A DNA stretch of 40,668 nucleotides, from positions 1 to 40,668 of IMG/VR virus record IMGVR_UViG_3300035410_000041; one strand, given 5' to 3'. Every line of letters starts with the position of its first letter. Positions within the stretch are counted from its first letter, which is position 1. The notes beneath the pieces were generated by a model. That model worked only from the letters and a program-made list of their open reading frames with translations. It ran no database searches and was not told where the DNA came from. The translations under genes and the position numbers were made by a program. Source of the DNA: a virus. This document shows positions 1-40,668 of the stretch, one piece after another.

Positions 1-10
1 GTGGTCAAGC
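1..10. repeat. Terminal direct repeat, left copy (candidate cos end)
   Basis: The first ten bases, GTGGTCAAGC, are identical to the last ten of the window (40659-40668). The repeat lies about 105 bp upstream of the small terminase gene, the position of cos in lambda-like phages. Filled-in 10-nt 5' cohesive ends would give exactly this arrangement. An assembler overlap on a circular molecule is the alternative. Confidence 0.6.
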
Positions 11-115
11 GGCCGGCGATTGATACGGGAACGGTTTTGGATTTCGGAAATATTACGGAGCATTCTGCGGAATAGGTTCGCGGAATGGAATTTCTCCTTC
101 GGTTTTTAGGGCGCG
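11..115. other. Non-coding leader before terminase (possible cosB / terminase-binding region)
   Basis: There is no convincing gene here. The stretch holds a short direct repeat GCGGAAT at 67-73 and 80-86, 13 bp apart, shortly before the terS start. By position it could be where the small terminase binds, as cosB does in lambda, but the sequence alone does not show this. No clear promoter is visible. Confidence 0.3.
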
Positions 116-658
116 ATGGCCAAAGAGCACGCAACACAAAAGCAGCTCGGCGACTTGTTCAGACGGTCGCAGAGCTGGATCTCCAAGCGCCAGGCGCAAA
201 CCACGGATCCTATGCCTCCGGATCTCGCTGGTGCGATGGAGTGGGGCAAGCGCAATGGGCTCCTGGTCGAAGAGGGTATTGCGCCTTCGACGCCGGCGCC
301 GGCCGGCCTGGATGTGGCAGATCTCGAGCTCAAGCAGGCCAGGAGAGCGAAGATCCAGTTCGAGCTCGATCGAGACGCCGGCCGTTATGTAGCGATCGAG
401 GATGTCGAGACCAGGGCTTTGCAAACGGCTGCAGAGTTCCGCCTGGTCGCTTGCCAGTACCCGGCCCGGGCGCGGAGCATCATCGAGCGCCATGTCCCGG
501 AGGCCTCGACGGTCGACGCGATCATGCAGGACCTGCAGCCACTTGCCGCGGATCTGCTCAACGGCGCCGATCCGAAGGGCCTGGTCACCGTCAAATCGAA
601 AGATGAAGTTCGGGAGATTCTGCTGAAACGCGTCGAGGAGATCATTGCATGTCTGTGA
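116..658 (+). CDS. terS: Terminase small subunit (DNA-packaging, Nu1-like)
   Basis: Predicted DNA-recognition subunit of the packaging motor. The 180-aa protein opens with a helix-turn-helix-like segment (KQLGDLFRRSQSWISKRQAQ, residues about 8-27), as in Nu1/gp1 small terminases. The middle and C-terminal parts are charged and helical and probably oligomerise and contact the large subunit. It is the first gene of the packaging/head operon and overlaps the large terminase gene by 10 bp, the classic terS-terL order. The ATG at 116 has only a weak AGGG upstream. Family assignment rests on the HTH, length and position. Confidence 0.82.
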   Translation: MAKEHATQKQLGDLFRRSQSWISKRQAQTTDPMPPDLAGAMEWGKRNGLLVEEGIAPSTPAPAGLDVADLELKQARRAKIQFELDRDAGRYVAIEDVETRALQTAAEFRLVACQYPARARSIIERHVPEASTVDAIMQDLQPLAADLLNGADPKGLVTVKSKDEVREILLKRVEEIIACL

Positions 659-3000
659 CTCTTCTACGCGAACCGGAGCGCCGCGGCGCGTCCGTACGCC
701 GTACGCTCCCGGTTATTCCCTGGGCGATGCTGCGCGTCCGCAATGAACACAGCCAGGCCTTCAAGGGCCGCTATTCTCCGGAGAACACACCGTGGGGCGT
801 TGAGATCGCGGAGTGCCAGTACTGGCCGCACGTCCGGACGGTCGACGTCGTTGGTCCTCCGCAGATCGGGAAGACATTCCACGTCTGCGAGCTGCCAACG
901 CTTTACGATCTCTGCGAAGCGCGCGAGACCGTCTTCTATATGAATGGCTCCGCGGACAACGCGCTGAATATCTGGACGGCGCGATGGCTCAAGACGTTGT
1001 CGGTGGATCCTGTGCTCCGGCAGCAGCTCCTGGAGCGCATGGATGCCGGGCGCTGGGCTGAGCGCCATTTTGCCGACGGCGGTCTGCTCTACTCCGCCGG
1101 TCCGGAATCGGCCGTGGGGCTGAGCCAGCGCGAGGCGCGGATCGTGCGCTGCTCGGAGCTCGAGAAGACAAGGGCGGCGATCGGCAACGAGGCCAGCTCG
1201 TACGCTCTGGCGCGCGATCGCGCCGCGGCTTATCCGGCGACTCATTTGATCACTAGCGATTGCACTGTTACCGTGCGTGACGGGCTTTCCTGGGTTCGCT
1301 TTCGCCAGGGCGATCGGAGCCGGCCGTTCGTGCCGTGCCCGGCCTGCGGTCATTACGCCATGCCGGCGCACGAACGGCATCTCGAAGAGCCGGATCTCGA
1401 GCTGACGCTAGAGACGGTGCACCTGCTGGAAATCGCCGCGATTTCCTCCGCCACTCCCTCCGCTGCTGAAGAACAGGCGAGGCTGGTCTGTAAACGCTGC
1501 GAGCATGCCTTCACGACAAAGGAGTTCCGGTCATCGCTGCGCGCGGTTGTATGGGTGCCGATCGGTTGCCACATCATCCGTCACGATGATGTGAAGTTGA
1601 CGCCGATCCCGCGGGTTGAATGGCTGGATGAGCTGAGGACCTGGTCAGGGTGGCAGCTCGCGCAACCGGACGTTGTGGAAGGAATCAAGGATCCTGAATC
1701 TCCGCCGGCGTGCAAGGGGCCGCGGCTGCCGAACGGCGTCGAACTGGGTTGGACGCCGGAGGCGCAGCCGAGCGAAACGCTGCCGGCATTCCGTCCGGAT
1801 CCGCGCAAGGCCTCGTCGCGATCGTTCTGGACGTGGCGCCTGCTCTCACCGAAATACACGATCGGCCAGGTGGCGCGCGAAATCGTTGCCAGTGATCTGG
1901 GCGCGTTGACCGGCGACCTGATCGACGATCAAAAGAATTGCTCACAGAAGTGTCTCGTGCTTCCTTACACGCCGAAGATGATCGGCGACGAAAGCGATTT
2001 AAGCATCGACACGGTATTGTTGACTGTGAGCTCGCTGCCGCGCGGACGGGCGCCGGAATTCAATATTGCATTGACTGCAGGCGTTGACATCAACGAGGAC
2101 GCGGTGCGTGCGGTGAAGCGGGCCTGGACTCGAGAAGGCGAAACGTACCTGGTCGATCATGTAACGGAATGGACCGGCCTTGTTCAATTCAAGAAAGAAC
2201 TGGGAAAACGATTGGACCGGCGCGATGCGCGGTTTCTGGCGACGCGAACGCAGGCGATCTATGCCGCGCTCGATCGCGTCTGGGTATGGATCTCCGCCGG
2301 GGCCCGCGACGCAGCAAACAATCCTGTCAGCGTCGACATGACGTATGTGGACGCCGGCGCCGAATGGGCAGATGAGATTTACGCGTGGTGCGGAAATAAG
2401 TCCTTTCACTGTCTGCGTCCGATCAAAGGTTTTGGAGTTGGTTCCCGACTCTTGCGCCGCGGCGGCCTGACTGGTCAATGGACCGATTCATGTGAAAAGG
2501 CCGCGGCGGAATGCGTGGACGGTCGCGGCCGACCGTTGAGGCACCAGTACTACGATCCGAAAGACAAGCGTATGTTGATGCGCTTGCATGCCGATCACTG
2601 GAAGCGTGAAGTTCAGAACGGTATCAAGATCGCGTCACTTCGTGCGAAAGCGCTGCAGATGAACGTCGGTGAATCAGTTGCAATCAAACCATGGTTCTTT
2701 GTTCACGCCGACGTCAGCCGTAATGATGATTATGTGAGCCAGGTCATTGCGGAGCGTTGGGAGGAGTTTCTCCATCCGAAGACCGGCAAGCGGGAAATGG
2801 GATGGAAGGAATATCAGGACGCGAATCACTTCCTGGATTGCGAGGCCTACGCATTTGCTGCGGCGGGCGCTGTCGGCATTACTGCCGGCAATCCTTCGAT
2901 TTTGCAGACGTCTGCAAATTCTCAAACTACAGCAGCACCGGCGCCGGCCGGGGTGCGTGTTCCGGAGATTCCGAGTCAGTTTAGGCGTGAGCGGTTTTGA
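649..3000 (+). CDS. terL: Terminase large subunit (GpA family)
   Basis: ATPase/nuclease that cuts and pumps phage DNA into proheads. At 783 aa it is slightly longer than lambda gpA. A Walker A motif GPPQIGKT is at residues 69-76. Two CxxC pairs (CPAC and CKRC) lie in the middle, as often seen in GpA proteins. The C-terminal RNase-H-like nuclease shows the acidic set GVDIN, VDAGAEW and LDCEAYAFAA. The probable Walker B segment reads RIVRCSELEK, so the usual Asp before Glu appears to be Ser. One of four 18-bp palindromes (2901-2918) lies in the last part of the gene. It overlaps terS and is followed at once by a small zinc-ribbon gene. Confidence 0.95.
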   Translation: MSVTLLREPERRGASVRRTLPVIPWAMLRVRNEHSQAFKGRYSPENTPWGVEIAECQYWPHVRTVDVVGPPQIGKTFHVCELPTLYDLCEARETVFYMNGSADNALNIWTARWLKTLSVDPVLRQQLLERMDAGRWAERHFADGGLLYSAGPESAVGLSQREARIVRCSELEKTRAAIGNEASSYALARDRAAAYPATHLITSDCTVTVRDGLSWVRFRQGDRSRPFVPCPACGHYAMPAHERHLEEPDLELTLETVHLLEIAAISSATPSAAEEQARLVCKRCEHAFTTKEFRSSLRAVVWVPIGCHIIRHDDVKLTPIPRVEWLDELRTWSGWQLAQPDVVEGIKDPESPPACKGPRLPNGVELGWTPEAQPSETLPAFRPDPRKASSRSFWTWRLLSPKYTIGQVAREIVASDLGALTGDLIDDQKNCSQKCLVLPYTPKMIGDESDLSIDTVLLTVSSLPRGRAPEFNIALTAGVDINEDAVRAVKRAWTREGETYLVDHVTEWTGLVQFKKELGKRLDRRDARFLATRTQAIYAALDRVWVWISAGARDAANNPVSVDMTYVDAGAEWADEIYAWCGNKSFHCLRPIKGFGVGSRLLRRGGLTGQWTDSCEKAAAECVDGRGRPLRHQYYDPKDKRMLMRLHADHWKREVQNGIKIASLRAKALQMNVGESVAIKPWFFVHADVSRNDDYVSQVIAERWEEFLHPKTGKREMGWKEYQDANHFLDCEAYAFAAAGAVGITAGNPSILQTSANSQTTAAPAPAGVRVPEIPSQFRRERF
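2901..2918. repeat. 18-bp perfect palindrome, copy 1 of 4
   Basis: TTTGCAGACGTCTGCAAA is a perfect inverted repeat inside the 3' end of terL, read there as LQTSAN. Further copies are at 9639-9656, 23671-23686 (16-bp core) and 27594-27611. It is a candidate site for ParB or another dimeric DNA-binding protein. Confidence 0.85.
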
Positions 3001-3035
3001 AATGCGGATCCCGTGGGGGGAGAAGCGGAGGATGG

Positions 3036-3332
3036 ATGAATACGGATCGTAAGACGCGGGTAGCAGTTCCAATGCCGGCAATGTCTGGAGATTTTACGAA
3101 GCCTGAACCGTTGCCGGCTCCAAAGAAGCCAGTAGGGCCGAAAGAGGAAGGACCGCCAGCGGCTGCGCCGGCTCCGCGGAAGTTTCTAAAGTCGGGCGGG
3201 ATATATTGCTCGAATGCAGCTTGTCGATCGCCGCGGTCGAAAGTCCTGCGAACAGTTCAGGAAGAAGGTGCAACCGTGCGCTATCGTGAATGCATGGATT
3301 GCGGAACGAAGTTTAAAACGACAGAAGCCTAA
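3036..3332 (+). CDS. Small zinc-ribbon protein (Ogr/NrdR-like ribbon)
   Basis: A 98-aa protein with a Pro/Ala-rich N-terminal half and a C-terminal zinc ribbon: C-x4-C, about 25 residues, then RECMDCGTKFKTTE. The second half resembles the end of the NrdR ribbon and the Ogr/Delta late activators of P2-like phages. The ATG at 3036 follows GGAGG at 3027-3031; an in-frame TTG at 2997 overlapping the terL stop is the alternative. Its place between terminase and the joiner/portal genes is unusual for a regulator. DNA or RNA binding is inferred from the ribbon only. Confidence 0.65.
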   Translation: MNTDRKTRVAVPMPAMSGDFTKPEPLPAPKKPVGPKEEGPPAAAPAPRKFLKSGGIYCSNAACRSPRSKVLRTVQEEGATVRYRECMDCGTKFKTTEA

Positions 3333-3335
3333 TAG

Positions 3336-3367
3336 TTTATTTCTATTACTGCACTTTATTTCTATTA
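3336..3367. repeat. Two 13-bp AT-rich direct repeats between genes
   Basis: TTTATTTCTATTA occurs at 3336-3348 and again at 3355-3367 (19-bp period). It is one of the few AT-rich stretches in this GC-rich region and sits in the 96-bp gap before the joiner and portal genes. It may be part of a promoter or a regulator site; no canonical -35/-10 pair could be assigned. Confidence 0.5.
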
Positions 3368-3428
3368 GTAGCACTCTCGATCGACTACCCCATTGCCATC
3401 GCGCTGCGAAAATTGTAATCAGCAGCGT

Positions 3429-3698
3429 ATGGCATTGGATCAGACGCAATTCGAGACCTATTTGCAGGCCGCGATCAACGCGATGGCTGGCGGAGATTAT
3501 GCGACCGCACGACAGCAGGCTGCAAACGCTCGAATTTGCCGTTTGAACCTTCCGAAGAACTATTCGATTCAAAATCGTCAACTTACTCGCTGGGATAATC
3601 TTGACGATCTCGACAAGGCGATCGCCGAGCACGAACGCGCCGCGAACGGCGGCGGCGACGTGCGCATGGTGCCGATCGGCTTCGGGAGGGCGGGATGA
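3429..3698 (+). CDS. Head-tail joining protein, gpW-like (putative)
   Basis: An 89-aa mostly helical protein directly before the portal gene, the slot held by gpW in lambda (terL-W-portal). A C-terminal stretch WDNLDDLDKAIAEHERA resembles the helix of gpW-like connectors, which close the portal channel and bind tail proteins. The start ATG at 3429 is preferred over an upstream in-frame start at 3393 because the protein then begins at a natural helix. Its stop overlaps the portal start in ATGA. The assignment rests mainly on position and size. Confidence 0.55.
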   Translation: MALDQTQFETYLQAAINAMAGGDYATARQQAANARICRLNLPKNYSIQNRQLTRWDNLDDLDKAIAEHERAANGGGDVRMVPIGFGRAG

Positions 3699-5644
3699 GT
3701 GATATGAGTTTCACTCCCGAAGCGTCTCCCGTGCAATCAGAGAACAAGATGCCGGGGCGGCCGGCTGTGATGATGGGCAGGCGCGCGCGCAAAGCGCCAA
3801 TGGCCGTCCGGGTCTCTGCTCGGATTGGAAGTTTTATCTCGGATGCAATCTCGATCGTGGCCCCGATGACGGCGTGGCGCATGGAGCACGCGCGCACGGC
3901 TTACTTCGCGCAGCGCGGCTATGAGGCTTTCAATAAGTCGCGGCTGACACAGCATCGTATCACGACGTCACGCGATGCCGACAGCGAGCTGAACGGAAAG
4001 ATCGGCCGCATCCGATCGTTTGCGCGCGAAGAGGTTCGCAACAACGGGCTGGCGCGCAATATGGTTCATGCGCGCGGCAATAACGTCGTGGGCGACAGCG
4101 ACACCGGACAGGGGATTACGATCGATCCGGCTGTGCGCATGCCTGGCAGCGACAGGGCGGACGTCGAAACAAACAAGCTCCTGAAGCGACTGTGGCGCGA
4201 ATACAAAGATCGTCTGGAGCTCACCGGCCGCTGGGGCGAACAGGACATTTACCGCACGGCCGACAGCGAGCTGCTTGTGGCCGGCGAAGTCCTGATCCTG
4301 ATTCACGACAAGCCGGCAGCCGGCTCAGATCTGCCGTTCTCGCTGGAGGTGCTCGAGCCGGATCGGTTGCCGACGTCGCTGGAGACATTCGGAACGGCAG
4401 TCGGCGCGACTGAGATGCCGCTGCAAAGCGACAACGGGCCCGTGACCGAAGATCCGAGCGCGCTGCAATACACGGGCGCGGTGTTCGGGCCGATGCAACC
4501 GTTCGGCGAATTCCCGGTGGTTGATAAGAAAACAGGTAAAGCCGTAATGCACTACATCAAGCATGGGATCGAATATAACGAAGATCATCACGTTGTTGCG
4601 TTCCATGTGCTGAAGGATCATCCGGGCGATCAGTACGCGATCGGCACACATTTCGAAACCGTGCGCATCGATGCTCGCAATGTCATTCACTACTTCCAAC
4701 CGGAGCGCGCTGAACAGACGCGCGGCGTTTCCGGCATGACGGCGGCGCTGCCCCTCCTGGCGGACATCCGCGACCTGATCACGTGGGAGCTGATCGCCGT
4801 CAAGATGGCGGCTTGCTTCGGTGTGCATATCAAGGGCGGCTCGCTGAACCCGCTGCAGTATCAGCAGAATTCACAGACCGGCTCGTCGTTGAAAGACGCG
4901 TACGGCAACACCGTGACGCAGCTCGAGCCGGGCATGATGACGATGGGCGAGGGCGAAGTTCAAACCGTCCAAGGCAACCGGCCAGGCGGGACATTCCTGC
5001 CATTCTATCAAGCATTGGTGCGCCTGGCGTCCGCGGCTTGCGACATTGGCTATTCGATCCTCGCGCGCGATTACACGGGCGGCTCGTTCTCTTCATTGCG
5101 TCAGGAAGCGCTGGAGGATCGGCGCAGCTTCCGCACGATTCAGGGGCTGCACGTCCGGCATCTCTGCATTCCGATCTGGAAGCGCTTTGTGGGCGCCTGC
5201 GCCATGTCGGGGAAACTCGGCGAGCAGTTGCAGGCTGAATACCTCAAGAATCCGGCGCGGCTGTCGGCGTGTTACGTGAATACGCCGGGCTGGGATTATG
5301 TAAATCCGCTGCAGGAAGCGACCGCCGAAGCCGTGTTGGTTACGAATGGTTTCAAGACGCTGGATGAAGTCACGAACAATTCGAACATGGAGCCGGGCGA
5401 ACGGCTGGAGAGCCTGGCGGCATACAAGGCCGCGGCGGAGAAGGCCGGCCTGACGATGCCGTGGGCCTATGGCGTGGCGAAGCCTGGCACGGATGGCGGT
5501 AAGGTTCCGAAAGCTGAGAACGCCAAGCAAAACCAGATGAGCGCGAAGGCCGGCGAAGAAGGCGGTCCGACAAAGGACCAGCTCGCCGCGGTTGGCGTCC
5601 AGGCAAACGAAGATTTTGGAGGCGCCGATGAAGAGCCTCAATAA
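3695..5644 (+). CDS. Portal protein (lambda gpB family)
   Basis: Forms the dodecameric ring at the capsid vertex through which DNA passes and on which head assembly begins. The 649-aa protein has the gpB-type start of the core: a run of Ser/Arg-rich sequence, then RSFAREEVRNNGLARNMV and NNVVGDSDTGQGITI. The mid-region FSLEVLEPDRLP and the later DYTGGSFSSLRQEALEDRRSFR are also typical of the family. The start overlaps the preceding stop by 4 bp. The C-terminus is an extended polar tail that overlaps the capsid gene start. Confidence 0.93.
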   Translation: MSDMSFTPEASPVQSENKMPGRPAVMMGRRARKAPMAVRVSARIGSFISDAISIVAPMTAWRMEHARTAYFAQRGYEAFNKSRLTQHRITTSRDADSELNGKIGRIRSFAREEVRNNGLARNMVHARGNNVVGDSDTGQGITIDPAVRMPGSDRADVETNKLLKRLWREYKDRLELTGRWGEQDIYRTADSELLVAGEVLILIHDKPAAGSDLPFSLEVLEPDRLPTSLETFGTAVGATEMPLQSDNGPVTEDPSALQYTGAVFGPMQPFGEFPVVDKKTGKAVMHYIKHGIEYNEDHHVVAFHVLKDHPGDQYAIGTHFETVRIDARNVIHYFQPERAEQTRGVSGMTAALPLLADIRDLITWELIAVKMAACFGVHIKGGSLNPLQYQQNSQTGSSLKDAYGNTVTQLEPGMMTMGEGEVQTVQGNRPGGTFLPFYQALVRLASAACDIGYSILARDYTGGSFSSLRQEALEDRRSFRTIQGLHVRHLCIPIWKRFVGACAMSGKLGEQLQAEYLKNPARLSACYVNTPGWDYVNPLQEATAEAVLVTNGFKTLDEVTNNSNMEPGERLESLAAYKAAAEKAGLTMPWAYGVAKPGTDGGKVPKAENAKQNQMSAKAGEEGGPTKDQLAAVGVQANEDFGGADEEPQ

Positions 5645-8009
5645 ATCTTCGAAGCGGATCGCGATCGCGACGCCGCGACGGCAGAAGCGCTTCGCGGCGC
5701 TCGACGTCAATTCGATCAACGAGCAGGAACGGACGATTCAGGTCTCGTTCTCTTCCGAAACACGCGACGTTGCGCGCGAAGATGAGTACTTCGGCATGCG
5801 AGTGCCTGAAGTGCTACTGCATTCGCCTGGCGCGGTGGATCTGGAGCCGGTGCGCAACATCGGCAGTGTACTGAAGAATCACGATCCGAATCAGAACGTC
5901 GGCTATCCGCTGAGCGTCGGCATCAAATCGCGCCGCGGCGTTGCGATTCTGAAGTTCGGCACGACTGCGAAGGCCGATGAGGTCTGGCGCGAAGTGCTGG
6001 ACAAGACATTGCGCGGAATTTCGGTCGGTTACAAAGTGCTGGAGATGGTCCGGGTGCACGCCGGCGAAAGCTTCGATGGCGTCGAAGGTCCGGCCGTGGT
6101 CGCCACAAAATGGCGGGTGCTCGAAATCACACTTACGCCTATCCCGGCTGATGCCAGTGTCGGCGTCGGTCGTTCTCAACGTTCAGCCTTGCGGGCTGAC
6201 AGAAAGGAAAACATGAGCAAGCAAGTCAAGCGGCCCGCGGGGCAAAAGCGAGCCAAAATCAAAGGCAGCTTCAATGTCGAAAGCGGCGACCTGGCGCAGG
6301 ACGTGAATGGCTCGGATTACACCGACGAAAGCGATGAAGGCCGGCAGGTGACCGGAGACGAAGGTCTCTCGCACGATGCGGATGCATCGGAAGAAGCCGC
6401 GGAGCTGAACGAGAGCGGCCGCGATGTCGTCGTGGATGAAGACGATGACGAAAGCGAGCTGAACGCCAGCGCCGGCGAAGACAACGGCGACACCGCCGCG
6501 GACGGAACCGAGCGCGATGGCGAGATGTGCGGCACAATCCGCCCGGGCTCGCCAACAGGCGCTCCGCGATCGCGCCGGCCGCAGCAGCGCAGTGTCGATA
6601 TGCGCCGCGTGGAGCAGCGCGCACGACTGGCCGAACGCGATCGCATCGCCGGCATCCGCCAGGCGGTCCGCAACGCCAATCTGGACGAAGTGGTGGCCGA
6701 ACGCCTGATTGAACGAGGCGCATCTGTGGCCGGTGCATGTACGGCGATCGTCCGCGAGTTGGGCCGGCGCGACGTCGGTCCGGTGTCCCGCGGCGCGCGC
6801 GTGCAGCATGGCGCGGACGCAAGCGATAAGATTTTGCGGCACATGGCCGTGAATCTGTCGCGGCGCATGGGCAATCGCTACGACGAGACGCAGAAGGCGT
6901 TCGTTCCGATCATCGACCTGACGCCGGAAGAGCAAAAGGTCGAACGCCAGGGCGTGCGCATGATGGATCTGGCGCGGACGTACCTGCAGCTCATCAACTT
7001 TCCCGGCTGGCGGGCAATGGGGACGGAAGAAATGGCGCGGGCGATTTTCTCGCCTGACGCGAAGTATCGCGCCAGCGCCGGCAACGTGTCGGGCTCGATC
7101 GCGAACATTCTCGCGAACATCCAGAACAAGGCGATGCTGAAGGCATACACCAAGGCCGCCCCCACCTGGCGGCGCTGGTGCAAGATCGGCAGCACGCCGG
7201 ACTTCAAACAGGCTTATCGCCTGCGCCTGTCTGACTTCGCGGATCTGCGCCAGACGGATGAAAATGGCGAAATCCTGGACAGCCAGATCGGCGACGAAAA
7301 GGAAGCGTTGACGCTCGCCGTCTACGCGCGCCGCATCAGCCTGACCTGGCAGATGTTCGTGAATGACGATCTGGACGCGCTGGGCAGCCTGCCGGCAAAG
7401 ATGGGCCAGGCCGCGGCGCGCTTGCCGTCCCGCCTGGTCTATACGCACCTGCTGGCGAATCCGACCATGAACGACGGCATCGCGTTGTTCCAGAACGCCG
7501 GCACGCACAAGAACTGGGACACCACGGCTACGGCGCTGGGTGCGACGACGCTGAAGACCGCGATCACGGACATGCGCAAGCAGACGTCGATTCAGGCTCC
7601 GAACGATTCAGAATTCGCGTCCGAGCCGCTCGATGTCAATCCGGCGATCCTGCTCGTTCCGCCGGAATTGGAAGTCAGCGCCAAACAGATCGCCTTTTCG
7701 CCTGGCGATGTGACGGCGCAGCTCTCGGCGAACGTGATCAACGTTTACCGTGACATCATCCGCGAAGTCGTGGTGGAGAGTCGGCTGAGCAATTCCAGCT
7801 ATTCCGGCAATAGCGCCACGGCCTGGTACCTGATCGGCGATCCGGCGAGCGTGGACACGCTGGAAGTGACGTTCCTGGACGGCAACGAAGCTCCGCGTAC
7901 CGATGTGTGGGAAGACTTCGACCGCCTGGCGATGCAGTTCCGCGCCTACCTGCCGTGCACGGCGAAGGCGCTGGATTGGCGCGGCATCCACAAGAGCACC
8001 GGCGCGTAA
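5628..8009 (+). CDS. Fused prohead protease - scaffold - major capsid protein
   Basis: A single 793-aa polyprotein. Residues 20-185 are an HK97 gp4/U35-type prohead protease with catalytic candidates His85 (VLKNHDP) and Ser132 (RGISVGY) and the closing ITLTPIPADASV. Residues about 215-300 are strongly acidic and 310-370 are Arg-rich and helical, like a scaffold. From about 390 the protein is a HK97-fold capsid subunit, closest by eye to Mu gpT-type subunits (LTWQMFVNDDLDALGSLP). ATG 5628 follows GGAGG at the normal distance and overlaps the portal end. An internal ATG at 6213 could make scaffold-capsid alone. A strong stem-loop follows the stop. Confidence 0.88.
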   Translation: MKSLNKSSKRIAIATPRRQKRFAALDVNSINEQERTIQVSFSSETRDVAREDEYFGMRVPEVLLHSPGAVDLEPVRNIGSVLKNHDPNQNVGYPLSVGIKSRRGVAILKFGTTAKADEVWREVLDKTLRGISVGYKVLEMVRVHAGESFDGVEGPAVVATKWRVLEITLTPIPADASVGVGRSQRSALRADRKENMSKQVKRPAGQKRAKIKGSFNVESGDLAQDVNGSDYTDESDEGRQVTGDEGLSHDADASEEAAELNESGRDVVVDEDDDESELNASAGEDNGDTAADGTERDGEMCGTIRPGSPTGAPRSRRPQQRSVDMRRVEQRARLAERDRIAGIRQAVRNANLDEVVAERLIERGASVAGACTAIVRELGRRDVGPVSRGARVQHGADASDKILRHMAVNLSRRMGNRYDETQKAFVPIIDLTPEEQKVERQGVRMMDLARTYLQLINFPGWRAMGTEEMARAIFSPDAKYRASAGNVSGSIANILANIQNKAMLKAYTKAAPTWRRWCKIGSTPDFKQAYRLRLSDFADLRQTDENGEILDSQIGDEKEALTLAVYARRISLTWQMFVNDDLDALGSLPAKMGQAAARLPSRLVYTHLLANPTMNDGIALFQNAGTHKNWDTTATALGATTLKTAITDMRKQTSIQAPNDSEFASEPLDVNPAILLVPPELEVSAKQIAFSPGDVTAQLSANVINVYRDIIREVVVESRLSNSSYSGNSATAWYLIGDPASVDTLEVTFLDGNEAPRTDVWEDFDRLAMQFRAYLPCTAKALDWRGIHKSTGA
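6204..6215 (+). promoter_or_regulatory. Internal ribosome binding site and start within protease-capsid fusion
   Basis: AAGGA at 6204-6208 lies 4 nt before an in-frame ATG at 6213, which is codon 196 of the fused gene. It falls exactly between the protease and the acidic scaffold part (product begins MSKQVKRPAG). This would give extra scaffold-capsid without protease, as nested starts do in lambda C/Nu3. The spacing is a little short. Confidence 0.5.
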
Positions 8010-8033
8010 ACGATCGACTCATAATCAATTCCT

Positions 8034-8060
8034 GGCCCCGCCAAGCAGTCCGGCGGGGCC
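8034..8060 (+). terminator. GC-rich stem-loop after the capsid gene
   Basis: GGCCCCGCC (8034-8042) pairs perfectly with GGCGGGGCC (8052-8060) around a 9-nt loop; flanking bases extend the stem with a G-T wobble. It sits 24 nt after the capsid stop. There is no T-run after it, so it is either a leaky or factor-dependent terminator or a 3'-end stabiliser of capsid mRNA. Confidence 0.55.
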
Positions 8061-8086
8061 GGGGCATTGGAAGCGGAGACCATGCA

Positions 8087-8392
8087 ATGAGTGCTCAGGA
8101 TCAGGGAATCAAGGCGGCGCAGGATTTCGTAACCGCACACACAGCCGACGCGGCTTATCTGGGCGTCGACGTGACGGTCGCGATCCTAGCGTCTGCGCTT
8201 GGCGATGATTCACCGGAGACGGCTGGAATTTTGCAGCGTGCGACCGATCTGAATTCGGCGGTCGTCGTCAAGCTCCAGGCGGATGCCGCGATCGTCGCGC
8301 AGAACCTGTCTGGAGCTGCGCTTGTCGCTGGTAACGCATTGATTGTCGAGGCGCTGAAAGGCGCAAAGTTCGGATTACCGGAAGGCGCGTAG
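8087..8392 (+). CDS. Hypothetical small Ala-rich protein, possibly virion-associated
   Basis: A 101-aa protein rich in Ala, Val and Asp (for example ATDLNSAVVVKLQADAAIVAQNLSGAALVAG). It has no convincing signal peptide and no motif I recognise. The ATG at 8087 follows GGAG at 8074-8077. It lies between the capsid gene and the decoration-type gene, so a role in the head or its assembly is plausible, but only from context. Confidence 0.6.
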   Translation: MSAQDQGIKAAQDFVTAHTADAAYLGVDVTVAILASALGDDSPETAGILQRATDLNSAVVVKLQADAAIVAQNLSGAALVAGNALIVEALKGAKFGLPEGA

Positions 8393-8435
8393 CCTCGGGA
8401 TTCTGGCGACCACAATTTTTTTGGAGGAAACAAAC

Positions 8436-9170
8436 ATGGCGTGGGTAGCGACAAAGGAATCCGAAGGCAATGTGATTCCGTGGAAAAACAACAGCGGTGT
8501 GACGAAGAACCTCGGCGATCCGGTGTTCGTCGGCAGCCGGCTGGGCATCCTAGTCCAGGGCGCGAATCAGATCGACACGACGCTGGCCAATGCTGCCACG
8601 GGTGACGTGGCGGTGGATGGCGTCTGGCGCTTGCCGTCCGTGACGACCGACACGGGCGTCGAGGGCCAGGCCTGCTTCTGGGATACCGTCGCGGCGAAGA
8701 TCACGACGAATCCCGTGCAGACGCCAGCCGCGAACGTGGCTCCTGGTCTGATCTATGCCGGCCGTCTGGCGCGCATCAAGGCCAACGGCGACACGATCGC
8801 AGCGGTCAAGCTGAATGATGCGTGCGACGAACCGACGCTGCATGTCACGTTCCCTGATCAGGCGACGAACGACATTACGATCACAAATCCCTATCCGTTC
8901 GCACTGCGCCTGGTCGATGCGCTCATCGAGAATACCGCGGCGAACGGCGCCAACGCGAACACGATCCAGGTGTGCGCGGCCGCGGCGGGCGGTTCGCCGA
9001 TCACGGACGCGATGTCGCTGAACGCCGTCGCAGCAAACGGTCTGGTGCGCGCCGCACAGGTTCAAACAGCGAACGCTGCAATCGCCGCGATCACGAACTT
9101 CTTCATCCGGCAGACGAAGGCCGGCGGAACGATGGGCGGCATCGTCCGCATGCGCTTCATCCGGGCCTAA
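8436..9170 (+). CDS. Capsid decoration/cement-like protein (DUF2190 domain)
   Basis: The first 130 residues of this 244-aa protein follow the DUF2190 pattern: an early NNSGVTKNLGDPVFVG, then LGILVQGANQIDTTLANAATGDVAVDG and a short beta-rich end with VWRLP. This family sits next to capsid genes in many phages and is thought to cement or decorate the head. The C-terminal 110 residues form a second beta-rich part (TFPDQATNDITITNPYPFALRLVDA) not expected in the minimal family; it may be exposed on the surface. The start ATG 8436 follows GGAGG at 8423-8427. Confidence 0.75.
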   Translation: MAWVATKESEGNVIPWKNNSGVTKNLGDPVFVGSRLGILVQGANQIDTTLANAATGDVAVDGVWRLPSVTTDTGVEGQACFWDTVAAKITTNPVQTPAANVAPGLIYAGRLARIKANGDTIAAVKLNDACDEPTLHVTFPDQATNDITITNPYPFALRLVDALIENTAANGANANTIQVCAAAAGGSPITDAMSLNAVAANGLVRAAQVQTANAAIAAITNFFIRQTKAGGTMGGIVRMRFIRA

Positions 9171-9216
9171 CACGCAGGTCAGCTCTTTTGACTTGATGAC
9201 CTTGGAGAGAAGTGCA

Positions 9217-9492
9217 ATGGACGCGATTACCTGGGTAACGATCGGCTGTTGCATTGTGACGCTTTTGGGTACGGCTGCAGGCGCCGTGCTCTTCGGCCTG
9301 GCGAGCTGGGCGCTGTTGCAAGCGATCAGGCAGGGTACAGAGATCGCAACACTGAAAGCCGAGCGCACGGCCGACAAGGAAGAAAACAATCGCCGTTTCG
9401 GAGAGGTCAAACTGCAGCTCGTGGAAATTAGAGGCCTTTTGATCGACGCGCTGCAGTTGCACAGAAACCGCGATAAGCCTGGGAGGCCGTAA
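9217..9492 (+). CDS. Small membrane protein with N-terminal helix and coiled coil
   Basis: A 91-aa protein with one long hydrophobic segment (residues about 4-30, ITWVTIGCCIVTLLGTAAGA) followed by a charged, probably coiled-coil helix (ATLKAERTADKEENNRRFGE). The ATG at 9217 follows GGAGAG. It has the general shape of small phage membrane proteins found in late operons (holin-like or spanin-like), but nothing identifies its role. It lies between the decoration and connector genes. Confidence 0.55.
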   Translation: MDAITWVTIGCCIVTLLGTAAGAVLFGLASWALLQAIRQGTEIATLKAERTADKEENNRRFGEVKLQLVEIRGLLIDALQLHRNRDKPGRP

Positions 9493-9504
9493 CTGAGGTG
9501 AGCC

Positions 9505-9702
9505 GTGAAGGACCGGAACAAGCACATCATCCGGTACTGCGGGGAATGCCTGAAAACTTCGACGTTTGTGTTGTGTGTGGACGGGTTGTGGCGCTGCGCT
9601 GGTGACTATCAGACGCAGCGCGAAGGGTGCGGGAAGGTTTTGCAGACGTCTGCAAACAACAGAGATTTGGTTCAACCAAATCCTCGCGGGGAAAGACGAT
9701 GA
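9505..9702 (+). CDS. Small zinc-ribbon protein
   Basis: A 65-aa protein starting at GTG 9505 after a good GAGGTGAG. CGEC near residue 12 and two later Cys (WRC, EGCG) suggest a minimal zinc ribbon. The second copy of the 18-bp palindrome lies near its 3' end and is read as LQTSAN, as in terL. It overlaps the next gene by 4 bp (ATGA). Function unknown. Confidence 0.55.
   Translation: MKDRNKHIIRYCGECLKTSTFVLCVDGLWRCAGDYQTQREGCGKVLQTSANNRDLVQPNPRGERR
9639..9656. repeat. 18-bp perfect palindrome, copy 2 of 4
   Basis: TTTGCAGACGTCTGCAAA again, in the same codon phase as copies 1 and 4. The sequence around it differs, so only the palindrome itself is conserved. It ends 42 bp before the connector gene start. 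Confidence 0.85.
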
Positions 9703-10115
9703 GCCTGCAGAGCACGATGAAAACGGATCTGGGAGTGTTCTTCAACTCCGATGATTTCGCCGTTCCCATCGTCTATTCGGCGGCGGTCGTGAACGGTTCT
9801 GGCGGATCGCCGGCCGGCATTTCTCCGCGAACGATCAACATGATGATGGAAGACGAGATCGATCCGGAGTTCGAGACGGCGACGGCGGATCTCGATTACG
9901 ACGTGGCCATCTTCCATATCCGATCGGACAACGATCAGACCGGCGTTTACACGGTGACTGAACAAGGCCGCGGGAGCGCCGGCGACAGTTTCACGCTGAA
10001 CGGAACGACCTGGTACGTGAAGAAGAAAAAGATCCGGCCGAACGATGCGGCAACGTTCGAGCACATTCTCGTCTGCAGCACATCGCAGGCGCCGCTGCCG
10101 GATTACTTTGGTTGA
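9699..10115 (+). CDS. Head-tail connector (gpFII-like / head-tail joining protein)
   Basis: A 138-aa protein with the usual form of FII-like joiners: a short N-terminal part with DLGVFFNSDDFAVPIVY, a variable glycine-rich loop, and a C-terminal beta-rich domain with FTLNGTTWYVKKKKIRPNDAATFEHILV. Such proteins complete the neck of the filled head so that the tail can bind. The ATG overlaps the preceding stop, and a tail-gene cluster follows, which agrees with this role. Recognised by pattern, not by alignment. Confidence 0.6.
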   Translation: MSLQSTMKTDLGVFFNSDDFAVPIVYSAAVVNGSGGSPAGISPRTINMMMEDEIDPEFETATADLDYDVAIFHIRSDNDQTGVYTVTEQGRGSAGDSFTLNGTTWYVKKKKIRPNDAATFEHILVCSTSQAPLPDYFG

Positions 10116-10123
10116 GGTGACGT

Positions 10124-10534
10124 ATGCCTGACAATTACGCAACCGCTGGTAATGCCGGCTTCCGTATTTCTTCCTGGACTTTCGGCGCTGTTACTTTGCT
10201 TGGCAAGGTTCGCTGCCTGATCGAAAAGATCGTTCAGTTTGAGCCTGTTTTCGCGGACGCGAACAACTTTCCTGAAATCAAATCGGTTGATTTCGTGGAT
10301 GCTCGCGCGACGCTGGAATCGCTCGATAATCTTGTGGCTCAAGCCGAATCGGCCACAGCCGCGAATCTCACGTTGAATTTCAGCGAAGCGAACGGTTCCG
10401 GATCTGGCGGCGTCGTAATCGGCGCCATGAAGCCGGGGAGCGTCACGCATACACAGCGCCGGCAAATGGGCGGATTCGGGGTCGCGCAGGTTTACGAGCT
10501 GTCGGGAACGCTGACATATACACCGACGAATTGA
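10124..10534 (+). CDS. Putative tail structural protein
   Basis: A 136-aa protein of beta-rich composition (ANLTLNFSEANGSGSGGVVIGAMKPGSVTH and ELSGTLTYTPTN at the end). Its place after the head-tail connector and its size would suit a tail tube or tail terminator protein. I cannot name the family. A glycine-rich loop near residue 100 may be flexible. It is one of a tightly spaced run of late genes (8 bp after the connector). Confidence 0.5.
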   Translation: MPDNYATAGNAGFRISSWTFGAVTLLGKVRCLIEKIVQFEPVFADANNFPEIKSVDFVDARATLESLDNLVAQAESATAANLTLNFSEANGSGSGGVVIGAMKPGSVTHTQRRQMGGFGVAQVYELSGTLTYTPTN

Positions 10535-10541
10535 GGGCGCA

Positions 10542-11117
10542 ATGGCTGAAACGATTGCTGAAAAGCTGGTGAATTCCGTCGATACGGCTGCCGATGCGCT
10601 CATGGAGGCCAAGATCGACATTCAGGATCTGCGCAAGATCCTTGAGGCGAAGTTGGTGCCTGGCGAATTTCCGAATCCGAATGCTCCGATCGCCGAACTC
10701 CGACCGTGCGGACAGTGCGACGGCGTTTTTTTTCTCGATGATCAATTGAGTTTCGATGAAATCTCTGATTCTGAAATGATGGCACGTGCGCATGGAAGCT
10801 TGCAGCGCCAGGCGCTGAGGTATCTGCGGCCGATGTCACGTGTCTGGTATGCGCATCGCGTTCATCTGTTGCAGGATGGGACGAAGCCGACCGGAACATC
10901 AAAGCCGGAAGTTGATTTCCTGATCACGCCCGAAATGCGCGCGATCGCGGCGAAGTACGACGTTCCGGAAGTCGGATTCAAGCGCCGGATTCGTTGGATG
11001 TTCAACCAGGAAGAGCATTGCATCAGCGCAGTTCAACCGCAGCATCGGCGTCGTTTCAGAATTTTCCCGGTCACTCACCTGGAGCCCGAGGGCATATGGG
11101 GCGTTTTATATATCTGA
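10542..11117 (+). CDS. Hypothetical protein with CxxC, tail-gene cluster
   Basis: A 191-aa protein. An N-terminal helical part (AEKLVNSVDTAADALMEAKI) is followed by a CGQC motif and a central acidic section. The C-terminal half is basic and ends in RRRFRIFPVTHLEPEGIWG. An eight-T run at 10726-10733 lies early in the gene, but a -1 shift there would end after a few codons. It overlaps the next gene by 22 bp. Possibly a tail assembly protein by position; no family recognised. Confidence 0.5.
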   Translation: MAETIAEKLVNSVDTAADALMEAKIDIQDLRKILEAKLVPGEFPNPNAPIAELRPCGQCDGVFFLDDQLSFDEISDSEMMARAHGSLQRQALRYLRPMSRVWYAHRVHLLQDGTKPTGTSKPEVDFLITPEMRAIAAKYDVPEVGFKRRIRWMFNQEEHCISAVQPQHRRRFRIFPVTHLEPEGIWGVLYI

Positions 11118-11455
11118 TTTTGTGGCCAGTCCGTGCGCTGTACGGATTATTGGCGCTGGCGGTCATCTTCATTTGCGGCGTTTGTGTCGCCTTTTTTGGC
11201 TGCGAGATCAAACGACGCGACGAACGCGATGGGCAACGACTGACCGAGGACGCGAGTTATGTCGCGCCGGATCTGGACAACGACGATGAATTGCGGCGCT
11301 GGCTGAACGATCTTTCTCCGGCTGATCGCCTGGAAGTTGTCAATATCTGGTATCAGCGCCAGGCGGCGCAGTGCGGCCGGGTTGGAGAGACGGTTGAAGT
11401 CTGGGGAGAGCGGCGCCGGGTTCAGCGCGAAGCGGCGCTGGCGCAACGGAATTGA
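11096..11455 (+). CDS. Small membrane protein in the tail cluster
   Basis: A 119-aa protein with a strong transmembrane segment at residues about 3-32 (IYLILWPVRALYGLLALAVI) followed by a polar, charged tail containing DNDDELRRWLNDLSPADRLEVV. The ATG at 11096 lies inside the end of the previous gene. No family recognised. A membrane anchor in the middle of a tail operon is unexpected; a lysis or superinfection role is as likely as a tail role. Confidence 0.5.
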   Translation: MGRFIYLILWPVRALYGLLALAVIFICGVCVAFFGCEIKRRDERDGQRLTEDASYVAPDLDNDDELRRWLNDLSPADRLEVVNIWYQRQAAQCGRVGETVEVWGERRRVQREAALAQRN

Positions 11456-11483
11456 AGTTTGATCATTCAGGGAAAGCAGATGA

Positions 11484-11978
11484 ATGGCTGCGTTTGTCAT
11501 CACTCCCAACGGTGCAGGCGCCATCTCGTTTGCGGCGATGATCGGCGACAACTCTGAATTCACCGTTGCAAGCAAATGGTGGATCAAACGGCCGGTTCCC
11601 AGATTTCCACGTTACGGAATGGACTTTCAGAAAGGTCCTGCTCAGGCGGGACAGATTGTTCGCCGGCATGATTTTGACGGCCGTCCGATCGACAACATTG
11701 AAGTGATGTACATCGACACGAGCGCGGCAAACATCCTTACATCTTTTGTAAACGATTTGAAAGCGATGGTGAACATTCAGGGCGGATCATCGGTATCGAT
11801 ACCTGACTGGCCGAACGATGCAACATACGCGAATCCGTTTCCGGCGTGCGAGCTGATCATGTGCGAGCCGATCGTTTACCGTGATGGACGTTACATCAAA
11901 CCCACTGGCGGCGGGACGCCGACTCCGACTTTCAAAATGCATGTAACGATGGCGTTCAAGCAACTGAGGCTTTCGTAA
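11484..11978 (+). CDS. Putative virion protein, tail cluster
   Basis: A 164-aa protein with no signal peptide, of mixed beta character (FVITPNGAGAISFAAMIGDN, then FDGRPIDNIEVMYIDTS, and near the C-terminus TFKMHVTMAFKQLRLS). The ATG at 11484 follows GGAAAG. It sits directly before the tape-measure candidate, so a tail tube, terminator or initiator role is plausible. I do not recognise the family. Confidence 0.5.
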   Translation: MAAFVITPNGAGAISFAAMIGDNSEFTVASKWWIKRPVPRFPRYGMDFQKGPAQAGQIVRRHDFDGRPIDNIEVMYIDTSAANILTSFVNDLKAMVNIQGGSSVSIPDWPNDATYANPFPACELIMCEPIVYRDGRYIKPTGGGTPTPTFKMHVTMAFKQLRLS

Positions 11979-11983
11979 TGTTA

Positions 11984-12003
11984 TTTTCCTTGAGCAAGGA
12001 AAA
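11984..12003 (+). promoter_or_regulatory. Hairpin covering the ribosome binding site of the tape-measure gene
   Basis: TTTTCCTT (11984-11991) pairs with AAGGAAAA (11996-12003) around GAGC; CAAGGAAAA/TTTTCCTTG is a perfect 9-bp repeat. The 3' arm contains AAGGA, the only SD-like sequence for ATG 12011. Folding would hide it, so translation may be controlled or coupled to the gene before. Confidence 0.6.
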
Positions 12004-12010
12004 AACGTAA

Positions 12011-13411
12011 ATGGCAAGGCGACGAAGGAAAGGGCGATCCTTTCTTAAAACTCTGAAACAGGTTCACAAGGCAGCAAAGCTGTCCGTGCGCCATCATCTC
12101 GAGGCATATCTCGGGATGGATATGGGCATCATGTCCGGCGCTGAGAAAAAGCGCGTTCAGTCGCTGATTAACTTTTCGAACGCGACGGCAACTCCCACGA
12201 GGTTCGGCGCGGATAAGCAATATGGTGGACTGACAGTAAATCTCGGCAAGAAAATCGTCGCGATGGGATCGAACGTTCCTGGAGAGTTGCAAGGCTATGC
12301 AATGATGGCAGCGTCCGGCTCCGGAGATATGTCGGAGCAGCAATTGCTCGCGAAGCTTCGAAGCGGAATGGGGATTTCTAAATCCGGAGAGACCTGGCTG
12401 AATGGCGTGACAGGAAGCATTCAGCGATCTGTGCAGACTGCGGCGCGAGCCGGCACGCTGTGGAATACAGCACAGCAAGGCGGACTAGCCGGTGCATCGG
12501 CGCAAGCCGGCTTGCTGCAAATGGGCGTCGATAAGGTCAACGATATTGCGTCCAGTAAGACGATGGAAAAAGTGCTGGTTACGGCATCGGAAAAGCTGTT
12601 TTCGAATCCGATCGCAGGTCAGCAACTGTTCTATGCGATCGGCCGCGGTCTGCGGCTGGGCGGCGGGATCGTGACGGCGGCACTGATGGCCTGGCAGGTC
12701 GGAGAGTCGTATTTCACGAATCGCGGGCGCCAGGCAACCGCTGAGGGTGCGGTCTATGACCAGGCGCGTCAGGCTGGTCTGAATTATTCGCCAGAAGCTC
12801 GCGCTCAACGGGATGCGATCGCCAAGACGGTCGAGGCGGCTTCGCCGTTCGATCGCATGCTGGACAAGCTCGGGTTCGGCGGCGGGTTGGCAGAAGCAAA
12901 GGCAAAGGAAGAATCGAAAGCGATTCAGGCATTTCAAACGGCTCGGGCGAATGCCGGAAAGCTGGGAATTGATACGAGCGGATTACTTGCGGCCTACGCT
13001 GCAGCGCGCGGTTTGAAAGTTCAGCAGCTCAATGAGAGACAGCGCAACGAGGCAATTAACGCTGCTGTCGCCGCGAAAATGAAGCAAAACCATGATTCAG
13101 CGGCCGCGGATGCATATGCAAGATCACAAGTTGCGATTCGCGGTCAGGATTCTTTCGGCCACTGGCTAATCACGAGCCGAGCGACGCTCGACGCGGAGAA
13201 GGAACTCTATCGGAATGAGTTTGCTCAGCGGAGTACGGCGGATCGGGCCGTTGCTCAAGTTCAGGAGCAAATCACACAGTTTTTGAACTGGCGCATCGAG
13301 CAGCTTCGGAACGATCCGCGCTTTGAAGAAAAGATCAAGGAGAAGATGCGTGCCGGCGATTACGAGGTTCGCAATGCAAGACAGCGGCATGCGGTGCTTT
13401 GGACCGATTGA
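12011..13411 (+). CDS. Tape-measure-like tail protein (putative)
   Basis: A 466-aa, almost wholly helical protein with a very basic N-terminus (ARRRRKGRSFLKTLKQVHKAAK), a Gly-rich hydrophobic stretch near residue 220 (AIGRGLRLGGGIVTAALMAWQV), and long Ala/Gln-rich helices after it. Those properties, and the position before the fibre and tip genes, fit a short tape measure that would set tail length and help DNA entry. A length of 466 aa would give a short tail, if the usual relation of length per residue holds. An ejection protein is another option. Its ribosome binding site lies in a hairpin. Confidence 0.5.
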   Translation: MARRRRKGRSFLKTLKQVHKAAKLSVRHHLEAYLGMDMGIMSGAEKKRVQSLINFSNATATPTRFGADKQYGGLTVNLGKKIVAMGSNVPGELQGYAMMAASGSGDMSEQQLLAKLRSGMGISKSGETWLNGVTGSIQRSVQTAARAGTLWNTAQQGGLAGASAQAGLLQMGVDKVNDIASSKTMEKVLVTASEKLFSNPIAGQQLFYAIGRGLRLGGGIVTAALMAWQVGESYFTNRGRQATAEGAVYDQARQAGLNYSPEARAQRDAIAKTVEAASPFDRMLDKLGFGGGLAEAKAKEESKAIQAFQTARANAGKLGIDTSGLLAAYAAARGLKVQQLNERQRNEAINAAVAAKMKQNHDSAAADAYARSQVAIRGQDSFGHWLITSRATLDAEKELYRNEFAQRSTADRAVAQVQEQITQFLNWRIEQLRNDPRFEEKIKEKMRAGDYEVRNARQRHAVLWTD

Positions 13412-13421
13412 GGTGTGAGCG

Positions 13422-16400
13422 ATGGCCAACACATATGTTGTAGCTTCAACGAACGCCAGGCTCAAGGCCGTGCAGCGTATGCGCGTCGACGATCCGACGG
13501 CGTACAACGCTCCGAAGAACAAACGCATCGACGCGAAGTTCACCGTCGTCGGACAGGGTAACGAACTCGCGAACGTGATCGATTCGGAGTCCGTCGGCAA
13601 GCGCGTCATGGTGAAGAACGCAACCGGAGGCACGCTAAACGCCGGCACTCTGGTTTATTTGGGTGCTGCCAGTCTTTCGACTCAGACGACCGCGACGGCG
13701 TCGAACAATCCTATCGCCGGAGCAAACGTCGTTATCAACGTGACGGGCTCGTGGGAAGTCGGACAGACCGTGAGCATCGTTGACGCTGGCGGTACTCAAT
13801 ACGGCGTGCTTACAGCGGTCAACGGTGGAGCGGGAACGATCACGGTCGACATGCTGTTTTACTCCGCAACGACGCCGGTCGTAACGGCGTTGCCGGCGTA
13901 CAGCCTGTCAACGGCCGACCAGACCGGACAGAATCACGCGGAGTGGGTCATTCCGACTGGTGGCATTGCAAACAATGCATACGGGTACGCGTACGACAAC
14001 GCAGAAGTAACGGGGCTCGACACGCATTTGTTGACGGTCGGCAACCTTGTCTATCTCTCGACGGCCGGAACTTACACGGCGACGGCTCCAACGACGGGTA
14101 CGGTTCAAGTTGTCGGCGTCGTAAAGGTCGTCAACGCGTCAACGGGAGCTATTCTTTTCTTCCCCGGAAATAAGCGAATCCTGTCGGCAGGGACGGCCGC
14201 GATTACTCCGGGGACGTCGGCGCAAGTTCTCATGTCGAACGCCACGCCGTCGACCACGTGGACAACCATATCCGGCGACGTAACGACAAGCGCGACGGGC
14301 GTCTTCACAATCGGCGCTAACAAGGTCACGGCCGCAAAAATCGGAAGCGGAGTCGCAACGGCGAATCAAGTTCTCACCGCGGACGGGGCCGGCAATTCTT
14401 CATGGCAAAACGCATCCGCCGCGGCCGCGTCTGGAATCGTTGCGTACGTTACAAAGAACGCCAACTATACGGCCGTTGCCGGAGACAAAGGAACAGTCTT
14501 TAGTGTAACTGCCGGCGGGGGTGGAGTAACAATCGCATTGACTGCCGCGGCGACGCTCGGAGCGGGGTGGTATTGCTGGATTGAAAAGGCAGACAATGCG
14601 GCGGGTTCCGTCGTTGTTGATCCGAACGCCGCGGAACTTATAGACGGTCAAGCTACACTTGCAATCGGCCTTCAATATCAAAGCGCGATGATATGTTGCA
14701 CTGGAACGGAATTTTTGATCGTGTCCAGTGACCTAGCGCAAGGAACAGCCGGGCAAATACATCTATCCCCCGGCATTGGTACGTTGGCGCAATTTAAGAC
14801 CATGAGCGGGGATGCGACAATTGCCGCAACCGGAGTAATCACTATTGCGAATCTGGCGGTAACTAACGCCAAAATCGCCGCGGCAACTATCGATTTAACG
14901 GCGAAGGTAACGGGAATTCTACCCACAGCGAACGGCGGAACGGGAATCGCCTTTTTTACGGCCGCAGGTCCGACGGTGGCGCGGACGTACACGTTCCCGG
15001 ATTCAAATCAGACGGTGGGATGTTTGGGCGTTGCTCAAACATGGTCGTTGCTGAATACCTATACCGTCGGGGTAGCGTTCACCGCAATTACGCCGGCTCA
15101 GATAACTAGCGATCAAAACAATTATGCTCCGGGCGCGTCGGCGTATCTACGGCTCTCTTCGGACGCAACGCGAAACATTACCGGCATTGTGTCGCAACCG
15201 GCCGGCTCGTTCCTGATCATTGCGAATGTAGGCTCGTCTCCGATCATACTCGCAAATCAAAGCGCGTCGTCGACCGCGGCTAACCGCATTATTTCTCCGA
15301 ACGGCAACGATATAACGTTGTCGGCTAACTATTGCGCAAACCTGATTTACGACGGAACGCAATCGCGATGGCAAATCGTAAATTTCTTTGGCTCAAGCGG
15401 AACTGGCACAGTAACGAGCGTAACGGGAAGTACGAATATTAACGTTGTCAATGGAACGACGACTCCGGTTATCTCAATCACGGGCCAAATTCCTGTCACT
15501 AACGGCGGCACGGGCGTGGCATCAACGACCGCGTACGGCGTGGTGTGTGGCGGAACATCCTCGACCGGCAATTTTCAAAATGCCGGCGCAGGAACGGTCG
15601 GGCAATGGTTGACATCCGGGGGCGCTAGCGCGTTGCCGTCGTATGGAACGGTTAATGGATATGGAACACATGCGAGCCGACCGGGGGCAGCAAGCGGAAA
15701 CACAAATTATCGTTATTTCGAAACCGATACGCTCACCATGTTTCAATCAGACGGAGCGAACTGGAACGACGTCGGGTTCGTCGACCCCGGCGTATGTGAA
15801 GGAAGGTTGACTCTTACGAGTGTAACGCCAGTCACAACCGCGGACGTCACGGGAGCGACCACGATTTATTTTACGCCGTACAAGGGATGTAGGGTGTCAA
15901 TCTATAACGGCACAATCTGGAAAATGTACAAACTCTCGGAGATTAGCGTCGCACTTGGAACGCTCACGAATGCATTGCCGTACGACGTGTTTGTCTATGA
16001 CAACGCGGGAACGGTGACACTTGAAGTACTGGCATGGTCGAACACTTCGACGCGCGCAACTGCACTCGTGTTGCAAGATGGCGTGCTATGCAAAACTGGC
16101 GCATTGACACGCCGCTATCTCGGTTCGTTCTACACGACGGCGACTACCACTACAGAAGATAGTGCTGCAAAACGGTTCCTCTTTAATATGTACAATCGCG
16201 TCGAACGGACGATGGTTGTTCTTGACACGAATTCCACCGCAGCATCGAGCGCAACAACTAGTTTCGCGGAAGTGAATTCGGCCGACGAAATTCAATTTTT
16301 GATTGGGTGGCAGGATTGCATAGTGAAAGTAGGTATCGCCGTATCTTCGACTAATTCTTCAGCAACGGGAGACAATTCTGTCGGCATAGGCTTGGACTCG

Positions 16401-16613
16401 ACGACGGTAAATTCGGCCACAGTATCGAACGGCGGAAATCCGGCGGTCGCGGCTAATGGAATTACCACACAGCAAGCTAATTACGAAGGATATCCGGTCG
16501 TAGGAAAGCATTTCTGTGCGTGGCTCGTGAAAACAAATACGGGAACGGGAACGTGGTACGGAACGGCGGGGCTTGCGTGGAATACGGGCCTACATGGAAC
16601 CATCGAGGCATAA
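13422..16613 (+). CDS. Large fibre-like tail protein
   Basis: A 1063-aa protein. The first about 100 residues are distinct and may anchor it to the virion. The middle is repetitive, with fibre-type units such as SGDVTTSATGVFTIGANKVT and SGDATIAATGVITIANLAVT, and two PTANGGTG/PVTNGGTG turns of the kind common in phage tail fibres. The C-terminal third is probably the exposed, receptor-binding part. Good SD (GAGGTGAG) before ATG 13422. The DNA of this gene is poorer in GC than the genes before it, in keeping with exchange of host-range modules. Confidence 0.75.
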   Translation: MANTYVVASTNARLKAVQRMRVDDPTAYNAPKNKRIDAKFTVVGQGNELANVIDSESVGKRVMVKNATGGTLNAGTLVYLGAASLSTQTTATASNNPIAGANVVINVTGSWEVGQTVSIVDAGGTQYGVLTAVNGGAGTITVDMLFYSATTPVVTALPAYSLSTADQTGQNHAEWVIPTGGIANNAYGYAYDNAEVTGLDTHLLTVGNLVYLSTAGTYTATAPTTGTVQVVGVVKVVNASTGAILFFPGNKRILSAGTAAITPGTSAQVLMSNATPSTTWTTISGDVTTSATGVFTIGANKVTAAKIGSGVATANQVLTADGAGNSSWQNASAAAASGIVAYVTKNANYTAVAGDKGTVFSVTAGGGGVTIALTAAATLGAGWYCWIEKADNAAGSVVVDPNAAELIDGQATLAIGLQYQSAMICCTGTEFLIVSSDLAQGTAGQIHLSPGIGTLAQFKTMSGDATIAATGVITIANLAVTNAKIAAATIDLTAKVTGILPTANGGTGIAFFTAAGPTVARTYTFPDSNQTVGCLGVAQTWSLLNTYTVGVAFTAITPAQITSDQNNYAPGASAYLRLSSDATRNITGIVSQPAGSFLIIANVGSSPIILANQSASSTAANRIISPNGNDITLSANYCANLIYDGTQSRWQIVNFFGSSGTGTVTSVTGSTNINVVNGTTTPVISITGQIPVTNGGTGVASTTAYGVVCGGTSSTGNFQNAGAGTVGQWLTSGGASALPSYGTVNGYGTHASRPGAASGNTNYRYFETDTLTMFQSDGANWNDVGFVDPGVCEGRLTLTSVTPVTTADVTGATTIYFTPYKGCRVSIYNGTIWKMYKLSEISVALGTLTNALPYDVFVYDNAGTVTLEVLAWSNTSTRATALVLQDGVLCKTGALTRRYLGSFYTTATTTTEDSAAKRFLFNMYNRVERTMVVLDTNSTAASSATTSFAEVNSADEIQFLIGWQDCIVKVGIAVSSTNSSATGDNSVGIGLDSTTVNSATVSNGGNPAVAANGITTQQANYEGYPVVGKHFCAWLVKTNTGTGTWYGTAGLAWNTGLHGTIEA

Positions 16614-16616
16614 AAG

Positions 16617-16979
16617 ATGCTCCTCAGTGAATTGCATGACATGGTTAGTGCGGTATGTCCGCTGCAAATGTTTCGCGCGGACGGAACCTTTGACGCCGCT
16701 CCGGGTGCTACTTCCACACAAATACAACAGGGACAAGCAATCACGGCCGCGAATATTGCGAAAGTCAACGGACAGTCGTCGCGAACGCCAAACGATATTG
16801 TCGCCATTTTTAATTACATCAAACCGGGCGGGACCGGAAACCTCACGGCAGGACAACAGGCCGCGGTTAACGCTCTATGTTCGGCCGTCGTGCTCGCGCA
16901 ATTCCCGGCGCTCGCTGCGAGAATCAATCAACAGACCGGGTTAGCCATTCCGTACGATCAAGCGAATCCGAACGGGTAG
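16617..16979 (+). CDS. Hypothetical protein after the fibre gene
   Basis: A 120-aa protein with a mixed Ala/Gln-rich sequence (STQIQQGQAITAANIAKVNG) and a short glycine-rich loop (KPGGTGNLTAGQQAAVNAL). No signal or membrane segment is seen. Position immediately after the fibre gene (3 bp) suggests a fibre-assembly or co-mounted tail protein; no family recognised. Confidence 0.5.
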   Translation: MLLSELHDMVSAVCPLQMFRADGTFDAAPGATSTQIQQGQAITAANIAKVNGQSSRTPNDIVAIFNYIKPGGTGNLTAGQQAAVNALCSAVVLAQFPALAARINQQTGLAIPYDQANPNG

Positions 16980-17009
16980 CAACAAACAAAAAAAGGGAGG
17001 CAAGAACAA

Positions 17010-17363
17010 ATGGACATGATCGAAATGAAGTTGACGAAATACGCGGTCTCGTCGTTGTGGAATCTGTTAACCACAACTCCGGTGAAAGATTCGCGAGTGG
17101 AAATGCGCAAGCACGGGGGCGTAATGAAGGGACTCAAGAACCCCGCGGCCGGAAAAAAACCGTGCATGACTGAAGATGTACCCGGCTCCGACGGGTGGGT
17201 ATTTCAGAACGACGGCACATTGACAGTGAAACAAGAACATTTGGACTACGTGGAGGACATTCTCGACGACGCCGCCAAACGTGGCGTTCCCGGAAATATG
17301 GCCGAAGGTTATTCGGATTTAATCGACGCAATCGAAGCGGTGAAGCCAACGGAGAAAAAGTGA
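17010..17363 (+). CDS. Hypothetical protein, tail-fibre region
   Basis: A 117-aa protein. The N-terminal half is basic, the C-terminal half acidic (LDYVEDILDDAAKRGVPGNM). The ATG at 17010 follows GGGAGG. No family recognised. Short lysine-rich runs (AAGKKP) and lack of hydrophobic segments suggest a soluble accessory protein. Confidence 0.5.
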   Translation: MDMIEMKLTKYAVSSLWNLLTTTPVKDSRVEMRKHGGVMKGLKNPAAGKKPCMTEDVPGSDGWVFQNDGTLTVKQEHLDYVEDILDDAAKRGVPGNMAEGYSDLIDAIEAVKPTEKK

Positions 17364-17366
17364 GAC

Positions 17367-18980
17367 GTGATTCCCGGCTACCCGACAACCGTCGCTCCCG
17401 GAGAGCATGACGAATTTCTTCTCGGCTTCGACGTCAAAGACGACGGAACCGGGCTCGGGGCAATCGTCACGTGTGAGCAGTGCGCGACGGGATACGGCGA
17501 TACATGGTGGAAACTGGTGTGCGACGAGCGGCCATGTGTGATTGTTTATATGAAAGAGGGCGCGGCGCTTCCGCCGACAAGCGTGCCATACGATCGTCGA
17601 AAATCGTCACATACAGTATCGATGGTTCCGCTGGGTGATTGGAATAACGATCTCGATATCGATTGTACGATTCAACAGCAATATTTCGAAAGTGACAAAG
17701 GCCAGTCGTTGATGGTGGACTTTCCGACTGTTGTTGTTGAGCAAATATCATACGAAAAAGTTCCGGACGGAAGTAGACAGCTTACATCGTGGAATCTCTC
17801 CGGGATGAATCGTTGGGCGACGATCGCGCCAGTCAATCGACAGCTCACGGCGGGACGGTTTGATATCTCGCTAGTGACATCGGGAGCCGTTCGCACACTA
17901 ACGCTTTCATTTAATGGCTATGTCGTAGCGCAAGGAACGCGAACCGTCGCGGCCGGGAACGGGTCGATCACGTTGTCCGCGGTGAACAACTCCGGAATCT
18001 CCGGGACTGTGACGCTCACGTATACAGGCGACATTGCTTCGACCCTTGGCGCGTTCTTGCTTCTGACATGGGCTCACCATTACACCGTCACGAATGGAAC
18101 GGTCTCGACAACGGTTTACGACAACGGCCGCGGCAACACCCTCTCCGCCATGCTCTCCGGCCTGGCGGCTGGAAACTCGACGATCACGATCACGCCATAC
18201 AGCGACACGGGGCAAGCCGGATCGCCTTGGACGGCCGGCACGGCCAACATTCCGGGACCGCCCGGATCTCCGGGAGTGCTATCGGTCGTCGCCGGCGGAG
18301 CCTGGAACAACACTCAGATCCAGTTTTCTGCCAGCTCAACGGGATCCGCGACGTACAATCTGTATGATTCGGCGTTAGATCAGCCAACTGCAATTTCGCA
18401 GGTGGCTGCGACGCACGTCGCTGGCGGAGGAACGATCACGTGGACGCTCCCGAACCTGGCCGGCGCCGCGGCGGGGAAGCGGCGAATCATCGTTACGGCC
18501 ATGAACGGCGGCATCGAGGACGGCAAGCGCCAGCATTTGACGATCGAATACGATGCGAGCGGAAATGTTGTTCTCCCGCGGCCGAACGTTCCTGACTTCA
18601 GATATAAGCAGCCGACGCCAGTCACGGGCGGGCGAACGCTGAATATTCAGTTCACCTACAACACGGCTGGCGACAAAGGACCGGCGACCAAAGTCCAGGC
18701 GTTTATCATTCGCGAGGATGGAAAAACGCAGGCCGGAACGACGCAGGATTATTCTTCGCCGGACGCTACTGTTCTCTTTTCATCGCTGAAGCTGAGGCGA
18801 GGACTTTACCGCGGATCTCTGACCGTGACGCCGGCGAGCAATGGTTTCTTTGCGGTTGTCTTGAAGGCGGTGACAGCCGGAAGTGTGCAGTCGTCAAATA
18901 CGACACCGACAGATTTTAAACGTGTTTCGAATGTGGCACCTGGTAACCCGGCAAGCGCAACCTTGACAGTGGTGAGCTAA
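17367..18980 (+). CDS. Tail protein with beta-sandwich (Ig/FN3-like) repeats
   Basis: A 537-aa protein beginning at GTG 17367. The first 130 residues form a distinct N-terminal part. From about residue 170 onwards the sequence is a chain of beta-rich units typical of Ig-like or FN3-like tail modules (for example GSITLSAVNNSGISGTVTLTYTGD and, later, GRTLNIQFTYNTAGDKGPATK). A collagen-like turn PGPPGSPG near residue 296 links two modules. Such proteins commonly sit at the tail tip and touch the host. The DNA changes from lower to higher GC near 18.0 kb, inside this gene. Confidence 0.6.
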   Translation: MIPGYPTTVAPGEHDEFLLGFDVKDDGTGLGAIVTCEQCATGYGDTWWKLVCDERPCVIVYMKEGAALPPTSVPYDRRKSSHTVSMVPLGDWNNDLDIDCTIQQQYFESDKGQSLMVDFPTVVVEQISYEKVPDGSRQLTSWNLSGMNRWATIAPVNRQLTAGRFDISLVTSGAVRTLTLSFNGYVVAQGTRTVAAGNGSITLSAVNNSGISGTVTLTYTGDIASTLGAFLLLTWAHHYTVTNGTVSTTVYDNGRGNTLSAMLSGLAAGNSTITITPYSDTGQAGSPWTAGTANIPGPPGSPGVLSVVAGGAWNNTQIQFSASSTGSATYNLYDSALDQPTAISQVAATHVAGGGTITWTLPNLAGAAAGKRRIIVTAMNGGIEDGKRQHLTIEYDASGNVVLPRPNVPDFRYKQPTPVTGGRTLNIQFTYNTAGDKGPATKVQAFIIREDGKTQAGTTQDYSSPDATVLFSSLKLRRGLYRGSLTVTPASNGFFAVVLKAVTAGSVQSSNTTPTDFKRVSNVAPGNPASATLTVVS

Positions 18981-18984
18981 TACC

Positions 18985-21288
18985 ATGGCCAACACAATTC
19001 TTGCTCCATTGACTTATGTCGACCAAACGGCCGACGTCATGCGTCCATATTTCGGCGGCTCGATCAGCTCGACGACACAATACAACGCCGCGACGAACAC
19101 GATGGACAATTCAATGGGGAATACTTCCCCGAATTGGTACGTCGAAGAATTGGACGAGAGTCTTTCCGGCGAAGCGGCGACTTGCAAGATCATCATCGAG
19201 GCCGGCGCGGATTCCACGGACGAGCCGGCGCTATCAACGGAGTTCAACCCGGACGGTCCTGTCGCAGATATTCTCCATGGCACGGCCGTTTGTGTGCGGA
19301 AGGGGTACACGGACAGTACTGGAACTTATCAGGAACAATTGATGTTCATCGGCCAGGTCCTGAAGGTTCGGCATCGCGTGAAGGGCGGGCTCGAGGTTAC
19401 GGCGAAGGACGTACGACATTTACTTAAAGACATTCGCGTCGTTGGCCGTTGGATCGTGACGCCGTCGATGATCACGTTTCAGTATCAACATGGCTGGCCA
19501 TCGCATTTCAATCCTGGCGGCCGGCCGAACTGCATCTTCCGTGCGGGGATGCCATGCTTCGCTCCGTGGCCGGATTACGGGATTCCAAAGGATCAGGGGC
19601 CGCCAGATCCGTCTCAGCAAAGCGAAACGCAGGCATGTTACTGGACCTTCCAGAACATGATCGCGTACATTCTCGGGTTCTGGGGTCCGAGTCTTCCCGA
19701 TCAAACGATCACAGTCGTTCAGGCCGCAAAAGCGTTATGGCCTGAGCTGCAGACAATTCCTGGCTGGGTTACGATTCCTGAATCCATCGGTTCCGGGCTG
19801 GATGAGTACTATCTGAACAATTTCAATCAAGGCGTTGGCCAGAACAATAGCGGGATCGGCGGGGCGCGTAAGGGTCCAGACGTAAACATTTCTTACGTCT
19901 CGTTGATTGGAATCGGTGGAGAAAAGGGCGTCTTTGATCGGCTCTTGTCGAAGGCTGGCGGCTGGGCAATCAAGCTTACGTACAGCGAATCGTTAGGCGC
20001 GTCGACGACGCTCAATTTTGTTCGTAACCGGTGGGAAGATACGAACGACGGCGTTGATATTCCGTTTTGCATCGGTCCGGCGAGCTCTGCGCCATACGCG
20101 ACGGTTACGGGCGGAAGTTACGAAGAATCATCGGAGTTCACGGTGACGCGCGCGGTTGGGCATGGCAGCTTGCCGAAGATCGAAACACGCGTTGATACGA
20201 CAGGCGTCAATTGGTCCTCTACTGGAGCGACATACGCCTATAGCGGAAATCCTGCACTACTTCCGGCGTGGAGTCCCAACGATTTCAATGCATGGTCTAC
20301 GCTCGCGGTTCAGGGTGGAGTCGCGAATGCTCAGACATTTGCGGAAGCGAACGCCCAGTATCCGTGGGTGCTCACGGCGTACATTTTGAATCCGACATAC
20401 AATTTTCAGACAGGAACGCGCTACTCTGCGAATCCGCTGGCGCCGATAACCAGGCCGGTATGGCCGACATTGTTGACTTTCCAAGGGAGTGCGACGGCGG
20501 CCGGGGACATTTTCCCATACCCGATTCGCTCAGAATGCAATCAAGGATCGTGGACACTTGGACCGGAGTTTGACGGACTTGAAGTGTTTGACGACGGGAT
20601 TATTTATCTTCCGAAACTTCGGGATATTAAAGCCGACAGTGATGGAACCTCAGCAGGATCGTTCAAATGGAACAGCGCTCAATTCGGCGTGAGCGGCGGA
20701 AACAAGCTCGATATCACGCCGAACGACATTCGAATGTCGATCGCGATTCCGGTCGATCATCGATTGAGTATGGCTTGCGGCATGGCCTCTGACATTTTCA
20801 ACAATTCGAGCGCGATCGGCCAGTGGAGCATCCTCGAGGACTCGCCCGATGCGGACAAGCTGGCGCCGAACTTTTCGCGCCAGATCATCGTCGATCTGAA
20901 CGGGATGTATGATATGTGGCTACGAATCACGTCGTGGCCTGTACCTGCGTCGGTGCCTGGTCAGACGGCCGCTGCGGATCTGCCTGGCGGATTTCAGGGG
21001 CCTGCCCTCCGCGATGATAGTACGCTGCTGCAGGGGCACGTATTCCGAACGCTGGACGATCAGTACCGCCTGGCGCGCGATGGGCCGCTAGAGTTCGATG
21101 GTATCATTACGACGTATGGGTTGGGCCAACTCCTAAACAACGCCATTCCTGTCGGATCTGGCGCATCGAGCCAAAAGCCGTTTCCGCTCCGCGCGGTGAC
21201 TGCGCGCCGGCGCTTCAGTTGTATTAAGTCCGCGGATGAGTTCGGAAGCACGATTTACAAAACGAAGTCTCAAATCTTTCCGGGGTAG
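18985..21288 (+). CDS. Tail tip / hub protein (putative)
   Basis: A 767-aa protein, one of the largest of the late region. The N-terminal 170 residues, with EAATCKIIIEAGAD and MFIGQVLKVRHRVKGGLEVTAKDVR, have the alternating pattern of hub proteins that form a ring around the tail end. The middle and C-terminal parts are rich in Gly, Ser and aromatic residues, as in structural proteins. The ATG at 18985 follows GGTGAG. Function is inferred from position, size and this pattern. Confidence 0.5.
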   Translation: MANTILAPLTYVDQTADVMRPYFGGSISSTTQYNAATNTMDNSMGNTSPNWYVEELDESLSGEAATCKIIIEAGADSTDEPALSTEFNPDGPVADILHGTAVCVRKGYTDSTGTYQEQLMFIGQVLKVRHRVKGGLEVTAKDVRHLLKDIRVVGRWIVTPSMITFQYQHGWPSHFNPGGRPNCIFRAGMPCFAPWPDYGIPKDQGPPDPSQQSETQACYWTFQNMIAYILGFWGPSLPDQTITVVQAAKALWPELQTIPGWVTIPESIGSGLDEYYLNNFNQGVGQNNSGIGGARKGPDVNISYVSLIGIGGEKGVFDRLLSKAGGWAIKLTYSESLGASTTLNFVRNRWEDTNDGVDIPFCIGPASSAPYATVTGGSYEESSEFTVTRAVGHGSLPKIETRVDTTGVNWSSTGATYAYSGNPALLPAWSPNDFNAWSTLAVQGGVANAQTFAEANAQYPWVLTAYILNPTYNFQTGTRYSANPLAPITRPVWPTLLTFQGSATAAGDIFPYPIRSECNQGSWTLGPEFDGLEVFDDGIIYLPKLRDIKADSDGTSAGSFKWNSAQFGVSGGNKLDITPNDIRMSIAIPVDHRLSMACGMASDIFNNSSAIGQWSILEDSPDADKLAPNFSRQIIVDLNGMYDMWLRITSWPVPASVPGQTAAADLPGGFQGPALRDDSTLLQGHVFRTLDDQYRLARDGPLEFDGIITTYGLGQLLNNAIPVGSGASSQKPFPLRAVTARRRFSCIKSADEFGSTIYKTKSQIFPG

Positions 21289-21294
21289 TCATGC

Positions 21295-22362
21295 ATGATG
21301 AGCGACGATATTCGACCGCAACGGCCGTCGTTGCTTAATTATCCAGACCGGTTCCAAAAGAATCCCGGCCGTACGGTAGTTCGGCCGGCCGTGAGCGGTG
21401 GACAATTGGGACCTCCGGTCGCACCGACTGGACTCACGGCAACGTCCGACGTAGGCACCGACGGCTTCAAAATCCACTTATCATGGACGAATCCCGCAGG
21501 ACCAAAGACAACCGGCGTTGAGATTCAGCGAAAGACCGGGGCCGGTGGCACCTTCGCAACTATCGCATGTGTTCGAACTGGAATATTGGCGTATGTCGAT
21601 CCGGTGGAAGACGTCGGCGTGTATTATTATCAAATCAGAGCGTTCAACAGCTCGGGTGATTCGGCGTGGAGCGCGACGGCCGGCCCTTACGACGGCGGTT
21701 GTCTTGTCAGTACGGCGGTTGTCGGTTCAACGCGTTGGTTGCAGGCTCCAAATTCAGGAGCACCGAATCAAGGCTTTCAGTGTTTTTCCGGCGTCAATGA
21801 TAGCTACGACGACAACGCAAACGGAGGGAAAACGTTAATTCAATTGGCGCAACCTGTAGACACTGCGCAAGCCGTTCAGCCGAACATAGTCGGAACGGGT
21901 TTTGGTTGGGCGCTTGTGACGCCGAACGTTTGGAAAAGTGTAAGTTCCTCTCACAATTTATCGACCGGGACGTTCACGTGGGACGCGGTCTCACAAGCAA
22001 TTGTACAACTCTTGATTCGGGTGCAGTACATTACGGCCGTGTTTGATGCAACAACGATCACATGGGCCAATTACACTGGGTTGACGTATAGCGGTTACAA
22101 TGACGTGTTGGAGGCGGCATACTGCACGATTCCGAATCCCGGAGGTTCAGGGAAAAGCCCGGTAGGTTGCACGATTCACTCACTCGCGAACGCTCTCGCT
22201 CCGTTGTTTCCGGGCAATGTCGGAGCCACTATTTACGGCTTGTTAGTTGATTGCAAACTGCACCCGGCCGGAGGTGGTATTTCGGCAGGACAAGCGACGG
22301 TTGATTGGCTGACTGCGGCCGACTCCGGGGTGTTATTCTGTCGGACGCTCGCGGGCCGTTAA
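21295..22362 (+). CDS. Virion-tip protein with FN3 domain
   Basis: A 355-aa protein. Residues about 40-130 form a fibronectin type III domain, seen from APTGLTATSDVGTDGF, FKIHLSWTNP, the VEIQRKTG strand and YYYQIRAFNSSGDSAWS. FN3 domains in phage tails usually aid weak carbohydrate or surface binding. The rest is beta-rich, with a Gly-rich C-terminal end, and is the last gene before the attP region. ATG 21295 and ATG 21298 are both possible. The DNA is lower in GC than the hub gene, like the fibre gene at 13.4 kb. Confidence 0.6.
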   Translation: MMSDDIRPQRPSLLNYPDRFQKNPGRTVVRPAVSGGQLGPPVAPTGLTATSDVGTDGFKIHLSWTNPAGPKTTGVEIQRKTGAGGTFATIACVRTGILAYVDPVEDVGVYYYQIRAFNSSGDSAWSATAGPYDGGCLVSTAVVGSTRWLQAPNSGAPNQGFQCFSGVNDSYDDNANGGKTLIQLAQPVDTAQAVQPNIVGTGFGWALVTPNVWKSVSSSHNLSTGTFTWDAVSQAIVQLLIRVQYITAVFDATTITWANYTGLTYSGYNDVLEAAYCTIPNPGGSGKSPVGCTIHSLANALAPLFPGNVGATIYGLLVDCKLHPAGGGISAGQATVDWLTAADSGVLFCRTLAGR

Positions 22363-22365
22363 ATT

Positions 22366-22384
22366 TTTGTGGACGTTTTGTGGA
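22366..22384. other. Candidate integrase arm-type site, left
   Basis: TTTGTGGACGTTTTGTGGA contains TTTGTGGA twice, 11 bp apart. An exact second copy of the 19 bp lies at 22570-22588, and the tRNA-like core lies between them. This is the layout of paired arm sites in attP of tyrosine integrases. Confidence 0.6.
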
Positions 22385-22465
22385 TAGGCGCAAGAACGAA
22401 TGCGTCTTTTTGCATGGTATTCGGTATTGTAGCGTCCGATTTTATTGGGTTTAGAAGGTCAGGAA

Positions 22466-22506
22466 CCTTAGCAAGGCGGTGCATTCGACCACTCTGCCAC
22501 CTCTCC
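22466..22506 (-). tRNA. 5' half of tRNA-Ser(GCU), attP core
   Basis: On the minus strand, from 22506, the sequence is a tRNA-Ser 5' half: acceptor GGAGAGG, TG, D-arm GCA-GAGTGGTCGAA-TGC, then anticodon stem CCGCC and loop TTGCTAA with anticodon GCT. After GG it reads TTCC instead of completing the stem, and no T-arm or 3' acceptor follows. It is therefore a partial gene, and in this place is probably the core where phage and host recombine, close to the anticodon loop. It has the same orientation as int. Confidence 0.8.
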
Positions 22507-22526
22507 ACGGTCTGTAAGTCTTTTAT

Positions 22527-23669
22527 TTAACTGTATTTGCGCTTTTGGGCGCTCGACTGAGCTTTCCTCTTTGTGGACGTTTTGTGGACAAAATTGGGGT
22601 CCAATGCGCGCGCGGCGTCCTGGTCGGTCAGGTGCGCCAGGTCCACGTAATGCTTCATCGCTGTCTGCACTGAATTCCCCATGAACTTCGCCGCTCGCTG
22701 CGGATCCACGCCGGCTTCGTACAACCGCAGGTAACTCAGGCGCCGGAATGCTCCAAGTACCTCACTCTCCGGTAGATTATGCTTCTCTCGCAGCCGGCGC
22801 AAGCGGATATGAGCCGTATTCACGCCGTAGGGAAAGATCCGCTCGTCGGGGCTCGCCGGCGGGTGTTTCTTCTTCCAGTTGAGCAGCTCGCGGCTGGCCC
22901 ATGGGCTCAGCGGAATGTGTCGCACCAGGTCCTTCTCTTTGACGCGGATGTGCGCCGGCGAGCCGGTGCGCAGGTCCGACCAGGTTACGCGCGTGCAGCC
23001 GGACGGCCGGAAGCAATTCTGCATCAGCACCAGGACGGGGAAGATCGTGTCGTTTTTGGCCCACTGCATGAGCTGGGCGGCAACGCGCGAATCGGCCGGC
23101 GGTTTGACTTCGCGGCGGACCGGATCCAATTTGAGCAGCTTACGGGCGGCCGGGTTGCGCGGCCAGGTGAGCTTCGCCGGCGGCTGCATGAGCCAGGAGA
23201 ACAGCCGGCTGATGCGGCGCTGATCGGTGTCGACGGAGGCCGGCGCATAGCCGGCATTCTTGCGTTCTGTTAAGTAGGTCTGGACGATGCCCGTGAGGAC
23301 GAGCTGCGACTGGGATCCCAGATCGAGCTTCTCGCGTCCTTTGGCGAAGGCCTTCAAGCGCTGGTTATAGTCCTGGTATGAGCGGTTGCCGGCGCGCTTG
23401 TCTTCGCCTGGCCATGTTTCATCCAGGAAGCGCTTGATCGAGTCCTCGAGCGTGAGCGCCGCGGCGCCGGAGCGGTGCGTATTGAGGATCCGCTCGATCG
23501 CGCGTTCGGTGAACTCCTGGGCGTCGAGCAGATCGGTCGTCTTCGTGGAGTCGCGGTGGCGTTCGTTCTGCCAACGGAAGTAATAGTGCCACCGGCCGCC
23601 GACGCCTCCGCGGCGCTGTAGCGTGTACTTGATGGTGCCAAGCAGGGTATGAAATTCGTGTGGGCGCAT
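22527..23669 (-). CDS. int: Tyrosine-family integrase
   Basis: Site-specific recombinase that inserts the phage at attB. In 380 residues: an N-terminal part for arm sites, a SAM-like core-binding part (residues about 70-165) and the catalytic domain. Catalytic candidates are Arg221 (FRPSGCTRVTWSDL), Lys244 or Lys246, Arg309 and Tyr341 (KHYVDL). The places of the two active-site His are taken by Gly306 (GAFRR for HxxR) and Asn332 (MGNS for LGH). The box is therefore non-canonical, although the fold motif RLYEAGVDPQRAAKFMG is clear. It lies next to attP, and its start codon is one base from palindrome 3. No SD is seen. Confidence 0.85.
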   Translation of the reverse strand: MRPHEFHTLLGTIKYTLQRRGGVGGRWHYYFRWQNERHRDSTKTTDLLDAQEFTERAIERILNTHRSGAAALTLEDSIKRFLDETWPGEDKRAGNRSYQDYNQRLKAFAKGREKLDLGSQSQLVLTGIVQTYLTERKNAGYAPASVDTDQRRISRLFSWLMQPPAKLTWPRNPAARKLLKLDPVRREVKPPADSRVAAQLMQWAKNDTIFPVLVLMQNCFRPSGCTRVTWSDLRTGSPAHIRVKEKDLVRHIPLSPWASRELLNWKKKHPPASPDERIFPYGVNTAHIRLRRLREKHNLPESEVLGAFRRLSYLRLYEAGVDPQRAAKFMGNSVQTAMKHYVDLAHLTDQDAARALDPNFVHKTSTKRKAQSSAQKRKYS

Positions 23670-23670
23670 T

Positions 23671-23686
23671 TTGCAGACGTCTGCAA
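23671..23686. repeat. Palindrome copy 3 of 4, directly before int start
   Basis: TTGCAGACGTCTGCAA, 16 bp of the same palindrome, lies in the 18-bp gap between the upstream gene's stop (23688-23690) and the int ATG (23669). It covers the place where the int ribosome binding site would be. Binding here, as DNA or RNA, could control integrase. Confidence 0.85.
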
Positions 23687-23687
23687 T

Positions 23688-24263
23688 CTATCTCGAATGA
23701 GCTCGCTTGTAATCCTCGAGGCGCCGGCGGGCGTTCGCGAGATTCTGTTCGGCGTTCAAACTTTCGTACGGCGTTCTTGAGTTCAGTCCGGATTTCCAAT
23801 TGGCGTCGAGCTTGATCACTTCTTCCTCCAACCTTTCGAGTTCCGGATCATATGCGGCCGGGACGGAAGGCGGTTCCTTGGGCATCAAATAATTGGCGTA
23901 CCATCCGAGACATAGGGCGGCGAGCAGCGTCATGGTTGGCAAGATGATAATTGCAGCGATGGATCCGCGGATGGCGCCGCGGCCGGCATGCTGCTCCTTC
24001 TCGTCATAGCCGGCGAAATGATACAGGCCTACCAAAAGGCAGAATACGAGGCCAGCAGTGAACCAGGGACTTCGACTCATCAATCCCAGAACGTAGCAAA
24101 TGAAACAAATGATGAAGGCGATCCACCAGGAGCGGACATAAGCGCCGCGGAAGTTCGGCTGATGAAATGTTGTTGGGGCGGTTTTTGCCGAAGGTGCGGC
24201 GGCGGCGACGGTGGCCTGTTGCTGCTGTGCCTTCTTAAAGAATTCGGCCTCGACGTCGCTCAT
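23688..24263 (-). CDS. Membrane protein between repressor and integrase
   Basis: A 191-aa protein with two close hydrophobic helices (WWIAFIICFICYVLGLM and WFTAGLVFCLLVGLYHF) and a third after a loop (GSIAAIIILPTMTLLAALCL). A charged, probably coiled C-terminal tail (ELERLEEEVIKLDANW) follows. ATG 24263, after GAGGGG, is preferred to GTG 24278, which overlaps the repressor stop. It is in the lysogeny operon with repressor and int, so it may be expressed in the prophage and act in superinfection exclusion; this is inference from place only. Confidence 0.65.
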   Translation of the reverse strand: MSDVEAEFFKKAQQQQATVAAAAPSAKTAPTTFHQPNFRGAYVRSWWIAFIICFICYVLGLMSRSPWFTAGLVFCLLVGLYHFAGYDEKEQHAGRGAIRGSIAAIIILPTMTLLAALCLGWYANYLMPKEPPSVPAAYDPELERLEEEVIKLDANWKSGLNSRTPYESLNAEQNLANARRRLEDYKRAHSR

Positions 24264-24274
24264 AGACGGTCCCC

Positions 24275-25195
24275 TCACGCATACTTGCCGTTTCCGATAC
24301 CCATGACGCGAGCGTAAAAGCGCACGGACTGCTTTGAGCGGACCTTCTTTGATTTCCAGACGACCGGATTGTCGGCGTCGATGAATAGCTCCCAGTCAAA
24401 GCCGCCTTCGTAGCGAACACGTTTGATCGTGGGCCCGACGTCTATTGTGAAGTCTTCGCCGGCGCCGTGGCCTATCGCCAGGATGAAGAGCTTGTCGTTC
24501 GGAACGAACTGCTCGAGCTGGGCCCGCGAGTTCTTGGGATCCGTTCCGCGCGGCGGAAGGTCGATGAACCCGTTCGGGTTCTGGAACTGCTGGACGAGGA
24601 TCAGATCTCCGTTGTGAAGGGTCTGTTCCATGCTGTCGCCGCGGACGAAGACGGAATGCACGCCCTTCCAGTCCGGCAGCTCTCGGACGTAGGTGAGCTC
24701 CTCTCCCCTTTCAAGGTCCTCGCCGTAGCCGGCCGCGGCGTTGTGCCAGGTCGGGATCGCGACGGCGCCCTTCTGGCCTTTCTTGGCGATCGGGAAGACG
24801 GGCAGATCGCCGCGGCGGTTGACCGGGGCGATCTTCTTTTCTGGATAGGTGACGTCCGGCTCGCGGACCGAAGCCGGCGGCGCCGCTCGGCGCTCGAGGG
24901 CCGTGATCTTGACGCCGTGGCTTTTTGAAAGCGTGTCGTCGATGGTGACAGCAAGGTCGCCGGGGATTTGGAAGTTTCGGATGTCGTCCTCGCCTTCGAG
25001 CCAGGAGCGCTTCTGTCCGAGCGCTTGCGCCACCAGGGTCATCGTGCTGCTGTCGGGAGACACCTGCCCTTGCATCAGCGTCACGATGGTCTTCTGGTTC
25101 AATCCAGCGCGGTCTGCGAGCTCTTTCTGGGAAGTCATGTCCAGAAGAGCCATGCCCATTTTCACGCGGATTCGGCGATTTCTTATAGTGTCCAT
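24275..25195 (-). CDS. CI/LexA-like phage repressor (HTH + S24 peptidase)
   Basis: Keeps lytic genes silent in the lysogen and cleaves itself on DNA damage. The 306-aa protein has an N-terminal HTH (SQKELADRAGLNQKTIVTLM, residues 22-41) and a C-terminal S24 domain. The cleavage bond is probably Ala155-Gly156 (NAAAGYG), the nucleophile Ser188 (VRGDSME) and the base Lys258 (TIKRV). It is divergent from the rightward early genes, with candidate operators between. No clear SD stands before ATG 25195, so a leaderless or weak start is possible. It is the first gene of the leftward operon repressor-membrane protein-int. Confidence 0.9.
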   Translation of the reverse strand: MDTIRNRRIRVKMGMALLDMTSQKELADRAGLNQKTIVTLMQGQVSPDSSTMTLVAQALGQKRSWLEGEDDIRNFQIPGDLAVTIDDTLSKSHGVKITALERRAAPPASVREPDVTYPEKKIAPVNRRGDLPVFPIAKKGQKGAVAIPTWHNAAAGYGEDLERGEELTYVRELPDWKGVHSVFVRGDSMEQTLHNGDLILVQQFQNPNGFIDLPPRGTDPKNSRAQLEQFVPNDKLFILAIGHGAGEDFTIDVGPTIKRVRYEGGFDWELFIDADNPVVWKSKKVRSKQSVRFYARVMGIGNGKYA

Positions 25196-25344
25196 CCAAA
25201 GCGACTGTAACGAGTTACAAGATAGTTCCAGCTAATTCTTATAAAACGGATTGACACGTCTTTAAAACGGTATATCTTCCGTTACAAGTAAGCGACATGG
25301 ATTCAACAAGGATTCGTACGGGGTTGAACCGGAAAGATAATTCG
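25196..25344. promoter_or_regulatory. Divergent control region with candidate operators
   Basis: Between repressor and early genes. TGTAAC-GA-GTTACA (25206-25219) is a near-perfect dyad; GTTACAAG is repeated at 25214-25221 and 25281-25288. TAAAACGG occurs twice, 21 bp apart (25242-25249 and 25263-25270), two helical turns. A TTGACA box (25251-25256) with TATATC at 25271 lies between, but the 14-nt gap is short for a normal promoter. These are good candidates for repressor and Cro-like binding sites. Confidence 0.65.
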
Positions 25345-25800
25345 ATGACGAGCATCCTTGAATTCTACTCCCTGGCCGAACGACGCAAGTCCCTGAATCT
25401 CACTCAGACGCAGCTTGGCGTGCTTGCAGGTTTGGGCAAGGACCCGGTGTCGGCTATCGAACGCGGCTTACAGCCGCCGATGCATCGTGTCCCTGGCCTC
25501 GTCCGAGCGTACCAGCTCACAATCGATCAGTTTTGGAAGTTATGGCGGAGGGAAAGGGTTGCGCTGGGGGGCGCTGAACATGGAAACGGAAACAGAAGTG
25601 AAAACGGAAATGCCGGCGGAGCTGCCGAAGTCGGCCGCGGACTGCCGAACGCTGGGAGTATGGCGGACGCTGGTGCTGGGCAAGTCGCAACGGGAAATAG
25701 CGGAGGCCGCGCGGGTGAAGCCGGCGCGGATCTCGGAGATCGAGCTGGGCAAGGTCATGCCGCGCCGCAAGCACTGGGCGGGGCTGATCGCGGCGTTTGA
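25345..25800 (+). CDS. Cro-like HTH regulator (start of early operon)
   Basis: The first rightward gene. The N-terminal 70 residues are a clear XRE HTH domain (LAERRKSLNLTQTQLGVLAG, then LGKDPVSAIERGLQPP). The rest, rich in Gly/Ala/Asn, overlaps the next HTH gene for 221 bp in another frame and looks like non-coding composition, so the true product may end soon after residue 75 through a change I cannot see, or the long tail is genuine. ATG 25345, after GGAAAG, is preferred to ATG 25297. In place and type it matches Cro. Confidence 0.6.
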   Translation: MTSILEFYSLAERRKSLNLTQTQLGVLAGLGKDPVSAIERGLQPPMHRVPGLVRAYQLTIDQFWKLWRRERVALGGAEHGNGNRSENGNAGGAAEVGRGLPNAGSMADAGAGQVATGNSGGRAGEAGADLGDRAGQGHAAPQALGGADRGV

Positions 25801-26014
25801 GTTTACGGGCGACGACGGACCGGAGCACTTTTACCGGATGGTGCAGAACGCGCGGATCGATCGCAATCGCGCGGAGGCGTTGAGGAAACCGATCAGCGAG
25901 ACCGAACCGCTGATCGCAGCGGCGCGCAGGGCCGGGCTGGACGTCTCGACGAACGTGGATGCTCCGAGCGGGACGATTGTGGTGGCGCACGAGGAAAGGA
26001 GGGCGATCGGATGA
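25580..26014 (+). CDS. HTH-domain regulator
   Basis: A 144-aa protein whose N-terminal part has an acidic lead and then an HTH motif (GKSQREIAEAARVKPARISE, residues about 33-52). The second half has helices and ends with AHEERRAIG. It overlaps the gene before by 221 bp in the +1 frame and the next by 4 bp (ATGA). It may be a CII-like activator or a second repressor; no more can be said from the sequence. Codon use in this frame is the more convincing one of the two in the overlap. Confidence 0.65.
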   Translation: METETEVKTEMPAELPKSAADCRTLGVWRTLVLGKSQREIAEAARVKPARISEIELGKVMPRRKHWAGLIAAFEFTGDDGPEHFYRMVQNARIDRNRAEALRKPISETEPLIAAARRAGLDVSTNVDAPSGTIVVAHEERRAIG

Positions 26015-26217
26015 AGCGAGTTTTCATGACTGTGCGGTTCATCCTGACGATCGGCCTCCTGTTCTCTGTGCATCGCGAAGCCGGTCCATGGACGGCGCTA
26101 ACCCTTTTCCTTCTTGCGATCGGGATCGAGTGTCACTCGGTGGCGTTGGAGATCATGCAAAACAAAGTCGAACTGAAAGAGATTCAAAGTGCTGTTCGGC
26201 GGGAGGCCTCGCGATGA
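26011..26217 (+). CDS. Small membrane protein
   Basis: A 68-aa protein with two hydrophobic stretches (VRFILTIGLLFSV and TALTLFLLAIGIECHSVAL) and a basic C-terminus (KEIQSAVRREASR). Overlaps the HTH genes on both sides by 4 bp. No family recognised. Confidence 0.5.
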   Translation: MKRVFMTVRFILTIGLLFSVHREAGPWTALTLFLLAIGIECHSVALEIMQNKVELKEIQSAVRREASR

Positions 26218-26537
26218 GATCTCCGGAAATGTGGCGGCTGCTGGCGGGCGTGGACATGACGGAGCTGGCCGATATGGCCGGGATCTCCGCGTCGACGCTC
26301 TCGCGGATCGAGGCGGGGCTGACCGTCGAGCTCCGGCCGCACACGCTCTACAAGATCGCTCCGCACCTGGTCAAGCTGCTCGAGAAGCATGGGATCGCGT
26401 TCACGGCGACTGAGTACATCGAAAGCTGCTACGAAAAGCGAAACGACAATCTCCGGCTGAAAGTGACGCGGCGGAAGTTCGCAAAGGTCCGGCTGGCGCG
26501 GCACGAGCAGCAGGATCTGAACAAGAAGGCGGTTTGA
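26214..26537 (+). CDS. XRE-family HTH regulator
   Basis: A 107-aa protein with a clear HTH (DMTELADMAGISASTLSRIE, residues about 14-33) near its start, followed by a basic C-terminal part (LKVTRRKFAKVRLARHEQQD). It is the third HTH gene in a row. ATG 26214 overlaps the membrane gene stop. An 11-bp tandem duplication (26526-26547) spans its stop codon. Probably a regulator of early genes. Confidence 0.7.
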   Translation: MRSPEMWRLLAGVDMTELADMAGISASTLSRIEAGLTVELRPHTLYKIAPHLVKLLEKHGIAFTATEYIESCYEKRNDNLRLKVTRRKFAKVRLARHEQQDLNKKAV

Positions 26538-26547
26538 AGGCGGTTTG
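26526..26547. repeat. 11-bp tandem duplication across a stop codon
   Basis: AAGGCGGTTTG occurs twice in tandem (26526-26536 and 26537-26547). The first copy contains the end of the HTH gene; the second lies just after the stop. It is probably a slippage duplication. Confidence 0.6.
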
Positions 26548-26614
26548 AAACAGCAACCCAAGAGCTGAGGGATCTCAGCGGATAGGCGCGCGGGCGGGGA
26601 TGGGAGTGTGTTTT

Positions 26615-26860
26615 ATGGCAGGCAAACGTAAAGAAGTCGTCCGCGAGATCGAGCCGGAGCTGCTCGATGTCGAGGACCGCGCGAAGTACCTGGAGGACAC
26701 GTTCGTCCTTCGCGGCTGCGTGAAGAAGATCGCCGGGTTCTCGACGGATCTCAATGGCATGGTCATGCGCCCGAATGCGCTGCTCAACAAGGATGCGATC
26801 GGCGACGAGCTGCTCGCGCTGCGTGAAGTGATCGACGAGGCGCTGAAGAAAGTCTCCTGA
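26615..26860 (+). CDS. Hypothetical small protein, early region
   Basis: An 81-aa protein with a basic start (AGKRKEVVREIEPEL) and helical, acidic later part (AIGDELLALREVIDEALKKV). ATG 26615 follows GGGAG; an in-frame ATG at 26600 is possible. No family recognised. Confidence 0.5.
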   Translation: MAGKRKEVVREIEPELLDVEDRAKYLEDTFVLRGCVKKIAGFSTDLNGMVMRPNALLNKDAIGDELLALREVIDEALKKVS

Positions 26861-26879
26861 CGGTTTTACCAGAGTACGA

Positions 26880-26931
26880 CGGCGGGCGCGTTCGGACTAG
26901 CCAATTCGGTCCGGGAGCGACGCGCCCGCCG
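26880..26931. repeat. Long GC-rich inverted repeat with inner hairpin
   Basis: CGGCGGGCGCG (26880-26890) pairs perfectly with CGCGCCCGCCG (26921-26931); inside is a second stem CGGAC/GTCCG (26893-26897 and 26909-26913). It lies between two genes. No T-run follows, so it could be a factor-dependent terminator, an RNA-processing signal or a cruciform-forming site. Confidence 0.6.
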
Positions 26932-26957
26932 AAATAACAACGGGACGAAGGTGGCGC

Positions 26958-27269
26958 ATGGGGTTTATCGAAATTCTCTTACATGTCGCGCTGATGCTCT
27001 CCGCCTTCTGGCTGGCGGTGCTGATCAAGGATCGCGCGGCTCGCAAGCTCGTCGCGCTGGCCTGGCGCTGGCGCAAGGATTCCAAGGAATGTCAATGTGA
27101 GATCGTTCGCCTGACTCTCGAGGCGCAGCGCTGGAAAGGCGCGTCGATTTCGATGGGCGTCTGGAATCGCGATGCAGAGAAGGTCAACGAAGAACTCAAG
27201 AAGCAAATCGAACGGCTCGAGCTGGAGCTCGCCAAACATAAGATTCCCAATGGGATGGACCGCGAATGA
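26958..27269 (+). CDS. Membrane-anchored coiled-coil protein
   Basis: A 103-aa protein: one N-terminal transmembrane helix (IEILLHVALMLSAFWLAVLI, residues about 4-23), a basic stretch, and a C-terminal coiled coil (AEKVNEELKKQIERLELELA). The layout is like that of inner-membrane spanins, but it is next to early genes, away from any lysis gene I can see. Overlaps the next gene by 4 bp. Confidence 0.5.
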   Translation: MGFIEILLHVALMLSAFWLAVLIKDRAARKLVALAWRWRKDSKECQCEIVRLTLEAQRWKGASISMGVWNRDAEKVNEELKKQIERLELELAKHKIPNGMDRE

Positions 27270-27529
27270 GCGAACCGAAATTGATCACGCTCGGCGAGCT
27301 GCCGACGGAGCTGTGCGCAGAGTTCGAACGATGCTTCGACATTCGCTTCGGCCGGCGCGCTACAACGCGCGAGATCCCTGGCGCGTTCGGCGTCCGCAGC
27401 GTGTGCGTGCTGCCGTGCTGGCCGGAGGCGCATATCAAGCGGATGAAGGACTACTTCAACGGCTGGCAGGATTCGCGGAAGCGTTCGACTTCGGCGATGG
27501 CCACCCAAGCAGGAGGAACGGCAGTATGA
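27266..27529 (+). CDS. Hypothetical protein before parB
   Basis: An 87-aa protein with an acidic N-terminal part (LGELPTELCAEFERCFDIRF) and two later Cys. It overlaps both neighbours by 4 bp and leads into parB. No family recognised. Confidence 0.5.
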   Translation: MSEPKLITLGELPTELCAEFERCFDIRFGRRATTREIPGAFGVRSVCVLPCWPEAHIKRMKDYFNGWQDSRKRSTSAMATQAGGTAV

Positions 27530-29271
27530 GCAAACCAAAGGAAGAAGCGGCCGCGGCGGTCCTCGATGAGCCGGCAAAGGCAGAAGTCAAGACTTTGCAG
27601 ACGTCTGCAAAGTCGACGCCGGCGGATCTGCGGGTGATTAAGCTCGCGGAGCTGAGCGAATCATCGACGAATCCGCGCAAGCATTTCAACCAGGACAGGC
27701 TCGAGGAGCTTGCCGAATCCATTCGCAAGTCCGGCGTCCTGGTGCCGTTGATCGTCCGCAAGAAGAACGCGAAGTTCGAGATCATCGCCGGCGCACGACG
27801 CTTTCGCGCGGCGAAGCTGGCTGGCCTGGCGGAAGTGCGCTGTCTGATCCGTGAGTACACGGACGTCGAGGCCTTGATCGTCCAAGTCGTCGAGAATGAG
27901 CAGCGCGAAGACGTAGAGCCGCTCGACCAGGCCGAAGGCTATGCGGCGCTGATGAAGACCGCAAAGCTCGACGTGGAGCAGATCGCGGCGAAGGTCGGGA
28001 AGTCCCCGAGCTTCGTCTATCAGCGGCTGAAGCTGGCGGAGCTGATCGAGCCGGCGAAGACATTGATGGCTGAGGGGCTGCTTTCTCCAGGTCACGCGAT
28101 CCTGATCGCACGGCTGCAGCCGAAGGATCAGGAGCTGGCGCTCCGGCGCGCATTCTGTCCGGCTGGATACTTCGCACAGCATGAACGCCAGAAGCCGATC
28201 GAGGAGGTTGTAAAGGCCGCGCGCGGCGGAAAAAGCTTCGGCATGTATGACCCGCCGGCGGCGATTGAATCAGTCCGCGGCCTGGCGCAGTTCATCGAAG
28301 AAGAGATCCACTGCAATCTGAAGGAATCGAAGTTCGACAAGCAGGATGCGGCGCTTGTGCCGGAGGCCGGCTCGTGCGCGGTGTGCCCGAAGCGAACGAT
28401 CAACAACCCGAACCTGTTTGACGCCAAAGAGGACCGCTGCACGGATCCGGCGTGCTTCAAGCTGAAGTGCACGGCGTTCGTGAAGCAGCAGCAGAAGAAG
28501 GCCGGCGAGGACCTGGAGGAAGGCCAGAAGGTTCTCCGGGTCAAAAGCGAATGGGGCGGCAAGACGCCGTCCGGCGCGCTGAAGTCCGGAGAATTCGAGA
28601 CGGTCAAGAAAAGCGACAAGGGCGCGGTTCCGGCGGTGGACGTGGACAGCGGGAAGATTCTTTACGTCAAGCCGAAGGAGCCCACTGGCCGGCGTGCCGA
28701 AAAGAAAATGACGGATGAGGAGCGCCAGGAGCATCAGCGCAAGCTGGCTGAGAAGATCAAGGTCGAGGACCTGCGGAGGAAGCTGATCTTCAAGAAGATC
28801 GCGGCGCAGGTGAAGGGCGAACTCAATCGCGAAATGCTCGAGGAGTGGGCGGAGGAAAGGATCCCGCACGCTCCCGACGATCTCAAACTGCTCAGCGAAG
28901 TGATCGGCAAGCCGGTCGGCCGCAATTCACTCAGCAAGCTCTCAGACGCCGAACTGCGGCGCGTGATCAATCTTGGCGACCTGGCGCAGAAGGCGAGCTG
29001 CCATCAGGAGTACGAATTGTCTCGGGACAATTGGGAAGTCAAAGAGCTCTACGAAGCGGCGAAGCAGCTCAAGATCGATCTGGCGGAGATCGACGAAGCC
29101 GTGAAGTGCGAGATCTCCGGCGTCGCGCCCGACAAGAAAAAGGCAACGGACAAGGCTCCGTCGCCGGCGGAAGTGGCGAAGGTCATGAAGGCGGAGAAGG
29201 CAAAGCTGGCGAAGAAGAATCCGGCGCTTCAAAAGGTGATCTCCAAGGTCAACAAGGGAAAGAAGAAATGA
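27526..29271 (+). CDS. parB: ParB/Spo0J-family DNA-binding protein
   Basis: The 581-aa protein has the ParB N-terminal domain (residues about 35-130) with CTP-site boxes GARRFRAA (89-96) and ENEQRED (123-129), and an HTH (EQIAAKVGKSPSFVYQRLKL, 151-170). A cysteine cluster of the type SCAVCPKRT...NLFD...CTDPACF near 275-315 follows, as in plasmid and phage ParB-like proteins. The C-terminal half is Lys-rich. A good AGGAGG precedes ATG 27526. There is no ParA gene nearby, so it may organise or mark DNA rather than partition a plasmid. One palindrome, TTTGCAGACGTCTGCAAA, lies in its own 5' end. Confidence 0.85.
   Translation: MSKPKEEAAAAVLDEPAKAEVKTLQTSAKSTPADLRVIKLAELSESSTNPRKHFNQDRLEELAESIRKSGVLVPLIVRKKNAKFEIIAGARRFRAAKLAGLAEVRCLIREYTDVEALIVQVVENEQREDVEPLDQAEGYAALMKTAKLDVEQIAAKVGKSPSFVYQRLKLAELIEPAKTLMAEGLLSPGHAILIARLQPKDQELALRRAFCPAGYFAQHERQKPIEEVVKAARGGKSFGMYDPPAAIESVRGLAQFIEEEIHCNLKESKFDKQDAALVPEAGSCAVCPKRTINNPNLFDAKEDRCTDPACFKLKCTAFVKQQQKKAGEDLEEGQKVLRVKSEWGGKTPSGALKSGEFETVKKSDKGAVPAVDVDSGKILYVKPKEPTGRRAEKKMTDEERQEHQRKLAEKIKVEDLRRKLIFKKIAAQVKGELNREMLEEWAEERIPHAPDDLKLLSEVIGKPVGRNSLSKLSDAELRRVINLGDLAQKASCHQEYELSRDNWEVKELYEAAKQLKIDLAEIDEAVKCEISGVAPDKKKATDKAPSPAEVAKVMKAEKAKLAKKNPALQKVISKVNKGKKK
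27591..27614. repeat. Palindrome copy 4 of 4, extended to 24 bp, inside parB
   Basis: The 18-bp palindrome (27594-27611) is here extended by GAC/GTC on each side, giving a perfect 24-bp inverted repeat about 65 bp into parB, read as LQTSAK. ParB proteins often bind near or inside their own genes, so this is the first candidate for the ParB site. Confidence 0.85.
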
Positions 29272-29900
29272 GCGCACCCAAGCACATTTTCATCGTCGGC
29301 GCGGCTGGCTCGGGGAAGACGGAGTTCGCTCGGCTGCTCGCCGCGGAACTCAGGACTGAGGGCCAAGGACTGAGGACTGAGGTGGTGACAGCGGAGCCTT
29401 TGGCACTTTCATCTCGGTCTTCCGTTCGTTGGCGGATTGCGGAGTGCGGGGATGTGTTGATTCGGATGCTGGCGTTCATCCAGGCGCACGGGCCGTGGCC
29501 TGGGTGCGAGCCGGCGGATCTGTGGGCGGCGTTCATCCGCAAGCGGAAGGAAGAATATCGCCGGCAGCTCCGCGCGCTGGGTGATCTGCTGGCGCTCCGT
29601 GCGCCTGGCTGCCTGATCGATGAGTGCGCGGACAACGGGGAGATCGTGGTCGGGGCGCGGCGGAAGGCGGAACTGGAAGGATTCTACACGAAGTACGGCG
29701 CCATGCACTTAGACGACGTCATGAGCGGACGGATTCCGCATGCGTGGATCTTCATAGAGCGGCCGGGTACCGGGCTGGCGAACGATTCGTTCGATCGGGA
29801 GTTCTTCGAGAAGTTTTGCCGGCATCACATCATTAATCGCGGAGATCTGGCGGCGCTCGAGAAGGAAGCGGCGTTTCTGGCCGCGGCGTTGAAGGGCTGA
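29268..29900 (+). CDS. P-loop nucleotide kinase-like protein
   Basis: A 210-aa protein with N-terminal P-loop GAAGSGKT (residues 11-18) after a hydrophobic strand (HIFIVGAAGSGKTEFARLLA), as in (deoxy)nucleotide kinases and small ATPases. Later EEYRRQLRALGDLLALRAPG and LIDECADNGE may be the Walker B region. A heptamer array (29353-29380) is read as LRTEGQGLRTE just after the P-loop helix. The start overlaps parB by 4 bp. A deoxynucleoside monophosphate kinase is likely but not shown. Confidence 0.65.
   Translation: MSAPKHIFIVGAAGSGKTEFARLLAAELRTEGQGLRTEVVTAEPLALSSRSSVRWRIAECGDVLIRMLAFIQAHGPWPGCEPADLWAAFIRKRKEEYRRQLRALGDLLALRAPGCLIDECADNGEIVVGARRKAELEGFYTKYGAMHLDDVMSGRIPHAWIFIERPGTGLANDSFDREFFEKFCRHHIINRGDLAALEKEAAFLAAALKG
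29353..29380. repeat. Heptanucleotide tandem array, 4 units, in kinase gene
   Basis: GGACTGA-GGGCCAA-GGACTGA-GGACTGA, four 7-bp units, 28 bp, read as part of the kinase. It is a host-type short tandem repeat. Confidence 0.75.
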
Positions 29901-29901
29901 C

Positions 29902-29936
29902 GATTTCGGATTGCGGATTTCGGATTGCGGATTTGA
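29902..29936. repeat. Heptanucleotide tandem array, 5 units, intergenic
   Basis: GATTTCG and GATTGCG alternate twice and are followed by GATTTGA, five 7-bp units directly after the kinase stop. They reach to 6 bp before the next ATG. Confidence 0.8.
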
Positions 29937-29941
29937 ACAGC

Positions 29942-30319
29942 ATGGCGCGGACGACGATCGAGTGCGATGTGTGCGGGTCGGTGCAGAACTTCGAGGGCGA
30001 TGACCGACAGCTCGTCATCGAGGCGGCGACGAAAGTGGGTTGGAGATTTCTGTTCGGTAATGCGGTGGAGTCGATCGATCTGTGCGATCGCTGCTCGCAT
30101 TGTTCGGGGGACGAAGCGGAGATTCGCATCATGGAGCAGAACATTCGAGTGAAGGCGGACGAGGATGAATCGAAGCGGCTTGAACGGGGGTCGCCGGCGA
30201 CGCTCGAGATCGATCTACCGAAGGTGGTCGTCGAGACGCCGACGGGATCGCGATCGCTGGTGCGGGTGAAGGGCATCTCGATCCATAAAGGGAAGGTGCT
30301 GCTGACGGTGCAGAAGTGA
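29942..30319 (+). CDS. Small zinc-ribbon-like protein
   Basis: A 125-aa protein with CDVCG near residue 8 and CDRCSHC near residue 49 (zinc-ribbon type), and a basic-acidic C-terminal half (IDLPKVVVETPTGSRSLVRV). The start at ATG 29942 or TTG 29933 is uncertain because repeat DNA stands where the SD would be. No family recognised. Confidence 0.6.
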   Translation: MARTTIECDVCGSVQNFEGDDRQLVIEAATKVGWRFLFGNAVESIDLCDRCSHCSGDEAEIRIMEQNIRVKADEDESKRLERGSPATLEIDLPKVVVETPTGSRSLVRVKGISIHKGKVLLTVQK

Positions 30320-30477
30320 CCGGGCGGGAAGCGTTCCTGCGGATGCATTTTCAGTGGTTCTCGGGTGGGCGTGAGCGGGAAATAATCCGGAAGAGCGCGC
30401 GGCGCGCGGAAATGAACTGGCGGCTGAATCGGTTGGCCTGGCTAAAGACGGTAAAGGGATTCAAGCGTGGGCGATAA
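30316..30477 (+). CDS. Small basic protein (53 aa)
   Basis: A short ORF from GTG 30316, overlapping the previous stop as GTGA and the next gene start (GTG 30467) by 11 bp. The product is very basic, with Arg/Trp-rich helix EIIRKSARRAEMNWRLNRLA. It fills the only gap in this operon, and high GC at third codon positions supports it. Function unknown. Confidence 0.5.
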   Translation: MTGREAFLRMHFQWFSGGREREIIRKSARRAEMNWRLNRLAWLKTVKGFKRGR

Positions 30478-31528
30478 GTCGAAAATCGAATGGACGGACG
30501 CGACGTGGAACCCGGTGACGGGCTGCACGAAGATCTCCGCCGGCTGCAAGAACTGCTACATGTTCCGCGAGTATCCGCGGCTGGCGGCGATGGGCGTGAA
30601 GGGCTACGCGGACGGCCGGCCGGATCAGGTGCGGACGTGGCCGGAGAAGCTCGAGCAGCCGCTGCGCTGGAAGAAGCCGAAGATCATCTTCGTCAATTCG
30701 ATGTCGGATCTGTTTCACCAGGACGTGCCGGACGAGTTCATTGACAAAGTTTTCGCGATCATGGCGCTTTGTCCGCAGCACATCTTCCAGGTGCTCACGA
30801 AGCGGCCGGAGCGGATGTTCAAGTACGCCGACGCCTGCCGGATCACGCCGATCTCTCAAGCGATGTGGCGTCCAGGCCTGAAGATCGAGGTCATTCGACC
30901 GGCGGTCGATCGACTGCTCGCGATCGGCAGCGACAGCGGACAGCTCGGCTTGCCGCTTCCGAACGTCTGGCTTGGTGTCTCGGTCGAGGACCAGGCGACG
31001 GCCGACGAGCGGATCCCGTGGCTGTTGAAGACGCCGGCGTCGGTGCGGTTCGTTTCGTACGAGCCGGCGCTGGGGCCGGTGAACTTCAAGCACTGGATGT
31101 GGCCGATGTGCTGGCACTGGGCGGCGGAATATAAGACGCCGGAGGAGGCGAAGGCAGCCGGCGCATACTGCGAACTTAAACCGCAAGCTCTGGTTTCGGC
31201 CTATTCGATCTTCATCGATTGGGTCATCGCGGGCGGAGAGTCGGGCGACGGCGCACGGCCGATGCATCCGGACTGGGCCCGCGGCGCGCGCGATCAATGC
31301 GTCGCGAGCAAGGTGCCGTTCTTCTTCAAGCAGTGGGGCGAGTTCCTTCCGGTCGAATGGAATCCGGCGTCCGGCATCGGGCCGACATACAAACGCGTCG
31401 GCAAGCGCCAGGCCGGGCGTGAGCTCGATGGGAAAGAGTGGGATGAAATGCCGGCGCGGGCTGCTGAAGCTGTGAAAGGAGGCAGAAATGGAAAGCGAAG
31501 TAGCGATGCCGTTGTTCCTGTCAATTAG
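30467..31528 (+). CDS. Phage Gp37/Gp68-family protein (DUF5131)
   Basis: A 353-aa protein of a family common in phages and in mobile islands. The N-terminal motif IEWTDATWNPVTGCTKISAG then CKNCY has three cysteines C20-C27-C30, with C-x6-C-x2-C spacing, as in DUF5131, which resembles radical-SAM cluster sites. Later conserved parts are VLTKRPERM, NVWLGVSVEDQATADERIPWLL and WVIAGGESGDGARPMHPDWARGARDQC. Its activity is not established. Start is GTG 30467. Its 3' end overlaps the next gene by 41 bp. Confidence 0.85.
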   Translation: MGDKSKIEWTDATWNPVTGCTKISAGCKNCYMFREYPRLAAMGVKGYADGRPDQVRTWPEKLEQPLRWKKPKIIFVNSMSDLFHQDVPDEFIDKVFAIMALCPQHIFQVLTKRPERMFKYADACRITPISQAMWRPGLKIEVIRPAVDRLLAIGSDSGQLGLPLPNVWLGVSVEDQATADERIPWLLKTPASVRFVSYEPALGPVNFKHWMWPMCWHWAAEYKTPEEAKAAGAYCELKPQALVSAYSIFIDWVIAGGESGDGARPMHPDWARGARDQCVASKVPFFFKQWGEFLPVEWNPASGIGPTYKRVGKRQAGRELDGKEWDEMPARAAEAVKGGRNGKRSSDAVVPVN

Positions 31529-31772
31529 AGCCGCAGCTCGCGTCGGCCTTGTGCTGGAATGCAGTGATAAAACTAAAAATCTGCCTGCGGGATTCGTTTT
31601 GTTTGAAAATGGAAACGAATGGCCGGACGACGATTCGCAGCCGGAATTTGCATTTCTGATGTTTGACACGCTTGCAGAAATTGATGCGGTGCTGGAAGCG
31701 TTCAGTGGTGATCAAGGGGTTCTTCCTGTTCGTGTAGACAACACCATTTCGTTGAAATGGACGGACGACTGA
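31488..31772 (+). CDS. Hypothetical acidic protein
   Basis: A 94-aa protein with a strong SD (AAAGGAGG at 31474-31481) before ATG 31488, inside the end of the previous gene. It is acidic, with FLMFDTLAEIDAVLEAFSGD near the middle. The DNA is somewhat AT-rich compared with its neighbours, suggesting recent arrival. No family recognised. Confidence 0.6.
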   Translation: MESEVAMPLFLSIRAAARVGLVLECSDKTKNLPAGFVLFENGNEWPDDDSQPEFAFLMFDTLAEIDAVLEAFSGDQGVLPVRVDNTISLKWTDD

Positions 31773-31832
31773 GCTTTTTTTTGTGCCTGTCGGGGACTTA
31801 ACAGGCGGGTGTTATTTCGGGAGACGATTGCA

Positions 31833-32024
31833 ATGTTCGGATTCTTAAAAGACGTCGGCAAGGCAGTCGTAAACGTCGCGAAGCTTCCGGTCTCGATCAC
31901 GCTGGATGTTGCCACCATGGGCGGCGCGATCATCGATCGGGAAGAATCGTTCACCGAAACAAACGCCAGGCAGCTCAAGAAGAACGCTGAGGACGCGATC
32001 GAGGATCTCTACGAGGAAGACTAA
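31833..32024 (+). CDS. Small hypothetical protein
   Basis: A 63-aa protein with a mildly hydrophobic N-terminal half (FGFLKDVGKAVVNVAKLPVS) and an acidic helical end (AEDAIEDLYEED). ATG 31833 after GGGAG is preferred over a TTG at 31809. Such small Phe/Lys/Val-rich proteins with an acidic tail are often found near phage lysis or membrane genes; no family recognised. Confidence 0.5.
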   Translation: MFGFLKDVGKAVVNVAKLPVSITLDVATMGGAIIDREESFTETNARQLKKNAEDAIEDLYEED

Positions 32025-32034
32025 AGGAGGGGTT

Positions 32035-32997
32035 ATGGACGACAATGCAATGGAAGCCGCGTCTATCTCGGTCGTGTCGGGGACCGCGGGAAGTGCGGTC
32101 CGCATTCAGCCTGGCGAGCAGACCACGGAGCATGCGCTCACGACCGAACACAATCTCCAAGCGACCATTCTCCAGGTCCTCGCCGGGTTGATTGCTTCGG
32201 TCTCGGGGCTGATCGATCTGGCGGAGTGGCTGCCACAGACGCACACGACGCTGCGGATCATCACGATCGGCGGGATCGCCTTGGTGGGCTTGAAGCAGAT
32301 CTGCAAGACGATCGCGACGATCCGCTACACCGATGGACGCTCCATGATCAAGGCGAATGCGGCGGGACAGATTGGACCGGGCGGGGACGCCCGGACTACG
32401 AACGGATTGCTCCTGGCGCTTGGCTGCTTGCTCCTGGCGGCGCCGGCGCCGGCCTATGCGATGCTCAACGCTGAAGTGAAGCCGGACGCGATCGCGCACG
32501 TCGAGGCCGGCGCTGTGCAGGCGCCCGTAACGGGGACGATCCAGAAGGACGCGGTTCACGTCGAGAAGGGCGCTGTCTCCGTTCACGTCGATCCGGACGC
32601 AGTGCATGCTGTGATCGAGTCGGGCGCGCTGCATGTCTCGCCGTACGCGATCGACGCGCCGCTGATCAGCTCGCGCCTGTATACGCCGGTGCGCGTGCAG
32701 CCTGGCGCGGTGCAACTCTCCACGCAGCCGAACACATTCCACATCGAGAAGGACGCGATTCATCTGGAGATCATCGTTCCGCCGAACGCGATCGTCGTGC
32801 ATGCGGAAGGCGCGACTGAGACGGCCATGAAGCCGCTGCAGGAGATGAAGGCCGCGGTGCTCGAGGCGGGGACGGAAGCAAGGACTTATTTGTGGTGGAT
32901 AGCAATCGGCGGTGTGACTGTCGGAGTTGTGGCCATCGTGGCCGCGATCGCGGTGCATCTGCATCACATGAAACAGCGGGCGAAACTGGAACAGTGA
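32035..32997 (+). CDS. Membrane protein with HV-GAV repeat domain
   Basis: A 320-aa protein. Two hydrophobic helices at residues about 40-90 and a third signal-like helix (LLLALGCLLLAAPAPAYA) precede a repeat region (about 140-265) with recurring V/H-V-x-x-G/D-A-V units: HVEAGAVQ, VHVEKGAVSVHVDPDAVHA, VQPGAVQL, HIEKDAIHLEI. A last transmembrane helix (WWIAIGGVTVGVVAIVAAIA) ends the protein. The repeats would suit a beta-solenoid or fibre-like extension on the outer face of the membrane. Good SD (AAAGGAGG) before ATG 32035. No family recognised. Confidence 0.6.
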   Translation: MDDNAMEAASISVVSGTAGSAVRIQPGEQTTEHALTTEHNLQATILQVLAGLIASVSGLIDLAEWLPQTHTTLRIITIGGIALVGLKQICKTIATIRYTDGRSMIKANAAGQIGPGGDARTTNGLLLALGCLLLAAPAPAYAMLNAEVKPDAIAHVEAGAVQAPVTGTIQKDAVHVEKGAVSVHVDPDAVHAVIESGALHVSPYAIDAPLISSRLYTPVRVQPGAVQLSTQPNTFHIEKDAIHLEIIVPPNAIVVHAEGATETAMKPLQEMKAAVLEAGTEARTYLWWIAIGGVTVGVVAIVAAIAVHLHHMKQRAKLEQ

Positions 32998-33206
32998 GCG
33001 CGGAATCGAAACGGCGCGCGGAGGAACAGCGGCAGAAGTTGCTGCGCAAGATGTACAGATTTTTGCCGGAGCCGGAATCTGCGGAGTTCGATTCTCCGCC
33101 GGATGATCCGGAGCTGGACAGGTTGGTCAGGTGGTTCGTGGAGCATCGGCGGGAACTTGGGAACCCGGTTCTATCGATGACGCCGTATGGGTTCGAAATC
33201 CTTTGA
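32994..33206 (+). CDS. Small hypothetical protein
   Basis: A 70-aa, helical, charged protein from GTG 32994, overlapping the previous stop (GTGA). It begins with a basic helix (SAESKRRAEEQRQKLLRKM) and then has Pro/Glu-rich PEPESAEFDSPPDDPEL. No family recognised. Confidence 0.5.
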   Translation: MSAESKRRAEEQRQKLLRKMYRFLPEPESAEFDSPPDDPELDRLVRWFVEHRRELGNPVLSMTPYGFEIL

Positions 33207-33218
33207 AGGAGGTGGGCG

Positions 33219-33992
33219 ATGAGCTGGAGCTTTAACGCGATCGGAACGAAGGCGAAGATTTTGGAGGCGCTCGATGCGGAGAGCGCGAAGCAGACGGGGC
33301 AGTGCAAGGTTGAGTTCGATGCTGCGCTGCCGCATTTGAAGGGGCTGGTCAGCGAGAACTTCGTTTCGGATGAATACAAGAAACAGTACGTCGCGGTCGA
33401 ACCGCTGATCGAGATCGATGCCAACGGATCGGGCACTTCGAACAATGGCGTGCAGATGCAGCGCAGCATGACGATCAATTGCCTTCGGCCGTGCTGGCGC
33501 AAGCTGTTGGTCTCGATCGCGCTCTTCGCCGGGGTGTTCCTGTCCGGCTGCAGTACGACGGCGAAGGCGCGGCTGGCGAAGTTTGAGCAGGGCGTCGAGA
33601 CCGTTATCGCGGATATCAAAACGATCGACGCGGCCGCGGCGAACGTGGCGCCGGTGATTGCAGCGGTGGCCGAAGTCGTGGCGCCAGGCAGCACCGCGGC
33701 GGCGGACATCAAACAAGCCAGCGTCATACTCACGAAGACGAAGGGAGCGGTTCAATCGTTCCATATCGCGTTCCCGGAGGTCAAGAGCGACAGCACGGCT
33801 CAAGCGGTGGTGTCCTCGCTGCAGGCCACGAGCGACGTGTCGGCTCAGATTGCTCCGCAGCTCACGCAGATCGCTGAAGCGGCTGCGCCTGGCAGCACGG
33901 CCGCGGTCGATCTGAAGAAGGCAACGACGAAGATCACGACGGTCAACGGGATCATTCAGACGTTGAGTGTTACGGTGCCAGCGGGGAACTGA
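33219..33992 (+). CDS. Fused soluble domain and lipoprotein (or internal-start lipoprotein)
   Basis: A 257-aa ORF in two dissimilar parts. Residues 1-83 (SWSFNAIGTKAKILEALDAE and on) look like a small soluble protein. From Met84 (ATG 33468) a signal sequence begins, LLVSIALFAGVFLSGC, with a lipobox Cys; then an Ala-rich helical domain with two similar units (EVVAPGSTAAADIKQAS and EAAAPGSTAAVDLKKAT). A lipoprotein signal cannot work 83 residues in, so ATG 33468 is probably also a start, or two genes have been joined. A role as outer spanin or surface lipoprotein is possible but not shown. Confidence 0.6.
   Translation: MSWSFNAIGTKAKILEALDAESAKQTGQCKVEFDAALPHLKGLVSENFVSDEYKKQYVAVEPLIEIDANGSGTSNNGVQMQRSMTINCLRPCWRKLLVSIALFAGVFLSGCSTTAKARLAKFEQGVETVIADIKTIDAAAANVAPVIAAVAEVVAPGSTAAADIKQASVILTKTKGAVQSFHIAFPEVKSDSTAQAVVSSLQATSDVSAQIAPQLTQIAEAAAPGSTAAVDLKKATTKITTVNGIIQTLSVTVPAGN
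33468..33992 (+). CDS. Lipoprotein product from internal start (candidate)
   Basis: The lipoprotein read from ATG 33468 is 174 aa: basic start NCLRPCWRKLL, hydrophobic VSIALFAGVF, lipobox LSGC, then the repeated helical region. It is in frame with the larger ORF. There is no strong SD immediately before the ATG, so translation may depend on reading of the first part. Confidence 0.45.
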   Translation: MTINCLRPCWRKLLVSIALFAGVFLSGCSTTAKARLAKFEQGVETVIADIKTIDAAAANVAPVIAAVAEVVAPGSTAAADIKQASVILTKTKGAVQSFHIAFPEVKSDSTAQAVVSSLQATSDVSAQIAPQLTQIAEAAAPGSTAAVDLKKATTKITTVNGIIQTLSVTVPAGN

Positions 33993-34076
33993 AGTGTGGC
34001 ACGGGCAGGCTGTGTTCGTTCTGCCCGTGTTTGCGCGCCGAACTCACGGGCAGATACAGCCTGCCCGTGCCACACT
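33993..34076. repeat. REP-like element: nested inverted repeats of CACGGGCAG
   Basis: Directly after the stop of the lipoprotein gene. Two 21-bp arms (33993-34013 and 34056-34076) are perfectly inverted. Inside them is a second perfect 10-bp pair, TCTGCCCGTG and CACGGGCAGA (34020-34029 and 34045-34054). All four arms contain CACGGGCAG or its complement. This is the form of chromosomal REP/BIME elements and may also end transcription. Confidence 0.8.
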
Positions 34077-34103
34077 CGTGCCATACACGAAAATGGAGGG
34101 CTG

Positions 34104-34478
34104 ATGTTGCGATTCATATTTCTAATCCTGGCTTTTCTCTGCGTCTCTGCGTCTCTGCGAGCAAAGGCGCAGCAGGGCGGGAACTGGATCGAGGAGGATT
34201 ACTCGCCGGCGGCGCAGGCCTCGGAGCGGATCCCGCCGGCGTGCGTGTTGGGCGTGGTGAACACTCGCTTTCAGTGGATGCCGGGGCCGATGGACGTCGT
34301 CGTTCACTATTGGGAGAAGTATCGGGGCCGGATCGTGCCGTGGCTGGAGAACAGGGCGCTTCCATTCCTGCGCAAGTATGTGCCGATCCTGGTGCAGTGG
34401 GAGCAGAACATCCAGAAAGCGCGGAACGCGGTGATCATTGCGACGCCGGTAGTGTTGAAGATCTTGAAGAAGTTTTAG
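34104..34478 (+). CDS. Secreted small protein with signal peptide
   Basis: A 124-aa protein with an N-terminal signal peptide (LRFIFLILAFLCVSASLRAKA, cleavage probably after residue 22) followed by a mixed domain containing PGPMDVVVHYWEKYRG and a basic helical end (ARNAVIIATPVVLKILKKF), which may be membrane-active. Part of the signal sequence is encoded by a threefold octamer repeat (34136-34159). The ATG at 34104 follows GGAGGG. Could be a lysis-related or periplasmic protein; not recognised. Confidence 0.6.
   Translation: MLRFIFLILAFLCVSASLRAKAQQGGNWIEEDYSPAAQASERIPPACVLGVVNTRFQWMPGPMDVVVHYWEKYRGRIVPWLENRALPFLRKYVPILVQWEQNIQKARNAVIIATPVVLKILKKF
34136..34159. repeat. Octanucleotide tandem repeat inside a signal peptide
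   Basis: TCTCTGCG occurs three times in tandem (34136-34143, 34144-34151, 34152-34159). It is the complement-type of the CACAGAG/CGCAGAGA host repeats and, being 24 bp, keeps the frame. It encodes the end of the signal sequence. Confidence 0.75.
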
Positions 34479-34510
34479 CACACAGGGCACAGAGAACACA
34501 AAGGAGCGAC
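34479..34510. repeat. CACAGAG-type repeat supplying a ribosome binding site
   Basis: Right after the stop TAG (34476-34478) comes CACACAGGGCACAGAGAACA, then AAGGAG, which serves as SD for ATG 34511. A similar block follows another stop at 37108-37135. These are host-type repeats used as gene spacers. Confidence 0.65.
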
Positions 34511-34810
34511 ATGAATACGATGACAACGGCAGGGCCGACGCCGGCGGTGATTCAATACCCGGCGCGTCGAAAGCAGAACATTACGAATCGCGATCGCGCC
34601 GCGGATCTTGGCAGGAAATATCAGAAAATGTCGGAGCATGCGCGATTGCTTTTCGCCGGTGTGCTTCTTGAACAGCTTGCGTTCGAGGCTGACAAATCTC
34701 CGGAATGTCGGAGTGTTCGGTACGCGCTGGATCGTACCGGCATTGGAATGGATCAAGCCGTTACGAATGCAGAGGCAGAGGCAATCCGGGCGCAGCGCGC
34801 ACAAAGATGA
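34511..34810 (+). CDS. Hypothetical protein, accessory region
   Basis: A 99-aa protein, basic near its N-terminus (ARRKQNITNRDRAADLGRKY) and helical after that. AAGGAG before ATG 34511 comes from the repeat. No family recognised. Overlaps the next gene by 4 bp. Confidence 0.5.
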   Translation: MNTMTTAGPTPAVIQYPARRKQNITNRDRAADLGRKYQKMSEHARLLFAGVLLEQLAFEADKSPECRSVRYALDRTGIGMDQAVTNAEAEAIRAQRAQR

Positions 34811-35016
34811 ACGCGCTGATCTGCAAGCTGCTGTTGGTGCTGGCTGTGTTGCGGGTGCAGCCGCGGTATGTCGAGCCGGCGCCGCGGCTGCCGATGCATT
34901 ACCTGATCGATGGAACGACGTTGCCGGACGGGTCTGTGTTCCGGTTCATCAAGGGCAACAGGACGAAGCTGAAGGTGTGGGTTGAGAATGGAGAGTATCA
35001 CATCGCAACAGAGTGA
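34807..35016 (+). CDS. Small protein with hydrophobic N-terminus
   Basis: A 69-aa protein whose first 16 residues (NALICKLLLVLAVLRV) are hydrophobic and may be a signal or anchor, followed by a short globular part (DGTTLPDGSVFRFIKGNR). Overlaps the previous gene by 4 bp (ATGA) and the next by 29 bp. No family recognised. Confidence 0.5.
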   Translation: MNALICKLLLVLAVLRVQPRYVEPAPRLPMHYLIDGTTLPDGSVFRFIKGNRTKLKVWVENGEYHIATE

Positions 35017-35182
35017 GCTGTTTCGCTGTCCGTGTTGCTTCTCGACGGCGATGTACGTCTGGCCGATTGAGGAGAACGGATTTTCCAGCACGACGCTGAT
35101 TGAGTGCGCTGCGTGCGTGGATCGGAAGTCTGCGGAGCTTCGCGACGAGCTGCAGCTCGAAAACGATTCGATTGGAGGATGA
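34988..35182 (+). CDS. Small zinc-ribbon protein
   Basis: A 64-aa protein with CPCC near residue 14 and CAAC near residue 40, the form of a two-knuckle zinc ribbon. ATG 34988 lies inside the end of the previous gene; a TTG at 34982 is in frame. No family recognised. Confidence 0.55.
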   Translation: MESITSQQSELFRCPCCFSTAMYVWPIEENGFSSTTLIECAACVDRKSAELRDELQLENDSIGG

Positions 35183-35183
35183 G

Positions 35184-35489
35184 ATGAGCGAATTTGTGAT
35201 TACGGCGGTATCGGCGCAGCTCGAGCGGATCCTGGAGGATTGCGCCGTGGCCGGGCTGGGGTGCAAGTTTGAGCTTTGGCCCCTCGATGGATCGCTTCCG
35301 GCTCGCACGATCGAGCGGAAGGAAGGACGGCCGGCATTGCCGGCGCCGGCGGAGCCAATTCGACAACCTAAAGGCGAGCTAGAAGCGCAGCGGTTATGTC
35401 CGCATTGCTCGAAGCCTCTGCGCAAGGATAACCGGCGCGGGGTCTGTACGAAGTGCGCCACCGCGGGAAAAGCACTGCCGGCGAAGTGA
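35184..35489 (+). CDS. Small protein with C-terminal zinc ribbon
   Basis: A 101-aa protein. The first 50 residues are mixed (ITAVSAQLERILEDCAVAGL), then a Pro-rich linker, then a ribbon CPHCSKPLRKDNRRGVCTKC. The ATG at 35184 follows GGAGGATGAG. It overlaps the sigma-factor gene by 4 bp when that begins at GTG 35486. It may act together with it, because the sigma factor also ends in a ribbon; this is inference. Confidence 0.6.
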   Translation: MSEFVITAVSAQLERILEDCAVAGLGCKFELWPLDGSLPARTIERKEGRPALPAPAEPIRQPKGELEAQRLCPHCSKPLRKDNRRGVCTKCATAGKALPAK

Positions 35490-36169
35490 CGACGGATCGT
35501 CGCCGGCGCAGTGTCATACCGTCTGAGCTTTCCCCTGAACAGTCGAAGCTGTTCGAGGAGTACAGCGTTTATGCCAAGCGCATTGCGGAGCGCTGGGCTG
35601 GAAAGCGGAATCTGCTGTTCGATCTCCCACGTTTTGAGAATTCGGCGCTGATCGGTCTGCTCGAGGCTGTTCGCAAGTTTGATCCGGCGCGCGGATTCCG
35701 GTTCAAAACGTACCTGATTCCGATCGTGGTCGGCCGCGTGCGGGATGAGGCGCGGGCGCTGGATACTGTGCCGCGCATGGCGCGATCGCGGGGCGAGCCG
35801 ATCAAAGAGACGCATTCGATCGACGAACCGCTCCAGGACGGCAACCAGGTGCGGACAATGCCAGATGAACGCGCTCCGGATCCGGCCGGACAGGCTGAGT
35901 GCGAAGAAGAAAAGAAGATGGCGCTGGAGCTCGTTCCGCCCGGCCAGGCGCGGGAAGTGTGCGAGCTCTACTACATGCAGAATTTTACGATGGCGCAGAT
36001 CGGCGAGAAGCTTGGGTTGTCGGAATCGCGGATCTGCCAGATTCACAGAAACGCGCTCGATGACGCGCGGCGCGCGGCGCGGACGAAAGTCTGCATCAAA
36101 TGCGGTCAGCGGCCGAAGCGCGATGGATTCGATCACTGCCGGAATTGCATGGAGGCCTGGGGGCAATGA
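35486..36169 (+). CDS. Phage sigma factor (sigma-70 family, FliA-like) with C-terminal zinc ribbon
   Basis: Directs host RNA polymerase to phage promoters. The 227-aa protein has sigma region 2 (ALIGLLEAVRKFDPARGFRF, then KTYLIPIVVGRVRDEARALD), a linker close to region 3, and region 4 with HTH (MAQIGEKLGLSESRICQIHR). A ribbon CIKCGQ...CRNC is added at the C-terminus, which is not usual. Start GTG 35486 overlaps the previous stop; GTG 35453 is the longer alternative. Overlaps the primase gene by 4 bp. Probably the switch to late transcription. Confidence 0.85.
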   Translation: MTTDRRRRSVIPSELSPEQSKLFEEYSVYAKRIAERWAGKRNLLFDLPRFENSALIGLLEAVRKFDPARGFRFKTYLIPIVVGRVRDEARALDTVPRMARSRGEPIKETHSIDEPLQDGNQVRTMPDERAPDPAGQAECEEEKKMALELVPPGQAREVCELYYMQNFTMAQIGEKLGLSESRICQIHRNALDDARRAARTKVCIKCGQRPKRDGFDHCRNCMEAWGQ

Positions 36170-37107
36170 CGGATCTGATCCAGGAGCTCAAATCGCGCCT
36201 CTCGATTCTCGATGTCGTTTCTCGGGATGAGGGCGAATTTAAGAATGGCTCGCGCGGGAAGATGGTTTGCGCGGCGCATGAGTCGCTCACTGTCGATACG
36301 GCGCGCGGGGTGTGGTCGTGGTTCTCGCAGACGCCGGGGCGCGGGCAGAAGTGTCTCGGTGGGGATGTGCTCTCGTGGATTGCTTACAAGCGCTTCGGGC
36401 GCGTCGACGTCGACGGGGAGCAGTTTGTTGAAGTCATTAAGCGCGGCTGTGAATTGGCGGGAGTGCCGTTTCCTGAAAAAAGTGAAGGCGGAAGGCACAA
36501 GGCAGAAGGCAGACGACGGATTGAATCGATCCTGGCGAAGTACTGCGAGGTGGCGGAGGACGCGCGGGACGTGGAGTTTTTCGTGAGAGCCAAGCAGCGC
36601 AAACAGTATCTCTCTCGCGAAGTGATCGAGCGCTGGCGGATCGGGAACGCTCCGAGCTTGAAGCAGTGCCTGGACGCCGGCATGGCGGAGGATGAGCTTC
36701 GCAGCGTCGGCATTCTGCTCAAGGGTCCGGAAGAGCGCGAGTTCATGTTCTTCCGCGATTCGATGGTGATTCCGTTCATCGAGGGCGGGCGCGTCGTCTA
36801 CTTTACCTCGCGGCGCCTGGTCGATCACTTTCCGGACGGCCGGCCGATCGAGAAGGGCAAGAAGTGCCTGTATCTGCGATCGCCGCAGCAGGGGCCGGCA
36901 GACAAGGGGCCAGACGGCGGCGTGGCGCGGCCGGCGGGGTTCAACCTGGAGGCGCTGTATCATCCGGCGGCGAAGCTGGTCGGGATCCGGCTGGTCGAGG
37001 CGCCGCTGGACGCGATCGCGGCGACGGAGCTGGAGCGGCCGGCGATCGCGATGCTGGGCGGGTACCCGAGCAATGAGCTGTGTGAGCGGATTCGAAAAGC
37101 ATCTTAG
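36166..37107 (+). CDS. DnaG-type primase, N-terminal part with half TOPRIM domain
   Basis: A 313-aa protein starting like DnaG (DLIQELKSRLSILDVV). The CHC2 zinc module is only partly kept (MVCAAHESLTVD and KCLGGDVLSWI). A palm N-terminal domain (about 120-270) follows. It ends just inside the TOPRIM domain: VRLVEAPLDAIAATELE with its catalytic Glu at about 278, then IAMLGGYPSNELC and a stop. The DxD half of TOPRIM is absent here but stands at the start of the gene at 38202. A heptamer array lies in the linker (36484-36511). Confidence 0.85.
   Translation: MTDLIQELKSRLSILDVVSRDEGEFKNGSRGKMVCAAHESLTVDTARGVWSWFSQTPGRGQKCLGGDVLSWIAYKRFGRVDVDGEQFVEVIKRGCELAGVPFPEKSEGGRHKAEGRRRIESILAKYCEVAEDARDVEFFVRAKQRKQYLSREVIERWRIGNAPSLKQCLDAGMAEDELRSVGILLKGPEEREFMFFRDSMVIPFIEGGRVVYFTSRRLVDHFPDGRPIEKGKKCLYLRSPQQGPADKGPDGGVARPAGFNLEALYHPAAKLVGIRLVEAPLDAIAATELERPAIAMLGGYPSNELCERIRKAS
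36484..36511. repeat. Heptanucleotide tandem array, 4 units, in primase gene
   Basis: GAAGGCG-GAAGGCA-CAAGGCA-GAAGGCA, four 7-bp units, 28 bp, between the zinc module and the palm domain, read as EGGRHKAEGR. Confidence 0.75.
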
Positions 37108-37135
37108 CCACAGAGAGCACAGAGGAGGCAGAGAA
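37108..37135. repeat. CACAGAG-type repeat at the primase break point
   Basis: After the stop TAG of the primase N-half (37105-37107) comes CCACAGAGAGCACAGAGGAG, then GCAGAGAA. It holds GGAGG, the SD of the next gene (ATG 37136). It resembles the block at 34479 and lies exactly at one end of the cassette that divides the primase. Confidence 0.7.
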
Positions 37136-37375
37136 ATGACAATGCAGGAGACGGCGGAAGAGCTGGTGAATTTGTTTGAGCAGCGTCGAATTTTGGAGAA
37201 CGACGCCAGGACGCTTGCCAACAAACAGAACGAAAATCAGGCTGCATATGCGCGGATTGAGAAAGCGCTGCAGGAGTTCGTCGGGGAAAGTGTCCCGAAG
37301 CGCTTCGTGCGAGTGGAAAACGTCGTCGTGTGTATCGAGAAAGCGAAATCCACGGACATCCGGGCGCTTGAATGA
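37136..37375 (+). CDS. Hypothetical coiled protein, cassette inside split primase
   Basis: A 79-aa, helical, acidic protein (AEELVNLFEQRRILENDART) with a short beta end (KRFVRVENVVVCIEKAKSTD). The first of three genes between the primase halves. Overlaps the next by 4 bp. No family recognised. Confidence 0.55.
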   Translation: MTMQETAEELVNLFEQRRILENDARTLANKQNENQAAYARIEKALQEFVGESVPKRFVRVENVVVCIEKAKSTDIRALE

Positions 37376-37572
37376 AGTCAAAGCGGATGAAATGCGGGGC
37401 TTGCGGTGGCGAAGTATTCCGGCTGTCGGTGCGGGATGCGTTGACGGGGACTGAAATGCTTGCGGAGTGCGAAGGGTGCGGGAGCACATCAATTGTGCGG
37501 CCGTCGACGCCGAAGCTGGTCGTGATCTGGGGCGAGCATAGTGAAGGCGTGCTGGAGAGGATTGAGGAATGA
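37372..37572 (+). CDS. Small zinc-ribbon protein, cassette
   Basis: A 66-aa protein with CGAC near residue 8 and CEGC near residue 33, a two-knuckle zinc ribbon. Overlaps both neighbours by 4 bp. Ribbon proteins of this kind often bind nucleic acid or RNA polymerase; no family recognised. Confidence 0.6.
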   Translation: MKSKRMKCGACGGEVFRLSVRDALTGTEMLAECEGCGSTSIVRPSTPKLVVIWGEHSEGVLERIEE

Positions 37573-38183
37573 AGGAACGGCCGATTCTCTTTAGTGCGCC
37601 AATGATCAAAGCGATTCTGGAGCGCAGAAAACGGCAGACGCGCCGGATCATTCGGGCCGATCATGCTGAAGGCATTGAGACCGATGACGGAGAGCCATCT
37701 GGCAAATTCTCTTTCATGCATGCGCCGGACTGTGGCGGATATTGCGATTATGGTTGCGCCGCGGCCGGCGAGGTCCTCGACGGTCATATCGGATGGACAC
37801 CATGGGGAAGCAATCCGCGGCACTGGGGGAAATTGTGGGTTCGTGAAACATTTCAGATTCATGAAGTCGATGACGTTCAGGGCGACCGCGTATTTTACAG
37901 AGCCGACGATCCGTTAATCAATGCTCGATGGAAAATTGCAAAATGGAAGCCTGCGATTTTTATGCCTCGCTGGGCTTCGCGAATAACGCTGCAGATTCTC
38001 AACATCCGCGTCGAGCGAGTCCAAGAAATTACTGAAGCGGACGCCCAAGCTGAGGGCTTTGGCGGTCCTTCTGGTGAAACCTCGATCGATCAATTTCGTC
38101 GGCTGTGGGACGTAATAAACGGCAAGCGAGCGAGTTGGGAAAGCAATCCCTGGGTGTGGGTGATCGGCTTCAAGACTGCGTAA
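37569..38183 (+). CDS. ASCH-like phage protein, cassette
   Basis: A 204-aa protein of a family frequent in phage genomes. It starts with KERPILFSAPMIKAILERRK and QTRRII, then KLWVRETFQIHEVDD, PAIFMPRWASRITLQILNIR, and the C-terminal WESNPWVWVIGFK. Such proteins resemble ASCH domains (RNA or modified-base binding) but have no proven role. Last gene of the cassette, 18 bp before the primase C-half. Confidence 0.75.
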   Translation: MKERPILFSAPMIKAILERRKRQTRRIIRADHAEGIETDDGEPSGKFSFMHAPDCGGYCDYGCAAAGEVLDGHIGWTPWGSNPRHWGKLWVRETFQIHEVDDVQGDRVFYRADDPLINARWKIAKWKPAIFMPRWASRITLQILNIRVERVQEITEADAQAEGFGGPSGETSIDQFRRLWDVINGKRASWESNPWVWVIGFKTA

Positions 38184-38201
38184 CGGTGGACGGGGCGATG
38201 A

Positions 38202-40475
38202 ATGCGGTTCTATCTTGCGCTGGACGGGACGAAGGATGTTACGCAGGCAACTCGGTGCGAGCGGGCGGCGCTCGTCGGGAAATTCTGTTCGGTCTGTCTG
38301 CTGCCTGAAGGGAAGGATCCGGATGAGCTCACGTCGGAGCAGTGGGAGCAGATCGAGGGCGAAAGCCGACCTGTGCTTGACGAGTACTGCGATCTTGTCG
38401 CTCACCTGGTCGACGACCACAAGCGAGTACAGCTTGACAAACTTCGTGAATCGATCGCGGCATGGAATCAGCAAGATCCAGGCGGAGCGCCTGATGTCCG
38501 CGCTTCGGTCTGTGGGGTGCTTGGATGGACCGAGCATGAGTATACGGAGTGGCTCGGCGCCGGCAGGGGTCAGGGGTCAGGGGCCAGGGGCCAGAATAAG
38601 AGTGCGGGCGCCGCTGGCGTACGTGCTGGCGGGGCGGGAGCGGCCGGATCGGGCAGTGGAGCTGCTGCTCAAGCGGCCGGCGATCAGCCAGGACAACCCG
38701 AGCCGATCGGGCCGGCTCCGCGGGCCGGCGAAGAGCGGAAGGTAATCGCGAACTTCTATTGGGAGTCGCGGTATGTGCCGGACAAGAAAGGAATCGCGAC
38801 GCAGGCCGGCGTGAATACGGAGATCCGCAAGGAATGGAGCGAGCTGAAGGCGCTGGACAAGGCTCGCACGAAGGACGGGAAGGACGGCCGGGACATCAAG
38901 GACAAAGAGCGCTTTGATGAGCTGGTGAAGAAGTTCGGGGCTGAAGAAAAGCGGATCTGTGTGGCGAAGTCGATCGACCAGATCCGCGATGAGATTGCAG
39001 TGGTGCTCAATGGCTGGCCGTTTCGCGTGACCTGGGGCGTGTTGTTCGTTGACTGCGGCGACGGGAAGGTGCGCTTGATCGAGAAGGCCATCGAGCTCCA
39101 GGCGCTTCTGCAGGAGTACGCGGTGTTGAAGTTCAACCGCGGACAGGATGACGACTTTACGAATTTTGTGAACATGGAAGCGTTGTACGAATCGTTTTGC
39201 GGGTCGCAGTTTGTGCGGGAGTGGCGCGCGGTGGAAGAATATCCATACGAACCGTCGATCGCAGCGCATTACTGCACCTGGCGTGCGCCGGATTATACGC
39301 CGACCGGGGAGTACTTCGTACACCTGCTGAAGATGTTCAATCAGATCACCGATCCGAGCTCGCGCGCGATCTTCGCCGCGGCGATCGCGACGCCGTTCTG
39401 GGGCGGTCCGTATGGTAAGCGGCCGGCGTTCGTCTTCGAGGCGAATAAGCCGCGTTCGGGCAAGACCACGGCCGCGTCGACGATCGCGAAGCTGTGCGGC
39501 GGGCCGATCGTGATCAATCTCGATCGCCGGGCTGAGGAGCGGCTGAAAGAGCGCCTGCTCTCGCCGGAGGGGCTCACCAAACGTGTCGGCCTGGTCGACA
39601 ATCTGACCAAGACACTCGATTCGGATCTGATGGACGAGCTGGTGACGATCGAGGCGATCAGCGGCAAGGTGCTGGGCGTCGGCGAAGGCTCGCGGCCGAA
39701 CGTGATGACGTACTTTATCACGGCGAATAATGTGAGGCTCTCGCCTGATTTCGCGCGGCGCTGTTTCTACGTGAAATTCGATTCGCCGGATGCCTCCGGG
39801 AAGTGGGAAGTCGAGCTGGACGCTTTTGTGCGCGAACACGCGTCGAAGATCGTCGCGGACGCGCTGAGCATTCTCAGACGGCCGGCGCCGGCGTTCGACT
39901 GGGGCCAGGTCAAAAACGAAGGCTTTCCTCTGTGGGTGCAGGAAGTCCTGGTGCGCGTGGCCGGCTTCGGACCTATCGCGGAGGTGGTGGGCGGGATCGG
40001 CGCGCTGAAAATCGTGCAGAAGAACCAGGAGCGCCGCGTCGAGGCTGATCAGGACGTTGAGGATGCCGAGACTTTCGCACAGGGGCTCATGGAGCGGCTT
40101 GTCGGCTGGCAGGGCTATACGAAGAGCCCTCTGTGCGAGATTCTGCCGAGAGAGCCTGTATTCATCAGGACGACGCCTCCGCCGGAGAGCTCACGCGGGA
40201 CGATGGAGGACATCGAATGGCGCGCGGAGCTGAAGAATAATTTGGCGACGTACTACTGCGAGATCTTCACGCGGCATGAGGTCTCCGCGAAGTGGCTCAA
40301 GCCGTGGCTTGAGGAGCACATTGCGGCAGGACGCATTCCATGGATGTGGTGGAACCGAAGCGCGACGAAGCGTGGATTCTACATCGATCACAAAGCAATC
40401 GTCGCGTACTGCGAAAAGCAAGCGTCAGACGCGTCACAAGCGTCAGCGAAGGAACGTGCGGCAGTGACGGAATGA
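38202..40475 (+). CDS. Primase C-terminal half (TOPRIM) fused to helicase
   Basis: A 757-aa protein. It starts inside a TOPRIM fold: FYLALDGTKDVTQATRCERA, then CLLPEGKDPDEL, i.e. the DxD-type strand and the LP-GKDPDE segment that follow the half encoded at 36166-37107. A Gly/Ala-rich linker (residues about 120-180, encoded after a heptamer array) leads to an AAA/SF3-like helicase with Walker A KPRSGKTTA (about 415-423), a Walker B-like VGLVDN (about 466) and SPDFARRCF (near 519, Arg finger). The two primase halves would need to join as separate chains. Iteron-like repeats overlap its end. Confidence 0.8.
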   Translation: MRFYLALDGTKDVTQATRCERAALVGKFCSVCLLPEGKDPDELTSEQWEQIEGESRPVLDEYCDLVAHLVDDHKRVQLDKLRESIAAWNQQDPGGAPDVRASVCGVLGWTEHEYTEWLGAGRGQGSGARGQNKSAGAAGVRAGGAGAAGSGSGAAAQAAGDQPGQPEPIGPAPRAGEERKVIANFYWESRYVPDKKGIATQAGVNTEIRKEWSELKALDKARTKDGKDGRDIKDKERFDELVKKFGAEEKRICVAKSIDQIRDEIAVVLNGWPFRVTWGVLFVDCGDGKVRLIEKAIELQALLQEYAVLKFNRGQDDDFTNFVNMEALYESFCGSQFVREWRAVEEYPYEPSIAAHYCTWRAPDYTPTGEYFVHLLKMFNQITDPSSRAIFAAAIATPFWGGPYGKRPAFVFEANKPRSGKTTAASTIAKLCGGPIVINLDRRAEERLKERLLSPEGLTKRVGLVDNLTKTLDSDLMDELVTIEAISGKVLGVGEGSRPNVMTYFITANNVRLSPDFARRCFYVKFDSPDASGKWEVELDAFVREHASKIVADALSILRRPAPAFDWGQVKNEGFPLWVQEVLVRVAGFGPIAEVVGGIGALKIVQKNQERRVEADQDVEDAETFAQGLMERLVGWQGYTKSPLCEILPREPVFIRTTPPPESSRGTMEDIEWRAELKNNLATYYCEIFTRHEVSAKWLKPWLEEHIAAGRIPWMWWNRSATKRGFYIDHKAIVAYCEKQASDASQASAKERAAVTE
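38566..38593. repeat. Heptanucleotide array that sets the reading frame into the helicase
   Basis: GGGGTCA-GGGGTCA-GGGGCCA-GGGGCCA, four 7-bp units, 28 bp. Without these 28 bases the frame would change to one with strong GC at third positions that ends at TAA 38743-38745. With them the frame runs on into the helicase. Confidence 0.75.
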
Positions 40476-40570
40476 CGCTTGTGACGCGTTGGAGACAATG
40501 TCTTTCATAACGGAAATGGATGAACTCGCGCTACATGAAAGACATTGTCGTCAATGCGTCATAAGCGTCA
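40422..40570. repeat. Iteron-like GCGTCA cluster (candidate replication origin)
   Basis: GCGTCA occurs at 40422, 40431 and 40440 on the plus strand; its complement TGACGC at 40473 and 40482; and GCGTCA again at 40556 and 40565. Within each group the copies are exactly 9 bp apart. The first three are in the helicase 3' end (read ASDASQASA). The clusters form a 17-bp perfect inverted repeat (40429-40445 with 40473-40489). The layout fits an initiator-binding array. Confidence 0.6.
40494..40549. repeat. 15-bp perfect inverted repeat
   Basis: GACAATGTCTTTCAT (40494-40508) and ATGAAAGACATTGTC (40535-40549) with a 26-bp spacer, in the non-coding stretch after the helicase. It may form a stem-loop, a binding site or part of the origin/cos region. 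Confidence 0.65.
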
Positions 40571-40658
40571 TAGAGGACATTCTTAAAGATGAGAAAGAAA
40601 AGACGGGTCAGAATGACAAAAAAGTGGGTCCTTCCAGAAAGCCGGGGGGCCTTCGGAA

Positions 40659-40668
40659 GTGGTCAAGC
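40659..40668. repeat. Terminal direct repeat, right copy (candidate cos end)
   Basis: GTGGTCAAGC, identical to bases 1-10. See left copy. Confidence 0.6.

What the first reader, a model, noticed from the sequence alone, without database searches (positions are those of the whole stretch)
36166..38600. TOPRIM primase split into two genes by a three-gene cassette
The gene at 36166-37107 ends in the middle of a DnaG-type TOPRIM domain: it has the catalytic-Glu strand (VEAPLDAIAA) and the next turn (AMLGGYPS) and then stops. The missing half (FYLALDGTKDVT and LPEGKDPDEL) opens the gene at 38202. Between lie 1.1 kb with three small genes of their own (a helical protein, a zinc ribbon and an ASCH-like protein), and a CACAGAG host repeat lies exactly at the left break. 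If both parts are made, they must combine to form one active site in trans, which would be an unusual split of a catalytic fold. TOPRIM order (Glu strand, then DxD strand) is established; the split being functional is inference.
Basis: partly seen in the sequence, partly recalled or inferred. Interest (0 to 1): 0.85.

Follow-up and report, generated by a model that had tools for sequence, protein, structure and literature searches.

The report
Primase whose active site spans two genes
In this temperate phage the gene for a DNA primase-helicase is cut in two exactly through its catalytic TOPRIM domain; a second, diverged phage has the identical cut around unrelated genes and a third has the gene whole, so the two halves most likely reassemble into one enzyme, as has been proposed for the split topoisomerase of phage T4.

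Summary
Gene 36166-37107 ends after the Glu-strand half of a DnaG-type TOPRIM domain. Gene 38202-40475 opens with the other half and continues into a P-loop ATPase. Joined, the halves match Pfam Toprim_2 end to end; the first half alone covers at most 2-40 of 88 positions.

The decisive evidence is comparative. IMG/VR contig 3300019891_000045, same phage lineage (44%/39% identical halves), is cut at the same residue, but its 311-bp spacer is unrelated and holds one antisense gene. Contig 3300037504_000736, another phage, encodes the whole protein in one 1031-aa frame; against it the joined halves lack a single residue at the break. The three form one clade (100/100), with the split pair as sisters (91/67).

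So this is a stable gene fission, not decay or misassembly; Rfam finds no intron. The three-gene cassette is replaceable cargo, not a demonstrated cause.

Best explanation: two chains assemble into one TOPRIM with an inter-chain metal site; that step is inferred. T4 topoisomerase is a close precedent: gp39 carries the Glu motif, gp60 the DxD motif. In all three primases, the whole one included, DxD reads DGT(K/D)D and the zinc ligands are gone, so priming activity is untested.

The parts
36166..37107 (+). N-chain of the split primase (313 aa): degenerate zinc-finger-like N-terminus, DnaG RNA-polymerase core, first half of TOPRIM (beta1-alpha1-beta2-alpha2) with catalytic Glu (VEAPLDAIA)
   Evidence: DNAG_N E 4e-5; phrog_6444 DNA primase E 1e-8; AF2 pLDDT 77 and Foldseek to DnaG structures, 2au3 E 8e-12; relatives L002 and L066
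36988..37104 (+). first half of TOPRIM, Toprim_2 positions up to about 40 of 88
37108..38201 (+). spacer between the halves; cargo unrelated to the spacer of the relative; lower G+C (55%) than the halves (61-63%)
37136..37375 (+). cargo gene 1, 79 aa, predicted helical, no family
37372..37572 (+). cargo gene 2, 66 aa, zinc-ribbon-like (two CxxC pairs), ATGA overlap with cargo gene 1
   Evidence: (weak), sequence
37569..38183 (+). cargo gene 3, 204 aa, phrog_874 / ASCH-like accessory protein with matches in 334 phage records
38202..40475 (+). C-chain of the split primase-helicase (757 aa): second half of TOPRIM at the N-terminus, then a P-loop ATPase/helicase-like region
   Evidence: joined Toprim_2 match over 2-87/88; HMM against shuffles; relatives L002 and L066
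38202..38333 (+). second half of TOPRIM: MRFYLALDGTKDV...LPEGKDPDELT, 59% identical in the relative L002

Best explanation
A DnaG-like primase fused to a P-loop helicase-like domain (one chain in phage L066) was split by gene fission between alpha2 and beta3 of its TOPRIM domain in the common ancestor of the window phage and contig 3300019891_000045. The break lost essentially no residues, and C-chain translation now starts at a Met just before beta3. The spacer then behaved like any intergenic site and took up different accessory genes in the two lineages. The two chains are co-expressed and associate, the C-chain supplying beta3 and beta4 with Asp8, Asp39 and Asp41, the N-chain supplying beta1 with Glu278 and Asp282, so that the metal site forms between chains and couples the primase core to the helicase part. 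Shown: the split, its conservation, the unbroken relative, the gap-free fit, the absence of a known intron. Inferred: fission as the ancestral event, assembly in trans, primase activity.
For: Joined halves match Toprim_2 over 2-87/88 above the curated cut-off in both split phages (22.6 and 27.5 bits vs 22.1); the L002 N-half alone covers only 2-40 (16.4 bits) and the window N-half alone gives no Toprim match. phrog_6444 improves from E 1e-8 to 2e-13 on joining. Junction column identical in both split phages and gap-free against eight intact primases. Unbroken 1031-aa relative L066, 42%/36% identical to the two window halves, RRASEVTPYLALDG vs RKAS|MRFYLALDG. Clade support 100/100, split pair 91/67. 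Unrelated spacers, one with an antisense gene that has its own Shine-Dalgarno. TOPRIM second half is 59% identical between the split phages, above the 39% of the whole C-chain. N-chain model matches DnaG catalytic-core structures. Operon with ATGA overlaps in the window. Working precedents of split phage enzymes, Aeh1 nrdA and T4 topoisomerase (PMC2988022), the latter cut inside TOPRIM.
Against: The second Asp of DxD is Thr (DGTKD) and the zinc ligands are absent, so catalysis may be altered or lost; but the unbroken relative has the same changes (DGTDD), so they are not decay after the split. No expression or interaction data. Only two split members were found, in one phage lineage. In L002 an antisense gene sits between the halves, which makes a single operon there less certain. 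C-chain structure prediction failed (pLDDT 36), and no two-chain model could be run.
Confidence: 0.75

Rival explanations
1. The TOPRIM part no longer primes (DxD altered, zinc finger lost) and the pieces are kept for other roles: the N-chain as a DNA-binding or scaffold protein, the C-chain as helicase. The cut was tolerated because catalysis was already gone. (This can overlap with the best explanation: the chains could still assemble.)
For: DGT instead of DxD and no CHC2 ligands in all three members, the unbroken one included. Loss of catalysis in the primase domain of a primase-helicase is known for animal Twinkle (PMC3610141 abstract).
Against: Five of six acidic positions of the DnaG site remain invariant in all three, with an additional invariant Asp four residues after the first (D-G-T-x-D); the TOPRIM second half is better conserved between the split phages (59%) than either chain as a whole.
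Confidence: 0.25
2. The spacer is a self-splicing intron or is skipped by translational bypass, so that one unbroken protein is made.
For: Introns and bypass occur in phage replication genes; the site lies in a conserved catalytic region, a typical intron site.
Against: No Rfam match at gathering level in window or L002, and none of intron type even at E 5 around the spacers. The two spacers share no credible similarity and contain genes with their own starts, antisense in L002. Spacers of 311 and 1094 nt are far beyond the 50-nt bypass of T4 gene 60.
Confidence: 0.04
3. Insertion of the three-gene cassette itself broke the window gene, and an independent insertion broke the gene at the same codon in the relative.
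For: Cassette has lower G+C than the halves and carries a common accessory gene; a single origin of the split is supported only at 91/67.
Against: Requires two unrelated insertions between the same two codons; no target duplication beyond chance at either spacer.
Confidence: 0.12
4. Pseudogene or assembly artefact in a decaying prophage.
For: Metagenomic contig; the genome carries an integrase and repressor.
Against: Same cut in an independent contig from another sample at 44%/39% identity with both frames open; both halves are conserved to the break.
Confidence: 0.02

Closest known systems
DnaG-type primases (E. coli, A. aeolicus DnaG catalytic core; phrog_6444, e.g. Leptospira phage LE3 primase)
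   Same: RNA-polymerase core and TOPRIM order of motifs; gap-free alignment of the joined halves at the break; fold match of the N-chain
   Different: Cut in two chains; DGTxD instead of DxD; CHC2 zinc ligands lost; fused to a P-loop ATPase
Fused DnaG primase-helicases of Bacteroidales phages (Porphyromonas phage019b primase, 1331 aa; MT835875)
   Same: DnaG-type N-terminus followed by a P-loop ATPase domain in one product
   Different: One chain, intact zinc finger and DxD; homology of the ATPase parts was not established
T4 topoisomerase II large subunit gp39 + gp60
   Same: TOPRIM cut between Glu motif (gp39, LTEGDSA) and DxD motif (gp60, MTDADHDG), with other genes in the gap
   Different: Topoisomerase, not primase; associated with the mobA homing endonuclease; DxD intact
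Aeromonas phage Aeh1 nrdA genes-in-pieces ribonucleotide reductase (PMC2988022)
   Same: Phage enzyme split inside a functionally critical region into two chains, with retained function
   Different: Split by insertion of the mobE endonuclease; no homing endonuclease is seen here
Split Pol III alpha subunit of group 2.2 jumbo phages (PMC7824862)
   Same: Replication enzyme divided between separate genes within its catalytic part
   Different: Different enzyme and fold; genes lie far apart

Membership tests
TOPRIM domain (Pfam Toprim_2) | Full-length domain match when the halves are joined | tested here: met
   2-87/88 at 22.6 and 27.5 bits against a cut-off of 22.1; unbroken L066 28.3 bits
TOPRIM domain (Pfam Toprim_2) | Catalytic Glu at the end of beta1 | tested here: met
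   Glu278 of VEAPLDAIA, invariant
TOPRIM domain (Pfam Toprim_2) | DxD motif at the end of beta3 | tested here: not met
   DGTKD / DGTKD / DGTDD in the three members; first Asp kept, second replaced by Thr, extra Asp at +4
DnaG primase | DnaG RNA-polymerase core (DNAG_N, structure) | tested here: met
   DNAG_N 24.1 bits, just under its cut-off of 26; Foldseek to DnaG cores E 8e-12 to 1e-5
DnaG primase | CHC2 zinc finger with its ligands | tested here: not met
   Ligands missing in the alignment of all three; Zn_ribbon_DnaG only 20.8 bits (cut-off 24.9) in L066
DnaG primase | Primer synthesis | not testable with these tools
   needs biochemistry
Genes-in-pieces phage enzymes (T4 topoisomerase, Aeh1 nrdA) | Unbroken gene in a relative | tested here: met
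   L066:9301-12396, 1031 aa
Genes-in-pieces phage enzymes (T4 topoisomerase, Aeh1 nrdA) | Homing endonuclease in the gap | tested here: not met
   No HNH or GIY-YIG family in the spacer proteins
Genes-in-pieces phage enzymes (T4 topoisomerase, Aeh1 nrdA) | Function retained by assembled chains | not testable with these tools
   needs co-expression and assay
Group I / group II intron | Conserved catalytic RNA core | tested here: not met

The most novel reading that the evidence does not exclude
A natural two-subunit DnaG-type primase-helicase: the TOPRIM metal site is built between two chains and uses a rewired D-G-T-x-D ligand set instead of DxD, and the break serves as a permissive docking site for exchangeable phage cargo genes; chain association could gate priming.
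Probability: 0.5. Interest if true: 0.7.

Novelty: new variant of a known kind. Interest (0 to 1): 0.6.

Why it matters
TOPRIM is one of the central catalytic folds of nucleic-acid enzymes. A conserved cut through it in a primase, with an unbroken relative as natural control, gives a ready test of how a catalytic Rossmann-like domain can be assembled from two chains, of how replication genes survive fission, and of whether primases can work with a changed DxD motif. It also warns annotators: each half on its own is scored as a weak or unknown protein, so such phages may appear to lack a primase.

Tried and rejected
Intron: Rfam at gathering level and permissively, none. Target-site duplication or inverted ends of the cassette: none beyond chance. 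Shared origin of the two spacers: only one 21-nt match (90%, E 0.003 for this pair alone, in unrelated reading frames), taken as chance. More split members: a pattern scan for Met plus TOPRIM strand gave only L002 and a structural-protein false match L016; a portal-based search found two sibling contigs identical to the window over their fetched 15.6 and 9.1 kb and distant phages, none with the primase region in the fetched stretch. Genome scan returned only chromosomal DnaGs of Chloroflexota, useful as outgroup. AF2 of the C-chain with two sequences was too poor to use; hhalign of the C-chains against the Bacteroidales primase-helicases was uninformative with two rows each. Literature: no paper in the library uses 'split primase' or the like terms tried.

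Full report
What is there. The window is a 40.7-kb temperate tailed-phage contig (terminase, portal, head protease/major head protein, tail gene, integrase, CI-like repressor, ParB-like protein). Its last 5 kb hold an operon: a sigma-factor-like gene (35453-36169), the N-chain of a primase (36166-37107), three small genes, and a 757-aa gene (38202-40475), with ATGA overlaps at 36166, 37372 and 37569 and short gaps elsewhere.

The N-chain is DnaG-like: Pfam DNAG_N (E 4e-5, just below the curated cut-off), phrog_6444 DNA primase (E 1e-8), and an AlphaFold2 model of mean pLDDT 77 whose best structural matches are all DnaG catalytic cores (2au3 E 8e-12, 3b39, 1eqn, 5vaz). The model ends beta-alpha-beta-alpha, i.e. 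half a TOPRIM. The C-chain alone matches no family of note, but its first 44 residues are the rest of TOPRIM: against an HMM of the second TOPRIM half built from eight intact DnaG-type primases, the window and L002 C-chains score 18.4 and 10.5 bits, above 1000 shuffles (best 7.3) and all other ORFs of both phages. Joined, the halves match Toprim_2 over positions 2-87 of 88 above the curated cut-off; the L002 N-half alone stops at 40 and the window N-half alone gives no Toprim match.

Comparative evidence. Contig IMGVR_UViG_3300019891_000045 (L002) is of the same phage lineage (portal 43%, head 44-51%). It carries the same two chains (44% and 39% identical) cut at the same alignment column...ELVRLLKRAC* and MRIYLALDGTKDV.... 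Its spacer is 311 bp, shares no credible similarity with the window spacer, and contains an 83-aa antisense ORF with a strong Shine-Dalgarno, AAAAAGGAGCCAATATG. That phage is otherwise distant (portal 23%). In a tree with nine other primases the three form a group with 100/100 support and the split pair are sisters with 91/67. The simplest history is one fission in the ancestor of the split pair, followed by replacement of the spacer content; two independent insertions at one codon are less likely but not excluded.

Active site. Of the six acidic positions of the DnaG site (own knowledge of E. coli DnaG: E265, D269, D309, D311, D345, D347) five are invariant in all three members: Glu278 and Asp282 on the N-chain, Asp8, Asp39 and Asp41 on the C-chain. 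The second Asp of DxD is Thr, but Asp12, four residues after Asp8, is invariant (D-G-T-x-D). TOPRIM is described by a Glu and a DxD that together bind metal (PMC5517523), so this is a departure. The CHC2 zinc ligands are also missing. Both changes are present in the unbroken protein, so they are not decay caused by the split; whether they still allow priming is open.

Precedent. In T4 the large topoisomerase II subunit is divided between gp39 and gp60, with mobA and 60.1 between. Translation of the record shows the Glu motif (LTEGDSA) in gp39 and the DxD motif (MTDADHDG) in gp60; gp60 matches TOPRIM_C and, weakly, Toprim 43-70/96. A review of T4 mobile elements describes such splits and the retained function of the divided Aeh1 NrdA (PMC2988022). 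The window therefore is not the first TOPRIM divided between two chains, but no split DnaG-type primase was found in the literature searched.

Mechanism proposed. Both chains are made from one transcript in the window. The C-chain contributes strand beta3 with Asp8 and the KDPD segment; the N-chain contributes beta1 with Glu278. beta1 and beta3 are neighbours in the TOPRIM sheet (own knowledge), so the metal site lies on the chain interface. The C-chain's remaining part has a P-loop (SGKTT) followed by a Walker-B-like strand (VGLVDN) and an FITANN segment as in phage replicative ATPases (inference from sequence), so chain assembly would also join the primase core to the helicase part. Shown here: the split, its conservation, the unbroken relative and the gap-free fit. 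Inferred: fission as the event, assembly, activity.

The role of the cassette. The relative shows that the cut exists without them. The third gene is phrog_874 (ASCH-like), with matches in 334 phage records, i.e. common phage cargo. The CACAGAG element at the left break also occurs at 34488 and carries a Shine-Dalgarno here; it does not mark an insertion.

Limits. Two split members in one lineage; the viral scans were pattern-based and are exhausted; the C-chain could not be modelled; the window's primase region was not seen in sibling contigs, of which only the first 15.6 and 9.1 kb were fetched.

Noticed in passing
window 35453-36169: Sigma-factor-like gene (phrog_351, E 2.5e-17) directly upstream of and overlapping the primase N-chain start by ATGA; a phage sigma factor leading the replication operon.
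   Followed up: no
window 38565-38600 and 36485-36520: Two repeat-like stretches (GGGGTCAGGGGTCAGGGGCCAGGGGCCAG; GGCGGAAGGCACAAGGCAGAAGGCAG) lie in frame inside linkers of the two primase chains and look like intergenic repeats of the host type.
   Followed up: no
L020 and L021 against window position 1: Two sibling contigs from other samples, 100% identical over 15.6 and 9.1 kb, end exactly at window position 1, which suggests a real genome end or a repeated assembly break.
   Followed up: partly
window 38223-38237; L002:6022-6036; L066:9301-12396: The whole clade replaces the TOPRIM DxD by D-G-T-x-D, also in the unbroken primase-helicase.
   Followed up: yes
window 28845-29900: ORF with a P-loop (IFIVGAAGSGKTEFARLLAAEL) overlapping the end of the ParB-like ORF 27172-29271, no PHROG family.
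   Followed up: no
L029 (NC_000866) 2458-5328: T4 gp39/gp60 is itself a TOPRIM cut between Glu motif and DxD motif, a precedent for an inter-chain TOPRIM site.
   Followed up: yes
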